From the NCBI GenBank assembly GCA_019638795.1, contig JAHBTB010000007.1, positions 55,964-119,963 on the forward strand: a DNA stretch of 64,000 bases, read 5' to 3'. The first letter of the stretch is position 1. Every line of letters starts with the position of its first letter. Below are positions 1-64,000 of the stretch, in pieces. A program made the position numbers and the translations under genes. Below the pieces are notes generated by a model. It did no database searches and had not been told where the DNA came from. It saw nothing but the letters and a program-made list of their open reading frames with translations. The stretch comes from Fimbriimonadaceae bacterium. Lineage in GTDB: Bacteria > Armatimonadota > Fimbriimonadia > Fimbriimonadales > Fimbriimonadaceae.

Positions 1-124
1 TGCTCTTGCCACTGCCGTTCCGGCCCAGGAGCACCAGGCACTCACCCGGTGCGACGGTGAAGTCCAAGCGGCGGAAGAGCCATCGGTCGCCATAGCGCTT
101 GCCCAGGTTCTCGCCGCCCACCAC
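1..124 (-). CDS. ABC transporter ATP-binding protein, N-terminal part (cut by window edge)
   Basis: The minus strand reads out of the window as an ABC ATPase N-terminus: GENLGKRYGDRWLF, then a short strand region, then the Walker A motif GRNGSGKS at the very edge. The rest of the protein lies outside. The best start is GTG at 124 (a second GTG follows at 121); no in-frame ATG is visible. A perfect TATAAT lies at 139-134 on the minus strand, 9 nt before the GTG, so the message would be nearly leaderless. The transported substrate cannot be judged from 41 codons. Confidence 0.8.
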   Translation of the reverse strand, partial: MVGGENLGKRYGDRWLFRRLDFTVAPGECLVLLGRNGSGKS

Positions 125-243
125 CTCGGCGGCATTATAACAACGTCCGGGCAAGGCGCCGCTGGGAGGCTGGTGAGGATAGGGGGTGGACATCCCGATA
201 ATTGCCTTCGTGGAGGCTGCCCTGTTGAGGGGCGGATATTGCC

Positions 244-1962
244 GTGCGCATTCGGATTGGTGACGCTTTACTCGGTCGTGGGTTGGTCTCAGAGTCAGAT
301 ATCGAGCAAGCACTTGCTGAGCAAAAGATCACGGGAGAGCCTCTTGGCACGGCTCTCATGAGGATGGGCTTTGTCAATGAATCTGACCTCCTCGAGACTT
401 TGGCTGAGCACCTAAAGACGCCGGTTTGGGATCTTGAATCATGCCCGCCGACCCAGGACGCCCTCGCCTGTGTCCCCATGTCAGTGTGTCAGGAGCACCG
501 GCTAGTCCCCGTACAGCTGATTAACGACGACCTCTACGTGGCGATGGCGAACATTGACGATGTCCGGGCCAGCGACACCGTCGCCTTAGGAGCAAAGAAG
601 CGCGTCGTTCCGGTCTTGGTAAGGACGGCCCAATTGGAAGCCTTCCTCGGTGGTCAGACTCGGCAAGCCGTCAACTTTGCGGATCTGCTCGTCAGCAAAG
701 CGCTGGAAGTTACCCAAGACAACAGCGTTGAAGATGACTCCGAGAGCATCTTGACCGTTGAGTCGACCGCCCCGGTCATCACCCTTGTCAACCAGATCAT
801 TGCCCAAGCGATCACGCTCAAGGCCAGCGACATCCATATCGAACCTCGGCGTGACCGATCCGACGTCAGATTCCGCCTAGACGGCCTGATGCAAGAGGTT
901 CAGCAGTTCCCGTCCAAACTGCATGCGATGGTGGCGGCACGGATCAAGATCATGGCCGAACTGGACGTGGTCGAGAACCGTCTGCCGCAAGACGGTCACT
1001 TCAGCGCTAGGCTCGACGACCGCGCCGTCGACGTCCGCGTCAGCCTGCTTCCCAACCGTCATGGTTGCCGCGTCGTCATGCGCGTGATGGACAGCAAGTC
1101 GCAAATGCTTGATCTGGACCAACTCGGATTCTCCGACCGAAACCTCGCCACTTGGCGCGAGTTGATCGACAACCCGTACGGATTGCTTTTGGTCACCGGG
1201 CCGACCGGATCAGGCAAGACGACGACGTTGTATTCGGCTCTGAGCAGCATCGCTGGGCCGACTCGCGACGTGATGACTTGCGAGGATCCGGTGGAGTGCG
1301 ACCTAGAGGGGATCAACCAGTCCCAGGTGAACGAGCGGATCGGCCTGACCTTTGCCCGCCAACTCCGCGCGATCCTGCGGCAAGACCCGGACGTGGTTCT
1401 GGTGGGCGAGATACGGGACGCCGAAACATTGCAGACTGCGATACGGGCCTCGATGACTGGCCACTTGGTTCTGAGCACACTTCACTGCAACGACTCGGTA
1501 GGTGCCTTGCCGAGGGTCTTCGACATGGGTGCCGAGCCGTATTTGTTGAGCACCTCGCTCCTTGGGGTTGTCGCCCAGCGACTTGTGAGGAGGCTCTGCC
1601 CGAATTGCAAGGTTGAGCAAAAGGTGTCGAGTGAAGACGCCGATCTCCTGGGTGCCTGTTTGGGCCAGGTACCAGACAGCCTCTGGGAGTCCGTGGGCTG
1701 CCCGGCGTGTCTCGGGTCTGGCTACCGGGGACGGAGCGCGGTCCACGAGATCTTCCGCGTCAGCCCGGACGCCGCAAGTCTGATCGCCAGACACGCCACT
1801 GTTGAAGAGATCAGCGCACTTGCCCAGCGAGAGGGAATGACCACCATCCAGCAGGACGCGTTGACCAAGGTCGTCGATGGCTTGACCTCGATGGCCGAGG
1901 CCCGTCGGTTGGTGGCCTTTGGGTCAGTGAAGTCGTCACTATCAACTTCACTTGCCGCTTGA
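244..1962 (+). CDS. Type II secretion / type IV pilus assembly ATPase (GspE/PilB family)
   Basis: Hexameric cytoplasmic ATPase that powers pilin or pseudopilin assembly. The 572-residue length is normal for the family. An MshEN/GSPII_E N-terminal domain covers about residues 1-150. The ATPase core has Walker A GPTGSGKTTT at 319-328 and Walker B VVLVGEIRD near 383-391, with the Asp and His boxes between and after. A zinc tetracysteine follows (CPNC at 452-455 and a second CPAC pair about 30 residues later), as in PilB/GspE and unlike PilT. The start is GTG after a GAGGGG-like ribosome site. A prepilin-type substrate is encoded far downstream at 62288, but no other pilus genes are in the window, so pilus and secretion roles cannot be separated. 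Confidence 0.9.
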   Translation: MRIRIGDALLGRGLVSESDIEQALAEQKITGEPLGTALMRMGFVNESDLLETLAEHLKTPVWDLESCPPTQDALACVPMSVCQEHRLVPVQLINDDLYVAMANIDDVRASDTVALGAKKRVVPVLVRTAQLEAFLGGQTRQAVNFADLLVSKALEVTQDNSVEDDSESILTVESTAPVITLVNQIIAQAITLKASDIHIEPRRDRSDVRFRLDGLMQEVQQFPSKLHAMVAARIKIMAELDVVENRLPQDGHFSARLDDRAVDVRVSLLPNRHGCRVVMRVMDSKSQMLDLDQLGFSDRNLATWRELIDNPYGLLLVTGPTGSGKTTTLYSALSSIAGPTRDVMTCEDPVECDLEGINQSQVNERIGLTFARQLRAILRQDPDVVLVGEIRDAETLQTAIRASMTGHLVLSTLHCNDSVGALPRVFDMGAEPYLLSTSLLGVVAQRLVRRLCPNCKVEQKVSSEDADLLGACLGQVPDSLWESVGCPACLGSGYRGRSAVHEIFRVSPDAASLIARHATVEEISALAQREGMTTIQQDALTKVVDGLTSMAEARRLVAFGSVKSSLSTSLAA

Positions 1963-1964
1963 GA

Positions 1965-1970
1965 TATCCT
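1965..1970 (+). promoter_or_regulatory. -10 element TATCCT giving a leaderless isomerase mRNA
   Basis: TATCCT occupies -12 to -7 if transcription begins at the A of the ATG at 1977. No Shine-Dalgarno sequence precedes that ATG. The placement matches several other gene starts in this window (35635, 29404, 54319). Inference only; no convincing -35 box. Confidence 0.4.
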
Positions 1971-1976
1971 GACGGC

Positions 1977-2840
1977 ATGGACAGCAACGTCACGCGCCGA
2001 CAAGCGCTCGCATGGGGCGCGGCCGCCGTCGTGTCGGCCACCGCGTCAAAGGTCTCGGCCGTGACTCCGCCTGCGGAGAAGCCCGGTGCGGGCCGGCTCA
2101 ACCAGTCCGTCTGCAAGTGGTGCTACTCCATGGACCTGGACAAACTGGCGGGACACGCCGCCAAGCTGGGCCTGAAGAGCGTCGAACTGCTCGGCGAGGC
2201 CGACTGGCCGACAGTGGCCAAGCACGGCTTGGTCTGCGCCGTCGCCAACGGGCCGACGAGCATCGGCACGGGTTGGAACCGCATCGAGAACCATGACCGG
2301 TTTGTGAAGGAGTCCGAACGGCTCCTCCCCCTCGTGAAGGCCGCCGGCATTCCGAACATGATCGTCTTCTCCGGCAACCGCGCCGGCCTGCCCGACGACG
2401 AAGGCCTGGCCAATTGCGCCAAGGGACTTAAACGGATCACCCCGCTCGCCGAGGAGCTCGGTGTCACGGTGATCATGGAACTGTTGAACAGCAAAGTGGA
2501 CCACCACGACTACCAGTGCGACAAGACTCCGTGGGGCGTCGAACTGGTCAAGCGGGTCGGTTCACCACGGTTCAAGCTCCTCTACGACATTTATCACATG
2601 CAGATCATGGAGGGCGACGTCATCCGGACGATCGAGCAGAACCACGAGCACATCGCCCACTATCACACGGCCGGAAACCCGGGCCGCAACGAGATTGACG
2701 CCACTCAGGAGTTGAACTACCGGAGGGTGGCCCAGGCGATCGCCGACACTGGTTTCAAGGGCTACTTCGCCCACGAGTTCATCCCCAAGCGAGACCCCGT
2801 CAAGTCTTTGGGTGAAGCCTATGAGACCTGCCTGGTGTGA
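1977..2840 (+). CDS. Tat-exported TIM-barrel isomerase (hydroxypyruvate isomerase-like)
   Basis: Sugar isomerase-like AP-endonuclease-2-fold TIM barrel of 287 residues. The core around residues 165-240 (MELLNSKVDHHDYQ, LLYDIYHMQ, HYHTAGNPGRNE) is the metal-binding signature of hydroxypyruvate isomerase (Hyi) relatives. The N-terminus TRRQALAWGAAAVVSATAS resembles a Tat signal (twin Arg then hydrophobic stretch), so the protein is probably exported, unlike cytosolic Hyi. I chose ATG at 1977 rather than the TTG at 1959, which overlaps the upstream stop. TATCCT at 1965-1970 sits exactly at -12 to -7 from this ATG, suggesting a leaderless message. The PhyH gene follows after 6 bp and probably shares the transcript. 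Exact substrate unknown. Confidence 0.8.
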   Translation: MDSNVTRRQALAWGAAAVVSATASKVSAVTPPAEKPGAGRLNQSVCKWCYSMDLDKLAGHAAKLGLKSVELLGEADWPTVAKHGLVCAVANGPTSIGTGWNRIENHDRFVKESERLLPLVKAAGIPNMIVFSGNRAGLPDDEGLANCAKGLKRITPLAEELGVTVIMELLNSKVDHHDYQCDKTPWGVELVKRVGSPRFKLLYDIYHMQIMEGDVIRTIEQNHEHIAHYHTAGNPGRNEIDATQELNYRRVAQAIADTGFKGYFAHEFIPKRDPVKSLGEAYETCLV

Positions 2841-2846
2841 CCAGGG

Positions 2847-3707
2847 ATGCTGACGTCGCTCGCCCCGACTCCGGCGGAGCGTCTGGCCGGGGCGTTCACG
2901 CCCGACCGGGCTGCCCAGGCCGTCCGGGCCGTCCTTGACGACGGGATCGTCATCCTGGAGGACGTCGTCGACCTCGGCCATGTCGCGTCGCTCCGCGACA
3001 AGATGCTGGACGACCTCGCCCGGTTCCTGGCCCGGCCTGACGCACCGTACAACTGGACCAAAGGCAACGTCCAGCAGGACCCGCCGCGCCAAGCAGAGTT
3101 CCTCTTCCGCGACATCCTCGTGAACGACTTTGCCATCCAGGTCACCAAGAAGATCTTGGGTAAGGGCATGGTCAACAGTTTCTACAGCGGAAACACAGCC
3201 CTCCCCAGCGACGAGCGGCAGCCGGTGCACGCCGACATCGGCCACCTGTGGCCGGGCCAGGAGCATGTCCACCCGCCGTACGGCATCGTGGTGAACGTCC
3301 CCTTGGTCGATATGGGGCCCGATAACGGTTCCACCGAGATATGGCCGGGCACACACAAGGACCCCAGCGTCGTCTTCCAGGACGGGCTGATCGAGGCGGG
3401 TGAGGAAGCGCTGGCCCGCTGGCGCGACGTCAGCCCGCCCGTCCAGCCTGTCGTGAGGGCGGGGAGCATCGTGGTCCGGGACATCCGCATGTGGCACGCG
3501 GGCATGCCGAACCGGACGCCGACCCCACGGCCGATGGTCGCGATGATCCACTACGTGAGTTGGTGGCCCCAGGGGGAGAAGATCAAGTTCCCCCAGGGCA
3601 CGGAACGCCTCTTGGAGCATCCCGACTTGACGACATGGGCAGAGTTTGTCGACGGCGACATCGACCACGTCGGCAGTGCCCACGGCTACGCGGGGGACGC
3701 CAAGTAG
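2847..3707 (+). CDS. Phytanoyl-CoA dioxygenase (PhyH) family protein
   Basis: Fe(II)/2-oxoglutarate-dependent oxygenase fold, 286 residues. Iron ligands are visible as H128-x-D130 (QPVHADIGHLWPG) and the distal H217 (IRMWHAGMPNRT), followed by the Arg-rich RTPTPRPM region expected to bind 2-oxoglutarate. PhyH-family enzymes hydroxylate varied small molecules, so the substrate cannot be predicted. ATG at 2847 lies 6 bp after the isomerase stop, so the two are probably co-transcribed; PhyH plus sugar-isomerase pairs would fit catabolism of an unusual carbohydrate or osmolyte (inference). No signal peptide. Confidence 0.85.
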   Translation: MLTSLAPTPAERLAGAFTPDRAAQAVRAVLDDGIVILEDVVDLGHVASLRDKMLDDLARFLARPDAPYNWTKGNVQQDPPRQAEFLFRDILVNDFAIQVTKKILGKGMVNSFYSGNTALPSDERQPVHADIGHLWPGQEHVHPPYGIVVNVPLVDMGPDNGSTEIWPGTHKDPSVVFQDGLIEAGEEALARWRDVSPPVQPVVRAGSIVVRDIRMWHAGMPNRTPTPRPMVAMIHYVSWWPQGEKIKFPQGTERLLEHPDLTTWAEFVDGDIDHVGSAHGYAGDAK

Positions 3708-3725
3708 GACTTCGTTGCAAGTTTA

Positions 3726-3749
3726 TGCATGATTGTGCATAATCATGCA
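3726..3749 (+). promoter_or_regulatory. 24-bp palindrome at the argR start, probable ArgR operator
   Basis: Nine-base arms TGCATGATT (3726-3734) and AATCATGCA (3741-3749) are perfect reverse complements around a 6-bp centre that is itself palindromic except for its outer pair. It contains TGCAT-N4-ATGCA at 3736-3749, close in shape to the ARG box TGAAT-N4-ATTCA, and a one-mismatch copy 10 bp upstream. It covers a CATAAT -10-like hexamer (3738-3743) and ends one base before the preferred argR ATG (3751), so ArgR binding would block transcription of its own operon. Confidence 0.7.
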
Positions 3750-3750
3750 C

Positions 3751-4179
3751 ATGGACGTGGCGCGGGACAAGAGGTTGGATGCGGTCCGCCGGATCTTGGC
3801 CCGTCACAAGGTCACGACGCAAGGCGAGTTGGCCGGCCTCCTGCGCGCCGAAGGCTACGAGGTGACCCAGAGCAGTGTCTCGCGGGACCTCTATGAACTC
3901 GGTGTCGCCAAGGTCGGCGGGCGGTACGTCGTCGCGGGCCGTCCTGGCCTGGCCGGGTCTGGTCTGGTGTCGGCGGTCCCGTGCGGGGCGAACATGGTCG
4001 TCCTCAAAACGGAGACGGGCACGGCGTCGCGGGTGGGGCTCCTGATCGACCAGGGCGGTTATGCCGGAGTCGTCGGGACGATCGCGGGAGACGACACCGT
4101 GTTTGTCGCCACGGACGGTGAGGCGAGCACCCGGCGCCTGGCTGAGGTTTGGGCGGGTGAAGAGGAGTTGAATGGCTGA
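3751..4179 (+). CDS. argR: Arginine repressor ArgR
   Basis: Transcriptional repressor of arginine genes that uses L-arginine as co-repressor. The N-terminal winged helix (residues about 1-70) carries the family motif VTQSSVSRDLYELGVAKV. The C-terminal hexamerisation and arginine-binding domain has NMVVLKTETGTASRV and GTIAGDDTVFV, including the Asp pair that contacts arginine. At 142 residues it is of normal size. ATG at 3751 is preferred, with ATG 3745 and TTG 3733 as alternatives inside the palindrome. Its stop overlaps the argG start by 8 bp, so argR is the first gene of the operon and probably self-regulated. Confidence 0.93.
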   Translation: MDVARDKRLDAVRRILARHKVTTQGELAGLLRAEGYEVTQSSVSRDLYELGVAKVGGRYVVAGRPGLAGSGLVSAVPCGANMVVLKTETGTASRVGLLIDQGGYAGVVGTIAGDDTVFVATDGEASTRRLAEVWAGEEELNG

Positions 4180-5371
4180 GAAGGTTGTTTTGGCGTTTTC
4201 CGGTGGGCTTGACACCAGTTGGTGCGTCCCCTGGCTGATCGAGCAGGGCCACGAGGTTGTCACCGCCACGGTCGACGTTGGCGGAATATCGCCGGAAGAA
4301 CGAGAGGCGCTGAGGGCGCAGAGCAAGACCCTCGGGGCGGTCGACCACATCCATGTCGACGCCCGTGAAATGTACTTCGAGGAGGTCGTGCGCTTCCTGC
4401 TGGCCGGGAACGTCATGCGAGGCGGGACCTATCCCCTGTGTGTCGGTAGCGAGCGCGCCCTCCAGGCCCGCGAGTCGGCCCGGGTGGCGGCCCGCGTCGG
4501 AGCGACCGCCGTGGCCCATGGGTGCACCGCGGCGGGCAACGACCAGGTCCGTTTTGATATCGCCCTGCGGGCCTACGCTCCCGACGTGACTGCCTTGGCC
4601 CCTATCCGCGACCTTGCCCCAAGCCGGCCCGACCAAGTGGCGTACCTGAAGGATCGGGGCCTGCCGGTGCCGCCGTTTGGGGCGGATTATTCGGTGAACA
4701 GCGGCCTCTGGGGCGTCACGATCGGCGGGAACGAGACGAAAACGACTGACCAGACCATCCCCGAGTCGGCCTGGCAGCGCACCCGGGGCGTGTTTGACAG
4801 CCCGCCGGAAGAGGAGCGGGTCACCCTCAGCTTCTACAAGGGGCGGCCCGACGGACTGGACGGGGTCAAGGGTGACAGTGTGGAAGCGATCGAGAAGCTC
4901 GACGTGGTCGCCGCACGTCACGGGATAGGCCGGGGTATCCACCTCGGCGAGACGGTCTTGGGGGTCAAGGGCCGGGTGGCGTTCGAGGCTCCGGCCGCGA
5001 CGTTGCTCGTCGCCGCCCACCGAGAGCTTGAGAAGCTGGTCATGACCAGCCGTCAAATCGCCGCCAAGGACCAGCTGTCCGCGCTGTACGGCGAGTACGT
5101 CCACACCGGGCAGTTTCCCGACCCGGTCTGTCGGGACATCGAGGCGTTCTTGGCCAGTTCGCAGGAACGGGTGACCGGCGAGGTCAAGGTGGTCCTGAGG
5201 ACCGGGTCGTTCATGGTCGAGGGCGTGACCTCGCCGTTTTCCCTTCACCGGGCAAGCCGGGCCGTTTATGGCGAGGCGGTCGGTGAATGGGAACCGCGCG
5301 ACGCCCAGGGCTTTTGCACGATCGTCGGGTTGCCCGCCGTCTTGCATGCCCGGGCGGGGAGACAACCTTGA
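4172..5371 (+). CDS. argG: Argininosuccinate synthase
   Basis: Joins citrulline and aspartate with ATP to form argininosuccinate, the penultimate step of arginine synthesis. The PP-loop SGGLDTS is at residues 10-16. Further conserved blocks include MRGGTYPLCVGSERALQA, AHGCTAAGNDQVRF and the tetramer-forming C-terminal region. At 399 residues it matches the usual 395-445. ATG at 4172 overlaps the argR stop. The gene order argG-x-argC-argF'-argB-argE-argH resembles Bacteroidetes arginine clusters (established knowledge of gene order, recalled). Confidence 0.96.
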   Translation: MAEKVVLAFSGGLDTSWCVPWLIEQGHEVVTATVDVGGISPEEREALRAQSKTLGAVDHIHVDAREMYFEEVVRFLLAGNVMRGGTYPLCVGSERALQARESARVAARVGATAVAHGCTAAGNDQVRFDIALRAYAPDVTALAPIRDLAPSRPDQVAYLKDRGLPVPPFGADYSVNSGLWGVTIGGNETKTTDQTIPESAWQRTRGVFDSPPEEERVTLSFYKGRPDGLDGVKGDSVEAIEKLDVVAARHGIGRGIHLGETVLGVKGRVAFEAPAATLLVAAHRELEKLVMTSRQIAAKDQLSALYGEYVHTGQFPDPVCRDIEAFLASSQERVTGEVKVVLRTGSFMVEGVTSPFSLHRASRAVYGEAVGEWEPRDAQGFCTIVGLPAVLHARAGRQP

Positions 5372-6423
5372 AGCCCTGCGTGATCGACAAGATCGGGAGC
5401 GTCACCCTCAACTGCAACCTGCGGCGTGACGTCAAGCTGGGGGACGAAATCCGGTGTCAAGAGGGAGACGTCCTCGCGGTGAGGATCAAGAACTCCAAGA
5501 CCACCTATAACACGATGGAGTTGACGACCGGTCGGTTCTCCGCTCTCAAGGAGGGTGACGTCGTGGCCGGCGCCTTGGGCCACCGCCGCGCCCTTGGCGG
5601 CTATGCCGGGCATATCCCCCCGTCACTCAAGCCGGGCGACACCGTCAACATCCTCAACATGGGCGGCGTGCTGGGCACGTGCACCTCATGGTCACCGGTG
5701 GTCGGCCCGCCCTTTGAATGCGAGGTGCTGGGGCAGGTCCTTGAGTTTCCCTACCTGGGAAGCCGGGTCGGTGTCCCGGCCAGCATCAAGAACGCCGCCG
5801 TCCCCATTGACGAAGAGGTGGACACTCAGGGGCCGCCGGTCGTCGCCGTGGTCGGAACGTGCATGAACTCGGGCAAGACCGAGGCCGCCATGGCCTTGGT
5901 CCAGTACTTCGCCCGCACCGGCTTGCATGTGGCGGCGGGCAAGACGACCGGGGTGAGCCTGCGGCGCGATGTTTTGGCCATGCTTGACGCGGGGGCGGCG
6001 GAAGGGATGACGTTTACCGATTGCGGGGTCGTGACGACTTCCGAACTGAACGCCGCCGGGCTGGCCAAGACGATCATGAACCACTTGGGGGCCAAAGAGC
6101 CCGACGTGGTCGTCATCGAGCTGGGTGACGGCCTGATGGGCGACTACGGCGTCCAGGCGATCCTGGCGGACCCTGGCCTGGCCAAGCGGTTCACCGCCGT
6201 GGTGTTGGCCGCCAACGACCCGGTCGGCGCTTGGGGGGGATGGCGGTTGCTCGCCGACCTCTACGGCATCACGCCGACCGTCGTGACCGGACCGTGCACC
6301 GACAACGCCGCGGGTGTCGACGGGCTTCGACGGGAAACGGGCCTGCCTGGTGTCAACGCGAGGACGCATCCGGGAGAACTGGCCCGCACTGTCGCGGAGA
6401 AGCTGGGGTTGGGGCATGACTGA
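5368..6423 (+). CDS. P-loop (SIMIBI-type) NTPase of unknown function inside the arginine operon
   Basis: 351 residues from a TTG that overlaps the argG stop (TTGA at 5368). The N-terminal half (about 1-155) looks like a beta-rich domain with GHIPPSLKPGDTVNILNMGG. The C-terminal half is an NTPase: P-loop GTCMNSGKT at 163-171, then AAGKTTG, FTDCGVVTT and VVVIELGDGLMGDYGVQ, resembling MobB, dethiobiotin synthetase and CobB-like SIMIBI proteins. It sits where Bacteroidetes clusters carry an acetyltransferase or argD, and it overlaps argC by 8 bp, so it must be co-translated with arginine enzymes. I recognise no named arginine function for it; a regulatory, acyl-transfer or ligase role is speculation. 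Confidence 0.75.
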   Translation: MKPCVIDKIGSVTLNCNLRRDVKLGDEIRCQEGDVLAVRIKNSKTTYNTMELTTGRFSALKEGDVVAGALGHRRALGGYAGHIPPSLKPGDTVNILNMGGVLGTCTSWSPVVGPPFECEVLGQVLEFPYLGSRVGVPASIKNAAVPIDEEVDTQGPPVVAVVGTCMNSGKTEAAMALVQYFARTGLHVAAGKTTGVSLRRDVLAMLDAGAAEGMTFTDCGVVTTSELNAAGLAKTIMNHLGAKEPDVVVIELGDGLMGDYGVQAILADPGLAKRFTAVVLAANDPVGAWGGWRLLADLYGITPTVVTGPCTDNAAGVDGLRRETGLPGVNARTHPGELARTVAEKLGLGHD

Positions 6424-7423
6424 GGTTCCGGTCGTCGTCTTGGGCGGTACCGGCTACGTGGCCGGTGAGGCGTTGCGCTTGTTGGCGGGGCACCCTGCCT
6501 TTCGAGTCAAGGCGGTGGTGAGCGAGTCCTCGCCGGGACAACCTGTCGCTGACGCGTTCCCCCATTTGACGGGCATGCTGGACGGCCTCAACTTTGTCCC
6601 CATGGGGGACGCGATGGCCTGCCTGGGCGAGAACCCGTCATGGGGAGTCGTCTCGGCCTTGCCCCACGGCGCCGCCGCCGAGCGGATCGGCGAGACCCTG
6701 GAAGCGGCCGCCAGAGCGGGGGTCACCGCCAAGGTCGTCGACTTGTCCACCGACTTCCGGTTCGCCGACCCGTCGTCGGGGTTCTTCTGCGGGCTGCCTG
6801 ATCTGGAGAAGGAGACGCCGGACTGCCACATCGCCGAGCCAGGCTGTTTCACGACGGCGGCGACCCTGGCCGTCTCTCCGCTCGTGGCGGGAGGATGGGT
6901 CGAGGGTGCCGTCGTCGCGAACGGGGTGACGGGGAGCACAGGCAGTGGTCGGACTCCGAAGGCGGGCACCCACCACCCCGACCGGCATAGCGGCATGTGG
7001 GCCTACGAACCCGTGCGCCACCGTCATGGCCGGGAGATGAGCATGCTCATCGGTCGGTTCGGTGAATTGGAAGAGTTCGTCTTCCTTCCCCACTCGGGGC
7101 CCTTCGCCCGGGGAATCCACATGACCGTGACCGCCCGCCTGGCCCGCGACACCGACGCCGCGACCCTGGTCAGCGAGACCGCCGCGTTCTACGGCCACAC
7201 GCCGTTTGTCTCGGTGTCCACCCGCATGCCCAGCGTGAAGGAAGTCGTCGGCACAAACCGGTGCCACCTTGGAGTGGCGGTCGAGGGGCGTCGCGTCGTG
7301 GTGACCAGTGTCGTGGACAACCTGACCAAGGGGGCCGCCGGCGGTGGTGTCCAGTGGCTCAACCGGCTCTTCGGACTGCCGCAAGAGACCGGGCTGACTA
7401 ATCTGGGGGTGGGGTGGTGCTGA
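6416..7423 (+). CDS. argC: N-acetyl-gamma-glutamyl-phosphate reductase
   Basis: NADPH-dependent reduction of N-acyl-glutamyl phosphate to the semialdehyde. The Rossmann motif VLGGTGYVAGEALRLL is at the N-terminus. The catalytic Cys144 lies in EPGCFTTAATLA, and the conserved GSTGSGRTPKAGTHH follows. 335 residues from ATG 6416, which overlaps the preceding stop (ATGACTGA); an upstream ATG at 6314 would add unrelated sequence. Because the next gene is an N-acylornithine carbamoyltransferase, the acyl group (acetyl or succinyl) on its substrate is uncertain. Confidence 0.94.
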   Translation: MTEVPVVVLGGTGYVAGEALRLLAGHPAFRVKAVVSESSPGQPVADAFPHLTGMLDGLNFVPMGDAMACLGENPSWGVVSALPHGAAAERIGETLEAAARAGVTAKVVDLSTDFRFADPSSGFFCGLPDLEKETPDCHIAEPGCFTTAATLAVSPLVAGGWVEGAVVANGVTGSTGSGRTPKAGTHHPDRHSGMWAYEPVRHRHGREMSMLIGRFGELEEFVFLPHSGPFARGIHMTVTARLARDTDAATLVSETAAFYGHTPFVSVSTRMPSVKEVVGTNRCHLGVAVEGRRVVVTSVVDNLTKGAAGGGVQWLNRLFGLPQETGLTNLGVGWC

Positions 7424-7424
7424 G

Positions 7425-8429
7425 ATGAGAGACTATTTGAACCTAGACACCTTGTCGGACCTCGAGATCGCCAATTTGCTGTCGTTGGCCCGGCAACTGG
7501 AGCATGACCGCGGGTTCAAGGCCTTGAAGGACAAGGTGGTCGGCCTCGTTTTCATGAACCCGTCTCTCCGCACCCTGGCGTCCTTCCAGGCTGGAGTCGG
7601 GCACCTGGGTGGCACGAGCTTTGTGATCCAGCCGGGCCAGGGGTCTTGGCAGTTGGAGACCCGCGACGGGGTCCGGATGGACGGGGCCGCGCAGGAGCAC
7701 ATTGACGAGGCTGTCCCCGTCCTCGCCCAGTACTGCGACATTTTGGCGGTCCGGTGCTTTGCCGCCGGCAAGGACCTTGGCGAGGACCTGGGCGAGACGA
7801 TGTTCAAGAAAATCAAGGCCCTGTGCCCGGTGCCTCTGGTCAACATGGAGTCGGCCTCCGACCACCCGTGCCAGGCCCTGGCGGACTGGAAGACCCTTGA
7901 CGACCTCGGCATACCGACCGACGGACGTTTTGTGCTGTCGTGGGCCTATCACCCCAAGGCATTGGCGTACGCGGTGCCGCTGGCCGCCGCTTCCATGGCG
8001 GCGCGTCGTGGCATGGACGTCCGCATCTTGCGGCCAGCCCCCTACGCTCTCCCTGCCGAAGGTCGGCGACGGATTGACGACGCGGCCCGAAGAGGCGGGG
8101 GAAGGGTTGTCGAGACGGACGACCGCGACGCCGCGATGGACGGCGCCCATGTGGTCTACTGCAAGTCTTGGGCGGCACCCCAGTTCTATGGCCGACCGGA
8201 GGAGGACGACCGACTTCGCCAGTCGTTCGCCGATTGGACCGTTGACGAACCCTGGTTCGCAAGCGCCCGGCCCGACGCGAAGTTCATGCATTGCCTGCCC
8301 GTCCGCCGTAACGTCAAAGTGACCGACCGAGTCCTGGACGGGCCGAGGAGCGTCGTCGTCCAGCAGGCAGGTAACCGCCTGCACGCCCAAAAGGCCGTCT
8401 TGGCCACCCTTGCCGGAGAAACTGACTGA
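7425..8429 (+). CDS. argF': N-acetyl-/N-succinyl-ornithine carbamoyltransferase
   Basis: Carbamoylates an N-acylated ornithine rather than ornithine itself, giving N-acylcitrulline. 334 residues. The carbamoyl-phosphate loop is NPSLRT (45-50). The stretch IQPGQGSWQLE at 68-78, then DGAAQEHI and VNMESASDHPCQALADW, are hallmarks of the Xanthomonas/Bacteroides AOTCase-SOTCase branch and differ from ArgF. The residue just before the conserved EH, known to set acyl specificity (Glu92 in Xanthomonas AOTCase, Pro90 in Bacteroides SOTCase), is Gln90 here, so the acyl group cannot be assigned. Starts one base after the argC stop. Confidence 0.9.
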   Translation: MRDYLNLDTLSDLEIANLLSLARQLEHDRGFKALKDKVVGLVFMNPSLRTLASFQAGVGHLGGTSFVIQPGQGSWQLETRDGVRMDGAAQEHIDEAVPVLAQYCDILAVRCFAAGKDLGEDLGETMFKKIKALCPVPLVNMESASDHPCQALADWKTLDDLGIPTDGRFVLSWAYHPKALAYAVPLAAASMAARRGMDVRILRPAPYALPAEGRRRIDDAARRGGGRVVETDDRDAAMDGAHVVYCKSWAAPQFYGRPEEDDRLRQSFADWTVDEPWFASARPDAKFMHCLPVRRNVKVTDRVLDGPRSVVVQQAGNRLHAQKAVLATLAGETD

Positions 8430-8431
8430 CC

Positions 8432-9334
8432 ATGCCGACCAACCAAACCATGCGCGCCCTCTTGGAGGCGACCCCGTACCTCCGCCTGTACCAGGGCAAG
8501 ACCTTTGTCGTGAAGGTCGGGGGAGAGGCCTTTCAGTCGCGTGAATCGACGTCCAACGTCGTCCGGCAGGTGTCGTTGCTCGCCCAGTTGGGGGTCCAGA
8601 TCGTGCTTGTCCACGGAGGTGGGCCGCAGGCGACCGAGACTGGAGCGCGACTGGGTCACGACAGCCAGTTTGTCGAAGGGCGTCGGGTGACAGACGCGGG
8701 AATGCTCGAGGCGATGGTCTTCGCCCTCAACGGCGCGGTGCGGGCCGAGGTGCTCGCGGCGTGCCGCCAGGTCGGGCTCCGCGCCGTGGGCCTCTCCGGC
8801 CTGGACGCCGGCCTGGTCGTCGCCAAAAAGCGACCGGCCAAGAAGGGAGTGGACTACGGGATGGTCGGCGACATCCAAAAGGTCGACGCGAGCGTCCTAT
8901 CGACGCTACTCAACAACGGCGTCACCCCAGTGGTCAGCCCGCTCTGCGCCGATGAGAACGGACAAAGCCTCAACGTCAATGCGGACACGGTGGCGTCGGA
9001 ACTGGCCGTCGCCCTGTGGGCCGACAAGCTGGTCTACATGACCGGGGCCCCGGGCATTCTCCGCGACCCTGCCGACGCTTCGTCCTTGGTGAGCTACACC
9101 GACCTCGCCGGACTTCAAGACCTTGAAGCCAGTGGCGCGCTGACCGCCGGGATGGGGCCGAAGGCGGCGTCAATCCGTAGGGCGTTGGAGGGAGGGGTCG
9201 AGCGCGTCCATGTCATCGGGCACGGACCGGCCGACGCGCTGCTGACCGAGGTCTTCACGAACGAGGGCTGTGGGACGATGGTCGTCCGGAGCGTGGAGGC
9301 ATTGCCAGCGGCGGTCACCGACGCGACGAAGTGA
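8432..9334 (+). CDS. argB: Acetylglutamate kinase
   Basis: Phosphorylates N-acylglutamate, the committed step of the pathway. Amino-acid-kinase fold of 300 residues with FVVKVGGEAFQ at the phosphate site, VLVHGGGPQ for the acyl-glutamate site and VNADTVASELAVALWADKLVYMTGAPGIL in the nucleotide domain, here quoted in parts: VNADTVASEL and YMTGAPGIL. Starts 2 bp after the argF' stop. The N-terminus (MPTNQTMRALLEATPYL) includes the helix present in arginine-sensitive kinases, so feedback inhibition is possible but not proven by sequence. Confidence 0.93.
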   Translation: MPTNQTMRALLEATPYLRLYQGKTFVVKVGGEAFQSRESTSNVVRQVSLLAQLGVQIVLVHGGGPQATETGARLGHDSQFVEGRRVTDAGMLEAMVFALNGAVRAEVLAACRQVGLRAVGLSGLDAGLVVAKKRPAKKGVDYGMVGDIQKVDASVLSTLLNNGVTPVVSPLCADENGQSLNVNADTVASELAVALWADKLVYMTGAPGILRDPADASSLVSYTDLAGLQDLEASGALTAGMGPKAASIRRALEGGVERVHVIGHGPADALLTEVFTNEGCGTMVVRSVEALPAAVTDATK

Positions 9335-9340
9335 CATCCC

Positions 9341-10396
9341 ATGGTCGTCGACTTTCACCGGGCCTTGGTCGAGACACCGTCGGTGTCTCACGACGAGAAG
9401 CAAGTGGCCGACTTGGCCGAGAGCTTCCTCCGCGGACATGGGGCGGACGTCGAACGGTGGGAGGACAACGTCGTCGCCCGGGCCGGGAGTGGCCCCAAAC
9501 TCCTCCTGAACACCCACCTCGACACCGTTCCGCCGACGGACTCGTGGACGGGTGACCCGTGGAAAGTCAGGAGGGACGGCGACAAAATCATCGGCCTCGG
9601 GGCCAACGACGCCAAGGCGTCCGCCGCATGCATGGTGTGCGCCTTTCTGGACGTCCTCCGGTCAGGAGGGCCGTGCGAGGTCACGTTGACCCTGGTCCAG
9701 GAGGAGGAGACGGGCGGCCGGGGCACCGAGGTCGTCTGGCCCAGACTCTTGGGGCACGGATACCGGCCTGACGGCATCGTCGTCGGGGAGCCGACGGGCT
9801 TGGCCGTCGGCACGTCACAGCGGGGCATGCTGGTGCTTGAGTTGGTCGCGAAAGGAATGGCTTGTCATGCGGCCAACGCCACCGAGCTCGGGGCGGTCAA
9901 CCCGGTCTGGGGGTTGGCCGACGACCTGGTCGCGCTTCAATCGCTGAGCCTGGGTGACCCCCATCCCCAACTCGGTTCGGCGACCCTCCAACCGACCACC
10001 CTCAGCGCGGCGAGGGCGCGCAACCAAGTCTCTGACGAGGCCCGGTGCGTGCTGGACGTCCGGACGGTGCCCGGCCTGTCTCATGAGGACGTCGTCGAGT
10101 TGGTCAGGGCCAGGGTCAAGAGCGAAGTCCAGGTGAGGTCGGTCAGGCTGCAACCGTACCAATGCCCGGACGGAGCCGCGGTCATCGCGGCGGCCACCGC
10201 CGCCGGTGCGCCAGCCACATTTGGGAGCAGGACAATGAGCGACCAAGTGTTCTTTGCCGGTTGGCCGGCGATCAAGTGCGGGCCGGGGGACACCGCCCGT
10301 TCGCACACCGCCGACGAGTACGTCCTGGAGAGCGAGCTGACTGAGGGGTTGGCTTTTTATAACCGTTTGGTGAAGGAGTTTGCACAATATGCGTAG
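9341..10396 (+). CDS. argE: M20-family deacylase, probable N-acylcitrulline/acetylornithine deacetylase
   Basis: Di-zinc amidohydrolase of 351 residues that should remove the acyl group from N-acylcitrulline in this pathway variant. Metal ligands are visible at H59 (NTHLDTVPP), D90 (GANDAKAS) and the Glu pair of VQEEETGGRG around residue 123, with a dimerisation lid domain in the middle. Since argF' acts on acylated ornithine, acylcitrulline is the logical substrate, as in Xanthomonas ArgE'. Its last 8 bases overlap the preferred argH start. Confidence 0.88.
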   Translation: MVVDFHRALVETPSVSHDEKQVADLAESFLRGHGADVERWEDNVVARAGSGPKLLLNTHLDTVPPTDSWTGDPWKVRRDGDKIIGLGANDAKASAACMVCAFLDVLRSGGPCEVTLTLVQEEETGGRGTEVVWPRLLGHGYRPDGIVVGEPTGLAVGTSQRGMLVLELVAKGMACHAANATELGAVNPVWGLADDLVALQSLSLGDPHPQLGSATLQPTTLSAARARNQVSDEARCVLDVRTVPGLSHEDVVELVRARVKSEVQVRSVRLQPYQCPDGAAVIAAATAAGAPATFGSRTMSDQVFFAGWPAIKCGPGDTARSHTADEYVLESELTEGLAFYNRLVKEFAQYA

Positions 10397-11591
10397 GTTA
10401 TGGGACAAGGGCCTTCCTGTCGACGAGGCGGTCTTGGCGTTCACGGTCGGTGACGACCACTTGCTGGACCAGCGTTTGGTCTCTTATGACGTGTGGGCCT
10501 CGCAGGCGCACGCTCGGATGCTGGTCAGGCAGGGATATCTGACCCAAGAGGAAGGCGAGTCGCTTTGTCAGGCCCTCGACGAGATCTCGGCGGACCACGA
10601 CGCCGGTGGGTGGTCGGTCACCGTTGAAGAAGAGGACTGCCACACCGCGATCGAGAACCGTTTGGTTGAGAAGTTGGGCGACTTGGGCGGCAAAGTCCAC
10701 CTGGGTCGGTCAAGGAACGACCAGGTGCTTGTCGCGCTGCGCCTTTATCTCAGGTACCAGGTGTCGGACTTGGCGGAGTCGGCCCGGTCAGTCGCGGCGG
10801 CATTGGAAGGGCTCAGCGCGAGCCAGGGTGAGAAGCCGTTGCCGGGCTACACCCACTTGCAACGGGCCATGCCCAGTTCGGTCGGGCTGTGGGCCGACGG
10901 CTTTGCCGCGGAAGTCCGGGACGACGCGGAAGGTCTGGAGGCGTGCCAGCGGCGGTTGGGGAAGAACCCGTTGGGTAGCGCGGCCGGATACGGGACGCCG
11001 GGCCTGACCCTCGACCGAAACTTCACGACGATGCTCCTGGGCTTTGACGCCCCTCACGACCCCGTCACCGCTCCCCAACTGAGCCGGGGCAAGGCCGAGG
11101 CCGAGGTGGCCTTCCAGGCGACCCTCTTGCTCCAAGACTTGGGCCGGCTCGCCGCCGACCTGTGCCTGTACGCCAGCCAAGAGTTTGGGTTCGCCAAGTT
11201 GCCACCGGCGTACACGACCGGTTCGTCGATCATGCCGCAGAAGCGCAACCCTGACGTCTTTGAACTGGTGCGAGGGCACAGCGCGCAGGCGCAAGGCGAC
11301 CTCCTCGCCGTCCTGGCCACGACGGCGAAGATGCCCAGCGGCTATCACCGGGACTTGCAGTTGGTCAAGGGGCCTCTGTTCAGGGTCCTTGACCGTGCCG
11401 AGGCATGCGCGAGTGTCATGGCGGCGGCCCTACCCGCGGTCGAGTTTGACGCCGCGCGGGGTGCGGAGGCCATTGACGGCCCCGTGAGGGCGACCGAAGA
11501 GGCGTTCAAGCTGGTCGTTGAGACAGGAGTCTCGTTCCGGGAGGCGTACCGGACGGTGGCGGCCCGGCTCGCCGGTCCTACGCAGCCTTGA
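10389..11591 (+). CDS. argH: Argininosuccinate lyase
   Basis: Cleaves argininosuccinate to arginine and fumarate, the last step of the operon. Fumarase/aspartase superfamily with the signature loop GSSIMPQKRNPD beginning at residue 278 (catalytic Ser in the SS pair), and HLGRSRNDQV and GYTHLQRAMP upstream. 400 residues from ATG 10389, which has AAGGAG at 10372-10377 at a good distance; the in-frame TTG at 10380 is too close to that site. Its 3' end overlaps the convergent HDOD gene by 14 bp. Confidence 0.95.
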   Translation: MRRLWDKGLPVDEAVLAFTVGDDHLLDQRLVSYDVWASQAHARMLVRQGYLTQEEGESLCQALDEISADHDAGGWSVTVEEEDCHTAIENRLVEKLGDLGGKVHLGRSRNDQVLVALRLYLRYQVSDLAESARSVAAALEGLSASQGEKPLPGYTHLQRAMPSSVGLWADGFAAEVRDDAEGLEACQRRLGKNPLGSAAGYGTPGLTLDRNFTTMLLGFDAPHDPVTAPQLSRGKAEAEVAFQATLLLQDLGRLAADLCLYASQEFGFAKLPPAYTTGSSIMPQKRNPDVFELVRGHSAQAQGDLLAVLATTAKMPSGYHRDLQLVKGPLFRVLDRAEACASVMAAALPAVEFDAARGAEAIDGPVRATEEAFKLVVETGVSFREAYRTVAARLAGPTQP

Positions 11592-12438
11592 AGACGGTGG
11601 TCGCCGCGGCGACCGCTCGGCTAAGGCTCGGCTCCATGTCTATGGTTCCGCAATCGGGTACAGGGGAGCCGTCCGTGTCGGCCGTGACCGTCCAAGGCAC
11701 GACCCCCAGGCCCTGCCCGTCAACCAGCCGCCGGGCCGCGTGGACAAAGCGGCAGGCGTCTTCGGCAGCTGGTTCTCCGGGCGCACCCGCATAGGTCTGC
11801 ATCGCTTGGACAAGGCCGTCGGGCAAGCCCATCGCTTCGCTGGCCAAGGCGGCGAGGGTGGCGACGGATTGCCCGTGGCGGTCGGTGAAGGCTTGCTCCA
11901 GACTGACCGCGGCCTCCTTGGCGAGGCCATAGACATCGTCAAACTCGTCGGGGGCCAGGAGCGACAGGAGCCCCAGCCCCAGGCGGGCAAGCACGCCCAA
12001 GGAGAAGACCTCTTCAGCGGTCCAACGGCCCTCGTCAGTCGGTTTCGATCCCGCGAAGAGGTCACTGGCGAGGCAGCCGGTGACAAAGCTGCCCCGGGAG
12101 AAGCGGTCGAGGTCGAGCCTTGACGAGTGCTTGCCTTCGCTCACCAGCGCCTGGGTCCAGAGGGCGACCGCGAGAGAACGGACCGACCGGAAGCCGAGCA
12201 CCATGACCGCCTCCCGCACCGTCGTCACTTGGCGTTGGCGGCCAAACGCGGCTGACGAGGCGGAGCGCAAGAGACCGGCGGTCAGGGCCGGGTCGGAAAG
12301 GACCACCTGCTCGATTTCGGACTGCTTCGGCTCGCCCGCCTCCAACATCGCGGCCAGGCGCAAGGGTGATTTGGAGGGCTGAGGCAGGGCCGAGGCACCC
12401 CCGAACATCCGTTCTAGCTCTTTGTAACTCCGCGCCAT
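11578..12438 (-). CDS. HDOD domain-containing protein
   Basis: 286 residues. The N-terminal half (about 15-210) is an HDOD domain: LAAMLEAGEPKQSEIEQVVL, DPALTAGLLRSASS, TVREAVMVLGFRSVRSLAV. HDOD domains are relatives of HD hydrolases that keep the helical fold but lack the metal-binding His/Asp set, and usually act as signalling scaffolds in two-component or c-di-GMP pathways. No output domain is obvious. Lone gene, converging on argH with 14 bp overlap. Confidence 0.85.
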   Translation of the reverse strand: MARSYKELERMFGGASALPQPSKSPLRLAAMLEAGEPKQSEIEQVVLSDPALTAGLLRSASSAAFGRQRQVTTVREAVMVLGFRSVRSLAVALWTQALVSEGKHSSRLDLDRFSRGSFVTGCLASDLFAGSKPTDEGRWTAEEVFSLGVLARLGLGLLSLLAPDEFDDVYGLAKEAAVSLEQAFTDRHGQSVATLAALASEAMGLPDGLVQAMQTYAGAPGEPAAEDACRFVHAARRLVDGQGLGVVPWTVTADTDGSPVPDCGTIDMEPSLSRAVAAATTVFKAA

Positions 12439-12498
12439 CGTCGGGACCGCCTGTCCTAACTCTATGGTCGGGTCGTCGCGGGCCCTCCTGCAACCGGT

Positions 12499-12927
12499 CT
12501 ACTTGGTTTTCAGCAGGTCTCTGATCTCGGTCAGCAGTTCCTCGGTCGGTGTCGGTGCGGGGTCCGCGACCGGTTCAGGTTCGGTCCGCTTGGCCGCGTT
12601 CACCGCCTTGACCATCAAGAACACAACGAACGCGAGGATCAGGAAGCTGATCAAGTTGTTGATGAACGCACCGTACGCCAGTACTGGTGCACCGGCCTTT
12701 TGCGCGTCGGCCAGGCTGGCAAAGTTGGAGCCCTTTTCAGTCGACAGTAAGACGTAAAGGTTGTTGAAGTCCACCTTGCCCAAGACCAGGCCGATCGGCG
12801 GCATGACGACGTCCTTGACGAGAGAGTCGACGATCTTGCCGAAGGCGGCCCCGATGATCACGCCGACGGCCAGGTCGATGACACTACCCTTGACGGCGAA
12901 TTCTTTGAACTCTTTGACCAAGCCCAT
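12499..12927 (-). CDS. mscL: Large-conductance mechanosensitive channel MscL
   Basis: Pentameric inner-membrane channel that releases solutes on hypo-osmotic shock. The first helix and pore motif [19 protein letters not shown] and [16 protein letters not shown] are clear, the second helix is [21 protein letters not shown], and the C-terminal cytoplasmic helix ([14 protein letters not shown]) is complete. 142 residues from ATG 12927; an in-frame GTG at 12936 would add three residues. Single-gene unit. Confidence 0.95.
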
Positions 12928-13027
12928 GCCCAGCACGCTACCCGGTTTGGGGCGTGCCCGATTATTGATGGGTCAATGAAATCTGCTGGTCGGTGCGCAT
13001 GGAACAAGTCAGATAGGAGAGCGGTCT

Positions 13028-13044
13028 AACCGGCGGTACCGGTT
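13028..13044 (+). promoter_or_regulatory. Inverted repeat AACCGG-N5-CCGGTT before the response regulator
   Basis: Perfect 6-bp arms at 13028-13033 and 13039-13044, about 45 bp upstream of the regulator start. Could be an autoregulatory operator; no promoter hexamers fit convincingly around it. Confidence 0.3.
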
Positions 13045-13088
13045 GGCCGGTGTGATTTGACCCGGTGAAACCTAATACGGAGAAGAGC

Positions 13089-13808
13089 ATGGTCTTGGTC
13101 GTCGAGCCGGAATCGGCTGAACGGCGTCGTGTCACGTCCGCCCTGGAACGGTCGGGCTACACGGTCGTCGAAGCTTCCGACCTTGCGGAGACGCGGGGTG
13201 CCCTCGCCACGGTCAAGCCAGACGTTGTCGTCTTGCCGACCCGGATCCTTGAATTGCCCGATGTCCGCAGTTTGCAGGACATCCGGTCGCGGTCCGACGC
13301 CATTGTGTTGGTTGTTTCCGACCGGTCGGGCACCAACGAGATCGTCGCCGCCCTCGAAGGGGGGGCAGACGATTATCTGACCAAGCCGTTTTCGCTTGGT
13401 GAACTCTTGGCCCGTATCCGCGTCACCTTGCGGCGGCGGCGGGGGCAAGAGTACATCGACGGGCATCCCGTCGATGACGACCGCTTGGTCGTCGATCCCG
13501 CCAGTCGTACGGTCATGGTGCGCGGGAAGGAAGTCCACCTGACGCCGACCGAGTTCAAACTGCTGTGGACATTGGTGCGGAACGAGGGTCGCGTCGTCGC
13601 CCACCGCGACCTGCTCGCCAAGGTCTGGGGCCCCGCCTACGCTCAGGAGACGCACTACCTCAGGGTCTTCGTGGGCCAATTGAGGCAAAAGGTCGAGCTT
13701 GAGCCGGCCCAACCGCGCTACATCGTCACCGAACCGGGGCGTGGTTACCGCGCGACGGGCCAAGTGGACGTCGTGACCAGCGAAACCCGGACCACCTACA
13801 CGGCCTAA
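13089..13808 (+). CDS. OmpR/PhoB-family response regulator with degenerate receiver domain
   Basis: 239 residues: receiver (1-115) and winged-helix DNA-binding domain (about 140-225) with THYLRVFVGQLRQKVE, YIVTEPGRGYRATG, resembling KdpE. The receiver lacks its phosphoacceptor: where family members have LLD, it reads VVVLPTRI, with Pro50 in the Asp position, and the acidic pair near the N-terminus is E6-P7. Ser77 and Lys99 of the active site remain. It is therefore probably not controlled by phosphorylation. ATG 13089 follows GGAGAAGAGC; an upstream GTG (13065) is possible. No histidine kinase is adjacent. Ends in a 4-bp overlap with the convergent ppc. Confidence 0.88.
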   Translation: MVLVVEPESAERRRVTSALERSGYTVVEASDLAETRGALATVKPDVVVLPTRILELPDVRSLQDIRSRSDAIVLVVSDRSGTNEIVAALEGGADDYLTKPFSLGELLARIRVTLRRRRGQEYIDGHPVDDDRLVVDPASRTVMVRGKEVHLTPTEFKLLWTLVRNEGRVVAHRDLLAKVWGPAYAQETHYLRVFVGQLRQKVELEPAQPRYIVTEPGRGYRATGQVDVVTSETRTTYTA

Positions 13809-16606
13809 CCCGTGCTTTGCATCCCGGCGGCGACGCCGGCGACCGTTTGGAGCAAAGCTCCCTCGTAAGCAGGTTCGGCGTCGATCCGGCGGAGCAGTGC
13901 GGCCTGCAGCATGTTGAGGGGGAACACCACCGGGTTCCGGAATGCGACTGTCCGGCGGACCGTCTTCGCCCCCTCCATGAGCTCCGAGGTGCCCAGTATC
14001 TGGGTCACTGTGCGTACGGTCCGGTCGAACTCGGCCTCGATCCGCGCCATGATCCGACCGGTGTCACCCTCGCCGCCAGCCCGGGCGTAGAGTTCGGCGG
14101 TGGGCAGGTGGGTGCGGACCAACTCCAGCTCGACGTTTTCCAATATGGTCTGGAAGAAGGGCCAGCGCGACCGCATGTCCTGGAGCAGGGCCAGGCCGTC
14201 GGGATTGTCGGCGAGGAAGTGTTCGAGAGCCGTGCCCAGGCCGTACCAACCCGGAACGAGGAGGCGGCTCTGCACCCAAGCAAAGTTCCAGGGGATCGCT
14301 CGAAGCCCTTCGATGCCAAGGTCTGCCTTGCCGGGTCGTGAGACGGGCCGGCTCGCGATGCTCATGCGACCCACCGCACGGATCGGGGTCGAACGCAGAT
14401 AGAACGGCCAGAACGCCGGGTCTTCGTGCACCAGTTCCCGGTAGGAGGCCATGGAGTCTGCGGCCAGTTTGTCCATCGCGTCCCACCACTCCCGCGGCTC
14501 ATCGGGGCCTTGGCCTTGGCTTTGGCTCGACGCGGCAAGGATCGACGCGGAAAGGATCTGTTCCAGGTGACGGTGGGCGATCGGGCGCAGACCGTACCGG
14601 AAAGACACCACCTCTCCTTGTTCGGTGAACCGGATCTGGCCGTCAAAGGAGCCGGCCGGTTGGCTCAGGATCGCCCGGTTGGCCCGACCGCCCCCGCGGC
14701 CGACGGTGCCGCCGCGCCCGTGGAACAGTCTGAGCCGGACACCGTGGGCGCGGGCCGCGGCGGCAAGCTCGCTTTGGGTGACGTGCAATTCCCAGTTGGC
14801 GGCAAGGTAGCCGCCGTCTTTGCTGCTGTCGCTGTAGCCAAGCATCACCTCCTGGCGCATGTTGCGGCCCCGCATGTACGCGGCGTACGCCGGGTTGGCC
14901 CACAGGGCCTCGACCAACGTCCGGCTCGCCTTCAGGTCGGCGATGGTCTCGAGCAGGGGCACGACATCCAGGGACCCGTAGGGCTTGCCCCGCCGGTGGC
15001 CGACCAACCCGGCGTCTTTGGCCAGGACGAGCACCTCCAGGAGGTCGCTGACGCCGTGCGTCATGCTGACGATGTGGCATCGGACGCAGTCCTTGCCAAA
15101 GGTGTCGTGGGCGCGTTTGACCACCCGGAACACGTCGCGGACCGCTTCGTCACTGGCGTTCGACCGCCAGGCAGGGCCGACTGGCGGACGGGGGTCGAGC
15201 AGCTCTCGGGTGAGGAGGCGGACCTTTTCGTCCTCGGTGGCGGCGACATAGTCGGCTGGGGTGGAGACTGTCCCCGCCGCAGCAAGGAGCGCGCCGACGA
15301 CCGGGGCGTGGACGTCGGAATGCTGACGGATGTCGAGGGCGGCCAATCCGACCCCGAACACCTGGACCTGACGGACGAACCGCGCGAGGAGCCCCGTCCG
15401 GGCGGCCAGTTCGCCCCCGCAGCTTTCGACCGCATCCTTGACCCGTTCGAGGTCGGAGAGAAGCCGGGCCTCGTCTGTCCATGGAAACTCTTCGGACGCC
15501 CCGCCTTCGGCCCGGGCCAGGGCGGCCAATTCGGCCCGGAACGCCGCCGCGAGTGCGGCCATGTAGAGTGCGAACGGCTCCTGGCCGTGACGCCGGGCCG
15601 TGTCACTGTCGACATGGCCCCGCCGCAGCGCCCGCCGCAAAATCGACCAAAACGGGTCACCAGCGGACAGTCCGCCAGCATTCTGGGTGAGTTCACTCCG
15701 GAGCCGCTCAGCGATATCGAGGTAGGCGCCCAAGGCGACCCGGCGGTGTTGGAGGACCGTCTGCCAAGTCGTCTCGGCGGTGACGTTCGGATTGCCGTCC
15801 CGGTCGCCGCCCACCCATGAACGGTAACTGAGGACCCGGGGCACATCGACGTTTTCGCCGGTCTGTTCCTTGAGCGCCATCTCGATGTCCCTCCGGAGCC
15901 AAGAGGCGACGCGCATGATCGTCTGCTCAAAGTAGTAAAGCGTGTTGGCGACCTCGTCGCTGACGTGCAATGTCTGGCTGTTGATTTCGGGGGTCTGCCA
16001 AAGGGCGTAGAGGTTGCGGCGGAGGTCGGTGAGATCCCAGTTCTGGTCGTCCAGGGGACGCTCCAAATCGACCATGTTGCGTGGCTGGCCGATCCGGCTC
16101 ATCGCCCCGCACACGGCCTTAAGGCGGTCAAGCACGGCCCGGCGGCGGGCTTCGGTGGGGTGGGCGGTCAGCGTCGGGCAGACAAAGATGCGGTCAAGCG
16201 TCGCCTGGATGTCGGCGGCCGACTGTCCGCGCCCGGCCAGGGTGCGGACGGCCTCTCGGATGGACTCGGGCCTTGATTCTCTCGACCGGTTCACGCGGAC
16301 GATCTCGATCTGCTCGGCGTGGTTCACCAACTGGAGGAGGACGGTGAGGGCCCGGGCGACCCGCTCTGCCTTCGCCGGGTCGGCGAGGGCGGGGATCCGG
16401 CCGAACGGGTCTGCGTCGGGCTCTGTCAGCGACAGGCTGTGGAGTTGGCGCACCAGGGCGACGAACTCGGGCCCCTCGAACGCGGTGACGACCTCGCCGA
16501 GCATGCTGTCGACTAGCCGCAGTTGTGCCGACAAGGGTGCGCTCAGCCCATGTTGCTCGGGCTCCAAGCCGAGTAGCCCGGTCGAGGGGGATGGAGGGTT
16601 TGACAT
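13805..16606 (-). CDS. ppc: Phosphoenolpyruvate carboxylase
   Basis: Fixes bicarbonate onto PEP to give oxaloacetate, replenishing the TCA cycle. 933 residues, normal length. The catalytic His149 lies in LTAHPTEARRR; further signatures are VMLGYSDSSKDGG and LFHGRGGTVGRGGG. The C-terminus is QSTG; bacterial PEPCs usually end in NTG. Divergently placed from gltB with 118 bp between, which makes functional sense because both feed amino-acid synthesis (oxaloacetate/2-oxoglutarate and glutamate). Confidence 0.96.
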   Translation of the reverse strand: MSNPPSPSTGLLGLEPEQHGLSAPLSAQLRLVDSMLGEVVTAFEGPEFVALVRQLHSLSLTEPDADPFGRIPALADPAKAERVARALTVLLQLVNHAEQIEIVRVNRSRESRPESIREAVRTLAGRGQSAADIQATLDRIFVCPTLTAHPTEARRRAVLDRLKAVCGAMSRIGQPRNMVDLERPLDDQNWDLTDLRRNLYALWQTPEINSQTLHVSDEVANTLYYFEQTIMRVASWLRRDIEMALKEQTGENVDVPRVLSYRSWVGGDRDGNPNVTAETTWQTVLQHRRVALGAYLDIAERLRSELTQNAGGLSAGDPFWSILRRALRRGHVDSDTARRHGQEPFALYMAALAAAFRAELAALARAEGGASEEFPWTDEARLLSDLERVKDAVESCGGELAARTGLLARFVRQVQVFGVGLAALDIRQHSDVHAPVVGALLAAAGTVSTPADYVAATEDEKVRLLTRELLDPRPPVGPAWRSNASDEAVRDVFRVVKRAHDTFGKDCVRCHIVSMTHGVSDLLEVLVLAKDAGLVGHRRGKPYGSLDVVPLLETIADLKASRTLVEALWANPAYAAYMRGRNMRQEVMLGYSDSSKDGGYLAANWELHVTQSELAAAARAHGVRLRLFHGRGGTVGRGGGRANRAILSQPAGSFDGQIRFTEQGEVVSFRYGLRPIAHRHLEQILSASILAASSQSQGQGPDEPREWWDAMDKLAADSMASYRELVHEDPAFWPFYLRSTPIRAVGRMSIASRPVSRPGKADLGIEGLRAIPWNFAWVQSRLLVPGWYGLGTALEHFLADNPDGLALLQDMRSRWPFFQTILENVELELVRTHLPTAELYARAGGEGDTGRIMARIEAEFDRTVRTVTQILGTSELMEGAKTVRRTVAFRNPVVFPLNMLQAALLRRIDAEPAYEGALLQTVAGVAAGMQSTG

Positions 16607-16671
16607 GGGCCAAGACCATTCTAGCTGGGGTCAGCGAGCGAAAAACCTGCACGTTCGGGCCCTGGTCCATC

Positions 16672-16677
16672 TATAAT
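16672..16677 (+). promoter_or_regulatory. -10 box TATAAT of gltBD
   Basis: A perfect TATAAT, 48 bp upstream of the gltB ATG, in the gap between divergent ppc and gltB. The inverted repeat ACTCAA-CGA-TTGAGT at 16684-16698 lies just downstream, at about +1 to +15 of the transcript, where a repressor or a small RNA hairpin could act. No clear -35 box, suggesting activator dependence (inference). Confidence 0.55.
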
Positions 16678-16724
16678 GTCCGGACTCAACGATTGAGTGA
16701 CGCCCTCGAAGCAGCGGGTCCGAG

Positions 16725-19700
16725 ATGGCTATGCCAGGACCATGTGCGCCCCAAGGGCTCTACCACCCCGATTTTGAGCACGACGCGTGCGGCATCGGGT
16801 TTGTCGTCGATATCAAGGGTCGGCGGGCCCACGACGTCGTGACCCAAGGCATCGGCGTCTTGACCCGCCTCGAACATCGCGGCGCCTCGGGATGCGACCC
16901 CGAGACCGGTGACGGCGCGGGCCTCTTGATCCAGGTCCCTCACGAACTGTTCGCCGTCAGTTGCGGATTCTCCCTGCCTGGACCCGGCGCCTATGGTGTC
17001 GGCATGGTGTTTCTGCCCCAAGACGACGGCCAGCGCGGCCGTTGTGAGGAGTTGGTCGTGCAGACGGCCGGCGAGGAGGGCCTCAGCCTGCTCGGATGGC
17101 GCGACGTGCCGGTGGACGAGACGTGTTGCGGTCGGGTGGCCCGCGAGACCATGCCGGTTGTCCGGCAAGTCTTCTTGGCATCGGAACAGGGCCTGTCGGG
17201 CGACGACCTCGAGCGAAGGCTCTACGTCGCCCGGCGACGGATGGAGAACGAGGCGGCCTCGCTGGGTACGGGCGACGACTTCTTTATCGCCTCCCTGTCG
17301 TCGCGGACGATCGTCTACAAGGGGCTGCTCCTCGCCCGGCAGTTGGGCGGCTTCTACCGCGACCTGGCCAACCCCCACCTGGTGAGCGCCCTGTGCTTGG
17401 TCCACCAGCGGTTTTCGACCAACACCTTTCCGAGTTGGAAACTGGCCCACCCGTACCGCTACATCGCGCACAACGGCGAGATCAACACGGTGCGCGGCAA
17501 TGTCAGTTGGATGAACGCTCGGGAGAGCCTGCTGTCCAGCGAGCACTTTGGCGACGATGTGGCCAAGTTGTTGCCGATCGTGCAGCCGGGCAACAGTGAC
17601 TCCGCGTCGTTCGACAACGTCCTTGAGCTCTTGGTCCTGGGGGGGCGGTCATTGCCCCACGCCATCGCGATGATGGTCCCTGAGCCGTGGGCAGGCGACC
17701 TCCACATGAGCGCCAAGAAACGGGCCTTCTACGAATATCACGCCTCATTGATCGAGCCTTGGGACGGGCCGGCGGCGGTCGCGTTCACCGACGGTCGGTC
17801 GATCGGGGCGACGCTTGACCGGAACGGTCTGAGACCCGGGCGCTACGTCATCACGACCGACGGTCGCCTGGTGATGGCCAGTGAGACCGGCGTCATCGAC
17901 CTGCCTGCGAGCAAGATCGTCAAGAAGGGGCGCCTTCAGCCCGGGAAACTGCTCCTCGTCGACACCGAACAGGGGCGGTTGGTCAACGACCGGGAGATCA
18001 AAGAGGACTTGGCGAGCCGCCGCCCCTATGAGGACTGGCTCCGTGCGGGACAGCGCACCTTGGGGCAGATACCCGAACCCCCTCAGGTGCATGGCGCCGA
18101 CCTGGACAACCTTCTGTGGCGACAACGCCTCTTCGGCTACACCCAGGAGGACATCAAGATGGTCCTGACGCCGATGGCGAGCCTAGGCGAGGAGCCCGTC
18201 GGCTCAATGGGCAACGACATCCCCCTCGCCTGTTTGAGTGACCGGCCGCAACTGTTGTTCAACTACTTCCGCCAGCTCTTCGCCCAGGTGACCAACCCGC
18301 CGGTGGACCCGTTGCGTGAGTCGCTTGTGATGTCCTTGATCTCGCCGATCGGCCGGGAAGGCAACTTCCTCGACGAGACGCCGGACCTCTGCAAGAGTCT
18401 GCGTCTCGCCCATCCCGTCCTCACCAATCTGGACCTGGAGAAGCTGCGTGCGATCGACGAGCCAGGTCTCCGCGCCGCGACTCTGCCGATGCTCTTCGAC
18501 CCCCGCGAGGGCGGGGCCGGCTTGTCGGCGGCGGTCAAGCGGCTCTGTGCCGACGCGGTGGCGAGGATCGAAGACGGCCATACGCTTTTGGTCCTCTCAG
18601 ACCGGGGGGTCGACGCTGACCATGCCCCGGTCCCCTCGCTCCTCGCTCTGAGTGCCGTCCACCACCACCTGGTCCGGGCGGGCAAGCGCACCCAAGTCGG
18701 GTTGGTGGTCGAAAGCGGCGAGCCGCGCGAGGTGATGCACGTCGCCCTGCTCATCGGCTATGGGGCCAGCTCGGTCAACCCGTACCTGGCGATCGAGACA
18801 TTGGCCGACCTGTGCCAGAAGCCGCCGCTCGCGGGAGCGGTCACCTTTGAGAAGGCGTTGGCCAACTTGATCCGCGCCGTCAACAAGGGCCTGCTCAAGG
18901 TCATGAGCAAGATGGGGGTCTCGACCCTCCAGGGCTACAAGGGGGCCCAACTGTTCGAGGCGGTGGGCCTGGCCCCGTCGGTCATCGACGAGTTCTTTGT
19001 CGGCACGCCGAGCCGGATCGGAGGCATTGGTTTGGAGGTCCTTGCCGAGGAAGTCCTGATGCGTTGGAAGTCGGCGTTTGTCGAGTCGGCCAGCCCGTTG
19101 CTCGACCCGGGCGGCTATTACGCCTGCCGCGTCCAAGGCGAACGGCACATGGTCGACCATGAGACGATCACCAAGCTCCAGCATGCCTTGCTACGGAAGG
19201 ACTACCGTGAGTACGAAAAGTACTCCGAGGTCATTGACAAGCAGGGCACCCAACTGCTCTCGTTGCGGAGCACGGTCGAGATCGCCGAAGGCGCCCATGT
19301 CCCCATTGACGAGGTTGAACCGGCGAGTGCGATCGTCAAGCGGTTCGCGACCGGGGCGATGTCCTTTGGCTCGATCAGCAAGGAAGCCCACGAGACGCTT
19401 GCCGTCGCGATGAACCGCATTGGCGGGCGGAGCAACAGCGGGGAAGGCGGCGAAGACCCTCGGCGGTTTGAGAAGGACGCCAACGGCGACTGGCGGCGCA
19501 GCGCGGTTAAGCAAGTCGCGTCGGGCCGTTTCGGCGTGACCGCCCACTACCTGGTAAACGCCGAGGAACTGCAGATCAAGGTTGCCCAGGGAGCCAAGCC
19601 GGGCGAAGGAGGCCAGTTGCCGGGGCACAAAGTGGACGCGGTGATCGCCAAGGTGCGCCATTCCGTGCCCGGGGTGGGGCTCGTCTCGCCTCCGCCGCAC

Positions 19701-21296
19701 CACGACATCTACTCGATCGAAGACCTCGCCCAACTCATCTTCGACCTCAAGCAAGCGAACCCAGAGGCTCGGGTGAGCGTGAAGCTCGTCAGCGAAGTCG
19801 GCGTCGGCACGATCGCGGCGGGGGTCGTCAAGGCTGGTGCCGACGTGGTCCTGATCTCCGGGGACAGCGGAGGGACTGGAGCGTCGCCGGTCTCGTCGGT
19901 CAGGTACGCGGGGATGCCCTGGGAGCTTGGCCTTGCCGAAACCCAGCAGACCCTCCTTCTGAACGACTTACGGAGCCGGGTGGTGCTCCAAACCGACGGC
20001 AAGCTGCAGACGGGCCGCGACGTGGTCGTCGCGGCGTTGCTGGGGGCCGAGGAGTTCGGGTTCTCGACGATGCCTTTGGTCGCGTTGGGTTGCGTGATGA
20101 TGCGCAAGTGCCACCTGAACACGTGCCCGGTCGGCATTGCCACCCAGGACCCCGACTTGCGCCGGAAATTCCGGGGCCAGCCCGAAGACGTCATCAACTT
20201 CTTCTTCTTCGTCGCCGAGCAGGTGCGCGTGCTGCTGAGCAAGATGGGCTACCGGTCGCTCGACGAGATCGTCGGTCGGGCGGACCTCCTGGAGCAACGG
20301 CCGCTGGAGGGTCACTGGAAGGCCAGACACATCGACCTTCGCCGGTTGCTCCATATGCCCGACGTGCCGGACACGGTCGGCCGACGGTTCCTGGGTAGCG
20401 TCGCCGACACTCCCCTGAGCCGGGCGGTGCGGGCCATCGACGAGGCGGCGGCAGAGTCGGTCGAGACAGGCCGGCCCGTGCGCATTTATACGCCCGTGGC
20501 CAACACCGACCGGTCAGTCGGGACGCGTCTGAGCGGCCAGATCGCCAAACGACACGGTTCGGCGGGTCTGCCCGACGACACCGTCCGGATCAGGCTGGAA
20601 GGATCTGCGGGCCAAAGCTTCGGTGCGTTTTTGGCCCGTGGGGTGACGATGGAGCTCACCGGTGACGCCAACGACTACGTCGGGAAGGGGCTCTCGGGTG
20701 GCCGGTTGATCGTCCATCCGCCGCTCGACGCGGGCTACTCCAGTGACGAGAGTGTCATCGTCGGCAACACCGCCCTCTATGGGGCCACGAGCGGGGAGGC
20801 GTTCCTGAGTGGGACGGCAGGCGAGCGGTTTGCCGTCCGCAACTCGGGGGCGACGGCAGTGGTCGAGGGCGTCGGTGACCACGGTTGCGAGTACATGACG
20901 AACGGGACAGTCGTCGTCCTTGGCACGACGGGCCGCAATTTTGCCGCGGGGATGTCGGGGGGGATCGCTTACGTCCTGGACGAGCGCGACGACTTTGTCG
21001 CCCGGCGGTGCAACCGTGCGACCGTCGACCTTGAGCCCGTGGACGACTCAGACGCCGTCGAACTGCGCAAGCTGGTCGAGCGGCACTTCCAACTGACGAA
21101 CAGTGAGAAGGCGCACCGCCTTTTGGAGACGTGGGAACGGGCCCTGCCGAAATTCGTCAAGGTCTATCCGCACGAGTTCAAACGGGTGCGCGGGGTCGGG
21201 CCCAAAGCGGTCGTGACAGTGCGCAGCGCGGTCAGCGGTCCTTCACCGATCGCCACGGCGATGCCGTTCGAGTCGGAGGTCACATACCATGGGTAA
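16725..21296 (+). CDS. gltB: Glutamate synthase, large subunit
   Basis: 1523 residues. Transfers the amide of glutamine to 2-oxoglutarate. The class-II glutaminase domain begins at the nucleophile Cys22 (DACGIGFV), which should be exposed by removal of a 21-residue propeptide. A central linker, an FMN-binding barrel (about 850-1200) with the 3Fe-4S cysteines in [14 protein letters not shown], and a C-terminal beta-helix follow in the usual order. Its 3' end overlaps gltD by 8 bp (ATGGGTAA), so subunits are made together. Confidence 0.97.
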
Positions 21297-22692
21297 GGTC
21301 ACCGGTTTCATCGAGTACAGCCGCGAGAACGAGCGGAAGAGGTCGGCCCGGGAGCGGGTCAGCGACTGGCAGGAGGTCGCACTCAAGACTCCGGAGTCCA
21401 AGGTGCGCGTGCAAGCGGCGCGATGCATGGACTGCGGCGTGCCGTTTTGCCAGCCCAGCTGTCCGGTGAACAACTCGATCCCCGACTGGAACGACCTCGT
21501 CTACCAAGGGCGCTGGCGGGACGCGCTGGAGTCACTCCACGCCACCAACAACTTTCCCGAGTTCACCGGCCGGATATGCCCCGCACCCTGCGAGGCCGGG
21601 TGCGTTTTGGCGGTGAACGAGCCGGCCGTCGCCATCAAGCTGGTTGAAAAGAGCATTGTCGACATGGGGTTTGACAACGGTTGGGTGGAGCCTCGGCCCG
21701 CGAGCAAGCCGACGGGGAAGTCCGTCGCCGTCGTCGGGTCGGGCCCGGCCGGTCTGGCCGCCTCGCAACAGTTGGCCCGGGCCGGGCATGCGGTCACTCT
21801 GTTCGACAAGGCGGCCCGGCCGGGCGGTCTCTTGCGCTACGGCATCCCCAACTTCAAACTCGAGAAGCACTTGGTCGACCGGCGGTTCGCCCAACTGGAG
21901 GCTGAGGGCGTCGTCTTTCGGGGCGGCGTCCATGTAGGGGTCGACATCACCGGCGACGAACTGCGCGACCAGTTCGACGCGGTCCTGTTGGCGTGCGGCG
22001 CCGAAGCGCCGCGCGACGTCGCCCTGCCGGGCCGGGACCTCAAGGGCATTCACTTCGCCATGGACTTCCTCACCCAGGCAAACCGACGGTGCGAGGGAGA
22101 GGAGGTCGTCGGCGAACCGATCTTGGCGGAGGGCAAGCATGTCGTGATCATCGGCGGAGGCGACACGGGGGCCGACTGCCTCGGCACGTCACTGCGTCAA
22201 GGAGCGGCCTCGGTCCGGCAGATCGAACTGATGCCGATGCCGCCCGTCGAACGGAGTTCGACGACACCTTGGCCCTTATGGCCCTTGATGTTGCGCACGG
22301 AAAGCTCGCACGAGGAGGGTGGCCAGCGCTATTGGGGGCTGAAATCGACCAACTTTGTCGACGACGGTCAAGGTCGTGTCGCCGGCCTCCGGACCGTGCA
22401 GGCGGGCCCGCCCCCCGACTTTGAGGAGAAGCCCAACTCCGAAAGGGTCTTCGAGGCCGGACTTGTCCTGCTTGCCGTCGGCTTCCGAGGCCCTGTCTTG
22501 GACGGGTTGGTGGCCCAACTCGGCCTGGAGACGGTGCCTGGCGGCGGGATCCTGACGCAGACTCCCTATGCGACGCCGGTCGAGGGTGTGTTCACGGCGG
22601 GCGACATGCGGCGGGGCCAGTCACTGGTGGTGTGGGCGGTCCGCGAGGGCCGAGAGGCCGCCGCTGTCGTGGACTCGTTCCTCCGGCGGTGA
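21289..22692 (+). CDS. gltD: Glutamate synthase, small subunit
   Basis: 467 residues, FAD/NAD(P)H oxidoreductase that feeds electrons to GltB. The N-terminal domain has the paired 4Fe-4S cysteines [17 protein letters not shown] and CPAPCEAGC. The FAD motif [14 protein letters not shown] is near residue 146 and the NADPH motif [15 protein letters not shown] near 285. Translationally coupled to gltB. Confidence 0.96.
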
Positions 22693-22693
22693 C

Positions 22694-23650
22694 CTAAGCG
22701 CTCTTCCGACGCAGCAGGAGGTTGTCGGTCAGCACCCCGACCAGGATGACGGCCCCCATGACGGCGAAGTTCAACGAACTGGGGATGCCGAGGAGGTTGA
22801 CGAGGTTCTGGAGGACCTGGAGCAACACCGCGCCGAGGACGACGCCGACGACCGAGCCTTCGCCGCCCCTCAGGGAGAACCCGCCGAGCACGGCCGCCGC
22901 GATGGCGTAGAGTTCGTAAAAGCTCCCGTGGGTGGAGGGTGAGATCGAGTTCGTGTAGAAGGCGAACAAGATCGCCGCCACACCGGCCAATCCGCCCGCG
23001 ACCACGTAGGCGAAGGTCTCGACCTTTTTGACGTCCACCCCCGAGTAGCGGGCCGCCTCGGGGTTACGCCCGATGGCGTAGAGGTACCGGCCGTAGACGG
23101 ACCGATGGAGGAGGACGCCGAGCACCACGGCAAAGGCGATGAAGATGACGAAGGGCCACGGGACGCCCAGGAGGTTGCCGACGGCCAAATCGTGTAACCA
23201 CATGAACCCGGCCGAGTCGCCGAATCCCTTGGACTGGTCTTCGGCGACAAAGCGGGCCGCACCACGGTAGATGAGCAGTCCGCAAAGGGTGACGATGAAC
23301 GACTGCAGCTTCGCCCGGGTCACAAGAAGACCATGGACAAGCCCCAAACCGGCCCCGACAAGAAGCACCCCGACCACGACCAAAGGCGCGGAGACATGCT
23401 TGTCGACCAGCCCGATGGAGAGCAGGGCGCCCAAGAGGGCGACCAAGGAACCGACCGACAAGTCGATGCCGCCGGTGACGATGACGACGGCCAGGCCAAG
23501 GCTCAGGATGCCGAACATGCCGATCAACCGGGCGGTGTTCTGGATATTGATGGGCGAGAGGAACCGTGGGTTGAGCGCGGTCACGACCACGCACAGGACC
23601 ACGAGAAGCAGCAAGATGCCAGCCTCTTTGCCAAATTTGAACTTAGACAT
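22694..23650 (-). CDS. Sugar ABC transporter permease (RbsC-like)
   Basis: 318 residues, about eight to ten membrane helices, with the family signature GLAVVIVTGGIDLSVGS and the EAA-equivalent loop around NPEAARYSGVD. Forms the membrane channel of a ribose-type (CUT2) importer. Overlaps the ATPase gene by 8 bp. Third gene of a binding protein-ATPase-permease operon read on the minus strand; sugar not identifiable. Confidence 0.9.
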   Translation of the reverse strand: MSKFKFGKEAGILLLLVVLCVVVTALNPRFLSPINIQNTARLIGMFGILSLGLAVVIVTGGIDLSVGSLVALLGALLSIGLVDKHVSAPLVVVGVLLVGAGLGLVHGLLVTRAKLQSFIVTLCGLLIYRGAARFVAEDQSKGFGDSAGFMWLHDLAVGNLLGVPWPFVIFIAFAVVLGVLLHRSVYGRYLYAIGRNPEAARYSGVDVKKVETFAYVVAGGLAGVAAILFAFYTNSISPSTHGSFYELYAIAAAVLGGFSLRGGEGSVVGVVLGAVLLQVLQNLVNLLGIPSSLNFAVMGAVILVGVLTDNLLLRRKSA

Positions 23651-25115
23651 TCCCGACCGCCAGTGCCATGATGGCCTCTTCGGAGGCTTCTTCGCGCGTA
23701 AGCTCGCCGGCCATCCGTCCCTCGTGCATGACGAGGACCCGGTCGCTCATGGCAAGGACCTCCTCCATGTCGCTGCTGACCATCAGGATCGCGACACCTT
23801 GGTCGGCGAGGGCGCGCATCCGCGCATAAATCTCGGCCCGGGCGCCGACGTCGATTCCCCGGGTCGGCTCGTCGAAGACCAGGCAACGTGGAGACATGGC
23901 AAGCCATTTGGCCAAGACGACCTTCTGCTGGTTGCCGCCGCTCAAGCCGCTGACATCAGCTTCGACCGTCGGGGCCTTGATGCCCAATTCCTCGCGCATC
24001 CGTTCGGTGACCCCGCATTCGGCGGACCGGTCGACGAGGCCGTTTCGAGCATAGTGTTTGAGGTTCGGCAAGGTCGTGTTCTCCCGGACACTCGCCGACG
24101 TCACCAGGCCGGTGCGGCGGCGGTCTTCGGGGGCCAGATAAAGACCCAAGGCGATCGCCCCGCGGACCGAAGGCGGGACGGGCGTCTGGTCGAGGAAGAC
24201 TTCACCGCCGGCGCGGTCGTCGATGCCGCACACGGCTTGGACCAACTCGGTCCTGCCCGCACCGACCAGTCCGGCGAGCCCGACAACCTCGCCAGCTCTG
24301 GCGTCAAAGGTCACCGGCTGCTCGGGGAACCGAGTCGTGCGCAACCCACGGACGGTCAGGACCGCGGCGCCCCCGGTCGATGGTCTCGCCTGGGCCGGGG
24401 CCACGTCACGGCCGATCATGAGGCGCACCATGGCTTCTGGCGTGATCTCCTGCTTGGCCAACGACCCGGCGTTCCGGCCGTCGCGCAGGACGACGACGCG
24501 GTCGGCCAGTTCCTTCACCTCTTGGAGCCGGTGGGAGACGTAGACCACGCCGACCCCCTGACCGCGAAGGTCGTGGACCACCCGCAGAAGCCGGTCGGTC
24601 TCGCCGGCGGTCAAGCTGGAGGTCGGCTCGTCCATGATGAGGACGCGGGCCTCCAGCGAGAGGGCCTTGGCGATCTCGACCAATTGCCGCTGACCGATCG
24701 AGAGGCTGGACTGGGGGGCGTCGACCAAGTGCTCCATTCCCAGCCGGGCCAGGGCCGAGACGGCGGAGCGGCGTAGGGCCGCCCGGTCGACCAGTCCGAA
24801 CCGCGCCGGTTCGCGCCCCAGCATGACGTTGCCGGCGACGTCCAGGTTGTCGAGGTCGCTGAGCTCCTGGTGGATCACCCCGACACCAAGCCGGCGGGCC
24901 GTCGCAGACGAGTCGATCCTGACCGTCACACCGTCGACACTGACGGTCCCGGAATCGGGTTGGGTGAGGCCGCCAAAGACTTTGATCAGGGTGGACTTAC
25001 CCGCCCCGTTTTCCCCCACCAACCCGACGACCTCGCCGGACGAGACGGAAAAGTCCACCCCGTCCAGCGCGGTCACGCCCGGATAGCGCTTGACGATCCC
25101 CGCGGCCAGCAGCAC
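23643..25115 (-). CDS. Sugar ABC transporter, double ATP-binding protein (RbsA-like)
   Basis: 490 residues with two fused ABC domains, as in CUT2 importers. Domain 1 has Walker A GENGAGKST, signature LSIGQRQLVEIAKAL and Walker B VLIMDEPT. Domain 2 has a weak Walker A (GLVGAGRTE) as usual for the degenerate second site, then LSGGNQQKVVLAKWL and CLVFDEPT. Energises the permease encoded next. Seven bp separate it from the binding-protein stop. Confidence 0.93.
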   Translation of the reverse strand: MLLAAGIVKRYPGVTALDGVDFSVSSGEVVGLVGENGAGKSTLIKVFGGLTQPDSGTVSVDGVTVRIDSSATARRLGVGVIHQELSDLDNLDVAGNVMLGREPARFGLVDRAALRRSAVSALARLGMEHLVDAPQSSLSIGQRQLVEIAKALSLEARVLIMDEPTSSLTAGETDRLLRVVHDLRGQGVGVVYVSHRLQEVKELADRVVVLRDGRNAGSLAKQEITPEAMVRLMIGRDVAPAQARPSTGGAAVLTVRGLRTTRFPEQPVTFDARAGEVVGLAGLVGAGRTELVQAVCGIDDRAGGEVFLDQTPVPPSVRGAIALGLYLAPEDRRRTGLVTSASVRENTTLPNLKHYARNGLVDRSAECGVTERMREELGIKAPTVEADVSGLSGGNQQKVVLAKWLAMSPRCLVFDEPTRGIDVGARAEIYARMRALADQGVAILMVSSDMEEVLAMSDRVLVMHEGRMAGELTREEASEEAIMALAVGNV

Positions 25116-25122
25116 GGCCGGT

Positions 25123-26112
25123 CTACTTGCCCCGAAGTTCCTTCAGCTTTGCCGCAAAGTCATCGACGTTGGCTTTGTTGATGACTTGGGTCGGCACGAT
25201 CATGAGCTTGTTGGCCGGGACGACGTCGGTCTTGCCCGCCTTGATCGCGGCAAGGACCTTGACCGACTGGTAGCCGAACTCGAACGGCTGCTGGACGATG
25301 GTCGCCTCGATCGAGCCGTCCTTCACCCCGGCGAGGGTGTCGTTCTCTTCGTCGAAGCAGACGATCTTGACCTTGCCGACCATGTTGGCCTCCTTGACCG
25401 CGTTGATGATCGCAGGGCCGTTATAGCTCCAGATGCCGACCATCCCGGCGATATCGGGGTACTTGACGAGCGTGTCGGCGACGTTGGCCTTGGCGCGGGC
25501 ATGGTCGGCGTCGTCCGTCCGGACGTCAATGATCTCGATCTTGGTGCCCTTGATCGCCTCCTTCAGGCCCGCGATGCGGTCCTGGGCGTTCTGCACGTCG
25601 GTCTTCCCGACAAATACCATGACCTTGCCGCCCTGCGGAAGCGCCTTCTTCAGCTCTTCGCCCGCCTGGAGCCCGGCCGCTTTGTTGTCGGTTCCGACGT
25701 AGGCGGCCCGGTTGCTGGCCGGCGCGTCGCTGTCTTGGGTGACCAACACAGCCTGCTTGGCCGCGTTGTTCAGGGTCTCGGTCGCATTGGCGGCGTCGTT
25801 CGGGCTGATCGCAATGCCGTCCACGCCCTTGGCCAGTTGGTCGTCGATCAGGCGCTTCTGCTCAGTGGCCGAACCGTCGCTCGGGATCAGGAACTCCACC
25901 TTGACGTTGGGCATCTCCTTCTCGGCCTTCTCGACGCCCTTGCGGGCGATCGTCCAAAAGTCCGAGGCGTTGTTGGTGATGAAGGCGAGTTTGACCGGCT
26001 TCGCGTCGCCTGCCTTCGACGCGTTGGACGCAGGGGCACCGGCCTCGTTGCCGCATCCGGCCAGGAAGAGCAGGGCGGCCGCCGCCCCCGCGATGCAGAG
26101 TTGTCTGATCAT
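25123..26112 (-). CDS. Sugar ABC transporter substrate-binding lipoprotein (RbsB-like)
   Basis: 329 residues. A lipoprotein signal ends in LFLAGC, so the mature protein is anchored by a lipidated Cys. The type-I periplasmic-binding fold follows: KLAFITNNASDFWTIARKG, DGIAISPND, VTQDSDAPASNRAAYVGTDN, all typical of ribose/xylose-binding proteins. The order binding protein-ATPase-permease is the operon order. ATG 26112 chosen; GTG 26115 is one codon upstream. CAGAAT lies 7 nt before the ATG, a possible leaderless -10. Confidence 0.9.
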   Translation of the reverse strand: MIRQLCIAGAAAALLFLAGCGNEAGAPASNASKAGDAKPVKLAFITNNASDFWTIARKGVEKAEKEMPNVKVEFLIPSDGSATEQKRLIDDQLAKGVDGIAISPNDAANATETLNNAAKQAVLVTQDSDAPASNRAAYVGTDNKAAGLQAGEELKKALPQGGKVMVFVGKTDVQNAQDRIAGLKEAIKGTKIEIIDVRTDDADHARAKANVADTLVKYPDIAGMVGIWSYNGPAIINAVKEANMVGKVKIVCFDEENDTLAGVKDGSIEATIVQQPFEFGYQSVKVLAAIKAGKTDVVPANKLMIVPTQVINKANVDDFAAKLKELRGK

Positions 26113-26230
26113 CACTTCGATTCTGCATCATCCCAGCGTCTTCGCACGGTGGGTGCCGCGCACGTCAATGTCCAGGAGAGGCCCGGTCCTCGTCGGCCCA
26201 ATGGGTCCAGAGGCCTACCGAAGGCTAGTT

Positions 26231-26256
26231 TTTTTGCAAGTTTCAGCTAGCAAAAA
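26231..26256. promoter_or_regulatory. Inverted repeat TTTTTGC-N12-GCAAAAA in the 26.1-26.4 kb gap
   Basis: The 280-bp space between the divergent sugar transporter and metalloprotease genes holds this perfect 7-bp repeat (arms 26231-26237 and 26250-26256), a small GGGCCG/CGGCCC-type hairpin near 26287-26305, and AT-rich stretches. Its position suits an operator for one of the two genes. Nothing else coding is visible there. Confidence 0.35.
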
Positions 26257-26392
26257 TGCGGGTTGGGCGATAAGGGCGCATTAAGATGGGGCCGATTGCG
26301 GCCCTGCCCATCGGAAATGGACTTAAATAGAGGTTGATTGCGCTGAGTGACCGGTTCCCCGGCCATCAAGCGACTCAAGGGATTTGACTTTC

Positions 26393-27457
26393 ATGAAATT
26401 TACGAGAGCTCTTACACTTAGCTGTGCCGCCGGTGTCGGCCTTGCTTTGACCTCGAACGCGTTTGCTAGCGGGTTGCAGTTCAACTTCAGCCATGACGCC
26501 GGTATGGACGCCAACGCCGTCGCGGGATTCCAGGCTGCCGCCGACCGTTGGTCTGCGCTCTTCAAGGACCCGGTCACGATCAACATCAACATCGGTTTCA
26601 CCCAACTGGGCCAGGGAATCCTTGGCTCGACGAGTTCGACCGCGTCCACCAAGAGCTACAGCACTGTGCGGTCGGGTCTGGTCGCCGACTCCAAGTCGGC
26701 CTTGGACGCCACCGCCACGGCCCACTTGCAAGCCGGTTCGTCCGTCGACTTCTTGATGAACTGGACGAGCAACAGCCCGAACGGCGGAGGTAGCTCGGCC
26801 CCGTTCTTGGACGATGACGGCGACGCGAACAACACGACGCTCCGGCTGAACACGGCGAACCAGAAGGCTCTCGGCATCTTTACCGGGAACGCGAACGATT
26901 CCGACGCCTCGATCACGTTCAGCAACCAGTTCTCCTGGGACTTCGACCCCACGAACGGAATCAGCGCGGGCAAGATCGACTTTGTCGGCGTCGCGACCCA
27001 TGAGATCGGTCACGCCCTTGGCTTCGTGAGCGGTGTCGACGTTCTCGACGTCAACCCGACTGGGGTCTTCCGCGACGACCAGTTCACGTTTGTCAGCACC
27101 CTCGACCTGTTCCGCTACAGTGAAAACCGGCTGGGCGACGGCCAGGCCTACATGGACTGGACCGCCGACAACGGGACCAAGTACTTCAGTGTCGACGGCG
27201 GTGCGACCCACGAAGGGCGCTTTGCCAACGGCATCGTCCACGGCGACGGATGGCAGGCCAGCCACTGGCACTTCCAGAACCCGCCCAAGATCGGCATCAT
27301 GGACCCGGCCGTCGACTTCAACCAGTTGATGAGCATCACCGACCAAGACGTCCGCGCCTTCGACGCGATCGGTTACGATGTCGTGCCCGAGCCGGCCACG
27401 ATGACGGTGCTTGGTCTGGGCGTCGCCGCTCTTCTGCGTCGCCGCAAGAAGGCCTAA
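26393..27457 (+). CDS. PEP-CTERM metalloprotease (NF038122-like)
   Basis: 354 residues. An N-terminal signal peptide (MKFTRALTLSCAAGVGLAL, cleavage near NAFAS) leads into a zinc metalloprotease domain with HEIGHALGF starting at His203. The C-terminus is a PEP-CTERM sorting tag: PEP motif, a short hydrophobic helix (TMTVLGLGVAALL) and a basic RRRKK end. Such proteins are handled by exosortase and anchored or released at the cell surface. I place the start at ATG 26393, giving a standard signal peptide; TTG 26384 is an unneeded extension. Exosortase itself is not in the window. Confidence 0.88.
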   Translation: MKFTRALTLSCAAGVGLALTSNAFASGLQFNFSHDAGMDANAVAGFQAAADRWSALFKDPVTININIGFTQLGQGILGSTSSTASTKSYSTVRSGLVADSKSALDATATAHLQAGSSVDFLMNWTSNSPNGGGSSAPFLDDDGDANNTTLRLNTANQKALGIFTGNANDSDASITFSNQFSWDFDPTNGISAGKIDFVGVATHEIGHALGFVSGVDVLDVNPTGVFRDDQFTFVSTLDLFRYSENRLGDGQAYMDWTADNGTKYFSVDGGATHEGRFANGIVHGDGWQASHWHFQNPPKIGIMDPAVDFNQLMSITDQDVRAFDAIGYDVVPEPATMTVLGLGVAALLRRRKKA

Positions 27458-27466
27458 GGCCCGGCC

Positions 27467-27970
27467 TCAAGCCGAGTGAGAAGGCGGCCCACCGGATTCC
27501 GGTGGGCCGCTCTGTTTCGTCGGCCCGCCGTTCATGGCGTCGAGCCTTTGGAGGATGGCGTTGATCGCCTGGTCTTGCTGCTCTAGGTGCTTTTGAATCT
27601 CGCACGCTTCGTGGAACGCGGCTTCCGCGTCCTTGAACGTCATCTCCGCCCGCTTGTCGCTCACCTGGCCCATGATGTTTTGGCCGACCATGATGACCGA
27701 CAGCATGACGAGCTGGATGAAGGTCTGGCTGACCCATTCGACCAGCGTCACGACCGAGCCAGACTTGACCGCGTCGGGAAGGGCGACAAAAGCCAGGCCA
27801 CCGAAGAAGTAGGCGCACCACATGGTGCCGACCGCCTTGGTCAGGTTGATCGCGATCCGCGCGTTCAGCCCCAGGTGCTCACCCTTGCCATGGCCCCGAC
27901 GCTTGACCGGGCCGGTCTTGGTGCGTTCTTTGATGTGAGGGTGTTGGTTGTGCTCGTAGACGATTCTCAT
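27467..27970 (-). CDS. Two-helix membrane protein (DUF1003-like)
   Basis: 167 residues. N-terminal IVYEHNQHPHIKERTKTG, then two membrane helices (about 50-72, YFFGGLAFVALP, and 85-105, TFIQLVMLSVIMVGQNIMG), then a conserved cytoplasmic stretch DKRAEMTFKDAEAAFHEACEIQKHLEQ with coiled-coil character. The layout resembles small DUF1003-type proteins of actinobacteria; function unknown. The last 20 residues are low complexity and overlap the terminator of the neighbouring gene. Confidence 0.75.
   Translation of the reverse strand: MRIVYEHNQHPHIKERTKTGPVKRRGHGKGEHLGLNARIAINLTKAVGTMWCAYFFGGLAFVALPDAVKSGSVVTLVEWVSQTFIQLVMLSVIMVGQNIMGQVSDKRAEMTFKDAEAAFHEACEIQKHLEQQDQAINAILQRLDAMNGGPTKQSGPPESGGPPSHSA
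27484..27510 (+). terminator. Hairpin terminator shared by convergent genes
   Basis: Perfect 12-bp stem (27484-27495 with 27499-27510) around an ATT loop, followed on the plus strand by TCTGTTT. It is the likely end of the metalloprotease transcript. It lies inside the last codons of the convergent gene (27467-27970), encoding part of its Gly/Pro-rich tail, so the same bases serve both purposes. Confidence 0.75.
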
Positions 27971-28046
27971 CGGGTCCTTGGCGCATCATATCGCCACTCG
28001 ACCCGAAGCTAGGCGGCCCGACAGATTCTTGACACCGGCCCGGCCG

Positions 28047-29090
28047 TCATCCCACAAACGTCCGGTCTTCCATCGACGCCATTTGGTTGAGGGCGATCAG
28101 CCTGCGCTTCTCAAGCGGGCAGAGGTTCTGGTGTTCGCCAAAGTCGATGTTGACCTCGCGCATGACCTCGACCAAGTCGTCGTGGTGGAGCTGCGACTGG
28201 TACGCCACGCCGCTTCGGGCGCACACGGCCTGCGGCCCTTGTTCGCCTGCCTCCTTGTAGAAGGCGACGCCCAGTTGGGCGGGCCTTTGGATGACGTGGA
28301 AGAGCTTGCCGAACGGCATCCACAACAGGAGCAAGATGACGGTGAACGCGTGGATCAATGAAATGAAGCTGAAATGAGCCCCGCCCATCAACCGGTAGCT
28401 GGCCGTGATCATCAGACCGGTGATCGAGACGGCAAAGAGGAGGACCAGCGGTATCAGGTCGTTTTCAATCGACTGGACGGCGTGGGCCCCATAGTGGAAG
28501 ACCCGGCGGTGCATCGCAAAGCCGATCCCGACCAAGACGAGCGTCGCGCTGATGTTGAGGCCGTTGAACAGGAGCCAGCCCACCAAACTGTTGGGGTCGA
28601 ACGTGAACTGAGGGACGCCCATGAACTCGACCTGGTAGTTGAAGCCGTCTGGAGCCACGCCGAACTGGATCCACCCCCAGCTGAGGGGGAACGTGATGGC
28701 AAAGGCGAGCAAGCAGCCCCACGCCATGCCCATGTGGGCGATCCAGCGGGTCTGGCTCCTCTTTCCGATGAACTTTTGGATGACGATGTTGTCCCAGAGA
28801 AGCTTGACGAGCTTCACGACGTTTTTGACCAGCTTCTTCGGGTAGAGGAACAGCTTCCAACCTGCCTTGAAGAACCGCCACGTCGGCGGACGCTGGATCC
28901 ACATGAGATAGCGGTACGCAAAGGCGAATGCGGCAAAGATGGTCGCGGCGGTGTAGGCGGCCAGCGGTGAGTCAAACCGCCTGAGCATGCCTGACCCGAA
29001 ATACACCATGGCGAAGAGCCCCAGCGAGCACACGATGCCGCCGGTCATGGCGACGGCGACGGGATTCTTGGGTGGTTGCTTGGCGATCAC
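28047..29090 (-). CDS. NarI-like cytochrome b membrane subunit
   Basis: 347 residues with about six membrane helices. The C-terminal half carries paired His residues in IHAFTVILLLLWMPFGKLFH, matching the haem-b-binding pattern of nitrate reductase gamma subunits (NarI) and DsrM/HdrE relatives; RWIAHMGMAWG is a further candidate. It probably oxidises quinol and passes electrons towards the molybdoenzyme encoded at 35635. GTG at 29090 overlaps the stop of the AhpD-like gene; a longer frame upstream is only antisense-like sequence. Lies in the operon headed by the TATGA-N6-TCATA site at 29439. Confidence 0.75.
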   Translation of the reverse strand: MIAKQPPKNPVAVAMTGGIVCSLGLFAMVYFGSGMLRRFDSPLAAYTAATIFAAFAFAYRYLMWIQRPPTWRFFKAGWKLFLYPKKLVKNVVKLVKLLWDNIVIQKFIGKRSQTRWIAHMGMAWGCLLAFAITFPLSWGWIQFGVAPDGFNYQVEFMGVPQFTFDPNSLVGWLLFNGLNISATLVLVGIGFAMHRRVFHYGAHAVQSIENDLIPLVLLFAVSITGLMITASYRLMGGAHFSFISLIHAFTVILLLLWMPFGKLFHVIQRPAQLGVAFYKEAGEQGPQAVCARSGVAYQSQLHHDDLVEVMREVNIDFGEHQNLCPLEKRRLIALNQMASMEDRTFVG

Positions 29091-29404
29091 TGCTCTTCCT
29101 CCAATACCGAGTTGACCCAACCGAGGCAGGCCATCATGTTGGGGAACCCGACGGTAGGCGCGGCCAAAAGGGCCACGTGGCGGACCTCGTCGGCCGTGGC
29201 CCCCGCTTGGACGGCCTTGTGCGCGTGGCTCTTCGCACTGCCTTCCATCCGGGCCCCGCACGAGACCGCCAGTTTCACCAAGTTCCGCGTCCGTTCATCG
29301 AGCGGCCCGGCTTGCGCCACCGCTTCGCCATAGGCTTCGTAGGCCGATCCGACGTCCGGATAGTCCTCAAAGAACTTGACGTAGCGCTTGGGCAACCGTG
29401 CCAT
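29087..29404 (-). CDS. AhpD/carboxymuconolactone decarboxylase-like protein lacking the redox cysteines
   Basis: 105 residues of the helical AhpD-like fold. The motif region reads SCGARMEGSAKSHAH, where peroxidatic members have C-x-x-C followed by His; here both Cys of the pair are replaced (Met and Ser), although the Glu and His remain. It may therefore not act as a peroxidase. It starts at ATG 29404, preceded by CATACT and a 7-nt spacer (leaderless). Translationally coupled with the NarI-like gene, so a role in assembly or protection of the reductase is plausible (inference). Confidence 0.75.
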   Translation of the reverse strand: MARLPKRYVKFFEDYPDVGSAYEAYGEAVAQAGPLDERTRNLVKLAVSCGARMEGSAKSHAHKAVQAGATADEVRHVALLAAPTVGFPNMMACLGWVNSVLEEEQ

Positions 29405-29414
29405 ATTGACCAGT

Positions 29415-30032
29415 ATGTCGAGTCCAGACACCGGTCACTATGACAAACATCATATTGACTCGACTTTACGGCAATCAGTCCTGCTGACGGGGGGTGCCAG
29501 CCGCCGGATGGGCTTTGACAAGGCCTCTATCGTGGTCGACGGCGAGCCCCTGGGGCACCGCCTGGCCCGGCTCTTGCGTGCCGGAGGCTGGGAGCCCACC
29601 GTCCTAGGGGCGTCTCCCATCCATGGCTTCGGGTTCCAAGCGGACGCCCACCCGGGGTCGGGGCCGCTTGCCGCCCTACGGGAGTTCGTCCCGACCGCCG
29701 ACTTCGTGCTTGTCTTGTCCTGTGACGTCCCCAAGTTTGAACTCGGCCTTGCCGAGGTGCTAGAGGCGGAAATCGGCCGCCACGACGCCGCCCTGCCGGT
29801 CGTCCGTGGTCGACTCCAACCGCTTTGCGCGCTCTACCGGCGCTCCGCATGGCAGGCCTTGGGCACTATGGACGGCCCGCGTGTCATGGATTGGGTCGGT
29901 GGCCTGGACCACGTGACTGTGGACGAGGAGAGGATGGTGGGACGGGGTGTCCATTGGTCCGCGGCGGTCGGTGTCAATTCGCCGGAGGAGCTGGCGGACC
30001 TCCTTCATGAAAAGGCCGTCACGATGGACTGA
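29415..30032 (+). CDS. mobA: Molybdenum cofactor guanylyltransferase
   Basis: Attaches GMP to molybdopterin to make the guanine dinucleotide form needed by the DMSO-reductase family. The nucleotide-binding motif LLTGGASRRMGFDKA is near residue 24, followed by AHPGSGPLAAL and LVLSCDVPKF, as in MobA; 205 residues. The start is uncertain: ATG 29415 is only 10 bp from the divergent AhpD-like start and includes an operator, so a later non-ATG start is possible. Overlaps the convergent Crp-family gene by 28 bp. Confidence 0.88.
   Translation: MSSPDTGHYDKHHIDSTLRQSVLLTGGASRRMGFDKASIVVDGEPLGHRLARLLRAGGWEPTVLGASPIHGFGFQADAHPGSGPLAALREFVPTADFVLVLSCDVPKFELGLAEVLEAEIGRHDAALPVVRGRLQPLCALYRRSAWQALGTMDGPRVMDWVGGLDHVTVDEERMVGRGVHWSAAVGVNSPEELADLLHEKAVTMD
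29439..29454 (-). promoter_or_regulatory. Crp-family operator 1, TATGA-CAAACA-TCATA
   Basis: Perfect TATGA/TCATA arms with 6-bp spacer; centre 29446.5. With the -10 CATACT at 29417-29412 the transcript would begin at 29405, and the site would be centred at exactly -41.5 of the AhpD-like/NarI-like operon, the class II activator position. The site lies within the 5' part of mobA if mobA starts at 29415. Confidence 0.7.
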
Positions 30033-30703
30033 AGCCGAGGCCGGGAGAGGATGGCGATGCTCCGGTGCCGGGTCGCGATGAGTCCCTCCCTCTGCCACTT
30101 CGACGTCACGCGGATCGACGTTTCGACGGTGGTGACCGCGATGTCCGCCAGGGACTGCCGGGTGATTTGGATCGGCTCCCCCACGCCGTGCTCGCGGGCA
30201 TTGATTTCGTCGAGGCGGAGGAGCGCGAGAGCGAGGCGGACTTCGACCGAACCCGTCGCCATCATCGCCATGAACCCGCATGCGCCGAGCATCCGCGGGA
30301 CGATCACACGGGCGGCCGCCTGCAGCAACTGAGGGTCCTTCTGGGCGAGGGCGCGCCACGTGTGGCTGTCAACGGAAAAGACGTGGGCGTCGGTGAGGGC
30401 AAGGGCACTGAACGGGTGGGGGACGTTGCCGAACGTGGCCAGCATGCCCATGCAGTCGCCAGGCCCGAGAAGTTCGACGACCACTGACTTCTCGCTGGGC
30501 GTGCTCTGGGTGAGCCTCATGAGGCCGCTGTCGATCATCACAAAGTTGTGCGACGGCTCTCCACTCACCCAAAGGTACGTGCCCTGCGCGATCGTACGGT
30601 AGCGGCATGCGGCGACGAGCTGGTCAAGCGTCTCCGGTTGCATCCCGGCGAAGGCGTTGCACCGGGTCAAGACCTTACGAATCTGGTCGGCGGGGACATG
30701 CAT
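30005..30703 (-). CDS. Crp/Fnr-family transcriptional regulator
   Basis: 232 residues: cyclic-nucleotide-binding-type beta-barrel (about 15-130), long dimer helix, and winged helix with ITRQSLADIAVTTVETSIRV. Aligned to CRP, the recognition helix keeps Glu181 and Arg185 (the E and R of VETSIR) but has Val in place of Arg180, fitting a TATGA half-site instead of TGTGA. It lacks the Fnr cysteine cluster and the cAMP-binding PRSA motif, so its signal is unknown (NO, redox or nitrate are guesses). It sits between mobA and moaA, and four TATGA-N6-TCATR sites surround it. Confidence 0.88.
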   Translation of the reverse strand: MHVPADQIRKVLTRCNAFAGMQPETLDQLVAACRYRTIAQGTYLWVSGEPSHNFVMIDSGLMRLTQSTPSEKSVVVELLGPGDCMGMLATFGNVPHPFSALALTDAHVFSVDSHTWRALAQKDPQLLQAAARVIVPRMLGACGFMAMMATGSVEVRLALALLRLDEINAREHGVGEPIQITRQSLADIAVTTVETSIRVTSKWQREGLIATRHRSIAILSRPRLQSIVTAFS

Positions 30704-30811
30704 GGCTCGTCGAACAACTCACGGACACTGTGTATGGTCGGCCCGCAGACCGTCCATAGTACCGATTGAGCCAGGCCTGAGGTGCGAATTTGAACCGGCA
30801 GAGAAGAAAAC

Positions 30812-30827
30812 TATGATCAAGGTCATG
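30812..30827 (+). promoter_or_regulatory. Crp-family operator 2, TATGA-TCAAGG-TCATG, upstream of moaA
   Basis: Centre 30819.5, exactly 41.5 bp before the GTG of moaA (30861). A weak -10-like AAGAAT lies at 30850-30855. One arm ends in G instead of A. Placed to activate the moaA-moaE operon. Confidence 0.65.
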
Positions 30828-30860
30828 GGTCGTGGTCCGCGGGAAGGGCAAGAATAGGAC

Positions 30861-31853
30861 GTGGCGGACAAGACGGAGGTGCTCACCGACCGGTTCGGCA
30901 GGTTCCACGACTACCTGCGGGTGTCCATCACCGACCGGTGCAACTTCCGGTGCGTCTACTGCATGCCCGCCGAGGGCATCGCCTGCCACCAAAAGGAACA
31001 GGTCCTCACCTTTGAGGAGATCGAGCGACTTGTCCGGTTCTTTGTCAAGCGCGGGGTGCGCAAGGTCAGGGTCACGGGCGGTGAGCCGACTGTCCGCAAG
31101 GGCTACCTAGACTTGGTCGCGAACCTGGCGGGGATCGACGGCCTGGACGCGGTGACGATGACGACGAACGGGAGTTGCCTGGCCCGCGACGCTTCGGCGC
31201 TGAAACGAGTGGGGCTCAAATCCATCAACGTCAGCCTGGACACATTGCGGCCGGAGCGGTTCGAGAGCATCACCCGGCGTACCGGGCTGGCCCATGTCCA
31301 AGAGGGCATTGAGGCCGCCCTTGAGGTGGGCCTCGAGACCAAGGTGAACGTCGTCCTGATGCCTGGGGTCAACGACGACGAGCTGGTCGACTTTGTCGAA
31401 CTCACCCGTGACCGGCCCCTGACCGTCCGGTTCATTGAGTTCATGCCTTTTCTTGACAACGGTTGGAAGCCCTCGCGGGTGGTCTCGTCGGCCGAATTGC
31501 GGTCGCGGCTCGCGACAAACTACCGGTTGACCTTGGTACCAGGTCAACCGAACGATGTCGCCAAGGAGTACACCGTTGAGGGATTCGCAGGGAAGACGGC
31601 TTTCGTTTCCAGCGTGACCGAGAGCTTTTGCGCGGGGTGCAACCGCATCCGGCTCACCGCCGACGGGCAACTCAAGTCGTGCCTCTTCCTGCCGCCCAAC
31701 GTGTCCTTGCGAGACCTGGTCCGTGGGGGAGCTTCCGACGAAGAATTGGAGGCGGCCGTTGCCGAATGCCTCCGGAGCAAATGGCGGGCCCATCCTTCGA
31801 TGCAGGATTGGTCCCAGCGAGACCACTTAGCGATGGTGCAGATAGGCGGATGA
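30861..31853 (+). CDS. moaA: GTP 3',8-cyclase (radical SAM)
   Basis: First step of molybdenum cofactor synthesis: rearranges GTP towards cyclic pyranopterin monophosphate. The SAM cluster is C27-x3-C31-x2-C34 (CNFRCVYC); the second cluster is in CAGCNRIRLTADGQLKSC. GGEPTVRKG binds SAM. The protein ends in IGG, the double-Gly tail required in MoaA. 330 residues, GTG start without a ribosome site, consistent with a leaderless transcript. ATGA overlap with moaCB. Confidence 0.96.
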   Translation: MADKTEVLTDRFGRFHDYLRVSITDRCNFRCVYCMPAEGIACHQKEQVLTFEEIERLVRFFVKRGVRKVRVTGGEPTVRKGYLDLVANLAGIDGLDAVTMTTNGSCLARDASALKRVGLKSINVSLDTLRPERFESITRRTGLAHVQEGIEAALEVGLETKVNVVLMPGVNDDELVDFVELTRDRPLTVRFIEFMPFLDNGWKPSRVVSSAELRSRLATNYRLTLVPGQPNDVAKEYTVEGFAGKTAFVSSVTESFCAGCNRIRLTADGQLKSCLFLPPNVSLRDLVRGGASDEELEAAVAECLRSKWRAHPSMQDWSQRDHLAMVQIGG

Positions 31854-32752
31854 GAGACGTTTCCTTCAAGAACACGACCAAGCGGACGGCGTTGGCCCGG
31901 GCTGAACTGTTGGCCGGCGCGACGACGATCGACCGTGTGCAGAGGGGTGACACCCCCAAAGGCGACCCGGTGCCGGTGGCGAAAGTGGCGGCCATCCAGG
32001 CGACCAAGAAGACGACCGAATGGATCCCCTACTGCCACAACATCCCCATCGAACATGTCCGCGTCGACTTCAACTTTTTGGCCGACCGGATCCAGGTCGA
32101 CGTGTATGTCGTGTCGGTGGCGAAGACCGGGGTGGAGATGGAAGCGATCACCGCGGCTGCGGCCGCGGTGATCACCCTCTACGACATGCTCAAGGTCATT
32201 GACGACGACATGGAGATCGGGTCGGTGCGGTTGCTCTCGAAGACGGGAGGCAAGTCCGACCTGCCCAAGGCGGACGGGTGGTCGGCACTCGTCATCGTCA
32301 TGTCTGACCGGGTCAGCCGTGGGGAGTACGAAGACCGGAGCGGCCCCGTCCTGACCGAGGCCCTGTCCCGCCACGGGGCGGGCCAAGTCGCCAAGAAGGT
32401 GCTGGCCGACGATGGGGACGCCCTGCGGCGCGAAGTCCAAGAGGCCGTGGGCCGGGGCGTGAGCCTTGTCGTCGTCACCGGTGGCACCGGGGTCGGGCCT
32501 CGCGACGTGACCCCGCAGACCTTGACTGCGATGCTGGATGTCGAACTACCGGGCGTCGTGTCGGCCTTCATGAGTTACAGCCAAGCCCGCATACCGACCG
32601 CGATGCTGTCCCGACCGGTCGCCGGGATTGTGGGCCAGACCGTCGTCCTCGGCGTCCCCGGGAGCCCGGGGGCCTGCGAGGACGCGATGTCTTGCCTGCT
32701 TCCCAGCCTCCTCCACGTCCGCGAGATGTTGGCCGGGGGCGGTCACGGGTGA
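31850..32752 (+). CDS. moaCB: Fused MoaC-MoaB molybdenum cofactor protein
   Basis: 300 residues. The N-terminal MoaC domain (1-140), cyclic pyranopterin monophosphate synthase, has IPYCHNIPIEHV and KTGVEMEAITAAAAA. The C-terminal MoaB/MogA domain (about 150-300), which adenylylates molybdopterin, has VIVMSDRVSRGEYEDRSGP and VVVTGGTGVGPRDVTP. The fusion is known in some bacteria. Start ATG 31850 overlaps the moaA stop; GTG of moeA overlaps its stop. Confidence 0.94.
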   Translation: MRDVSFKNTTKRTALARAELLAGATTIDRVQRGDTPKGDPVPVAKVAAIQATKKTTEWIPYCHNIPIEHVRVDFNFLADRIQVDVYVVSVAKTGVEMEAITAAAAAVITLYDMLKVIDDDMEIGSVRLLSKTGGKSDLPKADGWSALVIVMSDRVSRGEYEDRSGPVLTEALSRHGAGQVAKKVLADDGDALRREVQEAVGRGVSLVVVTGGTGVGPRDVTPQTLTAMLDVELPGVVSAFMSYSQARIPTAMLSRPVAGIVGQTVVLGVPGSPGACEDAMSCLLPSLLHVREMLAGGGHG

Positions 32753-33912
32753 TCTCTTTCGCGGAGGCACAGCGGCTCGTCGTGGCCCGCCGTTTGCCCG
32801 ACCTGGCCGTCGAGGTGGGCTTGGGCCAGTGTCTGGGAAGGGTCTTGGCGGAGTCGGTCGCGAGTCCATTTGACTTTCCCCTTTTCGACAACTCAGCCAT
32901 GGACGGCTTCGCCGTCGGCGAAGGCGAAGGGGCGTGGCAAGTTGTCCGCGAAATTGCGGCTGGTTCCGCCCCTGGCCCGGAGCTCCGGGCCGGAGAGGCG
33001 GCCCGCATCTACACGGGTGCTCCCACGCCGCCGGGCACCTGGGCGGTAGTCCCCCAGGAGGACGCCGTCTTGGACGGCGACCGACTGACCGCAGGGCCAT
33101 TGAAGGAAGGCGCCCACATCCGGCGACGGGGTGAGGAGGTCGCGGCAGGCTCACTGATCGTCAACGAAGGTTGTCTTGTCACCCCGCCGGTCGTCGCCGC
33201 CCTGTCGTCCGTGGGGCTCGACCGCGTGAAGGTGGTCAGTCCTCCGGCCGTCGCGGTGCTGGGGACGGGGGACGAGGTCGTCGCGCCAGGGACGTCCTTG
33301 GGTGAAGGACAGATCTACGACTCTAACCTCGCCGCGGTCGGCGCGGTGCTGGGCTCGTGGGGGGCCACGGTGACGGCGCGTCATGTCGACGACGACCCCA
33401 AGGCGCTCGGAGACGCAGTCGGTGACTTGCTCGCCGACCATGACCTCTTGGTCACGACCGGCGGCGTCTCGGTGGGGTCGCGTGACTACATGATGGACGT
33501 CATGTCAGGGCAGTCGTTCGAGGTCCACTTCCACGGCGTCGCGATGAAGCCCGGGAAACCCCTGGCGTTCGCCACCCGGCCCGACGGCAAGGCGTGGTTT
33601 GGCCTCCCCGGCAACCCACTCTCCACCTGGACGGGACTCCTCATGTTCGTCGGCCCGTTCCTGGGCCACCCGCTTCGCATGGAACGGCGCACCCTTGCCG
33701 CCGGCCTTACCCGAAAGCCGGGAAGGGAAGAGTTCGTCCCCTTCTTTCTGGCTCCGACCGGAGAAGTGGACGTCAAGGACACGGTCGGCTCTCACGCAAA
33801 CTTCGGCCTGTTGGGTGCGGACGGCCTCGTCCAGATCAGTGCGTCAACGGCGGTGCTCAGCGCCGGTGACGAGGTTGAGACACACTGGTTTCCGTGGGAG
33901 ACCCGACGATGA
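32749..33912 (+). CDS. moeA: Molybdopterin molybdenumtransferase
   Basis: Inserts molybdate into adenylylated molybdopterin. 387 residues. Visible blocks: PLFDNSAMDGFAV (domain II/III), GTGDEVVAPG and LVTTGGVSVGSRDYM in the MoaB-like domain, and WFGLPGNPLSTW near the end. Starts at GTG 32749, overlapping the moaCB stop; a frame extended upstream would only read through moaCB. Ends in an ATGA overlap with moaD. Confidence 0.95.
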   Translation: MISFAEAQRLVVARRLPDLAVEVGLGQCLGRVLAESVASPFDFPLFDNSAMDGFAVGEGEGAWQVVREIAAGSAPGPELRAGEAARIYTGAPTPPGTWAVVPQEDAVLDGDRLTAGPLKEGAHIRRRGEEVAAGSLIVNEGCLVTPPVVAALSSVGLDRVKVVSPPAVAVLGTGDEVVAPGTSLGEGQIYDSNLAAVGAVLGSWGATVTARHVDDDPKALGDAVGDLLADHDLLVTTGGVSVGSRDYMMDVMSGQSFEVHFHGVAMKPGKPLAFATRPDGKAWFGLPGNPLSTWTGLLMFVGPFLGHPLRMERRTLAAGLTRKPGREEFVPFFLAPTGEVDVKDTVGSHANFGLLGADGLVQISASTAVLSAGDEVETHWFPWETRR

Positions 33913-34151
33913 AGCGGGTGACGGTCCAGTACTTTGCTGTCCTTCGGGAGCGGAGGGGCTTGGCCAGCGAGACGGTGGAGACGTCGGCGCCGACGGTCGG
34001 TGTGCTCGTCGGTGAGTTGGTCTCCCGGCACCGCCTCGGCCTTCCTCCGTCACTCATCCGGGCCGCCGTCGACCGCGAGTTCGTCGATGACGACTGTCCC
34101 TTGGCCGGTGGGGAGACTGTGGTCCTTGTCCCTCCGGTGGCCGGCGGATGA
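33909..34151 (+). CDS. moaD: Molybdopterin synthase sulfur carrier subunit
   Basis: 80-residue ubiquitin-like protein that carries the thiocarboxylate sulfur. Starts MKRVTVQYFAVLRERRG and ends VPPVAGG, with the C-terminal Gly-Gly that is activated by the MoeB domain of the next gene. ATG 33909 overlaps the moeA stop, and its own stop overlaps the next start (ATGA). Correct family size. Confidence 0.93.
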   Translation: MKRVTVQYFAVLRERRGLASETVETSAPTVGVLVGELVSRHRLGLPPSLIRAAVDREFVDDDCPLAGGETVVLVPPVAGG

Positions 34152-35572
34152 GGTTCAGCCTTTCTGACCAGCCCCTGGGCCTGCCGCCCGTCCATCTGCC
34201 CGGCGCAGGTGCCTTCGTCACATTCGAGGGAAGGATCCGCGACCACGCGGACGGGCGGTCCGTCCTCACCTTGGAGTACGAGGCGTATCCCGAGATGGCC
34301 GAACACCAGGGCGAGATGTTGGTCCAGGAAGCGATCGACCGGTTCGGACTCGTCGACGCCCGGGTCGTCCACCGGGTCGGTGCTCTGACCGTCGGCGATG
34401 TCGCGGTGCTGGCCCAGGCGGCCTCCCCCCACCGCCGCGAGGCGTTCGAGGCCTGTGAATGGCTCATGGACCAGCTCAAATGGCGGGTTCCCATCTGGAA
34501 ACGTGAGACGTACGCGGACGGGGTGTCGGAATGGGTCGGCGCTGGCGCACCTCCGGCGCCCGACGACGGCGACCGCATGTTCGCGAGGCAGGTCGTCTTG
34601 CCCGAAATCGGACCCAAGGGGCAGGAGCGCCTGGGCCAGGCGCGGGTGTTGGTCGTCGGTGCGGGTGGATTGGCCGCAGGGGCGGTGCCCGCTCTGGTCG
34701 GGGCGGGTGTCGGGACACTGGGGATCGTCGACCCTGACACCGTCGAAGAGACAAACCTCCACCGGCAGGTCCTGTTCACTGCATCGGACATCGGCCGGCA
34801 AAAGGCGGAGCGGGTCGTTGCTTTCGCCAAGCGGCTCCGCCCGTCCGTCCAGGCCCACGCCTTCCCTCACCGGTTGAGCCGGGAGAACGCCGCCCGCCTG
34901 GTCGCGGACTACGACTGGGTGCTGGACTGTACGGACTCCCTCGACACGAAGTTTCTCCTCGACGAAGCGTGCCGGGGTGCGGGCAAAACACTCGTCACCT
35001 CAAGCATCCACCAGTTTGAGGGGCAGGTGCTCGTCGTGAGCCCCGGTGGGCCGTGCCTCCGGTGTCTCTTCCCCGAGCGTCCCCCCGAAGAGTGCGTCGG
35101 GACCTGCGAGCAGTCGGGAGTCTTGGGCGTGACGCCGCTCACGTTCGGAGCGCTCCAGGCCAACGAGACGATCAAGGGCATCTTGGGGATGCCGGTCCTG
35201 GACCAGGACCTCCTTCTCTTCGACCTCCGCACGTTGGAGTCAGTCCGGCTCCACCGGCGGCCGAACCCGGACTGTGAGGGTTGTGGGCGGGGTGTCGCCT
35301 CCCCTGGCCAGGGTTTGGTCGTGGACCGTCTGCCCGCCGGTCACACCCTTGTGGACATCCGTGATCCCGACGAAGAGCCTCGGCTCACTGTCGACCACCT
35401 TGCCGTCCCGATGGAGGATTGCTACCAGATGGATTGGGACGGCCCGACCGTCTTCGTCTGTGCGAGCGGCCGTCGCAGCTACCGTCTCGTGGCCGACCTC
35501 CGGGCCCGGGGGGTACATCAGGTCTATTCTCTCCAGGGCGGGGTCGGTAACGCCAGTGCCCGTAAGGCTTAG
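34148..35572 (+). CDS. MoaE-MoeB-rhodanese triple fusion
   Basis: 474 residues with three enzymes of the sulfur-transfer step. MoaE (1-135), catalytic subunit of molybdopterin synthase: FVTFEGRIRDHADG, EYEAYPEMAEHQ, KWRVPIWKRE. MoeB/ThiF (about 145-385), MoaD-adenylating enzyme: VVGAGGLAAGAVPAL, NLHRQVLF, zinc pairs CLRC and CEGC, and ECVGTCEQSGVLG. Rhodanese (about 395-474): LVDIRDPDEEPR and the active-site loop CASGRRS, which would deliver sulfur. MoeB-rhodanese fusions are known (MOCS3 type); adding MoaE in front is unusual to my knowledge. Last gene of the cofactor operon. Confidence 0.92.
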   Translation: MRFSLSDQPLGLPPVHLPGAGAFVTFEGRIRDHADGRSVLTLEYEAYPEMAEHQGEMLVQEAIDRFGLVDARVVHRVGALTVGDVAVLAQAASPHRREAFEACEWLMDQLKWRVPIWKRETYADGVSEWVGAGAPPAPDDGDRMFARQVVLPEIGPKGQERLGQARVLVVGAGGLAAGAVPALVGAGVGTLGIVDPDTVEETNLHRQVLFTASDIGRQKAERVVAFAKRLRPSVQAHAFPHRLSRENAARLVADYDWVLDCTDSLDTKFLLDEACRGAGKTLVTSSIHQFEGQVLVVSPGGPCLRCLFPERPPEECVGTCEQSGVLGVTPLTFGALQANETIKGILGMPVLDQDLLLFDLRTLESVRLHRRPNPDCEGCGRGVASPGQGLVVDRLPAGHTLVDIRDPDEEPRLTVDHLAVPMEDCYQMDWDGPTVFVCASGRRSYRLVADLRARGVHQVYSLQGGVGNASARKA

Positions 35573-35585
35573 CCGCCGGTCGGTA

Positions 35586-35601
35586 TATGACTTGGGTCAT
35601 A
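35586..35601 (+). promoter_or_regulatory. Crp-family operator 3, perfect palindrome TATGAC-TTGG-GTCATA
   Basis: TATGA-N6-TCATA with a wholly symmetrical 6-bp arm each side; centre 35593.5. This is exactly 41.5 bp before the A of the ATG at 35635. It also lies 14 bp after the stop of the cofactor operon, so the reductase has its own activator-dependent promoter. Confidence 0.75.
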
Positions 35602-35622
35602 GCGACCCATTTTGTGGCCCCT

Positions 35623-35628
35623 CATAAT
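35623..35628 (+). promoter_or_regulatory. -10 box CATAAT of the molybdoenzyme gene
   Basis: Occupies -12 to -7 if the first transcribed base is the A of ATG 35635. No Shine-Dalgarno sequence is present, so the mRNA is predicted to be leaderless. Together with operator 3 it forms a canonical class II promoter layout. Confidence 0.65.
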
Positions 35629-35634
35629 CAGGGC

Positions 35635-37818
35635 ATGGCGAAGCTTCCTGTCCCGATTGACAAGCTCATCGACGAGTTCGGGCCGCACCCAGCCTACGTG
35701 CCCCCCGGGGGATGGCAGGGACGCGACGCCCCCGACAAGCTGGTCAAGACCCATTGCTGCTTCTGCGGCATGCAGTGCGGCATCCAGTTGAAGGTCAAAG
35801 ACAACAGCGTCATCGGCTTTGAGATTTGGGAGGAGTTCCCGTTTAACAAGGGCAAGTTATGCCCGAAAGGTGTCAAGCGGTACCTGCAAGGCGGCCATCC
35901 CGACCGTCTGATGGACCCGATGAAGCGGGTGCCGGGCAAGGGCTTTGTGCCGATTTCGTGGGAGGAGGCCTACAGCGAGACGGTCCGTGCGATCAAGGAC
36001 GTCCAGGCGAAGTACGGGAAGGACGCTGTCGCCGTGCTGTCCGGCGTCTCCCTTACCAACGAGAAGAGCTATTTGATGGGCAAGTTCGCCCGGCTGGGAG
36101 TGCAGACCGCTAACCTGGACTACAACGGGCGACTGTGCATGGTCAGCGCCGGTGCCGGCAACAAGAAGGCGTTCGGGCTTGACCGCGCCTCGAACTACTG
36201 GGAAGACATCGTCCACGCTGACGTGATCATGCTCGTGGGGACAAACGTGGCCGAGTGCTCGCCGATCACGACCGACTACATCTGGCGGGCCCGCGACCGT
36301 GGGGCGAAACTGATCGTGGTCGACCCGCGTGTGACCCCGATCGCCCGCACCTGCGACTTGCACTTGCCCGTCCTCTCGGGCACAGACACCGCCCTCCTGA
36401 CCGGGATCCTGCGGGTACTGATCGAAGAAGGTCACGTCAACGAGGAGTTTGTCGCCGAGCACACCTCAGGGTGGGAAGAGACAAAGGCGTCGGCCCTTGC
36501 CGTGTCTCTGGAGGAGGCAAGCCGCATCTGTGGCGTGCGGGTCGAGGACATCGTCAAGGCCGGGCGCATGTGGGGCCAAGCCAAGACCAGCTTCCTTATG
36601 CACGCCCGGGGGATCGAACACAGTTCCAAGGGCGTCGACAACGTCGTCTGTTGCATCAACCTTGTCCTGGCGACCGGCCGTATCGGCCGCAAAGGGTGCG
36701 GCTACGGCACCATCACCGGCCAAGGCAACGGACAAGGCGGCCGCGAGCATGGGCACAAGTGCGACCAGCTCCCCGGCAACCGCGACATCAGCAACCCGGA
36801 GCACCGCGCCTACATCTGCTCCGTGTGGGGATGCACCGACGAAGAGCTGCCCGCCCGGGGGCACACGGCGCCTGAGATCATGCAACTGATCCACGCTGGG
36901 GAGATCAAGGCCCTGATCTCCATCTGCTTCAACCCCTTGGTCTCCCTGCCCGACGCGAACTTCACTCGCGAGGCCCTGGAAAAGCTGGAGCACTACACCG
37001 CGATCGACTTCTTCCTGAACGAGACCGCGCACCACGCCGACATCGTGCTGGCCGGTTCGCTGCATGAGGAAGAAGAAGGGACCAGCACGAGTGCCGAGGG
37101 CCGGGTCATCAAGATCAACAAGGCCGTCGACCCACCGGGCAACGCCAAGGCCGACACTGAGATTATCTTGGAACTGGCCCGGCGGCTGGGGCGGGGGAAG
37201 TACTTTGACCATTTCAAGAAGTCGGAGGACATCTTCAACGAACTCCGCGTGGCCAGTCGAGGCGGCACCGCCGACTACTACGGCATCACCTACGAAAGGA
37301 TCGAGAAGGAGTTCGGTGTCTTTTGGCCATGCCCCGAACTCGACCATCCCGGTACCCCACGGCTATGGGAGGACCTGAAGTTCAAGACTCCCGACGGTAA
37401 GGCCCACTTCAACGCCGTCACATACCGCCCGCCGATGGAGGAGCCCGACGACGAGTACCCGGTCGTGCTGACCACGGGGCGCGTCGTGTCGCAGTACCTC
37501 AGCGGCACCCAGACCCGGCGCATCGGCGGTTTGGTCGACCTGTGTCCCGAGCCTTATGTCGAGATCCACCCGACCTTGGCCGAAAAGTACGGGTTCAACG
37601 ACCAGGACTGGATGCGCGTGCGAAGCCGGCACGGTGAGGTCGTCCTCAGGGCCAAGGTCGTGACGACGATCCGCCCGGACACCGTCTTCATCCCCTATCA
37701 CTGGCCCGGCCGTAGGTCGGCCAACAACCTCACCGTGCGCTCCTTTGACCCCGTGAGCGGTATTCCCGAGTACAAGCGGGCCTGTGTGCAGTTGGAGAAG
37801 TGCGGGCCGCCGGAATGA
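35635..37818 (+). CDS. Molybdopterin oxidoreductase, nitrate-reductase-like (NapA/NasA branch)
   Basis: 727-residue catalytic subunit with bis-MGD cofactor. The N-terminal 4Fe-4S ligands are C41-x2-C44-x3-C48 and C76. The predicted Mo ligand is Cys168 in YNGRLCMVSAG, the context found in Nap/Nas nitrate reductases. GQGNGQGGREHGHKCDQLPG and the C-terminal domain (VVLTTGRVVSQYLSGTQTRR) also fit. There is no Tat signal, so the enzyme is probably cytoplasmic. Substrate (nitrate or another oxyanion) is inferred. It overlaps the hemerythrin gene by 4 bp; partners Rieske, ferredoxin and NarI-like subunits are encoded nearby. Confidence 0.88.
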   Translation: MAKLPVPIDKLIDEFGPHPAYVPPGGWQGRDAPDKLVKTHCCFCGMQCGIQLKVKDNSVIGFEIWEEFPFNKGKLCPKGVKRYLQGGHPDRLMDPMKRVPGKGFVPISWEEAYSETVRAIKDVQAKYGKDAVAVLSGVSLTNEKSYLMGKFARLGVQTANLDYNGRLCMVSAGAGNKKAFGLDRASNYWEDIVHADVIMLVGTNVAECSPITTDYIWRARDRGAKLIVVDPRVTPIARTCDLHLPVLSGTDTALLTGILRVLIEEGHVNEEFVAEHTSGWEETKASALAVSLEEASRICGVRVEDIVKAGRMWGQAKTSFLMHARGIEHSSKGVDNVVCCINLVLATGRIGRKGCGYGTITGQGNGQGGREHGHKCDQLPGNRDISNPEHRAYICSVWGCTDEELPARGHTAPEIMQLIHAGEIKALISICFNPLVSLPDANFTREALEKLEHYTAIDFFLNETAHHADIVLAGSLHEEEEGTSTSAEGRVIKINKAVDPPGNAKADTEIILELARRLGRGKYFDHFKKSEDIFNELRVASRGGTADYYGITYERIEKEFGVFWPCPELDHPGTPRLWEDLKFKTPDGKAHFNAVTYRPPMEEPDDEYPVVLTTGRVVSQYLSGTQTRRIGGLVDLCPEPYVEIHPTLAEKYGFNDQDWMRVRSRHGEVVLRAKVVTTIRPDTVFIPYHWPGRRSANNLTVRSFDPVSGIPEYKRACVQLEKCGPPE

Positions 37819-38261
37819 AGCGGCACCCCGCCCTCGAACCGTTTTCGCGGGACCACAATGACGGCCTGATCCTGGCCAGGCACCTGGTCGGTAGGTCGCC
37901 CGACGCGGTCGAGGAGTTTGAGAAGGCTTGGTCGGACGAACTGCGCGACCACTTTGACGAAGAGGAGCGGTTGCTGGGTGGTTTGGCCGGGGACTTGGCC
38001 GGACAACTGAGGGACGAACACGCGGAGATCGCGCGCTTGGCCGAGGGATTGCCGGGATCAGGGGAACGGTTGGGAGCCGCCCTGGAGGCTCACATCCGTT
38101 GGGAGGAGCGGGTGCTCTTTCCTGCCATCGAAGCTGTTTTGGACAGCGCGGCTGCGGAAGCCCTGTCGCGTGAGACCCAGGCTCTGGAGCGTCGGCGGTG
38201 GACGGCGAACCCGATGCGCGAGCGTCTGGTCCGTCGTCGCCTTGGCGAGTCCGAGGGCTAG
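37815..38261 (+). CDS. Hemerythrin HHE-domain protein
   Basis: 148-residue four-helix protein with a di-iron type His/Glu pattern: FSRDHNDGLILARHL, ELRDHFDEEERLL, LRDEHAEIARL and AHIRWEERVLFPAIE. Hemerythrins bind O2 or NO, or protect iron centres. Starts at an ATGA overlap with the molybdoenzyme, so it is made together with it and may protect or repair the reductase against NO or oxygen (inference). Converges on the small membrane gene with 4 bp overlap. Confidence 0.85.
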   Translation: MKRHPALEPFSRDHNDGLILARHLVGRSPDAVEEFEKAWSDELRDHFDEEERLLGGLAGDLAGQLRDEHAEIARLAEGLPGSGERLGAALEAHIRWEERVLFPAIEAVLDSAAAEALSRETQALERRRWTANPMRERLVRRRLGESEG

Positions 38262-38491
38262 TTCATCTTGAGAAGTCGGTTCACCCCGGCGAGCATCCAC
38301 ACATTGACGGCGAGCAGACCGATGGTCAGGGCGGACGCTTGGACGACCATGTGGTTCCGGCCTGCCAAGAGGTTCTCGAGCACCATGACGAAGAGCCATA
38401 GCTGGCACATAAAGATGATCACGCTGAGCAGGACGAACCCGACAAAGACGGCCGCCTTCTGCCGCCGGCGGTGGTACTTCGGCTGGTACAT
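38258..38491 (-). CDS. Small two-helix membrane protein (DUF6755-like)
   Basis: 77 residues from ATG 38491, which overlaps the Rieske stop. A basic N-terminus ([13 protein letters not shown]) precedes two membrane helices (FVGFVLLSVIIFMCQLWLF and ASALTIGLLAVNVWMLAGV). Third gene of the ferredoxin-Rieske operon. Probably an accessory or anchoring subunit of the redox complex; no catalytic motif. Confidence 0.75.
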   Translation of the reverse strand: MYQPKYHRRRQKAAVFVGFVLLSVIIFMCQLWLFVMVLENLLAGRNHMVVQASALTIGLLAVNVWMLAGVNRLLKMN

Positions 38492-38988
38492 CAGTGCTCC
38501 CCTTTGACGACGCCGACCGCCCAAATCTCACCGTTGCGGTGCGCCAGCTTGATCTTGGGGATCGGATGGGGCGGCGGCCCCTGAAGGACTTTGCCGTCGT
38601 CGATGTCGAACGCCCCGTTGTGGCACGGGCAGTACAAGAGTTCTCGGCCGTCGTGGACCTCGTAGCCCACCGGACACGACAGGTGGGTGCAGCGACGGCT
38701 GTAAGCGACAAACTCGCCGTCGCGCTTTCTCACGAGGAGGCACATGTCGGTGGGGCGGGGATAGTTGAACGGTAACGCCGTCCCGGGCTGGAGGTCCGAC
38801 TCGTCACACACCTTGGCCGGGTCGAACCGCCGCTCGTCCTTCGGCACGAGGGAATAGGCGGCCAAGGCGGTGGTCCCCACTGCGATGCCCCCGCTGGCCA
38901 GAGTCATGAACCGGAAGAACTCCCTCCGGGTCACAAAGTGGTCGTCTTCCCATTCGATGGGGAAGTCTTCAGAGAGTTTGCTACTCAT
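38491..38988 (-). CDS. Rieske 2Fe-2S protein
   Basis: 165 residues. The N-terminus has a Tat-like segment, [10 protein letters not shown], then one hydrophobic helix ([20 protein letters not shown]) that likely stays as a membrane anchor. The cluster-binding motifs CTHLSCPVG and CPCHNGAFD carry the two Cys and two His ligands. Starts with ATG 38988, overlapping the ferredoxin stop. Links the quinol-oxidising cytochrome b and the iron-sulfur subunit in the proposed chain. Confidence 0.92.
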
Positions 38989-39599
38989 TGGTGGTGTGCC
39001 TCCACGGGGCGGGCGGTGGCGAGCAGGTCGGACTTCCTCACCACGGCGTCGGGCTTGACCTTCAGCCGTTGGGTGCCAGCCGGCATCATGAGGTTGACCT
39101 TGGTGTGGATGGTCCGGTTGCCAAAAATGAACTCGTTGATCGGCGTGCCGGCACGCTGGGCGGCGATCTCCTCGGGTGTGCCGAAGAAGAGAGCCCCCGA
39201 CGGGCAGACCGCCGCGCACATCGGTTTGAGTCCGACTGACGTGCGGTCGTAGCACATGTCGCACTTCATCATCTGGTCGACCTCGACGTTGTACTTGGGG
39301 ACCCCGAACGGGCAGGCGAAGACGCAGTTGGTGCAACCGATACACCGAGGTTTGAGCGAGCTCTGGACGACACCGTCCGGCGTCCTCTTGATCGCGTCAG
39401 CGGGGCAGACCATCGCACAGGCCGGGTCGTCGCAGTGCATGCAGATGATCGGCGTCGTCTGCACGGTGTCGTGCCGCTGGATCTGCTCCAGGTGGATCAT
39501 CGACATCCCCGGATGCGTGTCGCACTCTGCGCAGGCTTGGACGCAAGCGTTGCATCCGATGCACCGACTGGGATCGATATAGAATTGACGCTCGCTCAC
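38985..39599 (-). CDS. Four-cluster 4Fe-4S ferredoxin subunit (NarH/HybA/NrfC-like)
   Basis: 204 residues with four ferredoxin-type Cys groups: [42 protein letters not shown] and CDMCYDRTS...CAAVCP. This is the electron-transfer subunit typical of membrane-associated molybdoenzymes. Starts with GTG 39599; no separate leader is evident. First gene of the operon ferredoxin-Rieske-small membrane protein. The TATGA-N6-TCATG site at 39634 lies at about -42. Confidence 0.93.
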
Positions 39600-39633
39600 T
39601 CCTTCACTTTCGCACCGCCAAGCTCGTCCTCGC

Positions 39634-39649
39634 TATGATGCGCGTCATG
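39634..39649 (-). promoter_or_regulatory. Crp-family operator 4, TATGA-TGCGCG-TCATG
   Basis: Centre 39641.5, which is 42.5 bp before the first base of the ferredoxin GTG, or -41.5 if the message has a one-base leader. The -10 region (GAAAGT) is weak, as expected for an activated promoter. One arm differs from the consensus in its last base. Confidence 0.6.
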
Positions 39650-39737
39650 TTTTGGGCGAAACGGCTCGGTCGTGCGCCTAGAGTGATTATGGCGGAGACT
39701 GCCGTCCCAGGTGTCGGACGGGGGGCAAGACAAACAA

Positions 39738-39767
39738 AGAGACTCCGGCGGTGGTGCCGGAGTCTCT
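39738..39767 (-). terminator. Terminator after tRNA-Asn
   Basis: Perfect 12-bp stem (39738-39749 with 39756-39767), six-base loop, followed in the minus direction by TTTGTTTG. Ends the tRNA transcript 9 bp past its CCA. Confidence 0.85.
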
Positions 39768-39775
39768 GAAGTCGG

Positions 39776-39851
39776 TGGCTGCCGCAATAGGACTCGAACC
39801 TATGACCCGCTGATTAACAGTCAGCTGCTCTACCAACTGAGCTATGCGGCA
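39776..39851 (-). tRNA. tRNA-Asn (GTT)
   Basis: Full cloverleaf on the minus strand: acceptor TGCCGCA/TGCGGCA, D-arm AGCTCAGTTGGTAGAGC, anticodon stem GCTGA/TCAGC with loop CTGTTAA (anticodon GTT), T-loop GGTTCGAGTCC. CCA is encoded (39778-39776). A -10 box TATACT lies at 39868-39863, 11 nt upstream. Confidence 0.95.
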
Positions 39852-39924
39852 ACAGAACGGCGAGTATACCAAGGGGTATCGGCGCGATGGGTCCGAGACT
39901 TGAGGCCGGTTCCCTTTGGGCCGG

Positions 39925-41262
39925 TCAACCGCCCTGTTTGGCGCGGAGGGCGTCGACGTGGTCCACCTCGTCTTGCAGGTGCTGGACCCGCTCGCGCACC
40001 TGGGCCAGCAGCGTCTTGGGTGGGGTGGGGTCGAGCAGGTTCATCTTGTCGATCGCGTTCTGGAGTTCCCGTTGGTACTCGTTCCAGACCGGCGTCCGGG
40101 GGGTGAAAAACGCGTTGTGGCTCAGGGCCTGGTCGCGGAACAGCTTGATGTAGGGGTTGGGGTGCTTCGCGTAAAAGTCGGGGCTGACCTTGAGGAGCGG
40201 GGAGAACTTTTTCTGCCCCAAACAGAGAGTCTCCATACCTTCCTGGGACTGGAGGTACTTGAGAAACTCGAAGGCCTCCCGGGGGTGCTTGGCCCCACGG
40301 GGGATCGCAACGATGTCTTGTTCGACGATGACCCGGCCGGCAAGGTCGGGGCGGTCGTCCGGATGAGGGAAGGGGGCGGCCGCCCAGTCCAGCTTGGGGT
40401 TGTATTTTTGGATGAAGTTGGCCATCCAGACCCCTTGCATGACCGTGGCGACGCTACCGTCGATGAAGGCGTTCCGGGGTGAGTTGAACTGGCCAAACCC
40501 CTGCCGAAACGACTGCATCTGGCTCGACCCATAGCGCCGGGCAAAGCTCTGCATCCAGGTGAAGGCCCGGACGTTTTCGGGCAGATCGGTGGTGATCCGG
40601 CCTGCCTTGTCCATCAGTGTCCCGCCAAAGAAGTAGGGCCAGCTCCACGGCCACCACCCGGGCTCGGTCGGCAAGAACCCGGCCCTCGTGACATGGCCGT
40701 CCGAGTCTTTCCTCATGACCATCTCGTCCATCCGGTCTAGTTCACTGAACGTGCGGGGGGGCCGGTCAGGGTCCCAGCCAGCTTCGCGGAGGACGGCGCG
40801 GTTGTAGTGGAGCGCGGTCGTCGCCGGCGTCGCGGGGAGGGAGTACACCGTCCCCTTGTAGGTGCACAGGTCAAAGCAGGCAGGAATGTAGTCCGAACGC
40901 TTGATGCCGGCCTCCGCGCACATGCCGTCGAGGGGGGTCAAGGCGTGGTAGTAGGCATAGAGCGGCACGTTGGCGCCGGCGATGCCCGCCAGGTCGGGGG
41001 GAACTCCGGCAGCGGTCGCGAGCATCGTTTTCTCTTCGATGCCGCTGACCGAGAGGTACTCGACGTGGACCTTGTCCTGCCGCCGGTTGAAGTTGTCGAT
41101 GACCCGGCGCATCGCGTCGGCCTCGAAGTCGGTCCACCCCGACCAGCACGTGACGAGGACGCGGCCGGGATATGTTTTGGGCCGCGACACCCGCTCCGTC
41201 TCGGCGACCGAGACGACCACGGCCGTCAGGGCCAGTCCCAGCCAGATGTTCCCGCCCTTCAT
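39925..41262 (-). CDS. Extracellular solute-binding protein, family 1 (sugar type)
   Basis: 445 residues. N-terminal hydrophobic segment GGNIWLGLALTAVVVSVA without a lipobox Cys, so secreted or membrane-tethered. The family-1 fold shows as VLVTCWSGWTDFEADAMRRV, YSLPATPATTALHYNRAVLREAG, and GVWMANFIQKYNPKLDW. Normally delivers oligosaccharides to a CUT1 ABC transporter, but no permease or ATPase is nearby, so it is an orphan. ATG 41262 gives the signal segment; the upstream GTG only adds non-conserved residues. Confidence 0.85.
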   Translation of the reverse strand: MKGGNIWLGLALTAVVVSVAETERVSRPKTYPGRVLVTCWSGWTDFEADAMRRVIDNFNRRQDKVHVEYLSVSGIEEKTMLATAAGVPPDLAGIAGANVPLYAYYHALTPLDGMCAEAGIKRSDYIPACFDLCTYKGTVYSLPATPATTALHYNRAVLREAGWDPDRPPRTFSELDRMDEMVMRKDSDGHVTRAGFLPTEPGWWPWSWPYFFGGTLMDKAGRITTDLPENVRAFTWMQSFARRYGSSQMQSFRQGFGQFNSPRNAFIDGSVATVMQGVWMANFIQKYNPKLDWAAAPFPHPDDRPDLAGRVIVEQDIVAIPRGAKHPREAFEFLKYLQSQEGMETLCLGQKKFSPLLKVSPDFYAKHPNPYIKLFRDQALSHNAFFTPRTPVWNEYQRELQNAIDKMNLLDPTPPKTLLAQVRERVQHLQDEVDHVDALRAKQGG

Positions 41263-41330
41263 GGCCGCCGTCAGTCTATCCCCGGTCCCGGTCGGGAGGC
41301 CCGGCGGCAACTCGGGGGCGCGCCCAGCGT

Positions 41331-41789
41331 ATGAGCATAACAGTGACGACGCGGACCCTGCGACAAGACGAGAAGCTCTTGGCGGCGGCCAACCATGTGG
41401 CCAGCATCTTCTTTCCGTTTGTCGGGCCTCTGGCCTTCTGGGCGGTCGGCCTTGTCGTGTCGCGCTATGTGGCCTACCACGCCCGGGTCGCCCTTCTGGA
41501 AGCCGTCCTGTTCAAGGCGGCCACGGTGGCGGTCGGGATCGTCTCCTTGGTGCTCACCTTGACCAAAGTCAAAGAGACCATCGAGACGAGTGGGGCGGCG
41601 TTCACCTGGGACACGGTGTGGCAGGCCGCCCTGAAGTTCGTCGTCCTTTGGGCGCTCTTCTTTCTCGCCGAGTTCGTGACGGCGGTGCGGTCGCTCTTCC
41701 AGGCGCGGGACGCCTACCGGGGCAAGGTGAATCGCAAGACGGCGGAGCGGTTTGGTAACCGATACGGCCTCGAGCTCCGCGGCGGTTGA
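41331..41789 (+). CDS. DUF4870/Tic20-like membrane protein
   Basis: 152 residues. LRQDEKLLAAANHVASIFFPFVGPL, then YVAYHARVALLEAVLF (the conserved xxxFHARQAL-like stretch of DUF4870) and two further hydrophobic helices (ATVAVGIVSLVLTL and FVVLWALFFLAEFVT). Function unknown. ATG 41331 chosen because the conserved region starts there. Divergent from the solute-binding protein. Confidence 0.75.
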   Translation: MSITVTTRTLRQDEKLLAAANHVASIFFPFVGPLAFWAVGLVVSRYVAYHARVALLEAVLFKAATVAVGIVSLVLTLTKVKETIETSGAAFTWDTVWQAALKFVVLWALFFLAEFVTAVRSLFQARDAYRGKVNRKTAERFGNRYGLELRGG

Positions 41790-41968
41790 GGGGCTGGCAC
41801 ATTCTGCGCCTCGCCACCCTTTCGCTCACTCTACGTCCGTCGCCTGCCTGAGACATGGGCTTGGGCAGAAAGGGCGGCGTGCAGACGCACCTCTTGGGGA
41901 GGACGGCGGCGCAGGGACAGAGGCGGCGGGCCGGTTGATGAGATGACATCGACTCTCAGAAACAACAA

Positions 41969-41990
41969 CGAGGCCGCAGAGACGGCCTCG
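41969..41990 (-). terminator. Terminator after tRNA-Ile
   Basis: Perfect 8-bp stem CGAGGCCG/CGGCCTCG (41969-41976 with 41983-41990) followed in the minus direction by TTGTTGTTT, 20 bp past the tRNA end. The rest of the 41790-42010 gap shows no gene. Confidence 0.75.
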
Positions 41991-42010
41991 CCAAAGTCGA
42001 ACTGGTTGGT

Positions 42011-42092
<82 letters not shown>

Positions 42093-42131
42093 CTGCGGAT
42101 GATACCTCTTTGGCGGCCGGTGCTAGGACGG

Positions 42132-42521
42132 TCACCGACTTTGGCGGTTGATTTCCCGCCGGAGCCGGGCACCGAGGATCCGGCTGAGGGACAGGCTGGC
42201 GTCGTCACCGTCCAGGCCCATCACCGCGGCGGAAAGGTACGCCTCGTAGGTGCCCGACCATTCCACAAGCCGCATACCGTCGCTCTTGGCCCGGGGGTCC
42301 AGAAGTGCCGCCGAGACTTGCGGGGCGCGCAGGCGGCTCTCGCCAAGGAGGCTTCCTAGCCTGACCGCGACGCGTTCCGCCTTGACTGTCCCGGCCTCTA
42401 GGCGGGCCATCGCCGCCTCTGCCTCGCCAAAGCCCTTGCTGATCCTGGCCAGACCGTCGCCGACAGGGTCGGCCGGCCACGTGGCCAGCACCAGGGCGAC
42501 GATCGCGACAGAGGCGGGCAT
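42132..42521 (-). CDS. Hypothetical exported protein
   Basis: 129 residues from ATG 42521. N-terminal hydrophobic segment ASVAIVALVLATWPA looks like a signal peptide; the rest is helical (ARISKGFGEAEAAMARLEAG, AERVAVRLGSLL) and ends in basic residues (LGARLRREINRQSR). I recognise no family. The gene lies directly behind tRNA-Ile; reading frame and composition match neighbouring genes. Confidence 0.5.
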   Translation of the reverse strand: MPASVAIVALVLATWPADPVGDGLARISKGFGEAEAAMARLEAGTVKAERVAVRLGSLLGESRLRAPQVSAALLDPRAKSDGMRLVEWSGTYEAYLSAAVMGLDGDDASLSLSRILGARLRREINRQSR

Positions 42522-42671
42522 ACTGGTGTTTCGGCGGGGAAACGGGTTACGTTCAGGGTGGCCCGCGCGTCCGAACATAAAGACAAGCCGCGGCAATCTG
42601 CCAGACCGCTTCGGTATGCTTCATTGAAGTGTGCGCGGGCGTTTGGCCAGGCCGCACAAGGACGACACACG

Positions 42672-44288
42672 ATGCTTCGCACGACCCGTACGTTCGCCCT
42701 GCTCTTGGCGACGGTCATTGCTGGTGCCGCCTCGGCCGCGTTCGACGGACCCGCACCTGTCGCTTGGCGCTGGGCTGAGTCGACGACCGCCTCTCCCGGC
42801 GGATCGCCCCAGGTCGACAGCCGCGCCGCCTACGTGGCGGTCGGCGGCTACATGTACGGCATTGACCGCCACTCGGGCAACCAGCTATGGAGGTTTCCTT
42901 CGGGCGAACCGATCGCCGGTGTCTTCCGCACGGGATGCGTCCTCGCCAACGGCGTCCTCGTCGCGATCTCCGACGACCGGCAGATGTATGCCGTCGACGT
43001 GGCCACTGGCGCCAAGAAATGGCAAGTCCCCCTCGGTGACACCGTGGTCGCGACCCCGGTCGTCGCCGGCGACTACGTGGTGGTCGGCACGACAAGGAAC
43101 GACCTGTACGCCTACCAACTCGCCGACGGCAAGCCGTTCTGGTCCAAGCCGTACCACCTGGAATCCGTCCTCCACCCCTACCTGGCCGTGTGGGACAAAA
43201 ACGTCATTTTGAGCACGGCTGACTCCAGCCTCATCATGGTCGACGTCGTCGCCCAGAAGGAGCGGTGGCACCGTGGCCTGCAACGGCTCTCGCCCGGCGC
43301 GTTCACCGTTTCCAACGACCGGGTCTACGTCAACTCGAACTCCTATCTGATCGCGTTCCGCGCCAACACCGGCGGCGACGTCTGGCAGGTCAACACCGGT
43401 GAGCTCCTCGCCGGTGCGCCGTCGGCGAGCCCCGACCTGGTGGCGACGGTGTCGCGCAGCGGCAAACTGGTGACTTACCGTGGCAACGGGAGGCCGGTCA
43501 TGCCCAAGGGCGTGGACTTGTACTCGCCGGTGGCCGGTGCACCCATCGTGATCGGCAACAGCGTCATCGCGGCGACGAAGTCCGGATCGGTGAACCTGCT
43601 GGACGGCCAGACTGGCGACCTGAAGTGGAACTTCACGATCCCGCCGCTCTTCAAGGGCATCAAGGCCGCTCCGCAGGGCGGTCGGACCGGGGCCAATTCG
43701 GGCGGTGGCCCGGGCTTCCCCGGTGCCGGTGCACGCGGCGGAAGTTCGACCCAAGAGGGCGAAGAGATCAAGGCCGTCCCGGCGGTCTGGACGCCGACCT
43801 TGGACGGTGACTCGCTCTTTGTCCTTGCCGGTGACGGCAGCATGTTGCTCTTTGACAAGCGGTACGGCGTCGACCTGACCGCGCCGAGCGCGACGATGGC
43901 CTGGCCGAACGCCGGTGACCAGATCTGCGGGCTCGCCCCGTTGGAGATCGTCTTCAAGATCGAGGACTGGGGGGTCGGCGTCGACCCCAACAGCATCAAG
44001 GTGACGATCAACGGCCAAGAGTATTCGACCGAGCCCATGCGCGAGGGGTACGTCTCCGTCAAGGTGAACGCGATCAACCCGCGCAACAAGCCGCTTGCCG
44101 ACGGACGGGCCACGTTGGTCGTCCACGTCACGGACTGGCTGGGCAATGTGCTGGACCAGAAGTTCTCCCTGACCATCGACAACAGCCTGAAGCCGTTGGG
44201 TTCGCCGAAGAAGCCCGAGTCGACGACCGGCGGGTTCCCCGGTGCCGGTGGCAAGGGTGGCGGCGGAGGCAGCGCGGACGGCGGATAG
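42672..44288 (+). CDS. PQQ-type beta-propeller repeat protein, exported
   Basis: 538 residues. Signal peptide FALLLATVIAGAASA, then repeated propeller blades: GGYMYGIDRHSGNQLWRFP, DRQMYAVDVATGAKKWQVP, NDLYAYQLADGKPFWSKP, SGSVNLLDGQTGDLKWNF. About 380-540 is a separate domain (TAPSATMAWPNAGDQICGL, with Ig-like features) and a Gly-rich tail. Resembles BamB/PQQ-like proteins that bind partners rather than acting as dehydrogenases; no PQQ dehydrogenase active site is visible. ATG 42672 places the signal peptide at the N-terminus. Confidence 0.8.
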   Translation: MLRTTRTFALLLATVIAGAASAAFDGPAPVAWRWAESTTASPGGSPQVDSRAAYVAVGGYMYGIDRHSGNQLWRFPSGEPIAGVFRTGCVLANGVLVAISDDRQMYAVDVATGAKKWQVPLGDTVVATPVVAGDYVVVGTTRNDLYAYQLADGKPFWSKPYHLESVLHPYLAVWDKNVILSTADSSLIMVDVVAQKERWHRGLQRLSPGAFTVSNDRVYVNSNSYLIAFRANTGGDVWQVNTGELLAGAPSASPDLVATVSRSGKLVTYRGNGRPVMPKGVDLYSPVAGAPIVIGNSVIAATKSGSVNLLDGQTGDLKWNFTIPPLFKGIKAAPQGGRTGANSGGGPGFPGAGARGGSSTQEGEEIKAVPAVWTPTLDGDSLFVLAGDGSMLLFDKRYGVDLTAPSATMAWPNAGDQICGLAPLEIVFKIEDWGVGVDPNSIKVTINGQEYSTEPMREGYVSVKVNAINPRNKPLADGRATLVVHVTDWLGNVLDQKFSLTIDNSLKPLGSPKKPESTTGGFPGAGGKGGGGGSADGG

Positions 44289-44300
44289 CACCGCCCGGCG

Positions 44301-45338
44301 ATGAGCCCGCTCTTTTGGCAATACCTGTTGGCGGCCGAGCTGCCGCAGGACAAGGCGCAAGCGTTCTTCCGGACGCTTGCGCCTTCGCTTGACCCGGCGG
44401 CCGCCCTGCGCCAGTGGCGAGGACTGGGCGACGCGGAGAGGCGTCGGATAGAACTGTGCGACCTCAAGCGGTTTGAGAGGGCTATGGAGCGGGGCGTGGA
44501 CATTGTCCCGCGTGACGGTCTGCCGCACACCTTGTTGGAGGTCCAGGCACCTCCGCAGGCGGTGTTCACCTGGGGCCACCAGGACGCATGGGACAGACCC
44601 ATGGTCGCCGTCGTCGGCACCCGCGCCGCCTCGGCCTATGGCCGGGCGGCGGCGTTCAAGTTTGCCCAGTCCTTGGCCTCCGAAGGAGTCACGGTCGTCA
44701 GCGGCGGGGCCCTGGGGATCGACGCGGCCGCCCATGATGGCGCTCTTTCGGTCGGGGGCTCGACGATCGCCGTATTGGGCCACGGCATCGACAAGGTGTA
44801 TCCCAGCAGCAACGGGCCGCTCTTTGAGCGGATCCGGTCCGCCGGACTCCTCATCAGCCCCTTCGCCGTCGGCGCGCCGTCTCTGCCCCAACGGTTTCTC
44901 CAGCGCAACGCCGTCATCGCCGGCCTTGCCCATGCGACGCTCGTGGTGGAGGCCCCGGCCGAGTCGGGGGCGCTCTCGACCGCCGTCGCCGCGGCTGAGT
45001 TGGGAAGGGAAGTGTTTGTCGTGCCCAGCACGATCCACCAGGCCTCCTTCAGCGGCTCTCACCGCCTCATCCGGGACGGGGCGACCCTGGTCGACCACCC
45101 GTTCCAGATCCTCGACCACCTCGGAATCGAGCCACGAGGCGACGTGCCCGAGGCTCCCCCGGCTCTGGACGGCACGGCCGGCCGGTTGCTGGAGGCCCTG
45201 GCCGAGGGAGGATTGACCGCCGACCAACTGGCCGCCAAGACCGGCGTGGCGCCCGACGAAGTCTTGGCGGAGATCACCATGCTCGAGGTCGAAGGCCGTG
45301 TCGTGCGTGACGGGCCGGGATACTCTCTCAAACCATGA
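44301..45338 (+). CDS. dprA: DNA processing protein DprA
   Basis: 345 residues. Loads RecA onto incoming single-stranded DNA during natural transformation. Rossmann-type DprA core with VAVVGTRAASAYGR, VVSGGALGIDAAAHDGAL, TIAVLGHGIDKVYP, RNAVIAGLAHATLVVEAP and SGALSTAVAAAELGREVFVV. A C-terminal winged helix (about 285-345, AGRLLEALAEGGLTADQLAA) is also present. Together with the PilB-like ATPase and pilin it hints at competence (inference). ATGA overlap with nagA. Confidence 0.93.
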   Translation: MSPLFWQYLLAAELPQDKAQAFFRTLAPSLDPAAALRQWRGLGDAERRRIELCDLKRFERAMERGVDIVPRDGLPHTLLEVQAPPQAVFTWGHQDAWDRPMVAVVGTRAASAYGRAAAFKFAQSLASEGVTVVSGGALGIDAAAHDGALSVGGSTIAVLGHGIDKVYPSSNGPLFERIRSAGLLISPFAVGAPSLPQRFLQRNAVIAGLAHATLVVEAPAESGALSTAVAAAELGREVFVVPSTIHQASFSGSHRLIRDGATLVDHPFQILDHLGIEPRGDVPEAPPALDGTAGRLLEALAEGGLTADQLAAKTGVAPDEVLAEITMLEVEGRVVRDGPGYSLKP

Positions 45339-46372
45339 AGGGCGTCTACTCCACCTGGGGGCCATACGGCTGGGGGGTCTACCGTGTCGAACTGGGCGGC
45401 GGGGAGGCAAAGTTTGAACCTACGGGTGGGGTGTCTGAGGGCGTCTTGGCGCCGGGACTTGTCGACGTGCACATCCACGGGGCCTTCGGGACCGACTTTA
45501 TGTCGGCCGACCTGCCGTCGATGGTCAAACTTTGCGACCAACTGGCCGGACAGGGCTACGACGCCTTTCTGCCGACGACGGTGACGGCCCCGCTCGACGA
45601 CGTCGTCGCGGCTCTGGGCAGCCTTCCCGACCATCCCATGGTCGCGGGGTTCCACCTGGAAGGCCCCTTCATCAGCCCCAAGCACCCTGGGGCGCAGCCG
45701 CCGGAGTCCATCGTCGTGAGCGACCCGGCCTGGGACAAGGTCCTCGACGACCCTCGTCTCCGGCTGGTGACCTTGGCTCCGGAGCAGCCTGGCGGGCTCG
45801 ACCTCGTCCGGCGTTTGGCGGCCCGAGGCGTGGTCGTGAGCCTGGGGCACACCGACGCCACCTTTGACCAAGCGACCGAGGCGGCCCGGGCAGGGGCCGA
45901 CCATGCGACCCACACCTTCAACGCGATGCGGCCGTTCCATCATCGCGAACCGGGCACGGTCGGGTGGGTCTTGCAAGACGACCGGGCCTACGCCGAACTC
46001 ATCTACGACCGGACCCACGTGCATCCCGACGCGGCGTCGTTGCTCCTGCGGGCCAAACCCCAGGACAAGGTCGTCGGTGTCAGCGACAGCACGATGGCCT
46101 CGGGCCTGCCCGCCGGTACGCCCCTGACCATGTGGGGCCACGCCTGCGAGGTCGGCGACAAAACGGTCCGCTTGGCGAGTAACGGTGCGTTGGCCGGTAG
46201 CGCGGTGACGTTGCTTGATGTCTTCCAGAACTTAGCGGCCGACTTTGGGCCCGAGACGGCGGTGCGTTGTTGCTCGGTCAACCCCCGCGCCAGACTCCAA
46301 TTGGCCGCTCCGCCCAAGAGATATCTCAGATTCGGCCCGGACCTCCGCCTGCGGGACATCCATGAGTGCTAA
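45335..46372 (+). CDS. nagA: N-acetylglucosamine-6-phosphate deacetylase
   Basis: 345 residues, amidohydrolase barrel that removes acetate from GlcNAc-6-P for recycling of cell wall or use of chitin. Motifs: GLVDVHIHGAFGTDF, FHLEGPFISPKHPGA, SLGHTDATFDQA, HTFNAMRPFHHREPG and VSDSTMASGLP. Slightly short, because the N-terminal beta-sandwich is brief. Translationally coupled to dprA. No nagB or nagE is present in the window. Confidence 0.9.
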   Translation: MKGVYSTWGPYGWGVYRVELGGGEAKFEPTGGVSEGVLAPGLVDVHIHGAFGTDFMSADLPSMVKLCDQLAGQGYDAFLPTTVTAPLDDVVAALGSLPDHPMVAGFHLEGPFISPKHPGAQPPESIVVSDPAWDKVLDDPRLRLVTLAPEQPGGLDLVRRLAARGVVVSLGHTDATFDQATEAARAGADHATHTFNAMRPFHHREPGTVGWVLQDDRAYAELIYDRTHVHPDAASLLLRAKPQDKVVGVSDSTMASGLPAGTPLTMWGHACEVGDKTVRLASNGALAGSAVTLLDVFQNLAADFGPETAVRCCSVNPRARLQLAAPPKRYLRFGPDLRLRDIHEC

Positions 46373-46414
46373 GATGGCGGGTGGCCGAGACGCCGCTGTC
46401 GAGGCTTACGCTTT

Positions 46415-48247
46415 ATGAGCGGCCTATCTAACTTCAAGCGGGTGTTGCTGGGCAAGCCCATTGCCACCAAGCACGCGCACGACGAGCGGCTGTCAAACGT
46501 CTTGGGGCTCGCCGTCTTTGCCTCGGACGCCCTGTCATCGGTCGCCTACGCGACGGAAGAAGTCCTCCTGATCTTGGTCTTGGCGGGGACGGCGGCGTAC
46601 GGGGGCCTCTCCGGCATCGCGGTCGGGCTGTGCGTGCTGCTGGGCATCATCGTCGTCAGCTACTACCAGACGATCCATGCCTACCCCGAAGGAGGCGGCA
46701 GCTACAGCGTCAGCAAGGCGAACCTTGGCCCTACGGCCGGGAAGATCGCCGGCGCCGCCCTACTCCTCGACTACGTCCTGACCGTCTCGGTGTCGGTCGC
46801 CTCGGGCGTGAGCGCGTTGACGTCGGCGGTGCCTGCCATCGAGCATGTCAAGGTGCCGATCGCCCTGTTCGTCGTCGTGTTCATCATGTATTTGAACCTG
46901 CGCGGGGCAAAAGAAAGCGGCATCGTCTTTGCGATCCCCACGTACGCGTTCATCATTTCGACCCTTGTCTTGGTCGTGACCGGCGTGGTGAGCGGGTTCG
47001 GTCATCCCGCGACGACACCCGTGATCCACCAACCGCCGGGCGGTTGGCACGAACTCAACCTCTTCCTGATCCTCCGGGCCTTTGCCGCGTCGTGTACAGC
47101 GATGACCGGTGTCGAGGCGGTGGCGAACGGCACGCAGGCCTTCCGAAAGCCCGAGGCGGACAACGCCTCCAAGACTCTGTTCCGGCTGGCGATCTTGCTG
47201 AGCGTCATGTTTGTCGGCATGAGTTGGAGCGCCCAGCACTTTGGCGTCGTGCCGATGGAGGCCGACAAGTCGGGCTATATGACCGTCATGGCCCAATTAG
47301 CCTCCCGGCTGTACGGGGCGGGCAGTGTCGGTTTCTGGGTCACCCAGATCACCACGTTCTCGATCTTGTTCCTTGCCGCCAACACCGCCTTCGCCGGGTT
47401 TCCCCGGCTGGCCAGCCTACTGGCCCAAGACGGCTACCTGCCGCGCTCCCTGATGAGCCTGGGGGACAAGCTGGTGTTCAACAACGGCATCATTGTCCTC
47501 GCCGGGCTGTCGTGCGTCCTGATCACCGCGTTCGGGGCAGACACCCACGCCTTGATCCCCTTGTACGCCGTCGGCGTCTTCACCGCGTTCACCCTGAGCC
47601 AGGCAGGCATGGTCGCCCGCTGGCGTCGCCAAGGCAAGGCGGGGTTGCCGATGGCCGTCAACCTTGTCGGTGCGGCCGCGACCGGACTCATGACGATCGT
47701 CTTGGCGGCGACCAAGTTTGTCGAAGGCGCGTGGGTCACGATTTTTGCCATCCTCGGCGTCATCCTCTTTTTCAACTGGTCGTCGAAGCACTACCACTAT
47801 CTGGCCAGCGAACTGAGCGTCGACGCCGACGACACCCTGCCGAACGTCAAGACCATGGTGATGCTCCTGGTGCCCCGGATGCACAAGGGCATCCTCCAGG
47901 CGGTCGCCTACGCGAAGTCCCTGTCGAAGGACGTCCGGGCTGTCCACGTCACCCTTGACCCCAAGGGAGTCAAACAGGTGAAGGACGACTGGCAACGGTT
48001 TGGCGCCGACATCCCTTTGGTGATCCTGGAGTCGCCCTACCGCTCGCTGGTCGAGCCGCTCGTGGAGTATGTCGACGAGACGCTCGAGATCGAACCGACG
48101 ATGATGGTCACGGTGATCGTCCCGCAGGCCGTGCCCAAGTATCCCTGGCACAAGATCCTGCACAACAACGCCGCGGTGCCGTTCCTTCGGGCCCTAGGCG
48201 GGCGGAAAAACGTCGTCGTCACAAACGTCAGATACTTCCTGAAGTGA
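46415..48247 (+). CDS. KimA-like potassium/amino-acid (APC) transporter
   Basis: 610 residues, the size of Bacillus KimA. Twelve-helix APC core with FASDALSSVAYATEEVL, IHAYPEGGGSYSVSKANLG, LLLDYVLTVSVSVASGVSA, LTGVEAVANG-like MTGVEAVANG, and LIPLYAVGVFTAFTLSQAG, then a cytoplasmic C-terminal domain ending WHKILHNNAAVPFLRAL, all closely paralleling KimA. Probable high-affinity K+ importer; c-di-AMP control is typical of the family but no ydaO riboswitch fits the 42-bp gap upstream. Followed 7 bp later by the STAS-USP gene. Confidence 0.8.
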   Translation: MSGLSNFKRVLLGKPIATKHAHDERLSNVLGLAVFASDALSSVAYATEEVLLILVLAGTAAYGGLSGIAVGLCVLLGIIVVSYYQTIHAYPEGGGSYSVSKANLGPTAGKIAGAALLLDYVLTVSVSVASGVSALTSAVPAIEHVKVPIALFVVVFIMYLNLRGAKESGIVFAIPTYAFIISTLVLVVTGVVSGFGHPATTPVIHQPPGGWHELNLFLILRAFAASCTAMTGVEAVANGTQAFRKPEADNASKTLFRLAILLSVMFVGMSWSAQHFGVVPMEADKSGYMTVMAQLASRLYGAGSVGFWVTQITTFSILFLAANTAFAGFPRLASLLAQDGYLPRSLMSLGDKLVFNNGIIVLAGLSCVLITAFGADTHALIPLYAVGVFTAFTLSQAGMVARWRRQGKAGLPMAVNLVGAAATGLMTIVLAATKFVEGAWVTIFAILGVILFFNWSSKHYHYLASELSVDADDTLPNVKTMVMLLVPRMHKGILQAVAYAKSLSKDVRAVHVTLDPKGVKQVKDDWQRFGADIPLVILESPYRSLVEPLVEYVDETLEIEPTMMVTVIVPQAVPKYPWHKILHNNAAVPFLRALGGRKNVVVTNVRYFLK

Positions 48248-48254
48248 GACCTTT

Positions 48255-49082
48255 ATGATCGTCGAATCATACGAAGACGTCGTCATCCTTTCTGGTTCGC
48301 TGAACGCGAACCATTGGGAGACTATCCACACGGCGATCGCGTTGACGCTGAAGCGCCACCCGACCGGCGTCATCATCGACTGTAGCGGTCTCGTCGACAT
48401 CACGCCCGAGGGGGCCGAGACGTTCCATTCGGCCATGCAGTTCGTCGGCGAACACGCCCACGCCCGCATCATCCTTGCCGCGGTGCCGGCCAACGTCCTC
48501 GAGGTCCTGAAAGGTGTGTCCGAACTCCGGTCCCAGTTGCCCGTCGTCGCCTCGGTCGACGAGGCGCGACGCTCCCTCGACCTGCTTGTCGCCGACGAAG
48601 GGACGGGCAAGAAGAAGAAGGACATCGGCAAAGCGTGCGACCGGTCGGTCCTCGCGACGGTCTGTCCCGGGACTTGGGACACCCACTTCCTTGAGGTGAT
48701 CGCCGACATGTTCGAGGGCGGGAACACGCGGGTCGTGTTGTTCCTGCCGATCATCGTCCCGCGCGAACTGCCGATCCAGGCCCCGATGCCCGAATACGAA
48801 GTGAGCGCCTCGGCGTTTGCGGAGAGCGCCCAAGAGATCTTCCGGCGGGCCGGCGTGCCCTCCGAGGTCCGGATCGAGCGGACGCGTGAGTTCTCCAACG
48901 TGGTCGCCGACCAAGCTGACGAGGCGGCGGCCTGTCAGGTGGTGGTCGGTGTCTCGGCGTCCCACGACCAGGACGACGTCTCGGTCAAGGTGTTCCGGTC
49001 CCTTGTCGAAAAGGTGACCCAGCCGCTACTGATCGTGCGTGACCGGACGGACGCCCGGGTCACCCACGACCTTGTCGTTTGA
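48255..49082 (+). CDS. STAS domain-universal stress protein domain fusion
   Basis: 275 residues. The N-terminal STAS-like domain (about 1-108) has VVILSGSLNANHWETI, GVIIDCSGLVDITPEG (with the strand-helix turn of anti-sigma antagonists). The C-terminal USP-like domain (about 125-275) starts SVLATVCPGTWDTHFLEVI and ends EKVTQPLLIVRDRTDARV. Direct fusion of these two is uncommon to my knowledge. Being 7 bp from the KimA-like gene, it may sense nucleotides or stress and adjust potassium uptake (inference). No kinase phosphorylation site can be confirmed. Confidence 0.7.
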   Translation: MIVESYEDVVILSGSLNANHWETIHTAIALTLKRHPTGVIIDCSGLVDITPEGAETFHSAMQFVGEHAHARIILAAVPANVLEVLKGVSELRSQLPVVASVDEARRSLDLLVADEGTGKKKKDIGKACDRSVLATVCPGTWDTHFLEVIADMFEGGNTRVVLFLPIIVPRELPIQAPMPEYEVSASAFAESAQEIFRRAGVPSEVRIERTREFSNVVADQADEAAACQVVVGVSASHDQDDVSVKVFRSLVEKVTQPLLIVRDRTDARVTHDLVV

Positions 49083-49703
49083 TCACTCTGCCGAGGAGGC
49101 TTCTTCGCCGCCTTCGCTAGCGGCGGCCGAGGGAGCATCGTCAAAGTCGGCCATGCCGCGCAATTGCTTGGTGGAGGCAAGGACGGTGTCCGGCGAGCAG
49201 AGGAAGGTGACCCCGTCTGGCAAAGTGATGTCGCTTGCGGCGATCTTGTCATTTTGCTTCATGCCCTGCACGTTGACGACGATCGCGTCGGGCAGCGCGC
49301 TGACCTGAGCCTGGACCGGCACGGTCGACATGGGCACCATAAGGGTCGCCGACTTCTTGGTGACGGCCAGGGGCTCGCCCTCGACCTTGACGGGGACTTG
49401 CACCTTGATGACGTCGGTGCCGAGCACCTCTTGGACGGTCATGTGCAGGATGCGCCGGCTGACGGGGTCGCGTTGGGAGTCCTTGACGACCACCTTCATT
49501 TCCTCACCGCCCAGGGCGAGGGTCGCCTGGAGAAGCCCGTGCTGGCCGGAGAGGACTTCCTTCACCGCTTCGCGCTCGGCCTGGATCAGGACGGTCTCGT
49601 TGCTCTTGCGGATGAGAGCCATCGGCAGTTGCCCGGAGTTGCGCAGGCGGTTGGTGGCAGCACTCGACACCTGGGAGCGCGGTTCAGCTTTCAGCGTGGC
49701 CAT
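49083..49703 (-). CDS. rplY: 50S ribosomal protein L25/Ctc (bL25)
   Basis: 206 residues, long Ctc/TL5 form that binds 5S rRNA. N-terminal L25 domain (about 1-92) with LRNSGQLPMALIRKSNETV and DPVSRRILHMTVQEV; C-terminal TL5 domain (VPVKVEGEP, LPDAIVVNVQGMKQND). The last 30 residues are acidic and low complexity. Adjoins the STAS-USP gene with no gap; last in a fabI-ftcD-purK-rplY direction series but with a 75-bp gap after purK. Confidence 0.92.
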   Translation of the reverse strand: MATLKAEPRSQVSSAATNRLRNSGQLPMALIRKSNETVLIQAEREAVKEVLSGQHGLLQATLALGGEEMKVVVKDSQRDPVSRRILHMTVQEVLGTDVIKVQVPVKVEGEPLAVTKKSATLMVPMSTVPVQAQVSALPDAIVVNVQGMKQNDKIAASDITLPDGVTFLCSPDTVLASTKQLRGMADFDDAPSAAASEGGEEASSAE

Positions 49704-49778
49704 GTGAAATCCTCGGGAGGCGGGCGCAAGGATGCGGCCCGGTCGTCCAGGATTTCGGTTTGTACCCGGTCCGCTACG

Positions 49779-50894
49779 TCAGGGCCGGGTCCAACCGGCA
49801 TAAAAGGCGGCCCGGGCGGCCTTGGCGCGGTCGACGCAGTCGGGCCCCGCCACGTTGATATGCCCCATTTTGCGGCCTGGCTTGGACTGGGCCTTGCCGT
49901 ACCAGTGGACGTGGGCACCCGGCTCGGCACTAAGAGCTGCGCGCAGGCCCTCCTGCCAGTCACCCGCGTCCGGCTGCCCAAGCAGGTTGGCCATACAGGT
50001 GTCATGCCCGGTTGTCGGAGCCAAGGGTAGTCCCATGACAAGCCGGGCGTGCTGCTCGAACTGGCTCGGCCCGCCCCAGTCCAATGTGTAGTGCCCTGAG
50101 TTGTGTGGCCGTGGTGCGGTCTCGTTGACCATGAACGACCCGTCCTCTAGCTCAAAAAGCTCGACACCGAAGAGACCGTACCCCCCCAGGGCCTCGACGG
50201 CGGCGACGGCGACGGCGGAAGCGTCGACTCCGGCGGGGAACACCAAGTCGCAGACGTGGTCGGTCTGCACCGTCTCGACGGTGGGGAAGCAAAGGGTCTC
50301 TTGGGCCGACCGACAGACCATCACCGCGACTTCGCGGCGGAAGGGGACGAACGCCTCGGCCATCCATTTGCCGGACGAGGCGACCTCCTCGGCGTTGACG
50401 ACGTCCTCCCGAGTGCGGAGGGTCTTTGTCCCTTTGCCGTCATATCCGCCAAAACGCGCCTTGAGGACCAGGGGCAGGCCGAGCCTCGCCACGGCAAGGT
50501 CAAGGTCTTCAAGGCACTCCACCGGCATTGCCTCGGGGCCAGGGACCCCTGCCCGCGAGTAGGCGGCCCGCTGGACAAACTTGTCCTGGACGGTCTGCAT
50601 CGTCTCAAGACCGGGGACGACCCGGCTTCTGTCGAAGCCTGCCTGGCCGACGGCCTGGGCCACCACATGGACGGGGATGAACTCGCTGTCCCAGGTGACC
50701 TTGTCGCATTGCCCCAAGAGGACGGCGACGGTGGCCGGGTCGACGAGCAGGCCTTCGACGCTGTCGGCGACTTGGCTTGCCGGAGACCCGGCTGTGTCCA
50801 GGCTCAGGCAGCGGAGCCCCATGCGTTGCGCGGCCATGATGGACATGCGCGCCAGCTGTCCGCCGCCCAGAAACCCGATGTCGTAGTCGCTCAT
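49779..50894 (-). CDS. purK: 5-(carboxyamino)imidazole ribonucleotide synthase
   Basis: 371-residue ATP-grasp enzyme of purine synthesis that carboxylates AIR at the amine. Markers: IGFLGGGQLARMSIMAA at the N-terminus, VLKARFGGYDGKGTKTL, EAFVPFRREVAVMVCRS and ETAPRPHNSGHYTLDWGGP. Its ATG overlaps the ftcD stop (ATGA). purE is not in the window. Confidence 0.94.
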   Translation of the reverse strand: MSDYDIGFLGGGQLARMSIMAAQRMGLRCLSLDTAGSPASQVADSVEGLLVDPATVAVLLGQCDKVTWDSEFIPVHVVAQAVGQAGFDRSRVVPGLETMQTVQDKFVQRAAYSRAGVPGPEAMPVECLEDLDLAVARLGLPLVLKARFGGYDGKGTKTLRTREDVVNAEEVASSGKWMAEAFVPFRREVAVMVCRSAQETLCFPTVETVQTDHVCDLVFPAGVDASAVAVAAVEALGGYGLFGVELFELEDGSFMVNETAPRPHNSGHYTLDWGGPSQFEQHARLVMGLPLAPTTGHDTCMANLLGQPDAGDWQEGLRAALSAEPGAHVHWYGKAQSKPGRKMGHINVAGPDCVDRAKAARAAFYAGWTRP

Positions 50895-51745
50895 GTCTCC
50901 ACCACCTGCTCTCGTCGGCAGGGGACCTTGGTGTTATGCTCCATGTCCACGTCACGGACGACTCCGATGATCTCAGGGTAGGCCACCCGGACCCCCGTCT
51001 GGGCCGCTTCCTCCTCGATCCACTCGACGACCGGGTCGATGGGGGAGAGGTCGGGCTTGGTCAGGTTCAGGCTGACTTGGCTCAGGTTTCGGCTGGCCAA
51101 AGGCAACCCCAGGGCGCGCACGCCTTGCCAACCCGGCGTGCCGCTTCGCCGCATTTGTCGGATATGGGCGGCGATCCGTTCTGCCGGGCCGGGGTCGGGA
51201 GTGTCCAAGTTCACGTTCATCGCGACGAGGAAGTCTCGCCATCCGACGACGGTGGCACCGAGAAACGGATGGGCATGAGACGGGCCGAAGTCGGGTTCGA
51301 GTTCACGGCCCAGCAGCCCGCCGAACCCGCCCTTGCGCAGGTCGGGTAGTCGGCGCCCCGCCTTTGACGAATGCTCATAGAGGAAGACCGGGACTTCGTG
51401 CGCCGTGGCAAACCCGGCGGCGAACCTTTCGATCGACCTCCGCAACTCGTCGGGGTCAAAGGCCCCCAGAGGCACGAAAGGGCAGACGTCAAGGCCGCCG
51501 ACACGTGGATGGACGCCCCGGTGCCTGGTCAGGTCGATCGCGGGCAAGACCAAGTCGGCGAGCCGGGACGTCGTCGCAAAGACGGCCTCGCCGTCACCGG
51601 AATACGCCGTGACCGTCCGGTTGTGGTCGATGTCGGCCTCGCAAAAGTGGACGTCGAGGCCGGAGGCGTCGAGGAGGTCGCGGACTTGGCGGACGAGCGA
51701 CCGTTCGCGCCCGAACGACCAATTGGGGACGCCCAGCAACCGCAT
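50891..51745 (-). CDS. Glutamate formimidoyltransferase
   Basis: 284 residues, the N-terminal catalytic half of FTCD without the cyclodeaminase part. Transfers a formimino group from formiminoglutamate to tetrahydrofolate in histidine breakdown. Motifs: LLGVPNWSFGRERSLV, DHNRTVTAYSGD, LTRHRGVHPRVGGLDVCPFVP, and VNLDTPDPGPAERIA. Starts 1 bp before the fabI stop region and overlaps purK, so it is part of the same transcript. No hut genes are nearby; a one-carbon link to purine synthesis is possible. Confidence 0.88.
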   Translation of the reverse strand: MRLLGVPNWSFGRERSLVRQVRDLLDASGLDVHFCEADIDHNRTVTAYSGDGEAVFATTSRLADLVLPAIDLTRHRGVHPRVGGLDVCPFVPLGAFDPDELRRSIERFAAGFATAHEVPVFLYEHSSKAGRRLPDLRKGGFGGLLGRELEPDFGPSHAHPFLGATVVGWRDFLVAMNVNLDTPDPGPAERIAAHIRQMRRSGTPGWQGVRALGLPLASRNLSQVSLNLTKPDLSPIDPVVEWIEEEAAQTGVRVAYPEIIGVVRDVDMEHNTKVPCRREQVVET

Positions 51746-52510
51746 TTACATGCCGATGATGTTGTAGCCGTTGTCAATGAACACGATCTGTCCGGTCACG
51801 CCTTTGCTGAGGTCGCTCATGAGATAGACCGCTGACCCGCCGACTTCCTTGGCGCCAAACTCGCGCTTCAGCGGCGACTTGTCGTGGACATAGGCGATCA
51901 TCTCGGTCAAACCCTTCACCCCGCGGGCGGCGACTGTGTTGATCGGACCGGGCGACAACACGTTGACGCGGATACCCCGGGGGCCGAGGTCGACGGCGAG
52001 GTACCTCGCACAGGCCTCCAAGGCTGCCTTGGCCACTCCCATCACGTTGTAGTTGCCCACCGTGCGGGTCGAGCCCAGGTAGGACATCGCCATCACGCTG
52101 GCGTCGTCGGCGAGGACTGGCTCCAAGGTCCGGCACAGGGCGACGAGCGAATATGCCGAGACATCGAGGGCGATGCCAAACCCTTCGCGACTCGTCTCGA
52201 TAAACCGGCCCTGCAAGTCTTCGCGCTGGGCGAAGGCCGCCGAGTGGACGAGGAAGTCGGCGGTGCCGAACTCTTCGCGGACGCGAGTGACGAGGGCCTC
52301 CATGTCAGACGCGACACCGAAATCGACTTGGACGGCCGACATGTTCGGGTAACCGGCGACAAGTTCCTTCACCCGTTCGAGCATCCGGTCGTTCTGAGCG
52401 CCGACCATGACCCGGGCTCCCTGCGCGTGGGCTGCCTCGGCGACCGCCCAGCCGATGCTGTTCTTGTTCGTGACGCTAAGGACGAGCCCCTTCTTGCCGT
52501 CGAGAAGCAT
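51746..52510 (-). CDS. fabI: Enoyl-[acyl-carrier-protein] reductase
   Basis: 254 residues, short-chain dehydrogenase of fatty-acid synthesis using NADH. Begins MLLDGKKGLVLSVTNKNSIGWAVAEA with the FabI-type cofactor loop (quoted in part: VTNKNSIGWAVA). The active-site set is Y-x6-K in NYNVMGVAKAALE, and LSPGPINTVAARG follows. ATG 52510 chosen; upstream in-frame residues are not conserved and cross a terminator-like hairpin. First gene of the fabI-ftcD-purK series. Confidence 0.93.
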   Translation of the reverse strand: MLLDGKKGLVLSVTNKNSIGWAVAEAAHAQGARVMVGAQNDRMLERVKELVAGYPNMSAVQVDFGVASDMEALVTRVREEFGTADFLVHSAAFAQREDLQGRFIETSREGFGIALDVSAYSLVALCRTLEPVLADDASVMAMSYLGSTRTVGNYNVMGVAKAALEACARYLAVDLGPRGIRVNVLSPGPINTVAARGVKGLTEMIAYVHDKSPLKREFGAKEVGGSAVYLMSDLSKGVTGQIVFIDNGYNIIGM

Positions 52511-52527
52511 GCGGGCGAGTCTACAAG

Positions 52528-52558
52528 AAAAAACGGCGCGCCGCTGATGCGACGCGCC
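52528..52558 (-). terminator. Terminator-like hairpin 18 bp before fabI
   Basis: Ten-base stem with one G-U pair (52535-52544 with 52549-52558), four-base loop, then GTTTTTT in the minus direction. It points the same way as fabI and precedes its ATG, so it may be an attenuator of fabI or the end of a short upstream RNA. The leader region 52560-52690 shows a further hairpin (TTCTTG/CAAGAA with 4-base loop near 52670) but no gene. Confidence 0.7.
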
Positions 52559-52697
52559 CATACCCTCTTTGCTTCTCTGTTTCCCTGGTGTGAAAATCTT
52601 GTGTTCAGGTGGGCGCCCGAAGTCTTTGTCGTGCTCGCCCTGCACTATTCATCGGTGGTCTATGTCTGTTTCTTGACCCCAAGAACAAATTTGCATT

Positions 52698-52721
52698 CTG
52701 GTCAGCGTCACTTTTGACCAG
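52698..52721 (+). promoter_or_regulatory. Inverted repeat CTGGTCA-N10-TGACCAG before the DUF4434 gene
   Basis: Perfect 7-bp arms (52698-52704, 52715-52721). TACACT at 52726-52731 is a probable -10, 8 nt before the ATG. The repeat covers the -35 region and would suit a repressor. No regulator gene is adjacent. Confidence 0.4.
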
Positions 52722-52739
52722 GGGTTACACTCGCGGTTG

Positions 52740-53651
52740 ATGCGACGACTGACGGGGACGTTCCTCGACGAGATCACCCACGACATCCCTTCCCAGAACT
52801 GGGGCATTGACGAGTGGAGGCGGGAGTTCCGGCTGTACCAGCGGATCGGCATCGACACGGCCGTCATCATCCGGTCGGGCTACCGGGACCGTTGCGTCTT
52901 CCCCAGCAAGGTCTTGCCCGGCCTGTTGCCGGTCTACGACGACCTAGGCCGCATGTTCTTGGACCTGGCCGAGGAACACGGGGTCAGCCTCTATTGGGGC
53001 ACATACGACTCCGGCAGCCATTGGCACCGCCAGAGCTGGTGGAAGGAGGTCGACCTGAACAAGGCGTTCATCGACGAAGTGGTCGAGCGCTACGGGGACA
53101 GCCCGGCGTTCAAAGGTTGGTACATGACCCACGAGACCAGTCGCCTGGACAGCCACATCGTGGAGATATTCAACGGGATCGGCCGCCACTGCAAGTCGGT
53201 CAAGGACGTGCCGGTCCTGATTTCACCGTACCCTCAGGGCACGAAGCAGTTCGACGTCCATTCCGCGTTCACACTTCAGGAGTCCCTGGAGCATTGGCAG
53301 CGTATTTTCGACGCGACCCACGAGGCGGTGGACGTCTGCGCTTTTCAGGACGGGCAGATCCAGTATTCCGAGCTCCCGGCGTTCCTGTCGGGCATGCGCG
53401 GGCTCGCCGACCGGTATGGGATCACGACGTGGTCCAATGTCGAGAGCTTCGACCGCGACATGCCCATCAAGTTTCCGCCCGCCGACTGGCGCTACCTCAG
53501 GCTGAAGATGGAAGCGGCGTCGGCGACGGCGGAGAAGCTCGTCACATTCGAGTTCGCCCATTTCATGTCGCCCTACTCGTGCTATCCGGCCGCCCGCAAT
53601 CTGTTCAAGCGGTATTGCGAGTGTCACGGGCTGGATTTCGAACCGATCTGA
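52740..53651 (+). CDS. DUF4434 TIM-barrel protein (glycoside-hydrolase-like)
   Basis: 303 residues. Begins RRLTGTFLDEITHDIPSQNWG, quoted in parts as GTFLDEITHDIPSQNWG, then VYDDLGRMFLDLAEEHGVSLYWG, GWYMTHETSR (likely acidic active-site end), and TWSNVESFDRDMPIKF. DUF4434 belongs to a glycoside-hydrolase-type barrel superfamily and is common in Planctomycetes and Armatimonadota; substrate unknown. No signal peptide. The nearly leaderless ATG has TTG 52737 as an alternative. Confidence 0.75.
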   Translation: MRRLTGTFLDEITHDIPSQNWGIDEWRREFRLYQRIGIDTAVIIRSGYRDRCVFPSKVLPGLLPVYDDLGRMFLDLAEEHGVSLYWGTYDSGSHWHRQSWWKEVDLNKAFIDEVVERYGDSPAFKGWYMTHETSRLDSHIVEIFNGIGRHCKSVKDVPVLISPYPQGTKQFDVHSAFTLQESLEHWQRIFDATHEAVDVCAFQDGQIQYSELPAFLSGMRGLADRYGITTWSNVESFDRDMPIKFPPADWRYLRLKMEAASATAEKLVTFEFAHFMSPYSCYPAARNLFKRYCECHGLDFEPI

Positions 53652-53671
53652 TGATGCTTTGCCGGAAATGC

Positions 53672-53700
53672 TTGACTCGGCGACGAGTTTTTGCTGTATA
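53672..53700 (+). promoter_or_regulatory. Promoter TTGACT-N17-TGTATA
   Basis: -35 TTGACT (53672-53677) and -10 TGTATA (53695-53700, or TATAGT shifted by 2) with a 17-bp spacer, the best sigma-70-like pair in the window. Transcript start near 53707 leaves a leader of about 210 nt before the next gene. Confidence 0.6.
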
Positions 53701-53735
53701 GTTTTCACGTTGGACTGTGCCTGTCTGCACTCATC

Positions 53736-53775
53736 GCCCGCTTCCCCATCCATAGTTCAGGAGGCGGGCCTTTTC
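53736..53775 (+). terminator. Terminator-like hairpin inside a 210-nt leader
   Basis: GCCCGCTTCC (53736-53745) pairs with GGAGGCGGGC (53760-53769), one G-U pair, 14-base loop, followed by CTTTTC. Only about 30 nt after the predicted start of transcription, so it would either end a very short RNA of about 70 nt or act as an attenuator of the gene at 53916. Beyond it the leader is GC-rich and shows no gene. Confidence 0.55.
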
Positions 53776-53915
53776 ATTCCAGACTTTTGGCCCGACTTTC
53801 AGTAGGTCTTGCAAACATCCCTACCCTGACCTCGGTATTTCGCGATACGGACGCGAACAAGGGCGGCACTCAGACTGCCCAGGGCGTGCCCGTCTCCGGT
53901 AACGGGGGGAATGAG

Positions 53916-54290
53916 ATGAGACAAGCACCAAAACTATGGGTACCGATCGTCGCCACCGTGATCTTCGGTGGTGCCGGCGCCACAACGTGGATGTGGGTGA
54001 CATCCACCGACCAGGTCAAGTCCGACGCCGGACATCAGTCGCTGCGCCAAGCGATTGTCGCCCGGGCCGTCACGCCGAGCGAGGCTGACCGGCTCGCCAG
54101 CGCGCCAAGTCTGCCGACGGGTGCGACCAGCATGACGGTCGATGACAAGTTCGTCTACGTCTACTCAGGCAACAAGCTGATGAAGGTCGACAAGAACTCG
54201 TTGCAGATCGTGAACTCGGCCGACCTTATCGCCGCAGGGCCGGCACCAAAGTCAGGCAAGCACCAGATCGCGACGCCGTCGCTCGACTGA
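53916..54290 (+). CDS. Hypothetical single-pass membrane protein
   Basis: 124 residues: MRQAPKLWVPIVATVIFGGAG as an N-terminal membrane anchor, then a 100-residue outer part with SLRQAIVARAVTPSEADRLA and a C-terminal FVYVYSGNKLMKVDKNSLQI resembling one blade of a propeller (repeat like PQQ proteins). ATG 53916 is preceded by GGGGGGAATGAG. An upstream in-frame extension would cross the hairpin and has no conserved look. Unknown function; may be truncated relative to a longer propeller protein. Confidence 0.55.
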   Translation: MRQAPKLWVPIVATVIFGGAGATTWMWVTSTDQVKSDAGHQSLRQAIVARAVTPSEADRLASAPSLPTGATSMTVDDKFVYVYSGNKLMKVDKNSLQIVNSADLIAAGPAPKSGKHQIATPSLD

Positions 54291-54318
54291 GCGGCGTGAC
54301 TTGAGTAATCTCCGCTCC

Positions 54319-55437
54319 ATGAGGGCGGTGGTGGTGGTGATGGACGGGTGTGGCGCGGGCGCCGCACCCGACCACGCCGCGTTCCATGACGGCGAAGCCG
54401 TGGCCACCCTGGCCAACGTTTGGCGTCATTGCGGGGGATTGGACGCCCCGAACCTTGAGAAGTTGGGTCTCTTCGCCGCCGCCGGGGTGGGCTCGTCGCC
54501 CGGTCGATTTGGACGGCTGAGGCCCCTGAGCCAGGGAAAGGACTCGGTGACCGGACACTGGGAAATGGCGGGGGTGGTGACCGAAGTGGCCTTTCCGACA
54601 TACCCCCAAGGGTTCCCCTTGGCCTTGGTCAAACAGTTTGAGGAGGAGTGCGGCGTCCAGACTCTGGGTAACCGGCCCGCCAGCGGGACTCAGATCATCG
54701 CCGAACTCGGTGAACAGCACCTGGAGACCCACTGTCCCATCCTTTACACCAGTGCCGACTCGGTCTTTCAATTGGCGGCCCACGAGGAAGTCGTGCCGGT
54801 CGACAAACTCTACGAGTGGTGCCGGACCGCCCGTCGGCTGTGCGTCGCCCCGAACAACGTCCAGCGGATCATCGCCCGCCCGTTTGTGGGGAGTCCGGGG
54901 GCGTTCAAGCGTACGGAACACCGCAAAGACTTTCCCCTCGACCCCCCGCAAAACTTGGTGGACGTGATCGGCGACGTGGCAGGCGTGGGCGTCGTGCCCG
55001 AGTTGTTCAATGCGCGTGGGTTCAGGGCGGGCCGTCGCACCCAGAACAACGCCGAGCACGAAGGGGCCTTGTTCGAGGCCTTGGAGTCAGACGCCCGGTT
55101 CATCTTCGCTAACTTTGAAGACTTCGACATGCTGTACGGCCACCGGCAGGACCCCGACGGGTTCGGTCGATGCTTGGAGACGTTCGACAAGATGTTGGGG
55201 CGACTGCTTGCAAGGCTTGGCGACGACGACCTGCTCGTGATCACGGCCGACCATGGCAACGACCCTACCGACGCCTCGACCGACCACACCCGCGAGTATT
55301 CGCCGGTCGTGCTCTGGTCGACCGCGCTCAACGCAGCGGACATGGGTGATGTGGACGGTCTGACCGCGGTGGGGGCGACGGTGGCGGCCTGGCTCGGCGT
55401 GCCATGGCGGGACGGGACAAATCTCTTGGGACTTTGA
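54319..55437 (+). CDS. deoB: Phosphopentomutase
   Basis: 372 residues, alkaline-phosphatase superfamily enzyme interconverting ribose-1-P and ribose-5-P in nucleoside salvage. The Mn ligands appear in MRAVVVVMDGCGAGAAPD, and the phosphorylated Thr lies in GKDSVTGHWEMAG. NFEDFDMLYGHRQDP and VITADHGNDPT complete the metal site. ATG 54319 is preceded by TAATCT with 7-nt spacer, so the message may be leaderless. Confidence 0.93.
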   Translation: MRAVVVVMDGCGAGAAPDHAAFHDGEAVATLANVWRHCGGLDAPNLEKLGLFAAAGVGSSPGRFGRLRPLSQGKDSVTGHWEMAGVVTEVAFPTYPQGFPLALVKQFEEECGVQTLGNRPASGTQIIAELGEQHLETHCPILYTSADSVFQLAAHEEVVPVDKLYEWCRTARRLCVAPNNVQRIIARPFVGSPGAFKRTEHRKDFPLDPPQNLVDVIGDVAGVGVVPELFNARGFRAGRRTQNNAEHEGALFEALESDARFIFANFEDFDMLYGHRQDPDGFGRCLETFDKMLGRLLARLGDDDLLVITADHGNDPTDASTDHTREYSPVVLWSTALNAADMGDVDGLTAVGATVAAWLGVPWRDGTNLLGL

Positions 55438-55575
55438 CCCGGACCTGGCTGATCCGGAGTAGAGAAGGGGGAACCAGGTGGCAGCGAATGATTGACCAGA
55501 CGATGAGGAAGCCCCAGCCGTGCCGCTCGACCGTGCCAAGCCTGCCTGCGCCGCGAACAGAGGTGGAGGGCTGAC

Positions 55576-56466
55576 ATGTCGATCAGGCCAGTCGAACGAG
55601 TCTCGTCGGCCGTCCCGACCCTTGAGGGCGCAGGTGTCCGCTTGCGTCGCGCCTTCGGATTTCATGACCCGGGCATGTTCGACCCGTTCCTCCTGCTCGA
55701 CGACTTTCGTAACGACGTCCCCGAGGACTACCTTGCCGGATTCCCTTGGCACCCTCACCGCGGGATCGAGACCATCACCTACGTTTTGGCCGGCACCGTC
55801 GAACATGCCGACAGCCTGGGCAACCGCGGGGCCATCGAGGCCGGTGACGTCCAGTGGATGACGGCGGGCCGGGGCATAGTCCACCAAGAGATGCCCCAGG
55901 GCGACGCCCAAGGGCGCATGCACGGCTTTCAGTTGTGGGCCAACCTGCCGTCATCGCAGAAAATGACCGCACCACGGTACCAGGAGGTCAAGGCCCCGGA
56001 GATCCCGGTGGTCAAGGACGACGACGGCACCGAGGTGCGCGTCGTGACGGGTGAGTTCTGGGGGCGTCGGGGCCCGGTCGAAGGGATCGCCGCCGACCCG
56101 GTCTACCTCGATGTCTTTGTGCCCGCCGGGCGTCGAAAGGTGTTGCCGATGGACACGAGACTCCAGGCCTTCGCCTACGTTTTCGCCGGATCGGGTGCGT
56201 TCGCCGACGCCTCCGAGCCCCAGGACATGCCGACCGACGTCCCCGGCGGGGACGGGACACCGGTGGAGAACCGGTCGCTGGTGTTGTTCTCCAGCGGCGA
56301 CGAGGTCGTGGTCGAGGCTGGCGACGAAGGGGTCCGGTTCCTGCTCGTCAGCGGACAGCCCTTGCGTGAACCAGTCGCCTGGCGCGGGCCGATCGTGATG
56401 AACACCCAAGAGGAACTTCAGAAGGCGTTCAGCGACTTGCGCGACGGCACGTTTCTCGACGGCTGA
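55576..56466 (+). CDS. Pirin family protein
   Basis: 296 residues, bicupin. The metal-binding His set is HPHRGIETITYVLAG and GRGIVHQEMP, both in the N-terminal cupin; the C-terminal cupin is less conserved. Pirins can act as quercetin dioxygenases or as redox-linked regulators; activity here is unknown. GGAGGGCTGAC precedes ATG 55576. Followed 16 bp downstream by the end of a tRNA-Pro on the other strand. Confidence 0.88.
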   Translation: MSIRPVERVSSAVPTLEGAGVRLRRAFGFHDPGMFDPFLLLDDFRNDVPEDYLAGFPWHPHRGIETITYVLAGTVEHADSLGNRGAIEAGDVQWMTAGRGIVHQEMPQGDAQGRMHGFQLWANLPSSQKMTAPRYQEVKAPEIPVVKDDDGTEVRVVTGEFWGRRGPVEGIAADPVYLDVFVPAGRRKVLPMDTRLQAFAYVFAGSGAFADASEPQDMPTDVPGGDGTPVENRSLVLFSSGDEVVVEAGDEGVRFLLVSGQPLREPVAWRGPIVMNTQEELQKAFSDLRDGTFLDG

Positions 56467-56482
56467 CGCCAGAAAACAAATA

Positions 56483-56559
56483 TGGTCGGAGCGGCGAGAT
56501 TCGAACTCGCGACCTCTTCCCCCCCAGAGAAGCGCTCTACCAAGCTGAGCCACGCCCCG
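56483..56559 (-). tRNA. tRNA-Pro (GGG)
   Basis: Acceptor CGGGGCG/CGCTCCG (with one G-U), D-arm GGCTCAGCTTGGTAGAGC, anticodon stem CTTCT/GGAAG with loop CTGGGGG (anticodon GGG), T-loop AGTTCGAATCT, encoded CCA at 56485-56483. TATAGT at 56574-56569 is a -10 box 9 bp upstream. Confidence 0.93.
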
Positions 56560-56575
56560 ACGACGCAGACTATAC

Positions 56576-56600
56576 CCTCCGGCCCCGGTGGGGCCGGAGG
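56576..56600 (-). terminator. Hairpin terminator of the TPR gene, beside the tRNA-Pro promoter
   Basis: Perfect 11-bp stem (56576-56586 with 56590-56600), GGT loop. No U-run follows; instead the next bases are TATAGT, the -10 of tRNA-Pro. It probably ends the TPR transcript or insulates the tRNA. Confidence 0.55.
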
Positions 56601-56610
56601 TCGCTTTGTG

Positions 56611-58308
56611 TCAGTGGGCCTCGGCGGGGGTCGGCAAATAGGCCGTCCGTCCGTAGGTCATGTAGGCACGCCACACCACGCTGGCGTCGGCGGTGCGTCC
56701 CCGCAGGCGGTTGTCCACCGCGGCCGCTTCGTTAAGGGCCTTGGTCGAATCGACGAGGCGGTTCTTGCCGCGCAGGCCTACGGCGTTGGCAAGGTGCCCC
56801 AGCGCGTAGGTTTTGCAAGATGCCGCGGCAGCCTGGCCGTATGCCGCGGCCTGGTCGGCGTGGCCCTGGAGGGCATGGACCAAGGCAAGGCCGGTCAGGG
56901 CTTCCTGAGAGTCCGGCTTGGCCTCGATGGCGGCCTCAAAATACACCTGGGCGTTGGCCAGCCGGTCAGCGATGACCTGCTTCTGGTGGTCCTTTTCTGC
57001 GTCGCTGGCGTCTTTCGCCAGTGGCCTGGCCATGACCGCGCTGTCGACGATCTGACGGCCCCGCTCGACGAGGACGTCCGCGCTGCCCGGGTCGGCCATG
57101 ATCGCCGTCTCGAAGTGCCGTTGGGCACCCGAGTAGTCGGCCAGGCTGTGCATCCGCGTCGACATGTACGAGTTGACGATCGGTGAGCTGGGATCGACCG
57201 CGGCGATGCTGTCGAGGACGGATCCCAGCGACGACGTCTTGTCGCGCAGGACCGAAAGGTACGCGGTCGCGTAGAGGACCCCGATGTTGTCCGGCGCGGT
57301 GAGGGCAGCCTGCTTTTCGGCGGCCAGGGACTCCGCGGTGTTGCCCACGGTCTGGTACACGACCGCCATCAGGGCGTAGGTGTAGCCGTCCGGCGCCCCT
57401 CGCCGTTTGAGCCGGTCGACGGCGTCGATGGCGGCGGCCATGCGGCTGGACCGAATGAGGGCGAAGAGGTACCGGCTCGCCACCATGTTGTCCTTGACAT
57501 TGCTTTCGAACGGGTCACGCAAAGCTTCGGCGACCAGGGAGTAACGGCCCGCCGCGAGCAGACTGTCCGCCCAGGCCTGGACGCCGCCGGCCGGTGGGCG
57601 CGCCGGCGTGTTCGCCACGGAGTTCTCGCTGATCGTCCGGGCCGCTTTCGCCGCGTTCTTCAACGCCTCGCCGACCACGGCCCTGACTTCTTCCGGGCTG
57701 TTTTGGGTCGTCGCGCTGAACGCCCGTCGGAGACTGACCGCCGAGACGATCTGGAGGGCCTGGGTGTCCGTCTTGTCGGACTCCAAGACGTCACGAGCAA
57801 ACTTCTCCGCCAAATCGTACGTGCCTTTGCCGTAGTTCGCCCGGGCTAACAAGAGCAGGGCGCGCTTGTCGCCTGGTTTGATCTTCAGGGCCGTCCGCCC
57901 CGAGGTCACCGCGTCGCCCCACTTCTTGACGGTGAGGGCTTCCTGACCCTTGGCAAGGTGGTAGTCGGCGCCTTTGGCCAATTCGTTGTTGATGTTCAGG
58001 GTGAGGGTCTTCTCGCCCTTCTCGCCCTCGGTGGTGTAGGCGACCAGCTTGACCGTGTAAGGGCCGTCGTTTTCGCCCAGGGTGTCGATTTGGAAGATGT
58101 AGGGGGTGCTGGACTTCGAGTCCTTAAGCTGGTCTCCGACATACATCTCGACCTTGGTCACGAGGTTGTCGCTCCGGACGGTCGCCCGCAAGGCGTATTC
58201 GCCGTGGACCTCGTCGCCGTTCTTCGCGTCGGTGATGACCTCGACTGACGCCGACGCCACGGCGCAGCAGACGATCGACAGGAGGCCCACAAATGTATGT
58301 CGCACCAT
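56611..58308 (-). CDS. Exported TPR-repeat protein with N-terminal Ig-like domain
   Basis: 565 residues. Signal peptide MVRHTFVGLLSIVCCAVASA, then an Ig-like fold (about 25-110, VEVITDAKNGDEVHG, GPYTVKLVAYTTEG), then a long array of TPR-like helical repeats, e.g. WGDAVTSGRTALKIKPGDKR and AQRHFETAIMADPGSADVLV. TPR arrays bind other proteins, so this is a likely scaffold outside the cytoplasm. Start ATG 58308 has AAAGGA 9 nt upstream; an earlier ATG (58329) overlaps a CATAAT promoter. No neighbour explains its role. Confidence 0.75.
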   Translation of the reverse strand: MVRHTFVGLLSIVCCAVASASVEVITDAKNGDEVHGEYALRATVRSDNLVTKVEMYVGDQLKDSKSSTPYIFQIDTLGENDGPYTVKLVAYTTEGEKGEKTLTLNINNELAKGADYHLAKGQEALTVKKWGDAVTSGRTALKIKPGDKRALLLLARANYGKGTYDLAEKFARDVLESDKTDTQALQIVSAVSLRRAFSATTQNSPEEVRAVVGEALKNAAKAARTISENSVANTPARPPAGGVQAWADSLLAAGRYSLVAEALRDPFESNVKDNMVASRYLFALIRSSRMAAAIDAVDRLKRRGAPDGYTYALMAVVYQTVGNTAESLAAEKQAALTAPDNIGVLYATAYLSVLRDKTSSLGSVLDSIAAVDPSSPIVNSYMSTRMHSLADYSGAQRHFETAIMADPGSADVLVERGRQIVDSAVMARPLAKDASDAEKDHQKQVIADRLANAQVYFEAAIEAKPDSQEALTGLALVHALQGHADQAAAYGQAAAASCKTYALGHLANAVGLRGKNRLVDSTKALNEAAAVDNRLRGRTADASVVWRAYMTYGRTAYLPTPAEAH

Positions 58309-58350
58309 GTTCACTGATCCTTTGTCCATTTTATTATGACGGTTCTCAAC

Positions 58351-58689
58351 CTATACCGCCGCGTCGCCCCGTTCGCGGGTACGGACGCGCACCGCGTCCA
58401 GGAGTTTCTCGACAAACACTTTGCCGTCGCCGGGCTGTCCGGTCCGTGCCGCCGTGACGATGGCCTGGACCACCCGGTCGGCGTCCGCGTCGGGGACGAC
58501 CACTTCGATCTTCGACCGGAAGGGAAGGGAGGTGAGAATCTCCTGTCCGGCGAAAAGGACGGCCGCCTCCGGGTTGCTGCCCGACCCTCGGGCGTCGGAA
58601 ACGGTCATCCCGGTGACGTCCATCGCCGCGACGGCCGACTTGACGTCCTCAAGGCGATGGGGGCGGACATAGGCGATGACACGGACCAT
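58351..58689 (-). CDS. Atypical PII-family (GlnB-like) protein
   Basis: 112 residues of PII size and register: AYVRPHRLEDVKSAV at the start, KIEVVVPDADADRVV and GDGKVFVEKLLDAVRVRT later. The T-loop (35-58) lacks the usual residues: Gln39 is Asn, Tyr51 (uridylylation) is Ile, Lys58 is Arg, so it cannot be uridylylated and probably binds ATP/2-oxoglutarate differently. It starts 1 bp after the stop of a Bax-inhibitor-1-like gene, so that membrane protein is its likely partner. gltB and ppc are far away. Confidence 0.75.
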   Translation of the reverse strand: MVRVIAYVRPHRLEDVKSAVAAMDVTGMTVSDARGSGSNPEAAVLFAGQEILTSLPFRSKIEVVVPDADADRVVQAIVTAARTGQPGDGKVFVEKLLDAVRVRTRERGDAAV

Positions 58690-58690
58690 G

Positions 58691-59368
58691 TCAGAGGAAC
58701 CGGTAACGGCGGACGTAGTAGGCGACGCGGAAGGAGTAGGTGATGAAGTTCAAGGTGTCACGGTAGAGGTCTGCAGTGGCGCCTAGTTCTTCGCCCGGAA
58801 GCCGTCGGCGCATGAGCATCGACAGGTCGCACGCGACATAGACTGTGGCCAAGACAGCGAGGACGATCGAGAACGCGGCGTCCGCGGGACCGAGCCACTG
58901 CAGCCACGCCGCGACCCCGCCCGCCAAGAGGGCGGTCGCCGACCCGAGCACCGCGTAGCCAAAGTGGCTGAAGTCGCGCCCAGCGACCAAGGTGTACGTG
59001 ACAAGTGTGACGGGCACGATGTAGACAAGTCGCAAGTCGACACCGAGTTCTCCAAGGCTGGCCACCAGTGTCCCGACGAAAGGCTGGAGTCCCAGGCAGA
59101 GCAGGGCGCTGACGGAAGATTCCGCGCCACGGTGGGGCACCAGCCTCCTGACGAAGGTGAGCAGGATCAGGACGACAAGGACGCCTAAGCCGGCTTGTGC
59201 CGCGCCCAGGTCAAGGGGACGCCCGACGAAGACGGCGCTGACGACCGTCGTCGCCGACCACGCCATGACGGTCCTCCGCTTGAAAGCCAGGCCGACACGG
59301 TACGGCGCGTCGGCGACGTGGCCGGGCACGACGTAGGGTTCGGGGAAGGTGTCACGCACGCGACTCAA
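58691..59368 (-). CDS. Bax inhibitor-1-like membrane protein
   Basis: 225 residues, about six to seven helices. The C-terminal end ATVYVACDLSMLMRRRLPG and ADLYRDTLNFITYSFRV parallels the BI-1/YccA motif (helix, D-x-S, then YxDxxN-F). Bacterial members such as YccA modulate the FtsH protease, and BsYetJ conducts calcium; the role here is unknown. Start GTG/ATG assignment at 59368 is the longest sensible frame. One base separates it from the PII-like gene, which probably shares its transcript. Confidence 0.65.
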   Translation of the reverse strand: MSRVRDTFPEPYVVPGHVADAPYRVGLAFKRRTVMAWSATTVVSAVFVGRPLDLGAAQAGLGVLVVLILLTFVRRLVPHRGAESSVSALLCLGLQPFVGTLVASLGELGVDLRLVYIVPVTLVTYTLVAGRDFSHFGYAVLGSATALLAGGVAAWLQWLGPADAAFSIVLAVLATVYVACDLSMLMRRRLPGEELGATADLYRDTLNFITYSFRVAYYVRRYRFL

Positions 59369-59409
59369 TTGTACGCGGCAACGTCGGGTGTCGGTGCGTG
59401 GTGAAGGAA

Positions 59410-59455
59410 GTGGTCGGGATGAGAGGATTCGAACCTCCGACCTCTGCGTCCCGAA
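59410..59455. repeat. Left att repeat (displaced tRNA-Pro 3' end)
   Basis: Perfect copy of 60720-60765. It holds only the anticodon stem remainder, T-arm and acceptor 3' strand of a tRNA, so it is not a functional tRNA. The bases next to it (AACTG versus CGCAG) diverge at once. Confidence 0.9.
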
Positions 59456-59472
59456 AACTGCTCTGTCAGGTT

Positions 59473-60030
59473 CTACTCTGTCCGAGCAGATTCAACGAGG
59501 GTTCCAGTCGTGCCCAGGAACACCAGATCCAAGAAGTCTCCACCAGACGCGCGAGCGATTAGCGATTCCGGTTCGGCTAGGTCTCGCAAGACACTTTCAA
59601 GCTGATGAACGACGATGCCGCGATTCGCGAGCAACATTAACTCCTCCGGGTACTTCATGCGGTGGACGACAAGTTCACGCGACCACGTACAACCCGGTGC
59701 GAGCCGCGCAAGCATTGACCGCTTCTGGGGATGGTCGAACTTCTTCGCGATCCATTCATTTGCACCGCGTTCCAACTGGTCGGGAGTTCGAGTGCCCGAA
59801 CTCGTCGCCGCGCGTCCGGTCGCTTTCTGATCTTCCTTGGTCAGCCGGAACAGATAGCTGACGGGGTTCACGGAAGCCTGTACTTCGACGTGGCGACACT
59901 CTAGGCCGTTGGCCGTGGGCCGAACGGCTAGTAGGTTCATTTCATGAACACCCAACTTGACTCCGCGAATGGTGAAGAATCCGGAGCGGTTCAACCACTC
60001 CTGTACGAGTTCTTCCGCAAGTAGGGCCAT
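59473..60030 (-). CDS. Cargo protein of the tRNA-Pro island, PD-(D/E)xK nuclease-like fold
   Basis: 185 residues. N-terminal ALLAEELVQEWLNRSGFFTIRG, then VHEMNLLAVRP and ECRHVEVQAS give the strand order of a PD-(D/E)xK domain: acidic residue, hydrophobic strand LLAV, then E-V-Q. The usual second Asp reads Asn (EMN), so catalysis is doubtful. The C-terminal half (HPQKRSMLARLAPGCTWS to LVFLGTTG) is not recognised. Start is ATG at 60030. As the only cargo of the island it may be a defence or addiction-type gene, but this is a guess. Confidence 0.6.
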   Translation of the reverse strand: MALLAEELVQEWLNRSGFFTIRGVKLGVHEMNLLAVRPTANGLECRHVEVQASVNPVSYLFRLTKEDQKATGRAATSSGTRTPDQLERGANEWIAKKFDHPQKRSMLARLAPGCTWSRELVVHRMKYPEELMLLANRGIVVHQLESVLRDLAEPESLIARASGGDFLDLVFLGTTGTLVESARTE

Positions 60031-60115
60031 TGAAGCGAAGATTACCTGTGCTCACAGCCTTACCTCGTCAGGCAGAGTTGCCTTTTCAAACGATTCAAAA
60101 ATCGTCAGAGAGGCA

Positions 60116-60139
60116 CTGTAGCCCTATTTCGAGCTACAG
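60116..60139. repeat. Inverted repeats in the island's non-coding stretch
   Basis: CTGTAGC-N10-GCTACAG at 60116-60139. Neighbouring ones are ACGATT-CAAA-AATCGT at 60090-60105 and the 14-bp palindrome GCCCGAATTCGGGC at 60185-60198. Three perfect repeats in 110 bp could be integrase arm sites or structured RNA. Confidence 0.5.
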
Positions 60140-60302
60140 AGAGCCGCCATGGCATTCCAACGCGGAATCATTCAGGGGAACTTTGCCCGAATTCGGGCGA
60201 GCATCACGCAGGGATCGAAGCCAATGGCTTCCGCCAAGTCCATGAACTCAATCACGTCCAGACGACGTGTGACGTGGTAATGGCAGACAAGGCAGGTTGT
60301 GA

Positions 60303-60675
60303 CAGATCTGTGCGGAGAGCAACCTCACCTTGAGAACCAACGTCCCGCTTGCTTCCGAGGCGCGTTTGGCAATCGACTCTCAGCCAAGACGGAGCAATTA
60401 CGTCTTCACGACCGCGAACGGCAAGCCCGGTCTCCCCGGACAACCTCACTCGCGACTTTCGGCAGTGGGCCAAGAAGAACGGTCTTGAGGGAATGAGACT
60501 CCATGACCTTCGCGGCTCGTACGTCTTCCCCTTGATCGAATCCGGCGCGGACATCCGCACGGTTCAAGAACTGGCGCGTCACTCGGATTCCCGGACGACG
60601 ATGGAAGCCTACGCGCGACCTCGTCAACCGGTCAAAGAACAGGCCATCGAAGGGCTACGGCGGCACTGGGGTTGA
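60303..60675 (+). pseudogene. Tyrosine recombinase (integrase) remnant with frameshift
   Basis: From about 60303 one frame reads LRTNVPLASEARLAIDS and NYVFTTANGKP, typical integrase middle segments. At about 60430 the frame breaks (one extra G in CCCGG), and the next frame continues SPDNLTRDFRQWAKKNGL, HDLRGSYVFPLIESG and LARHSDSRTTMEAYARP, giving the catalytic H-x-x-R, His and Tyr. The N-terminal domain and first catalytic Arg are missing. The element can therefore no longer excise by its own enzyme. Confidence 0.8.
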
Positions 60676-60719
60676 AAGTTTGCAGAATAGAACCCAGACG
60701 GCCTAGACTCAAAATGAAG

Positions 60720-60765
60720 GTGGTCGGGATGAGAGGATTCGAACCTCCGACCTCTGCGTCCCGAA
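60720..60765. repeat. Right att repeat (3' half of intact tRNA-Pro)
   Basis: Same 46 bp as at 59410-59455, here as the 3' part of the functional tRNA-Pro(CGG). Marks the chromosome-element junction within the tRNA gene. Confidence 0.9.
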
Positions 60766-60797
60766 CGCAGCGCTCTACCAAGCTGAGCCACATCCCG
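60721..60797 (-). tRNA. tRNA-Pro (CGG)
   Basis: Complete cloverleaf: acceptor CGGGATG/CATCCCG, anticodon stem CTGCG/CGCAG with loop TTCGGGA (anticodon CGG), T-loop GGTTCGAATCC, discriminator A, encoded CCA at 60723-60721. Its 3' half is the integration site of the island. A TATAAT on the minus strand (60847-60842) lies 44 nt upstream. Confidence 0.95.
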
Positions 60798-61124
60798 ACA
60801 GTGCTCGTCACATGCCACGGCACGCGACAGACCGGTCGCCCATTATACATCGGGCCTGCCTCCACCGGGGACCGGTGGGACTTCACGACGCCTTAGACCA
60901 TTTTGGGCCAAATGGTGGACAGCCAAACGAGGCGTGCAACACCGTGGCCGTTCTCGAAATGTCCGGAAGCGAAACGATTCTTGTACTAATGAGAGATGAT
61001 CCTCCTGGGGGTCAAGACCCTGTCAAGACCACGGGGGTTTTCTTTGGCTTTTTCGGTCTAGCTGTGTTACAATTCCGGAATCTCAATGTGCCCGACGCCG
61101 CGCACGGACAGGGGAGAACTTCAC
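60798..61124. other. 327-bp gene-free stretch between tRNA-Pro and the regulator
   Basis: No credible gene. Holds the hairpin CCACCGG-GGA-CCGGTGG (60862-60878), the inverted repeat ACCATTT-N6-AAATGGT (60897-60916), two direct copies of GTCAAGACC 11 bp apart (61010-61018, 61021-61029), and TACAAT at 61068-61073 as the probable -10 for the regulator gene. Confidence 0.55.
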
Positions 61125-62291
61125 ATGGACGACCGGTCGCCCATGGTGCAGTCAGTCGCCAAGACGATGAAGGCCCGGATCGACCAAGGCGTCTATCCGC
61201 CGGGTCGTAGCTTGCCCAGTGAAAGGGCTCTCGCGCAGGAACTTCAGGTCAGCCGCCTTGTTGTGCGGCAGGCCCTGGAAGCCTTAGGCGAATCGGGCCT
61301 GATCGTGTGCAAACCCAACTGCCGTCCGGTTGTGAAGGGGGTGTGGGCCAAGCCGAGCCGGACCAATCTGTCCGGCCCTCGACACGTCTCCATTTGGTTG
61401 TGGCCCAACACGGCCTATTACAGTGCGTCGTGCATGCTCAAGGGCATCCAGTCGGTGCCCGTGCCTTCCGACGTGAAACTCGTCGTCGGTGGCGCGACGG
61501 GGGCGACCGATTTCGACGCCTGCGTCGAGGCCGAGCGGAAGTTTCTTCTTGACGTCTCGCGTGACGACCATGCCGCCGGGGTGATCGTCTGGTACATCGG
61601 CACCGAGCGGAACGTCGCCGCCCTGGAGGCGGTCCGGGCCGCCGGCGTCCCCATCGTCTTTGTCGACCGTGCCCCGCCTCGACCGTTGGAGGGAGACTAC
61701 GTCGGGACGGACAACGTGTCCGCCGCCCAAGCTGGCGTGCGCCACCTTGTGGAGTTGGGTCATTCGCGGATCGCCTTCATCACCAACCAGGACAAGGCTT
61801 CGACGGTCCGCGACCGGAACGCCGGTTACCGACGGGCGCTTCAGGAAGCGAGGATCCCGTTCGACCCCGACCTGGTCCGGTGCGAGACCGCCGACGAGCC
61901 TGAAGGGGTCGAGCCGGCCCTTGACGAACTGCTAAAGCTGGACAACCCACCCACCGCCGTGGTCGGCGTGAACGACCACATCGCCCTGCATGTCTACGAG
62001 GGGCTCGAACGCCGGGGCCTTTCCATACCTCAGGACATGTCGGTCCTTGGATTTGACGGACTGCTCCGCTGGGTGACCGGCGGCGGCTATCTCACCTCGT
62101 GTTGTCAACAATTCGAGCGGATCGGCCAGATCGCCATCGAACTCCTGATGGAGAGGATGGTGGGTGACGACCCGGTGGCGCACCGCCACTACCTGCTCGA
62201 CGCCCCACTTGCCTTGTGCGGTTCGACCGACAAGCCGCGCAAGCCCAACGACCGTGCTGCGTTCAAGTTCTCGGAGAAACAATCCTTATGA
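61125..62291 (+). CDS. GntR-HTH/LacI-type sugar-binding transcriptional regulator
   Basis: 388 residues. N-terminal GntR winged helix (about 5-75): [19 protein letters not shown] and [19 protein letters not shown]. The remainder is a LacI-type periplasmic-binding fold ([51 protein letters not shown] [13 protein letters not shown]), as in AraR. It binds a small molecule, probably a sugar. ATG 61125 has AGGGGAG 8 nt upstream. Its stop overlaps the pilin-like start (ATGA); an in-cluster sugar target is not obvious. Confidence 0.88.
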
Positions 62292-63253
62292 GAAGGCTGC
62301 GAAGGCGTGGTTTCACGCTCATTGAACTGCTCGTCGTCATTGCGATCATAGCGATCCTCGCCGCGATCCTCTTCCCTGTCTTCGCCCAAGCGAAACGTGC
62401 CGCCAAGGGCTCGGTGGCGATCAGCAACGCCAAGCAACTGGTCCTCGGCCAACTGATGTACTGCGGCGACTACGACGACATGATCTCCCCGGTCATCCAA
62501 TTCGACAGCGCCTGGCACATGCTCCCGTTCACCTACGTGCAGCAGCCCTACATGAAAAACTGGGGGATCTTGATGGATCCGACCGGGCCGTTGCCCAAGG
62601 ACACGGACACCGCCGCGAGCGGCTATGACCTGGCGGTCTACGGCCAGTGGGGCATGCCTCCGCGCAAAGCGGCGACCGACGGCTCGTTCAGCCAATACCT
62701 GTTCGGGCAGTCGGCCACCGGCGCGGCGATGACGAACGGCGAGGTCTACACCTACGACGGCATCGCGGGCATCGGCAACACCCCCAACGGGGTGGGATGC
62801 GGCTCGGGACAAGACTGCTCGAACTGGGCCGGAGCGGGGTACCGGGGCGGGCAGACACCGTCGCTGTCCACCACTGCCGTGGCTAGTCCGGCCGAACAAG
62901 TCATGATGGCCCAGGCCGGTTCATGGGACTTCATGTGGCAACAGGACAACGCGGACAGCTTCGACCTGTACTTTGCCGACTGCCAGTACAACACCTACGG
63001 GTGCAACCGGGTCGCTTCCGCTCCGGTCGCCCGGTTCCGTGACGGGGACGGCCCCAGTGTCGGCTTCTACCCGTGGCCTGCGGCCCTGCCGGCAAACGCC
63101 AAAGAACCGACCGGGATGACCGTCTGGGTCGGTGTCGACGGCCATGCCAAGTCGACCGCATGGCGGAGCTTGATGGGGCAGACGGTGGAGATACCGCCGA
63201 TCAGCAACAGTGTCCACAAGGCGATCAAGGCGTTCTGGCCCGCTGGATCATGA
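62288..63253 (+). CDS. Prepilin-type (DUF1559-like) secreted protein
   Basis: 321 residues. A short basic leader RRLRRRG is cleaved before [19 protein letters not shown] by a prepilin peptidase; the helix is followed by [12 protein letters not shown], characteristic of Armatimonadota paralogues. The globular part carries the C-terminal [14 protein letters not shown] (H-x9-DG-like) motif. Such proteins are minor pilins or pseudopilins assembled by PilB/GspE. Coupled to the regulator upstream and a lipoprotein downstream by ATGA overlaps, so it is regulated separately from the ATPase at 244. Confidence 0.88.
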
Positions 63254-63468
63254 AGGCCCTCGCTCTGATCCTGGCGGGCGTCGGCCTGCTCGTCCTGGTC
63301 GGGTGCGAAAGCAGCCCGACGGCCTCGGACGACGCGGCCATGCGCAAGCGACTGGGCAACGGCCCTCCGACAATGCCGGGCGCACCGGGCACGGGGCCAG
63401 CCCCGAAGGGGGCCCGCCAAGACGAGCGCATGGCGGAGCAAGGCCAACAGGCTCCGCCGGGTCGCTAA
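63250..63468 (+). CDS. Small lipoprotein
   Basis: 72 residues. [19 protein letters not shown] gives a clear lipobox (LVGC). The mature part is short, polar and Pro/Gly-rich ([20 protein letters not shown]) with no recognised fold. ATG 63250 overlaps the pilin-like stop, so it is the third gene of the operon. Short enough to be overlooked by automated callers. Confidence 0.65.
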
Positions 63469-63482
63469 AGAAAATGAACAAA

Positions 63483-63508
63483 GTCAGCCCGGCAGACGCC
63501 GGGCTGAC
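63483..63508 (+). terminator. Operon-end hairpin after the lipoprotein gene
   Basis: Perfect 11-bp stem (63483-63493 with 63498-63508), AGAC loop. No U-run; CCCTATAAT follows, i.e. the -10 of the next gene (TATAAT 63512-63517), a layout like the hairpin/promoter pair at 56576. Confidence 0.65.
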
Positions 63509-63528
63509 CCCTATAATCGACTGAGCTT

Positions 63529-64000
63529 ATGTCTGCAGAATTTGATGTCGCGATCATCGGCGGCGGCCCGGGAGGAACGACGGTCGCCTCCATGTTGGCC
63601 ACCCACATGCCCCAACTCAAGGTCGGCCTCTTTGAGCGGGAAGTGTTTCCCCGGCCTCACATCGGTGAGAGCCTTCTCCCGACCGTAGGCATCGTCTTGG
63701 ACGAGATCGGGGCGTGGGACAAGATCGAGGCCGCCGACTTTCCGATCAAGATCGGGGCGACTTACAAGTGGGGGTGCACCGACGACCTGTGGGACTTCAA
63801 CCTCCTCGACACGTCGATCGTCAACGTTGACGACCCCCGCCCGGGCAAGTACGACGGGTGGAGGGTGAGTGCCGCGTTCCAGATCGACCGGGCCCCGTTC
63901 GACAAGATCCTCCTCGACCACGCGGCCAGTCTGGGTGTCCACGTCCAGGACGGCAACGGAGTCCACAAGACCCGGACGGCGGGAGACCGCGTCGACAGCC
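63529..64000 (+). CDS. FAD-dependent oxidoreductase, halogenase-like (3' end cut by window)
   Basis: 157 residues visible. FAD-binding GGGPGGTTVASML starts near residue 11. FEREVFPRPHIGESLLPTVG and AWDKIEAADFPIKIGATYKWG are typical of the flavin-dependent tryptophan-halogenase/geranylgeranyl-reductase-type family. The halogenase motif WxWxIP would lie beyond the edge, so true halogenase activity cannot be tested. ATG 63529 is 11 bp after TATAAT, so the leader is very short. Confidence 0.8.
   Translation, partial: MSAEFDVAIIGGGPGGTTVASMLATHMPQLKVGLFEREVFPRPHIGESLLPTVGIVLDEIGAWDKIEAADFPIKIGATYKWGCTDDLWDFNLLDTSIVNVDDPRPGKYDGWRVSAAFQIDRAPFDKILLDHAASLGVHVQDGNGVHKTRTAGDRVDS

Follow-up and report, generated by a model that had tools for sequence, protein, structure and literature searches.

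The Crp/Fnr-family regulator encoded at 30005-30703 probably activates four promoters of a predicted nitrate-reductase cluster from a class II position, and, judging from the sequence, the corresponding mRNAs are predicted to start at the start codon or one base before it.

Results

Operator sites in the window and in the assembly

The window, i.e. the whole stretch of 64,000 nucleotides that was analysed, carries four copies of the palindrome TATGA-N6-TCATR at the coordinates reported in the preliminary description. Recomputing the distances from site centre to start codon returned the same values as before.

29439..29454, minus strand: operator 1, TATGATGTTTGTCATA when read toward the CMD gene; centre 42.5 bp from ATG 29404
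30812..30827, plus strand: operator 2, TATGATCAAGGTCATG; centre 41.5 bp from GTG 30861 of moaA
35586..35601, plus strand: operator 3, TATGACTTGGGTCATA; centre 41.5 bp from ATG 35635 of the nasC-like gene, a position kept in relatives
39634..39649, minus strand: operator 4, CATGACGCGCATCATA when read toward the 4Fe-4S gene; centre 42.5 bp from GTG 39599

All four sites share Y at position 6, R at position 11 and G at position 17, none of which was part of the search pattern. Operator 1 was also considered as a promoter facing the mobA-like gene, a candidate that we rejected as it has no fixed layout, with one of three mobA sites at 41.5-43.5.

We scanned the whole of assembly GCA_019638795.1 (2,703,913 bases or 2.70 Mb, 18 contigs, 99.19% complete) and found the exact pattern at four places, all within the predicted nitrate-reduction cluster, while the reversed-pattern control gave 0 and 0 matches. 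With the exact pattern, a scatter of sites at random distances outside the cluster, which would have told against the proposal, did not appear. When up to one mismatch was tolerated, the window yielded 10 strand matches (5 places) versus 0.81 expected, a count that none of 100 shuffles attained. The one place beyond the four operators, at 33489-33504 (CATGATGGACGTCATG), falls within the moeA-like frame and departs from the exact pattern. With up to two mismatches to TATGAN6TCATA, the assembly contained 185 places compared to 101 for the control. Only the strict pattern therefore discriminates, and a wider regulon in this genome based on relaxed sites was discarded as inseparable from the control.

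Genes of the cluster

The operators precede the following genes, for which "over cut-off" refers to the score against the model named.

28047..29090, minus strand: cytochrome-b-like membrane protein, behind the CMD gene (PF02665, 20.7 vs 22.9 bits, below cut-off)
29087..29404, minus strand: CMD-family protein, first gene behind operator 1 (PF02627 over cut-off)
30861..31853, plus strand: moaA, first gene behind operator 2 (TIGR02666 over cut-off)
31850..32752, plus strand: moaC-moaB fusion gene (NF002947 over cut-off)
32752..35572, plus strand: further molybdenum-cofactor genes (moeA-, moaD- and moaE/thiF-like), open frames named by reading alone
35635..37818, plus strand: NasC-like molybdopterin enzyme, first gene behind operator 3 (PF00384, PF01568 and PF04879 over cut-off)
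37800..38261, plus strand: hemerythrin-domain protein (PF01814 over cut-off)
38258..38494, minus strand: DUF6755 protein (PF20540 over cut-off)
38491..38988, minus strand: Rieske protein (Rieske-type NCBIfam models, all below cut-off)
38985..39599, minus strand: 4Fe-4S electron-transfer subunit, first gene behind operator 4 (PF13247 over cut-off)

The best score of the 35635-37818 protein among the models listed was against the NasC model NF047855, at 810.6 bits versus a cut-off of 1100; we therefore call it NasC-like. Its relatives are named assimilatory nitrate reductase by one source. In contrast to NasC assimilatory nitrate reductase, its gene shares the cluster with those of the 4Fe-4S, Rieske and cytochrome-b-like proteins, company that suggests a respiratory role. 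The regulator and its four promoters had been described as encoded together with all genes of one redox system. Here "all" is too strong, because in relatives the operator is also found before narK1, narK2, nnrS-like and porin genes. In this assembly no protein passed the NarK cut-off (best score 56.8 vs 311.7 bits), and an nnrS-like gene gave no match at E 1 in a search run without a positive control.

The regulator

30005..30703, minus strand: Crp/Fnr-family regulator, 232 aa, recognition helix TTVETSIR (PF00027 and PF13545 over cut-off)

With 58.6 bits for PF00027 (cut-off 27.5) and 49 bits for PF13545 (cut-off 27), the protein has a cNMP-binding-fold domain and a Crp helix-turn-helix domain. 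It is the only match over cut-off to PF13545 (HTH_Crp_2) in the assembly. Together with the restriction of the exact pattern to the cluster, this supports the local regulon that had been proposed.

The earlier reading of the recognition helix was confirmed across 40 aligned Crp-type sequences: Val occupies the place of CRP Arg180 in 38/40, and the Glu and Arg of CRP 181/185 are kept as E194 in 40/40 and R198 in 39/40, an equivalence set by the E-T/S-x-I-R motif. An Arg180-type reading of G at the third operator position was thus not found; the operator has A3. In the ligand pocket, Met and His stand at the places aligned with a Glu and an Arg of the cAMP-binding-type chain 4byy, which we take to be the residues that hold cAMP. 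Because both are replaced, cAMP is unlikely as the signal. Cysteines of the regulator lie only at positions 15, 33, 84 and 142, and no conserved N-terminal FNR-type cluster was seen among homologues. Given the nitrate genes and the nnrS-like gene located directly upstream of the regulator gene in relatives, the signal is likely nitrate, nitrite or NO. Of four nnrS-like proteins tested, one scored over the PF05940 cut-off and the others below.

Matches to the regulator in plasmid records were all below 60% identity, with five listed at 28-30%, and viral contigs gave no match; both results are uninformative on mobile origin. A scan of named genomes returned one match, at 25%.

Operator and start-codon layout in relatives

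Relatives refine the operator to TATGAY-N4-RTCATR and place it before nasC-like, moaA, ferredoxin, CMD, narK, nnrS-like and porin genes. Over 282 unique site-sides, counts that take in near-identical orthologues, start-codon distances peaked at 41.5 (39) and 42.5 (26), with no other bin above 13. Among the 65 site-sides with a start at either distance, Y6 was found in 99%, R11 in 96% and G17 in 75%. Genes internal to operons mostly lack a site (moaCB 0/8, moaE-ThiF 0/8, Rieske 0/17, hemerythrin 0/9) or rarely have one (cytochrome b 1/20, moeA 1/9). For some gene families a distance of 41.5-43.5 occurs in a minority of the best sites (4Fe-4S 3/10, porin 3/7, DMSO-II-type 2/8).

A -10-like hexamer is anchored to the operator. 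In the 41.5 group it begins at +29.5 from the operator centre in 19/39 sides (other offsets 0-4), and the same offset recurs in 33/211 sides without a start at 41.5-43.5 (other offsets 0-13). The 42.5 group is split over +29.5, +30.5 and +32.5 (5, 6 and 7 of 26). At narK2 the hexamer is still at +29.5 and the start codon lies at 59.5, 18 bp further on. The hexamers in the window are the following.

29412..29417, minus strand: -10-like hexamer CATACT (4/6 to TATAAT), beginning 29.5 bp from the operator 1 centre and 7 nt before the ATG
30850..30855, plus strand: weak -10-like hexamer AAGAAT (4/6), 30.5 bp from the operator 2 centre; moaA
35623..35628, plus strand: -10-like hexamer CATAAT (5/6 to TATAAT), beginning 29.5 bp from the operator 3 centre and 6 nt before the ATG
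39606..39611, minus strand: weak -10-like hexamer GAAAGT (3/6), 30.5 bp from the operator 4 centre; 4Fe-4S gene

Compared with the hexamers at 35623 and 29412, which the preliminary description had singled out as the best, those of the moaA and 4Fe-4S promoters, two of the four in the window, are weaker and 1 bp off.

Transcription and translation starts

In a loose xAxxxT test, the spacer from hexamer to start codon measured 6 nt in 27/38 promoters with a distance of 41.5 and 7 nt in 15/25 with a distance of 42.5; in the 42.5 group a spacer of 4 also fits 10 and a spacer of 6 fits 8. Shine-Dalgarno-like 4-mers were found in 1/63, compared to 66/367 sampled genes. The hallmark of leaderless genes, a -10 element about 6-7 nt before the start without a Shine-Dalgarno sequence, is thus seen in the set of relatives plus window, and is clear for two of the four window promoters. 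The 41.5/42.5 peak, the operator-anchored hexamer and the near absence of Shine-Dalgarno sequences agree, on comparative grounds, with the predicted class II geometry and with the prediction that each mRNA begins on the start codon or one base ahead of it.

Short fixed leaders, with the same regulator and operators and transcription starting some bases upstream of the start codon, are an unlikely alternative. The two weak window hexamers and some orthologues with a start at 44.5-47.5 would suit them, but the hexamer spacings in the loose test and the single Shine-Dalgarno-like 4-mer among 63 argue for leaderless starts.

Even less probable is repression, in which the protein, sitting on the -35 region, would block RNA polymerase until released by a signal. 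A site with its centre at -41.5 overlaps the -35 place as well, and since G17 (75%) together with T15 could be part of a -35-like TTG, help from a weak -35 element or repression is conceivable. Against this, the majority bases at positions 15-20, the stretch that a -35 hexamer would occupy, agree with TTGACA only at T15 and G17, and operator and hexamer stand at a distance constant to the single base pair, a precision required for class II activation but not for blocking.

That a protein other than the 30005 regulator reads the four sites appears very improbable. Four sub-threshold HTH_Crp_2 matches (22-25 vs 27 bits) also occur in the assembly, and in several relatives a further Crp paralogue (27-29% identity), whose helix is likewise TTVES-x-IR, lies next to the cluster, so that the reader of the sites is not unique in those relatives. 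However, the one Crp-type protein over cut-off here is encoded between two of the sites, and motif counts track its homologues: among 61 genomes, the 33 with a regulator homologue (E<1e-20) averaged 14.2 motif strand-hits and the 28 others 4.6 (p 2e-7), with no difference between the groups for the reversed control (p 0.63). Of the 28 genomes that lack a close homologue, three are rich in the motif (16, 26 and 26), two of them also having the table's highest control counts (10 and 15).

Finally, although the pattern is short, a 16-mer of which 6 bases are free, and relaxed matches abound, we ruled out a chance origin of palindromes near start codons in one cluster, as all four exact matches of the assembly lie in that cluster at one distance from start codons, the reversed control is empty and the layout recurs in relatives.

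Discussion

Under activation from leaderless promoters, the reading that we prefer, a dimer of the regulator would bind TATGAY-N4-RTCATR and occupy the place of the -35 element. With the -10-like hexamer about 29.5 bp away from the centre of the operator as the element used by RNA polymerase, transcription would begin about 41.5 bp from the same centre, at the start codon or immediately ahead of it. Transcription would be activated by the regulator and translation would start on leaderless mRNAs. Extending this to the relatives, we lean towards the view that an A3-specific Crp/Fnr subgroup runs the nitrate regulon of the family from such promoters, one protein-DNA contact fixing the starts of both transcription and translation. 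The operator-start distance would then be conserved across gene families and genera, with narK2 as an exception in which an 18-base leader goes together with unchanged promoter geometry. Genes for predicted nitrate reduction, for nitrate transport and for the molybdenum cofactor would thereby be joined in one predicted regulon across many uncultured genomes.

A system of this kind is not new in itself; what sets this one apart is its operator and the fixed layout from operator to start codon. The NnrR and HcpR regulons, as described in excerpts of PMC1274295, likewise pair a Crp/Fnr regulator of nitrogen-oxide genes, devoid of FNR-type cysteines, with palindromic operators and a regulator gene adjoining its targets, and nnrS is a member of the NnrR regulon. 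The operators given there are ctTTGcgnnnncgCAAag for NnrR and wTGTGAnnnnnnTCACAw or wyTTGACnnnnGTCAArw for HcpR; in contrast, TATGAY-N4-RTCATR has A at the third position and does not conform to the NnrR sequence. In the same excerpts, G3 goes with R180 and T3 with Ser or Pro in Crp/Fnr regulators; Val with A3 is not among these pairs, and no start-codon-anchored layout is described there for NnrR or HcpR. E. coli CRP (excerpts of PMC12531629) shares the cNMP-type sensor domain, the TGA-N6-TCA core and a helix-turn-helix with the Glu and Arg of the Arg180/Glu181/Arg185 base-contact set, and differs from the 30005 regulator in the residue at position 180 and in the pocket.

Our searches of the open-licence literature yielded no nitrate regulon with a TATGA/TCATA operator and no promoter work on Armatimonadota; titles and abstract openings contained nothing related to leaderless genes in Armatimonadetes. 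For this phylum, to which the bacterium likely belongs, the predicted system would provide a concrete regulatory code: an operator with a likely reader, and a constant distance from which transcript starts can be predicted from sequence alone.

In leaderless genes of Deinococcus-Thermus and Actinobacteria, the start codon directly follows a TANNNT-type -10 element, and a Shine-Dalgarno sequence is absent (excerpts of PMC12340547 and PMC3160421). Term searches of the two papers found no mention of "activator" or "Armatimonad" in either, nor of "CRP" in PMC12340547. The promoters predicted here share the -10-before-start layout with those genes; in addition, their -10 element stands at a fixed distance from an operator across the predicted regulon. 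They would form a natural set for asking how an activator controls leaderless mRNAs.

Operators 1-4 and the predicted nitrate cluster

We observed that the exact pattern TATGA-N6-TCATR occurs four times in the whole assembly (2.70 Mb, 18 contigs; the window is its C7:55964-119963), whereas the reversed pattern used as a control has no match. The preliminary description had noted four such sites and proposed a whole-genome scan; the scan bears it out, as the only exact matches are the four sites of one cluster, listed here with its genes in window coordinates.

28047-39599 (~28.0-39.6 kb), predicted nitrate cluster
29439-29454, operator 1, before the CMD-family gene, which is accompanied in the cluster by a cytochrome-b-like gene
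29388-30032, mobA-like gene (start tentative)
30005-30703 (-), Crp/Fnr regulator gene
30812-30827, operator 2, before the molybdenum-cofactor genes, moaA first
35586-35601, operator 3, before the gene for a NasC-like molybdopterin enzyme; a hemerythrin-domain gene also lies in the cluster
39634-39649, operator 4, before the 4Fe-4S subunit gene, which with the Rieske protein (38491-38988) and DUF6755 protein genes lies on the strand opposite to the nasC-like gene

All four operators carry Y6, R11 and G17 in the gene direction, positions absent from the search pattern. Among the 65 site-sides (one operator read in one direction) of the window and its relatives with a start codon 41.5 or 42.5 bp from the operator centre, Y6 is found in 99%, R11 in 96% and G17 in 75%. 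The operator is better written as TATGAY-N4-RTCATR, often followed by G. A near-operator, CATGATGGACGTCATG, lies at 33489-33504 within the moeA-like coding frame, and operator 1 falls at or inside the N-terminal coding region of the mobA-like gene if its upstream ATG is used.

The NasC model scores best on the NasC-like protein but under its cut-off (810.6 of 1100 bits), so nitrate reduction by this enzyme is a prediction. Among the 120 of its homologues listed of 7998, the named ones are mostly Fimbriimonadaceae, Fimbriimonadales or Armatimonadetes, besides single entries from a Methanoregulaceae archaeon and a Chthonomonadaceae bacterium, which makes Armatimonadota the likely phylum of the assembly. 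The cluster of relatives also includes two transporters for which NarK is the best-scoring model, at 185 and 300 bits against a cut-off of 311.7; narK1, narK2 and an nnrS-like gene are present in that of L075, L077 and L082. This assembly shows neither a NarK over the cut-off nor an nnrS-like match, and a cytoplasmic nitrate reductase here would therefore be without its usual transporter. The Rieske protein has a Tat-like TRREFF stretch at its N-terminus and no signal peptide was seen by eye in the NasC-like protein, so that the two would sit on opposite sides of the membrane.

Operator-to-start-codon distances peak at 41.5 and 42.5 bp

For each of 282 unique oriented site-sides from the collected loci, we recorded how far away start codons lie, taking ORFs of 150 codons or more. 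Two bins stand out, 41.5 bp (39) and 42.5 bp (26), all others holding at most 13 and mostly fewer than 9. The counts of this paragraph contain near-identical orthologues and are not independent. Taken by family, for genes whose site has at least 9 of 10 matches, the start codon lies at 41.5-43.5 bp in nasC (14/17), moaA (7/9), CMD (9/12), nnrS-like (11/14) and narK1 (10/14), and also in 4Fe-4S (3/10), porin (3/7), DMSO-II-type (2/8), decarboxylase (2/3) and mobA (1/3) genes. For the 4Fe-4S gene this rule selects, at some of the loci, an adjacent site that is the stronger one; a direct scan finds the 42.5 site in seven sources including the window. Genes with an aligned N-terminus and no such site number 9/26 for nasC, 2/11 for moaA and 8/20 for CMD. 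In L112, L113 and L119, which lack the nasC operator, the end of the cytochrome-b gene is read upstream of nasC, which would then be served by the cytochrome-b operon. Operon-internal genes rarely have a site (moaCB 0/8, moaE-ThiF 0/8, Rieske 0/17, hemerythrin 0/9, cytochrome b 1/20, moeA 1/9).

A -10-like hexamer, defined as xAxxxT agreeing with TATAAT at 4 or more of its 6 bases, starts at +29.5 from the operator centre in 19/39 members of the 41.5 group (other offsets shown, 0-4), and is split in the 42.5 group (n=26) among +29.5 (5), +30.5 (6) and +32.5 (7). By a loose xAxxxT test, the spacer between hexamer and start codon is 6 in 27/38 of the 41.5 group and 7 in 15/25 of the 42.5 group (competing fits: 4 in 10, 6 in 8). 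In the 211 site-sides that have no start codon at 41.5-43.5, the hexamer as first defined lies at +29.5 in 33 (other offsets, 0-13). Therefore, the hexamer mostly keeps its place relative to the operator. A natural control for a putative operator-anchored hexamer is narK2, whose start codon is never at 41.5-43.5 (0/10) and is at 59.5 in 7/10: the hexamer is still at +29.5 (GACAAT in L075 and L079, and similar sequences) with the start codon 18 bp further.

Columns -30 to -13 hold at most 0.24 bits, and at the putative -35 place the majority bases agree with TTGACA at T15 and G17 only. In the window, the nasC (CATAAT, 5 of 6) and CMD (CATACT, 4 of 6) promoters fit; moaA (AAGAAT, 4 of 6) and 4Fe-4S (GAAAGT, 3 of 6) fit weakly, 1 bp off.

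Furthermore, Shine-Dalgarno-like 4-mers at spacers 4-10 were found in 1/63 cases versus 66/367 sampled genes. In 464 kb of the genome, TANNNT is enriched at spacers of 6, 7 and 8 nt to candidate starts (21, 15 and 14; other spacers 1-9), and 50/367 sampled genes have it at spacers 6-8 (other spacer triplets 6-21). By this enrichment, leaderless promoters would be common in the genome at large and not peculiar to the regulon. Comparison with relatives favors the interpretation first put forward, a Crp-family regulon with operators at a predicted class II position and mRNAs that would start at or one base before the start codon. Leaderless genes, class II activation and Crp/Fnr regulons are each of a known kind; what is new here is the predicted operator, its likely reader and a fixed operator-to-start-codon layout across a predicted regulon.

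The Crp/Fnr protein is the likely reader

The regulator combines a cNMP-fold domain with a Crp HTH domain, and is the only protein of the assembly over the PF13545 cut-off (four more score 22-25 of 27 bits). The pocket Glu and Arg of 4byy, which we take to bind cAMP, align to Met and His, and no conserved cysteine cluster was seen in the alignment of regulator homologues, so that cAMP as the signal and oxygen sensing of the FNR type are both unlikely. In relatives, an nnrS-like gene with an operator directly precedes the regulator gene, an arrangement suggestive of autoregulation and of a nitrogen oxide as the signal there; of four nnrS-like proteins tested, one exceeds the PF05940 cut-off (28.1 of 28 bits; others 12.6-23.8). 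The operator closest to the regulator start in the window is 116.5 bp away, which makes autoregulation less evident here.

The recognition helix reads TTVETSIR, and 40 aligned Crp-type sequences (window and paralogues included) keep its Val in 38, Glu in 40 and Arg in 39. CRP makes specific base contacts through Arg180, Glu181 and Arg185 (PMC12531629, excerpt), and residue 180 has been tied to motif position 3 (PMC1274295). Here Val pairs with A3, unlike the Crp/Fnr regulators described in the excerpt of PMC1274295, where this pairing is absent.

Across 61 genomes, the 33 with a regulator homologue (E<1e-20) average 14.2 motif strand-hits versus 4.6 in the 28 others (p 2e-7), while the reversed control shows no difference in the same genomes (1.9 vs 2.3, p 0.63). 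Of these 28, three are rich in the motif (16, 26 and 26), and two of the three also have the top control counts among the genomes tabulated (10 and 15). These observations make the regulator the likely reader of the operators; genomes with at least two Crp-type proteins would have more than one candidate. In several relatives, a second Crp-type paralogue (28-29% identity, TTVES-x-IR helix; L075:2004-2705, L077:1600-2301, L080:10491-11192) lies beside the 4Fe-4S gene and may share the operators.

Additional genes with operators in relatives

Some relatives have a second molybdopterin enzyme with an operator near the cluster (L077:7309-9780, L087:8059-10503, L094:219-2657); that of L077 scores best, though under the cut-off, with the NCBIfam model of the type II DMSO reductase alpha family. 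In two relatives, a pyridoxal-dependent, tyrosine-decarboxylase-like gene (L083:3777-5669, L090:12338-14314), an unexpected regulon member, has an operator at 41.5.
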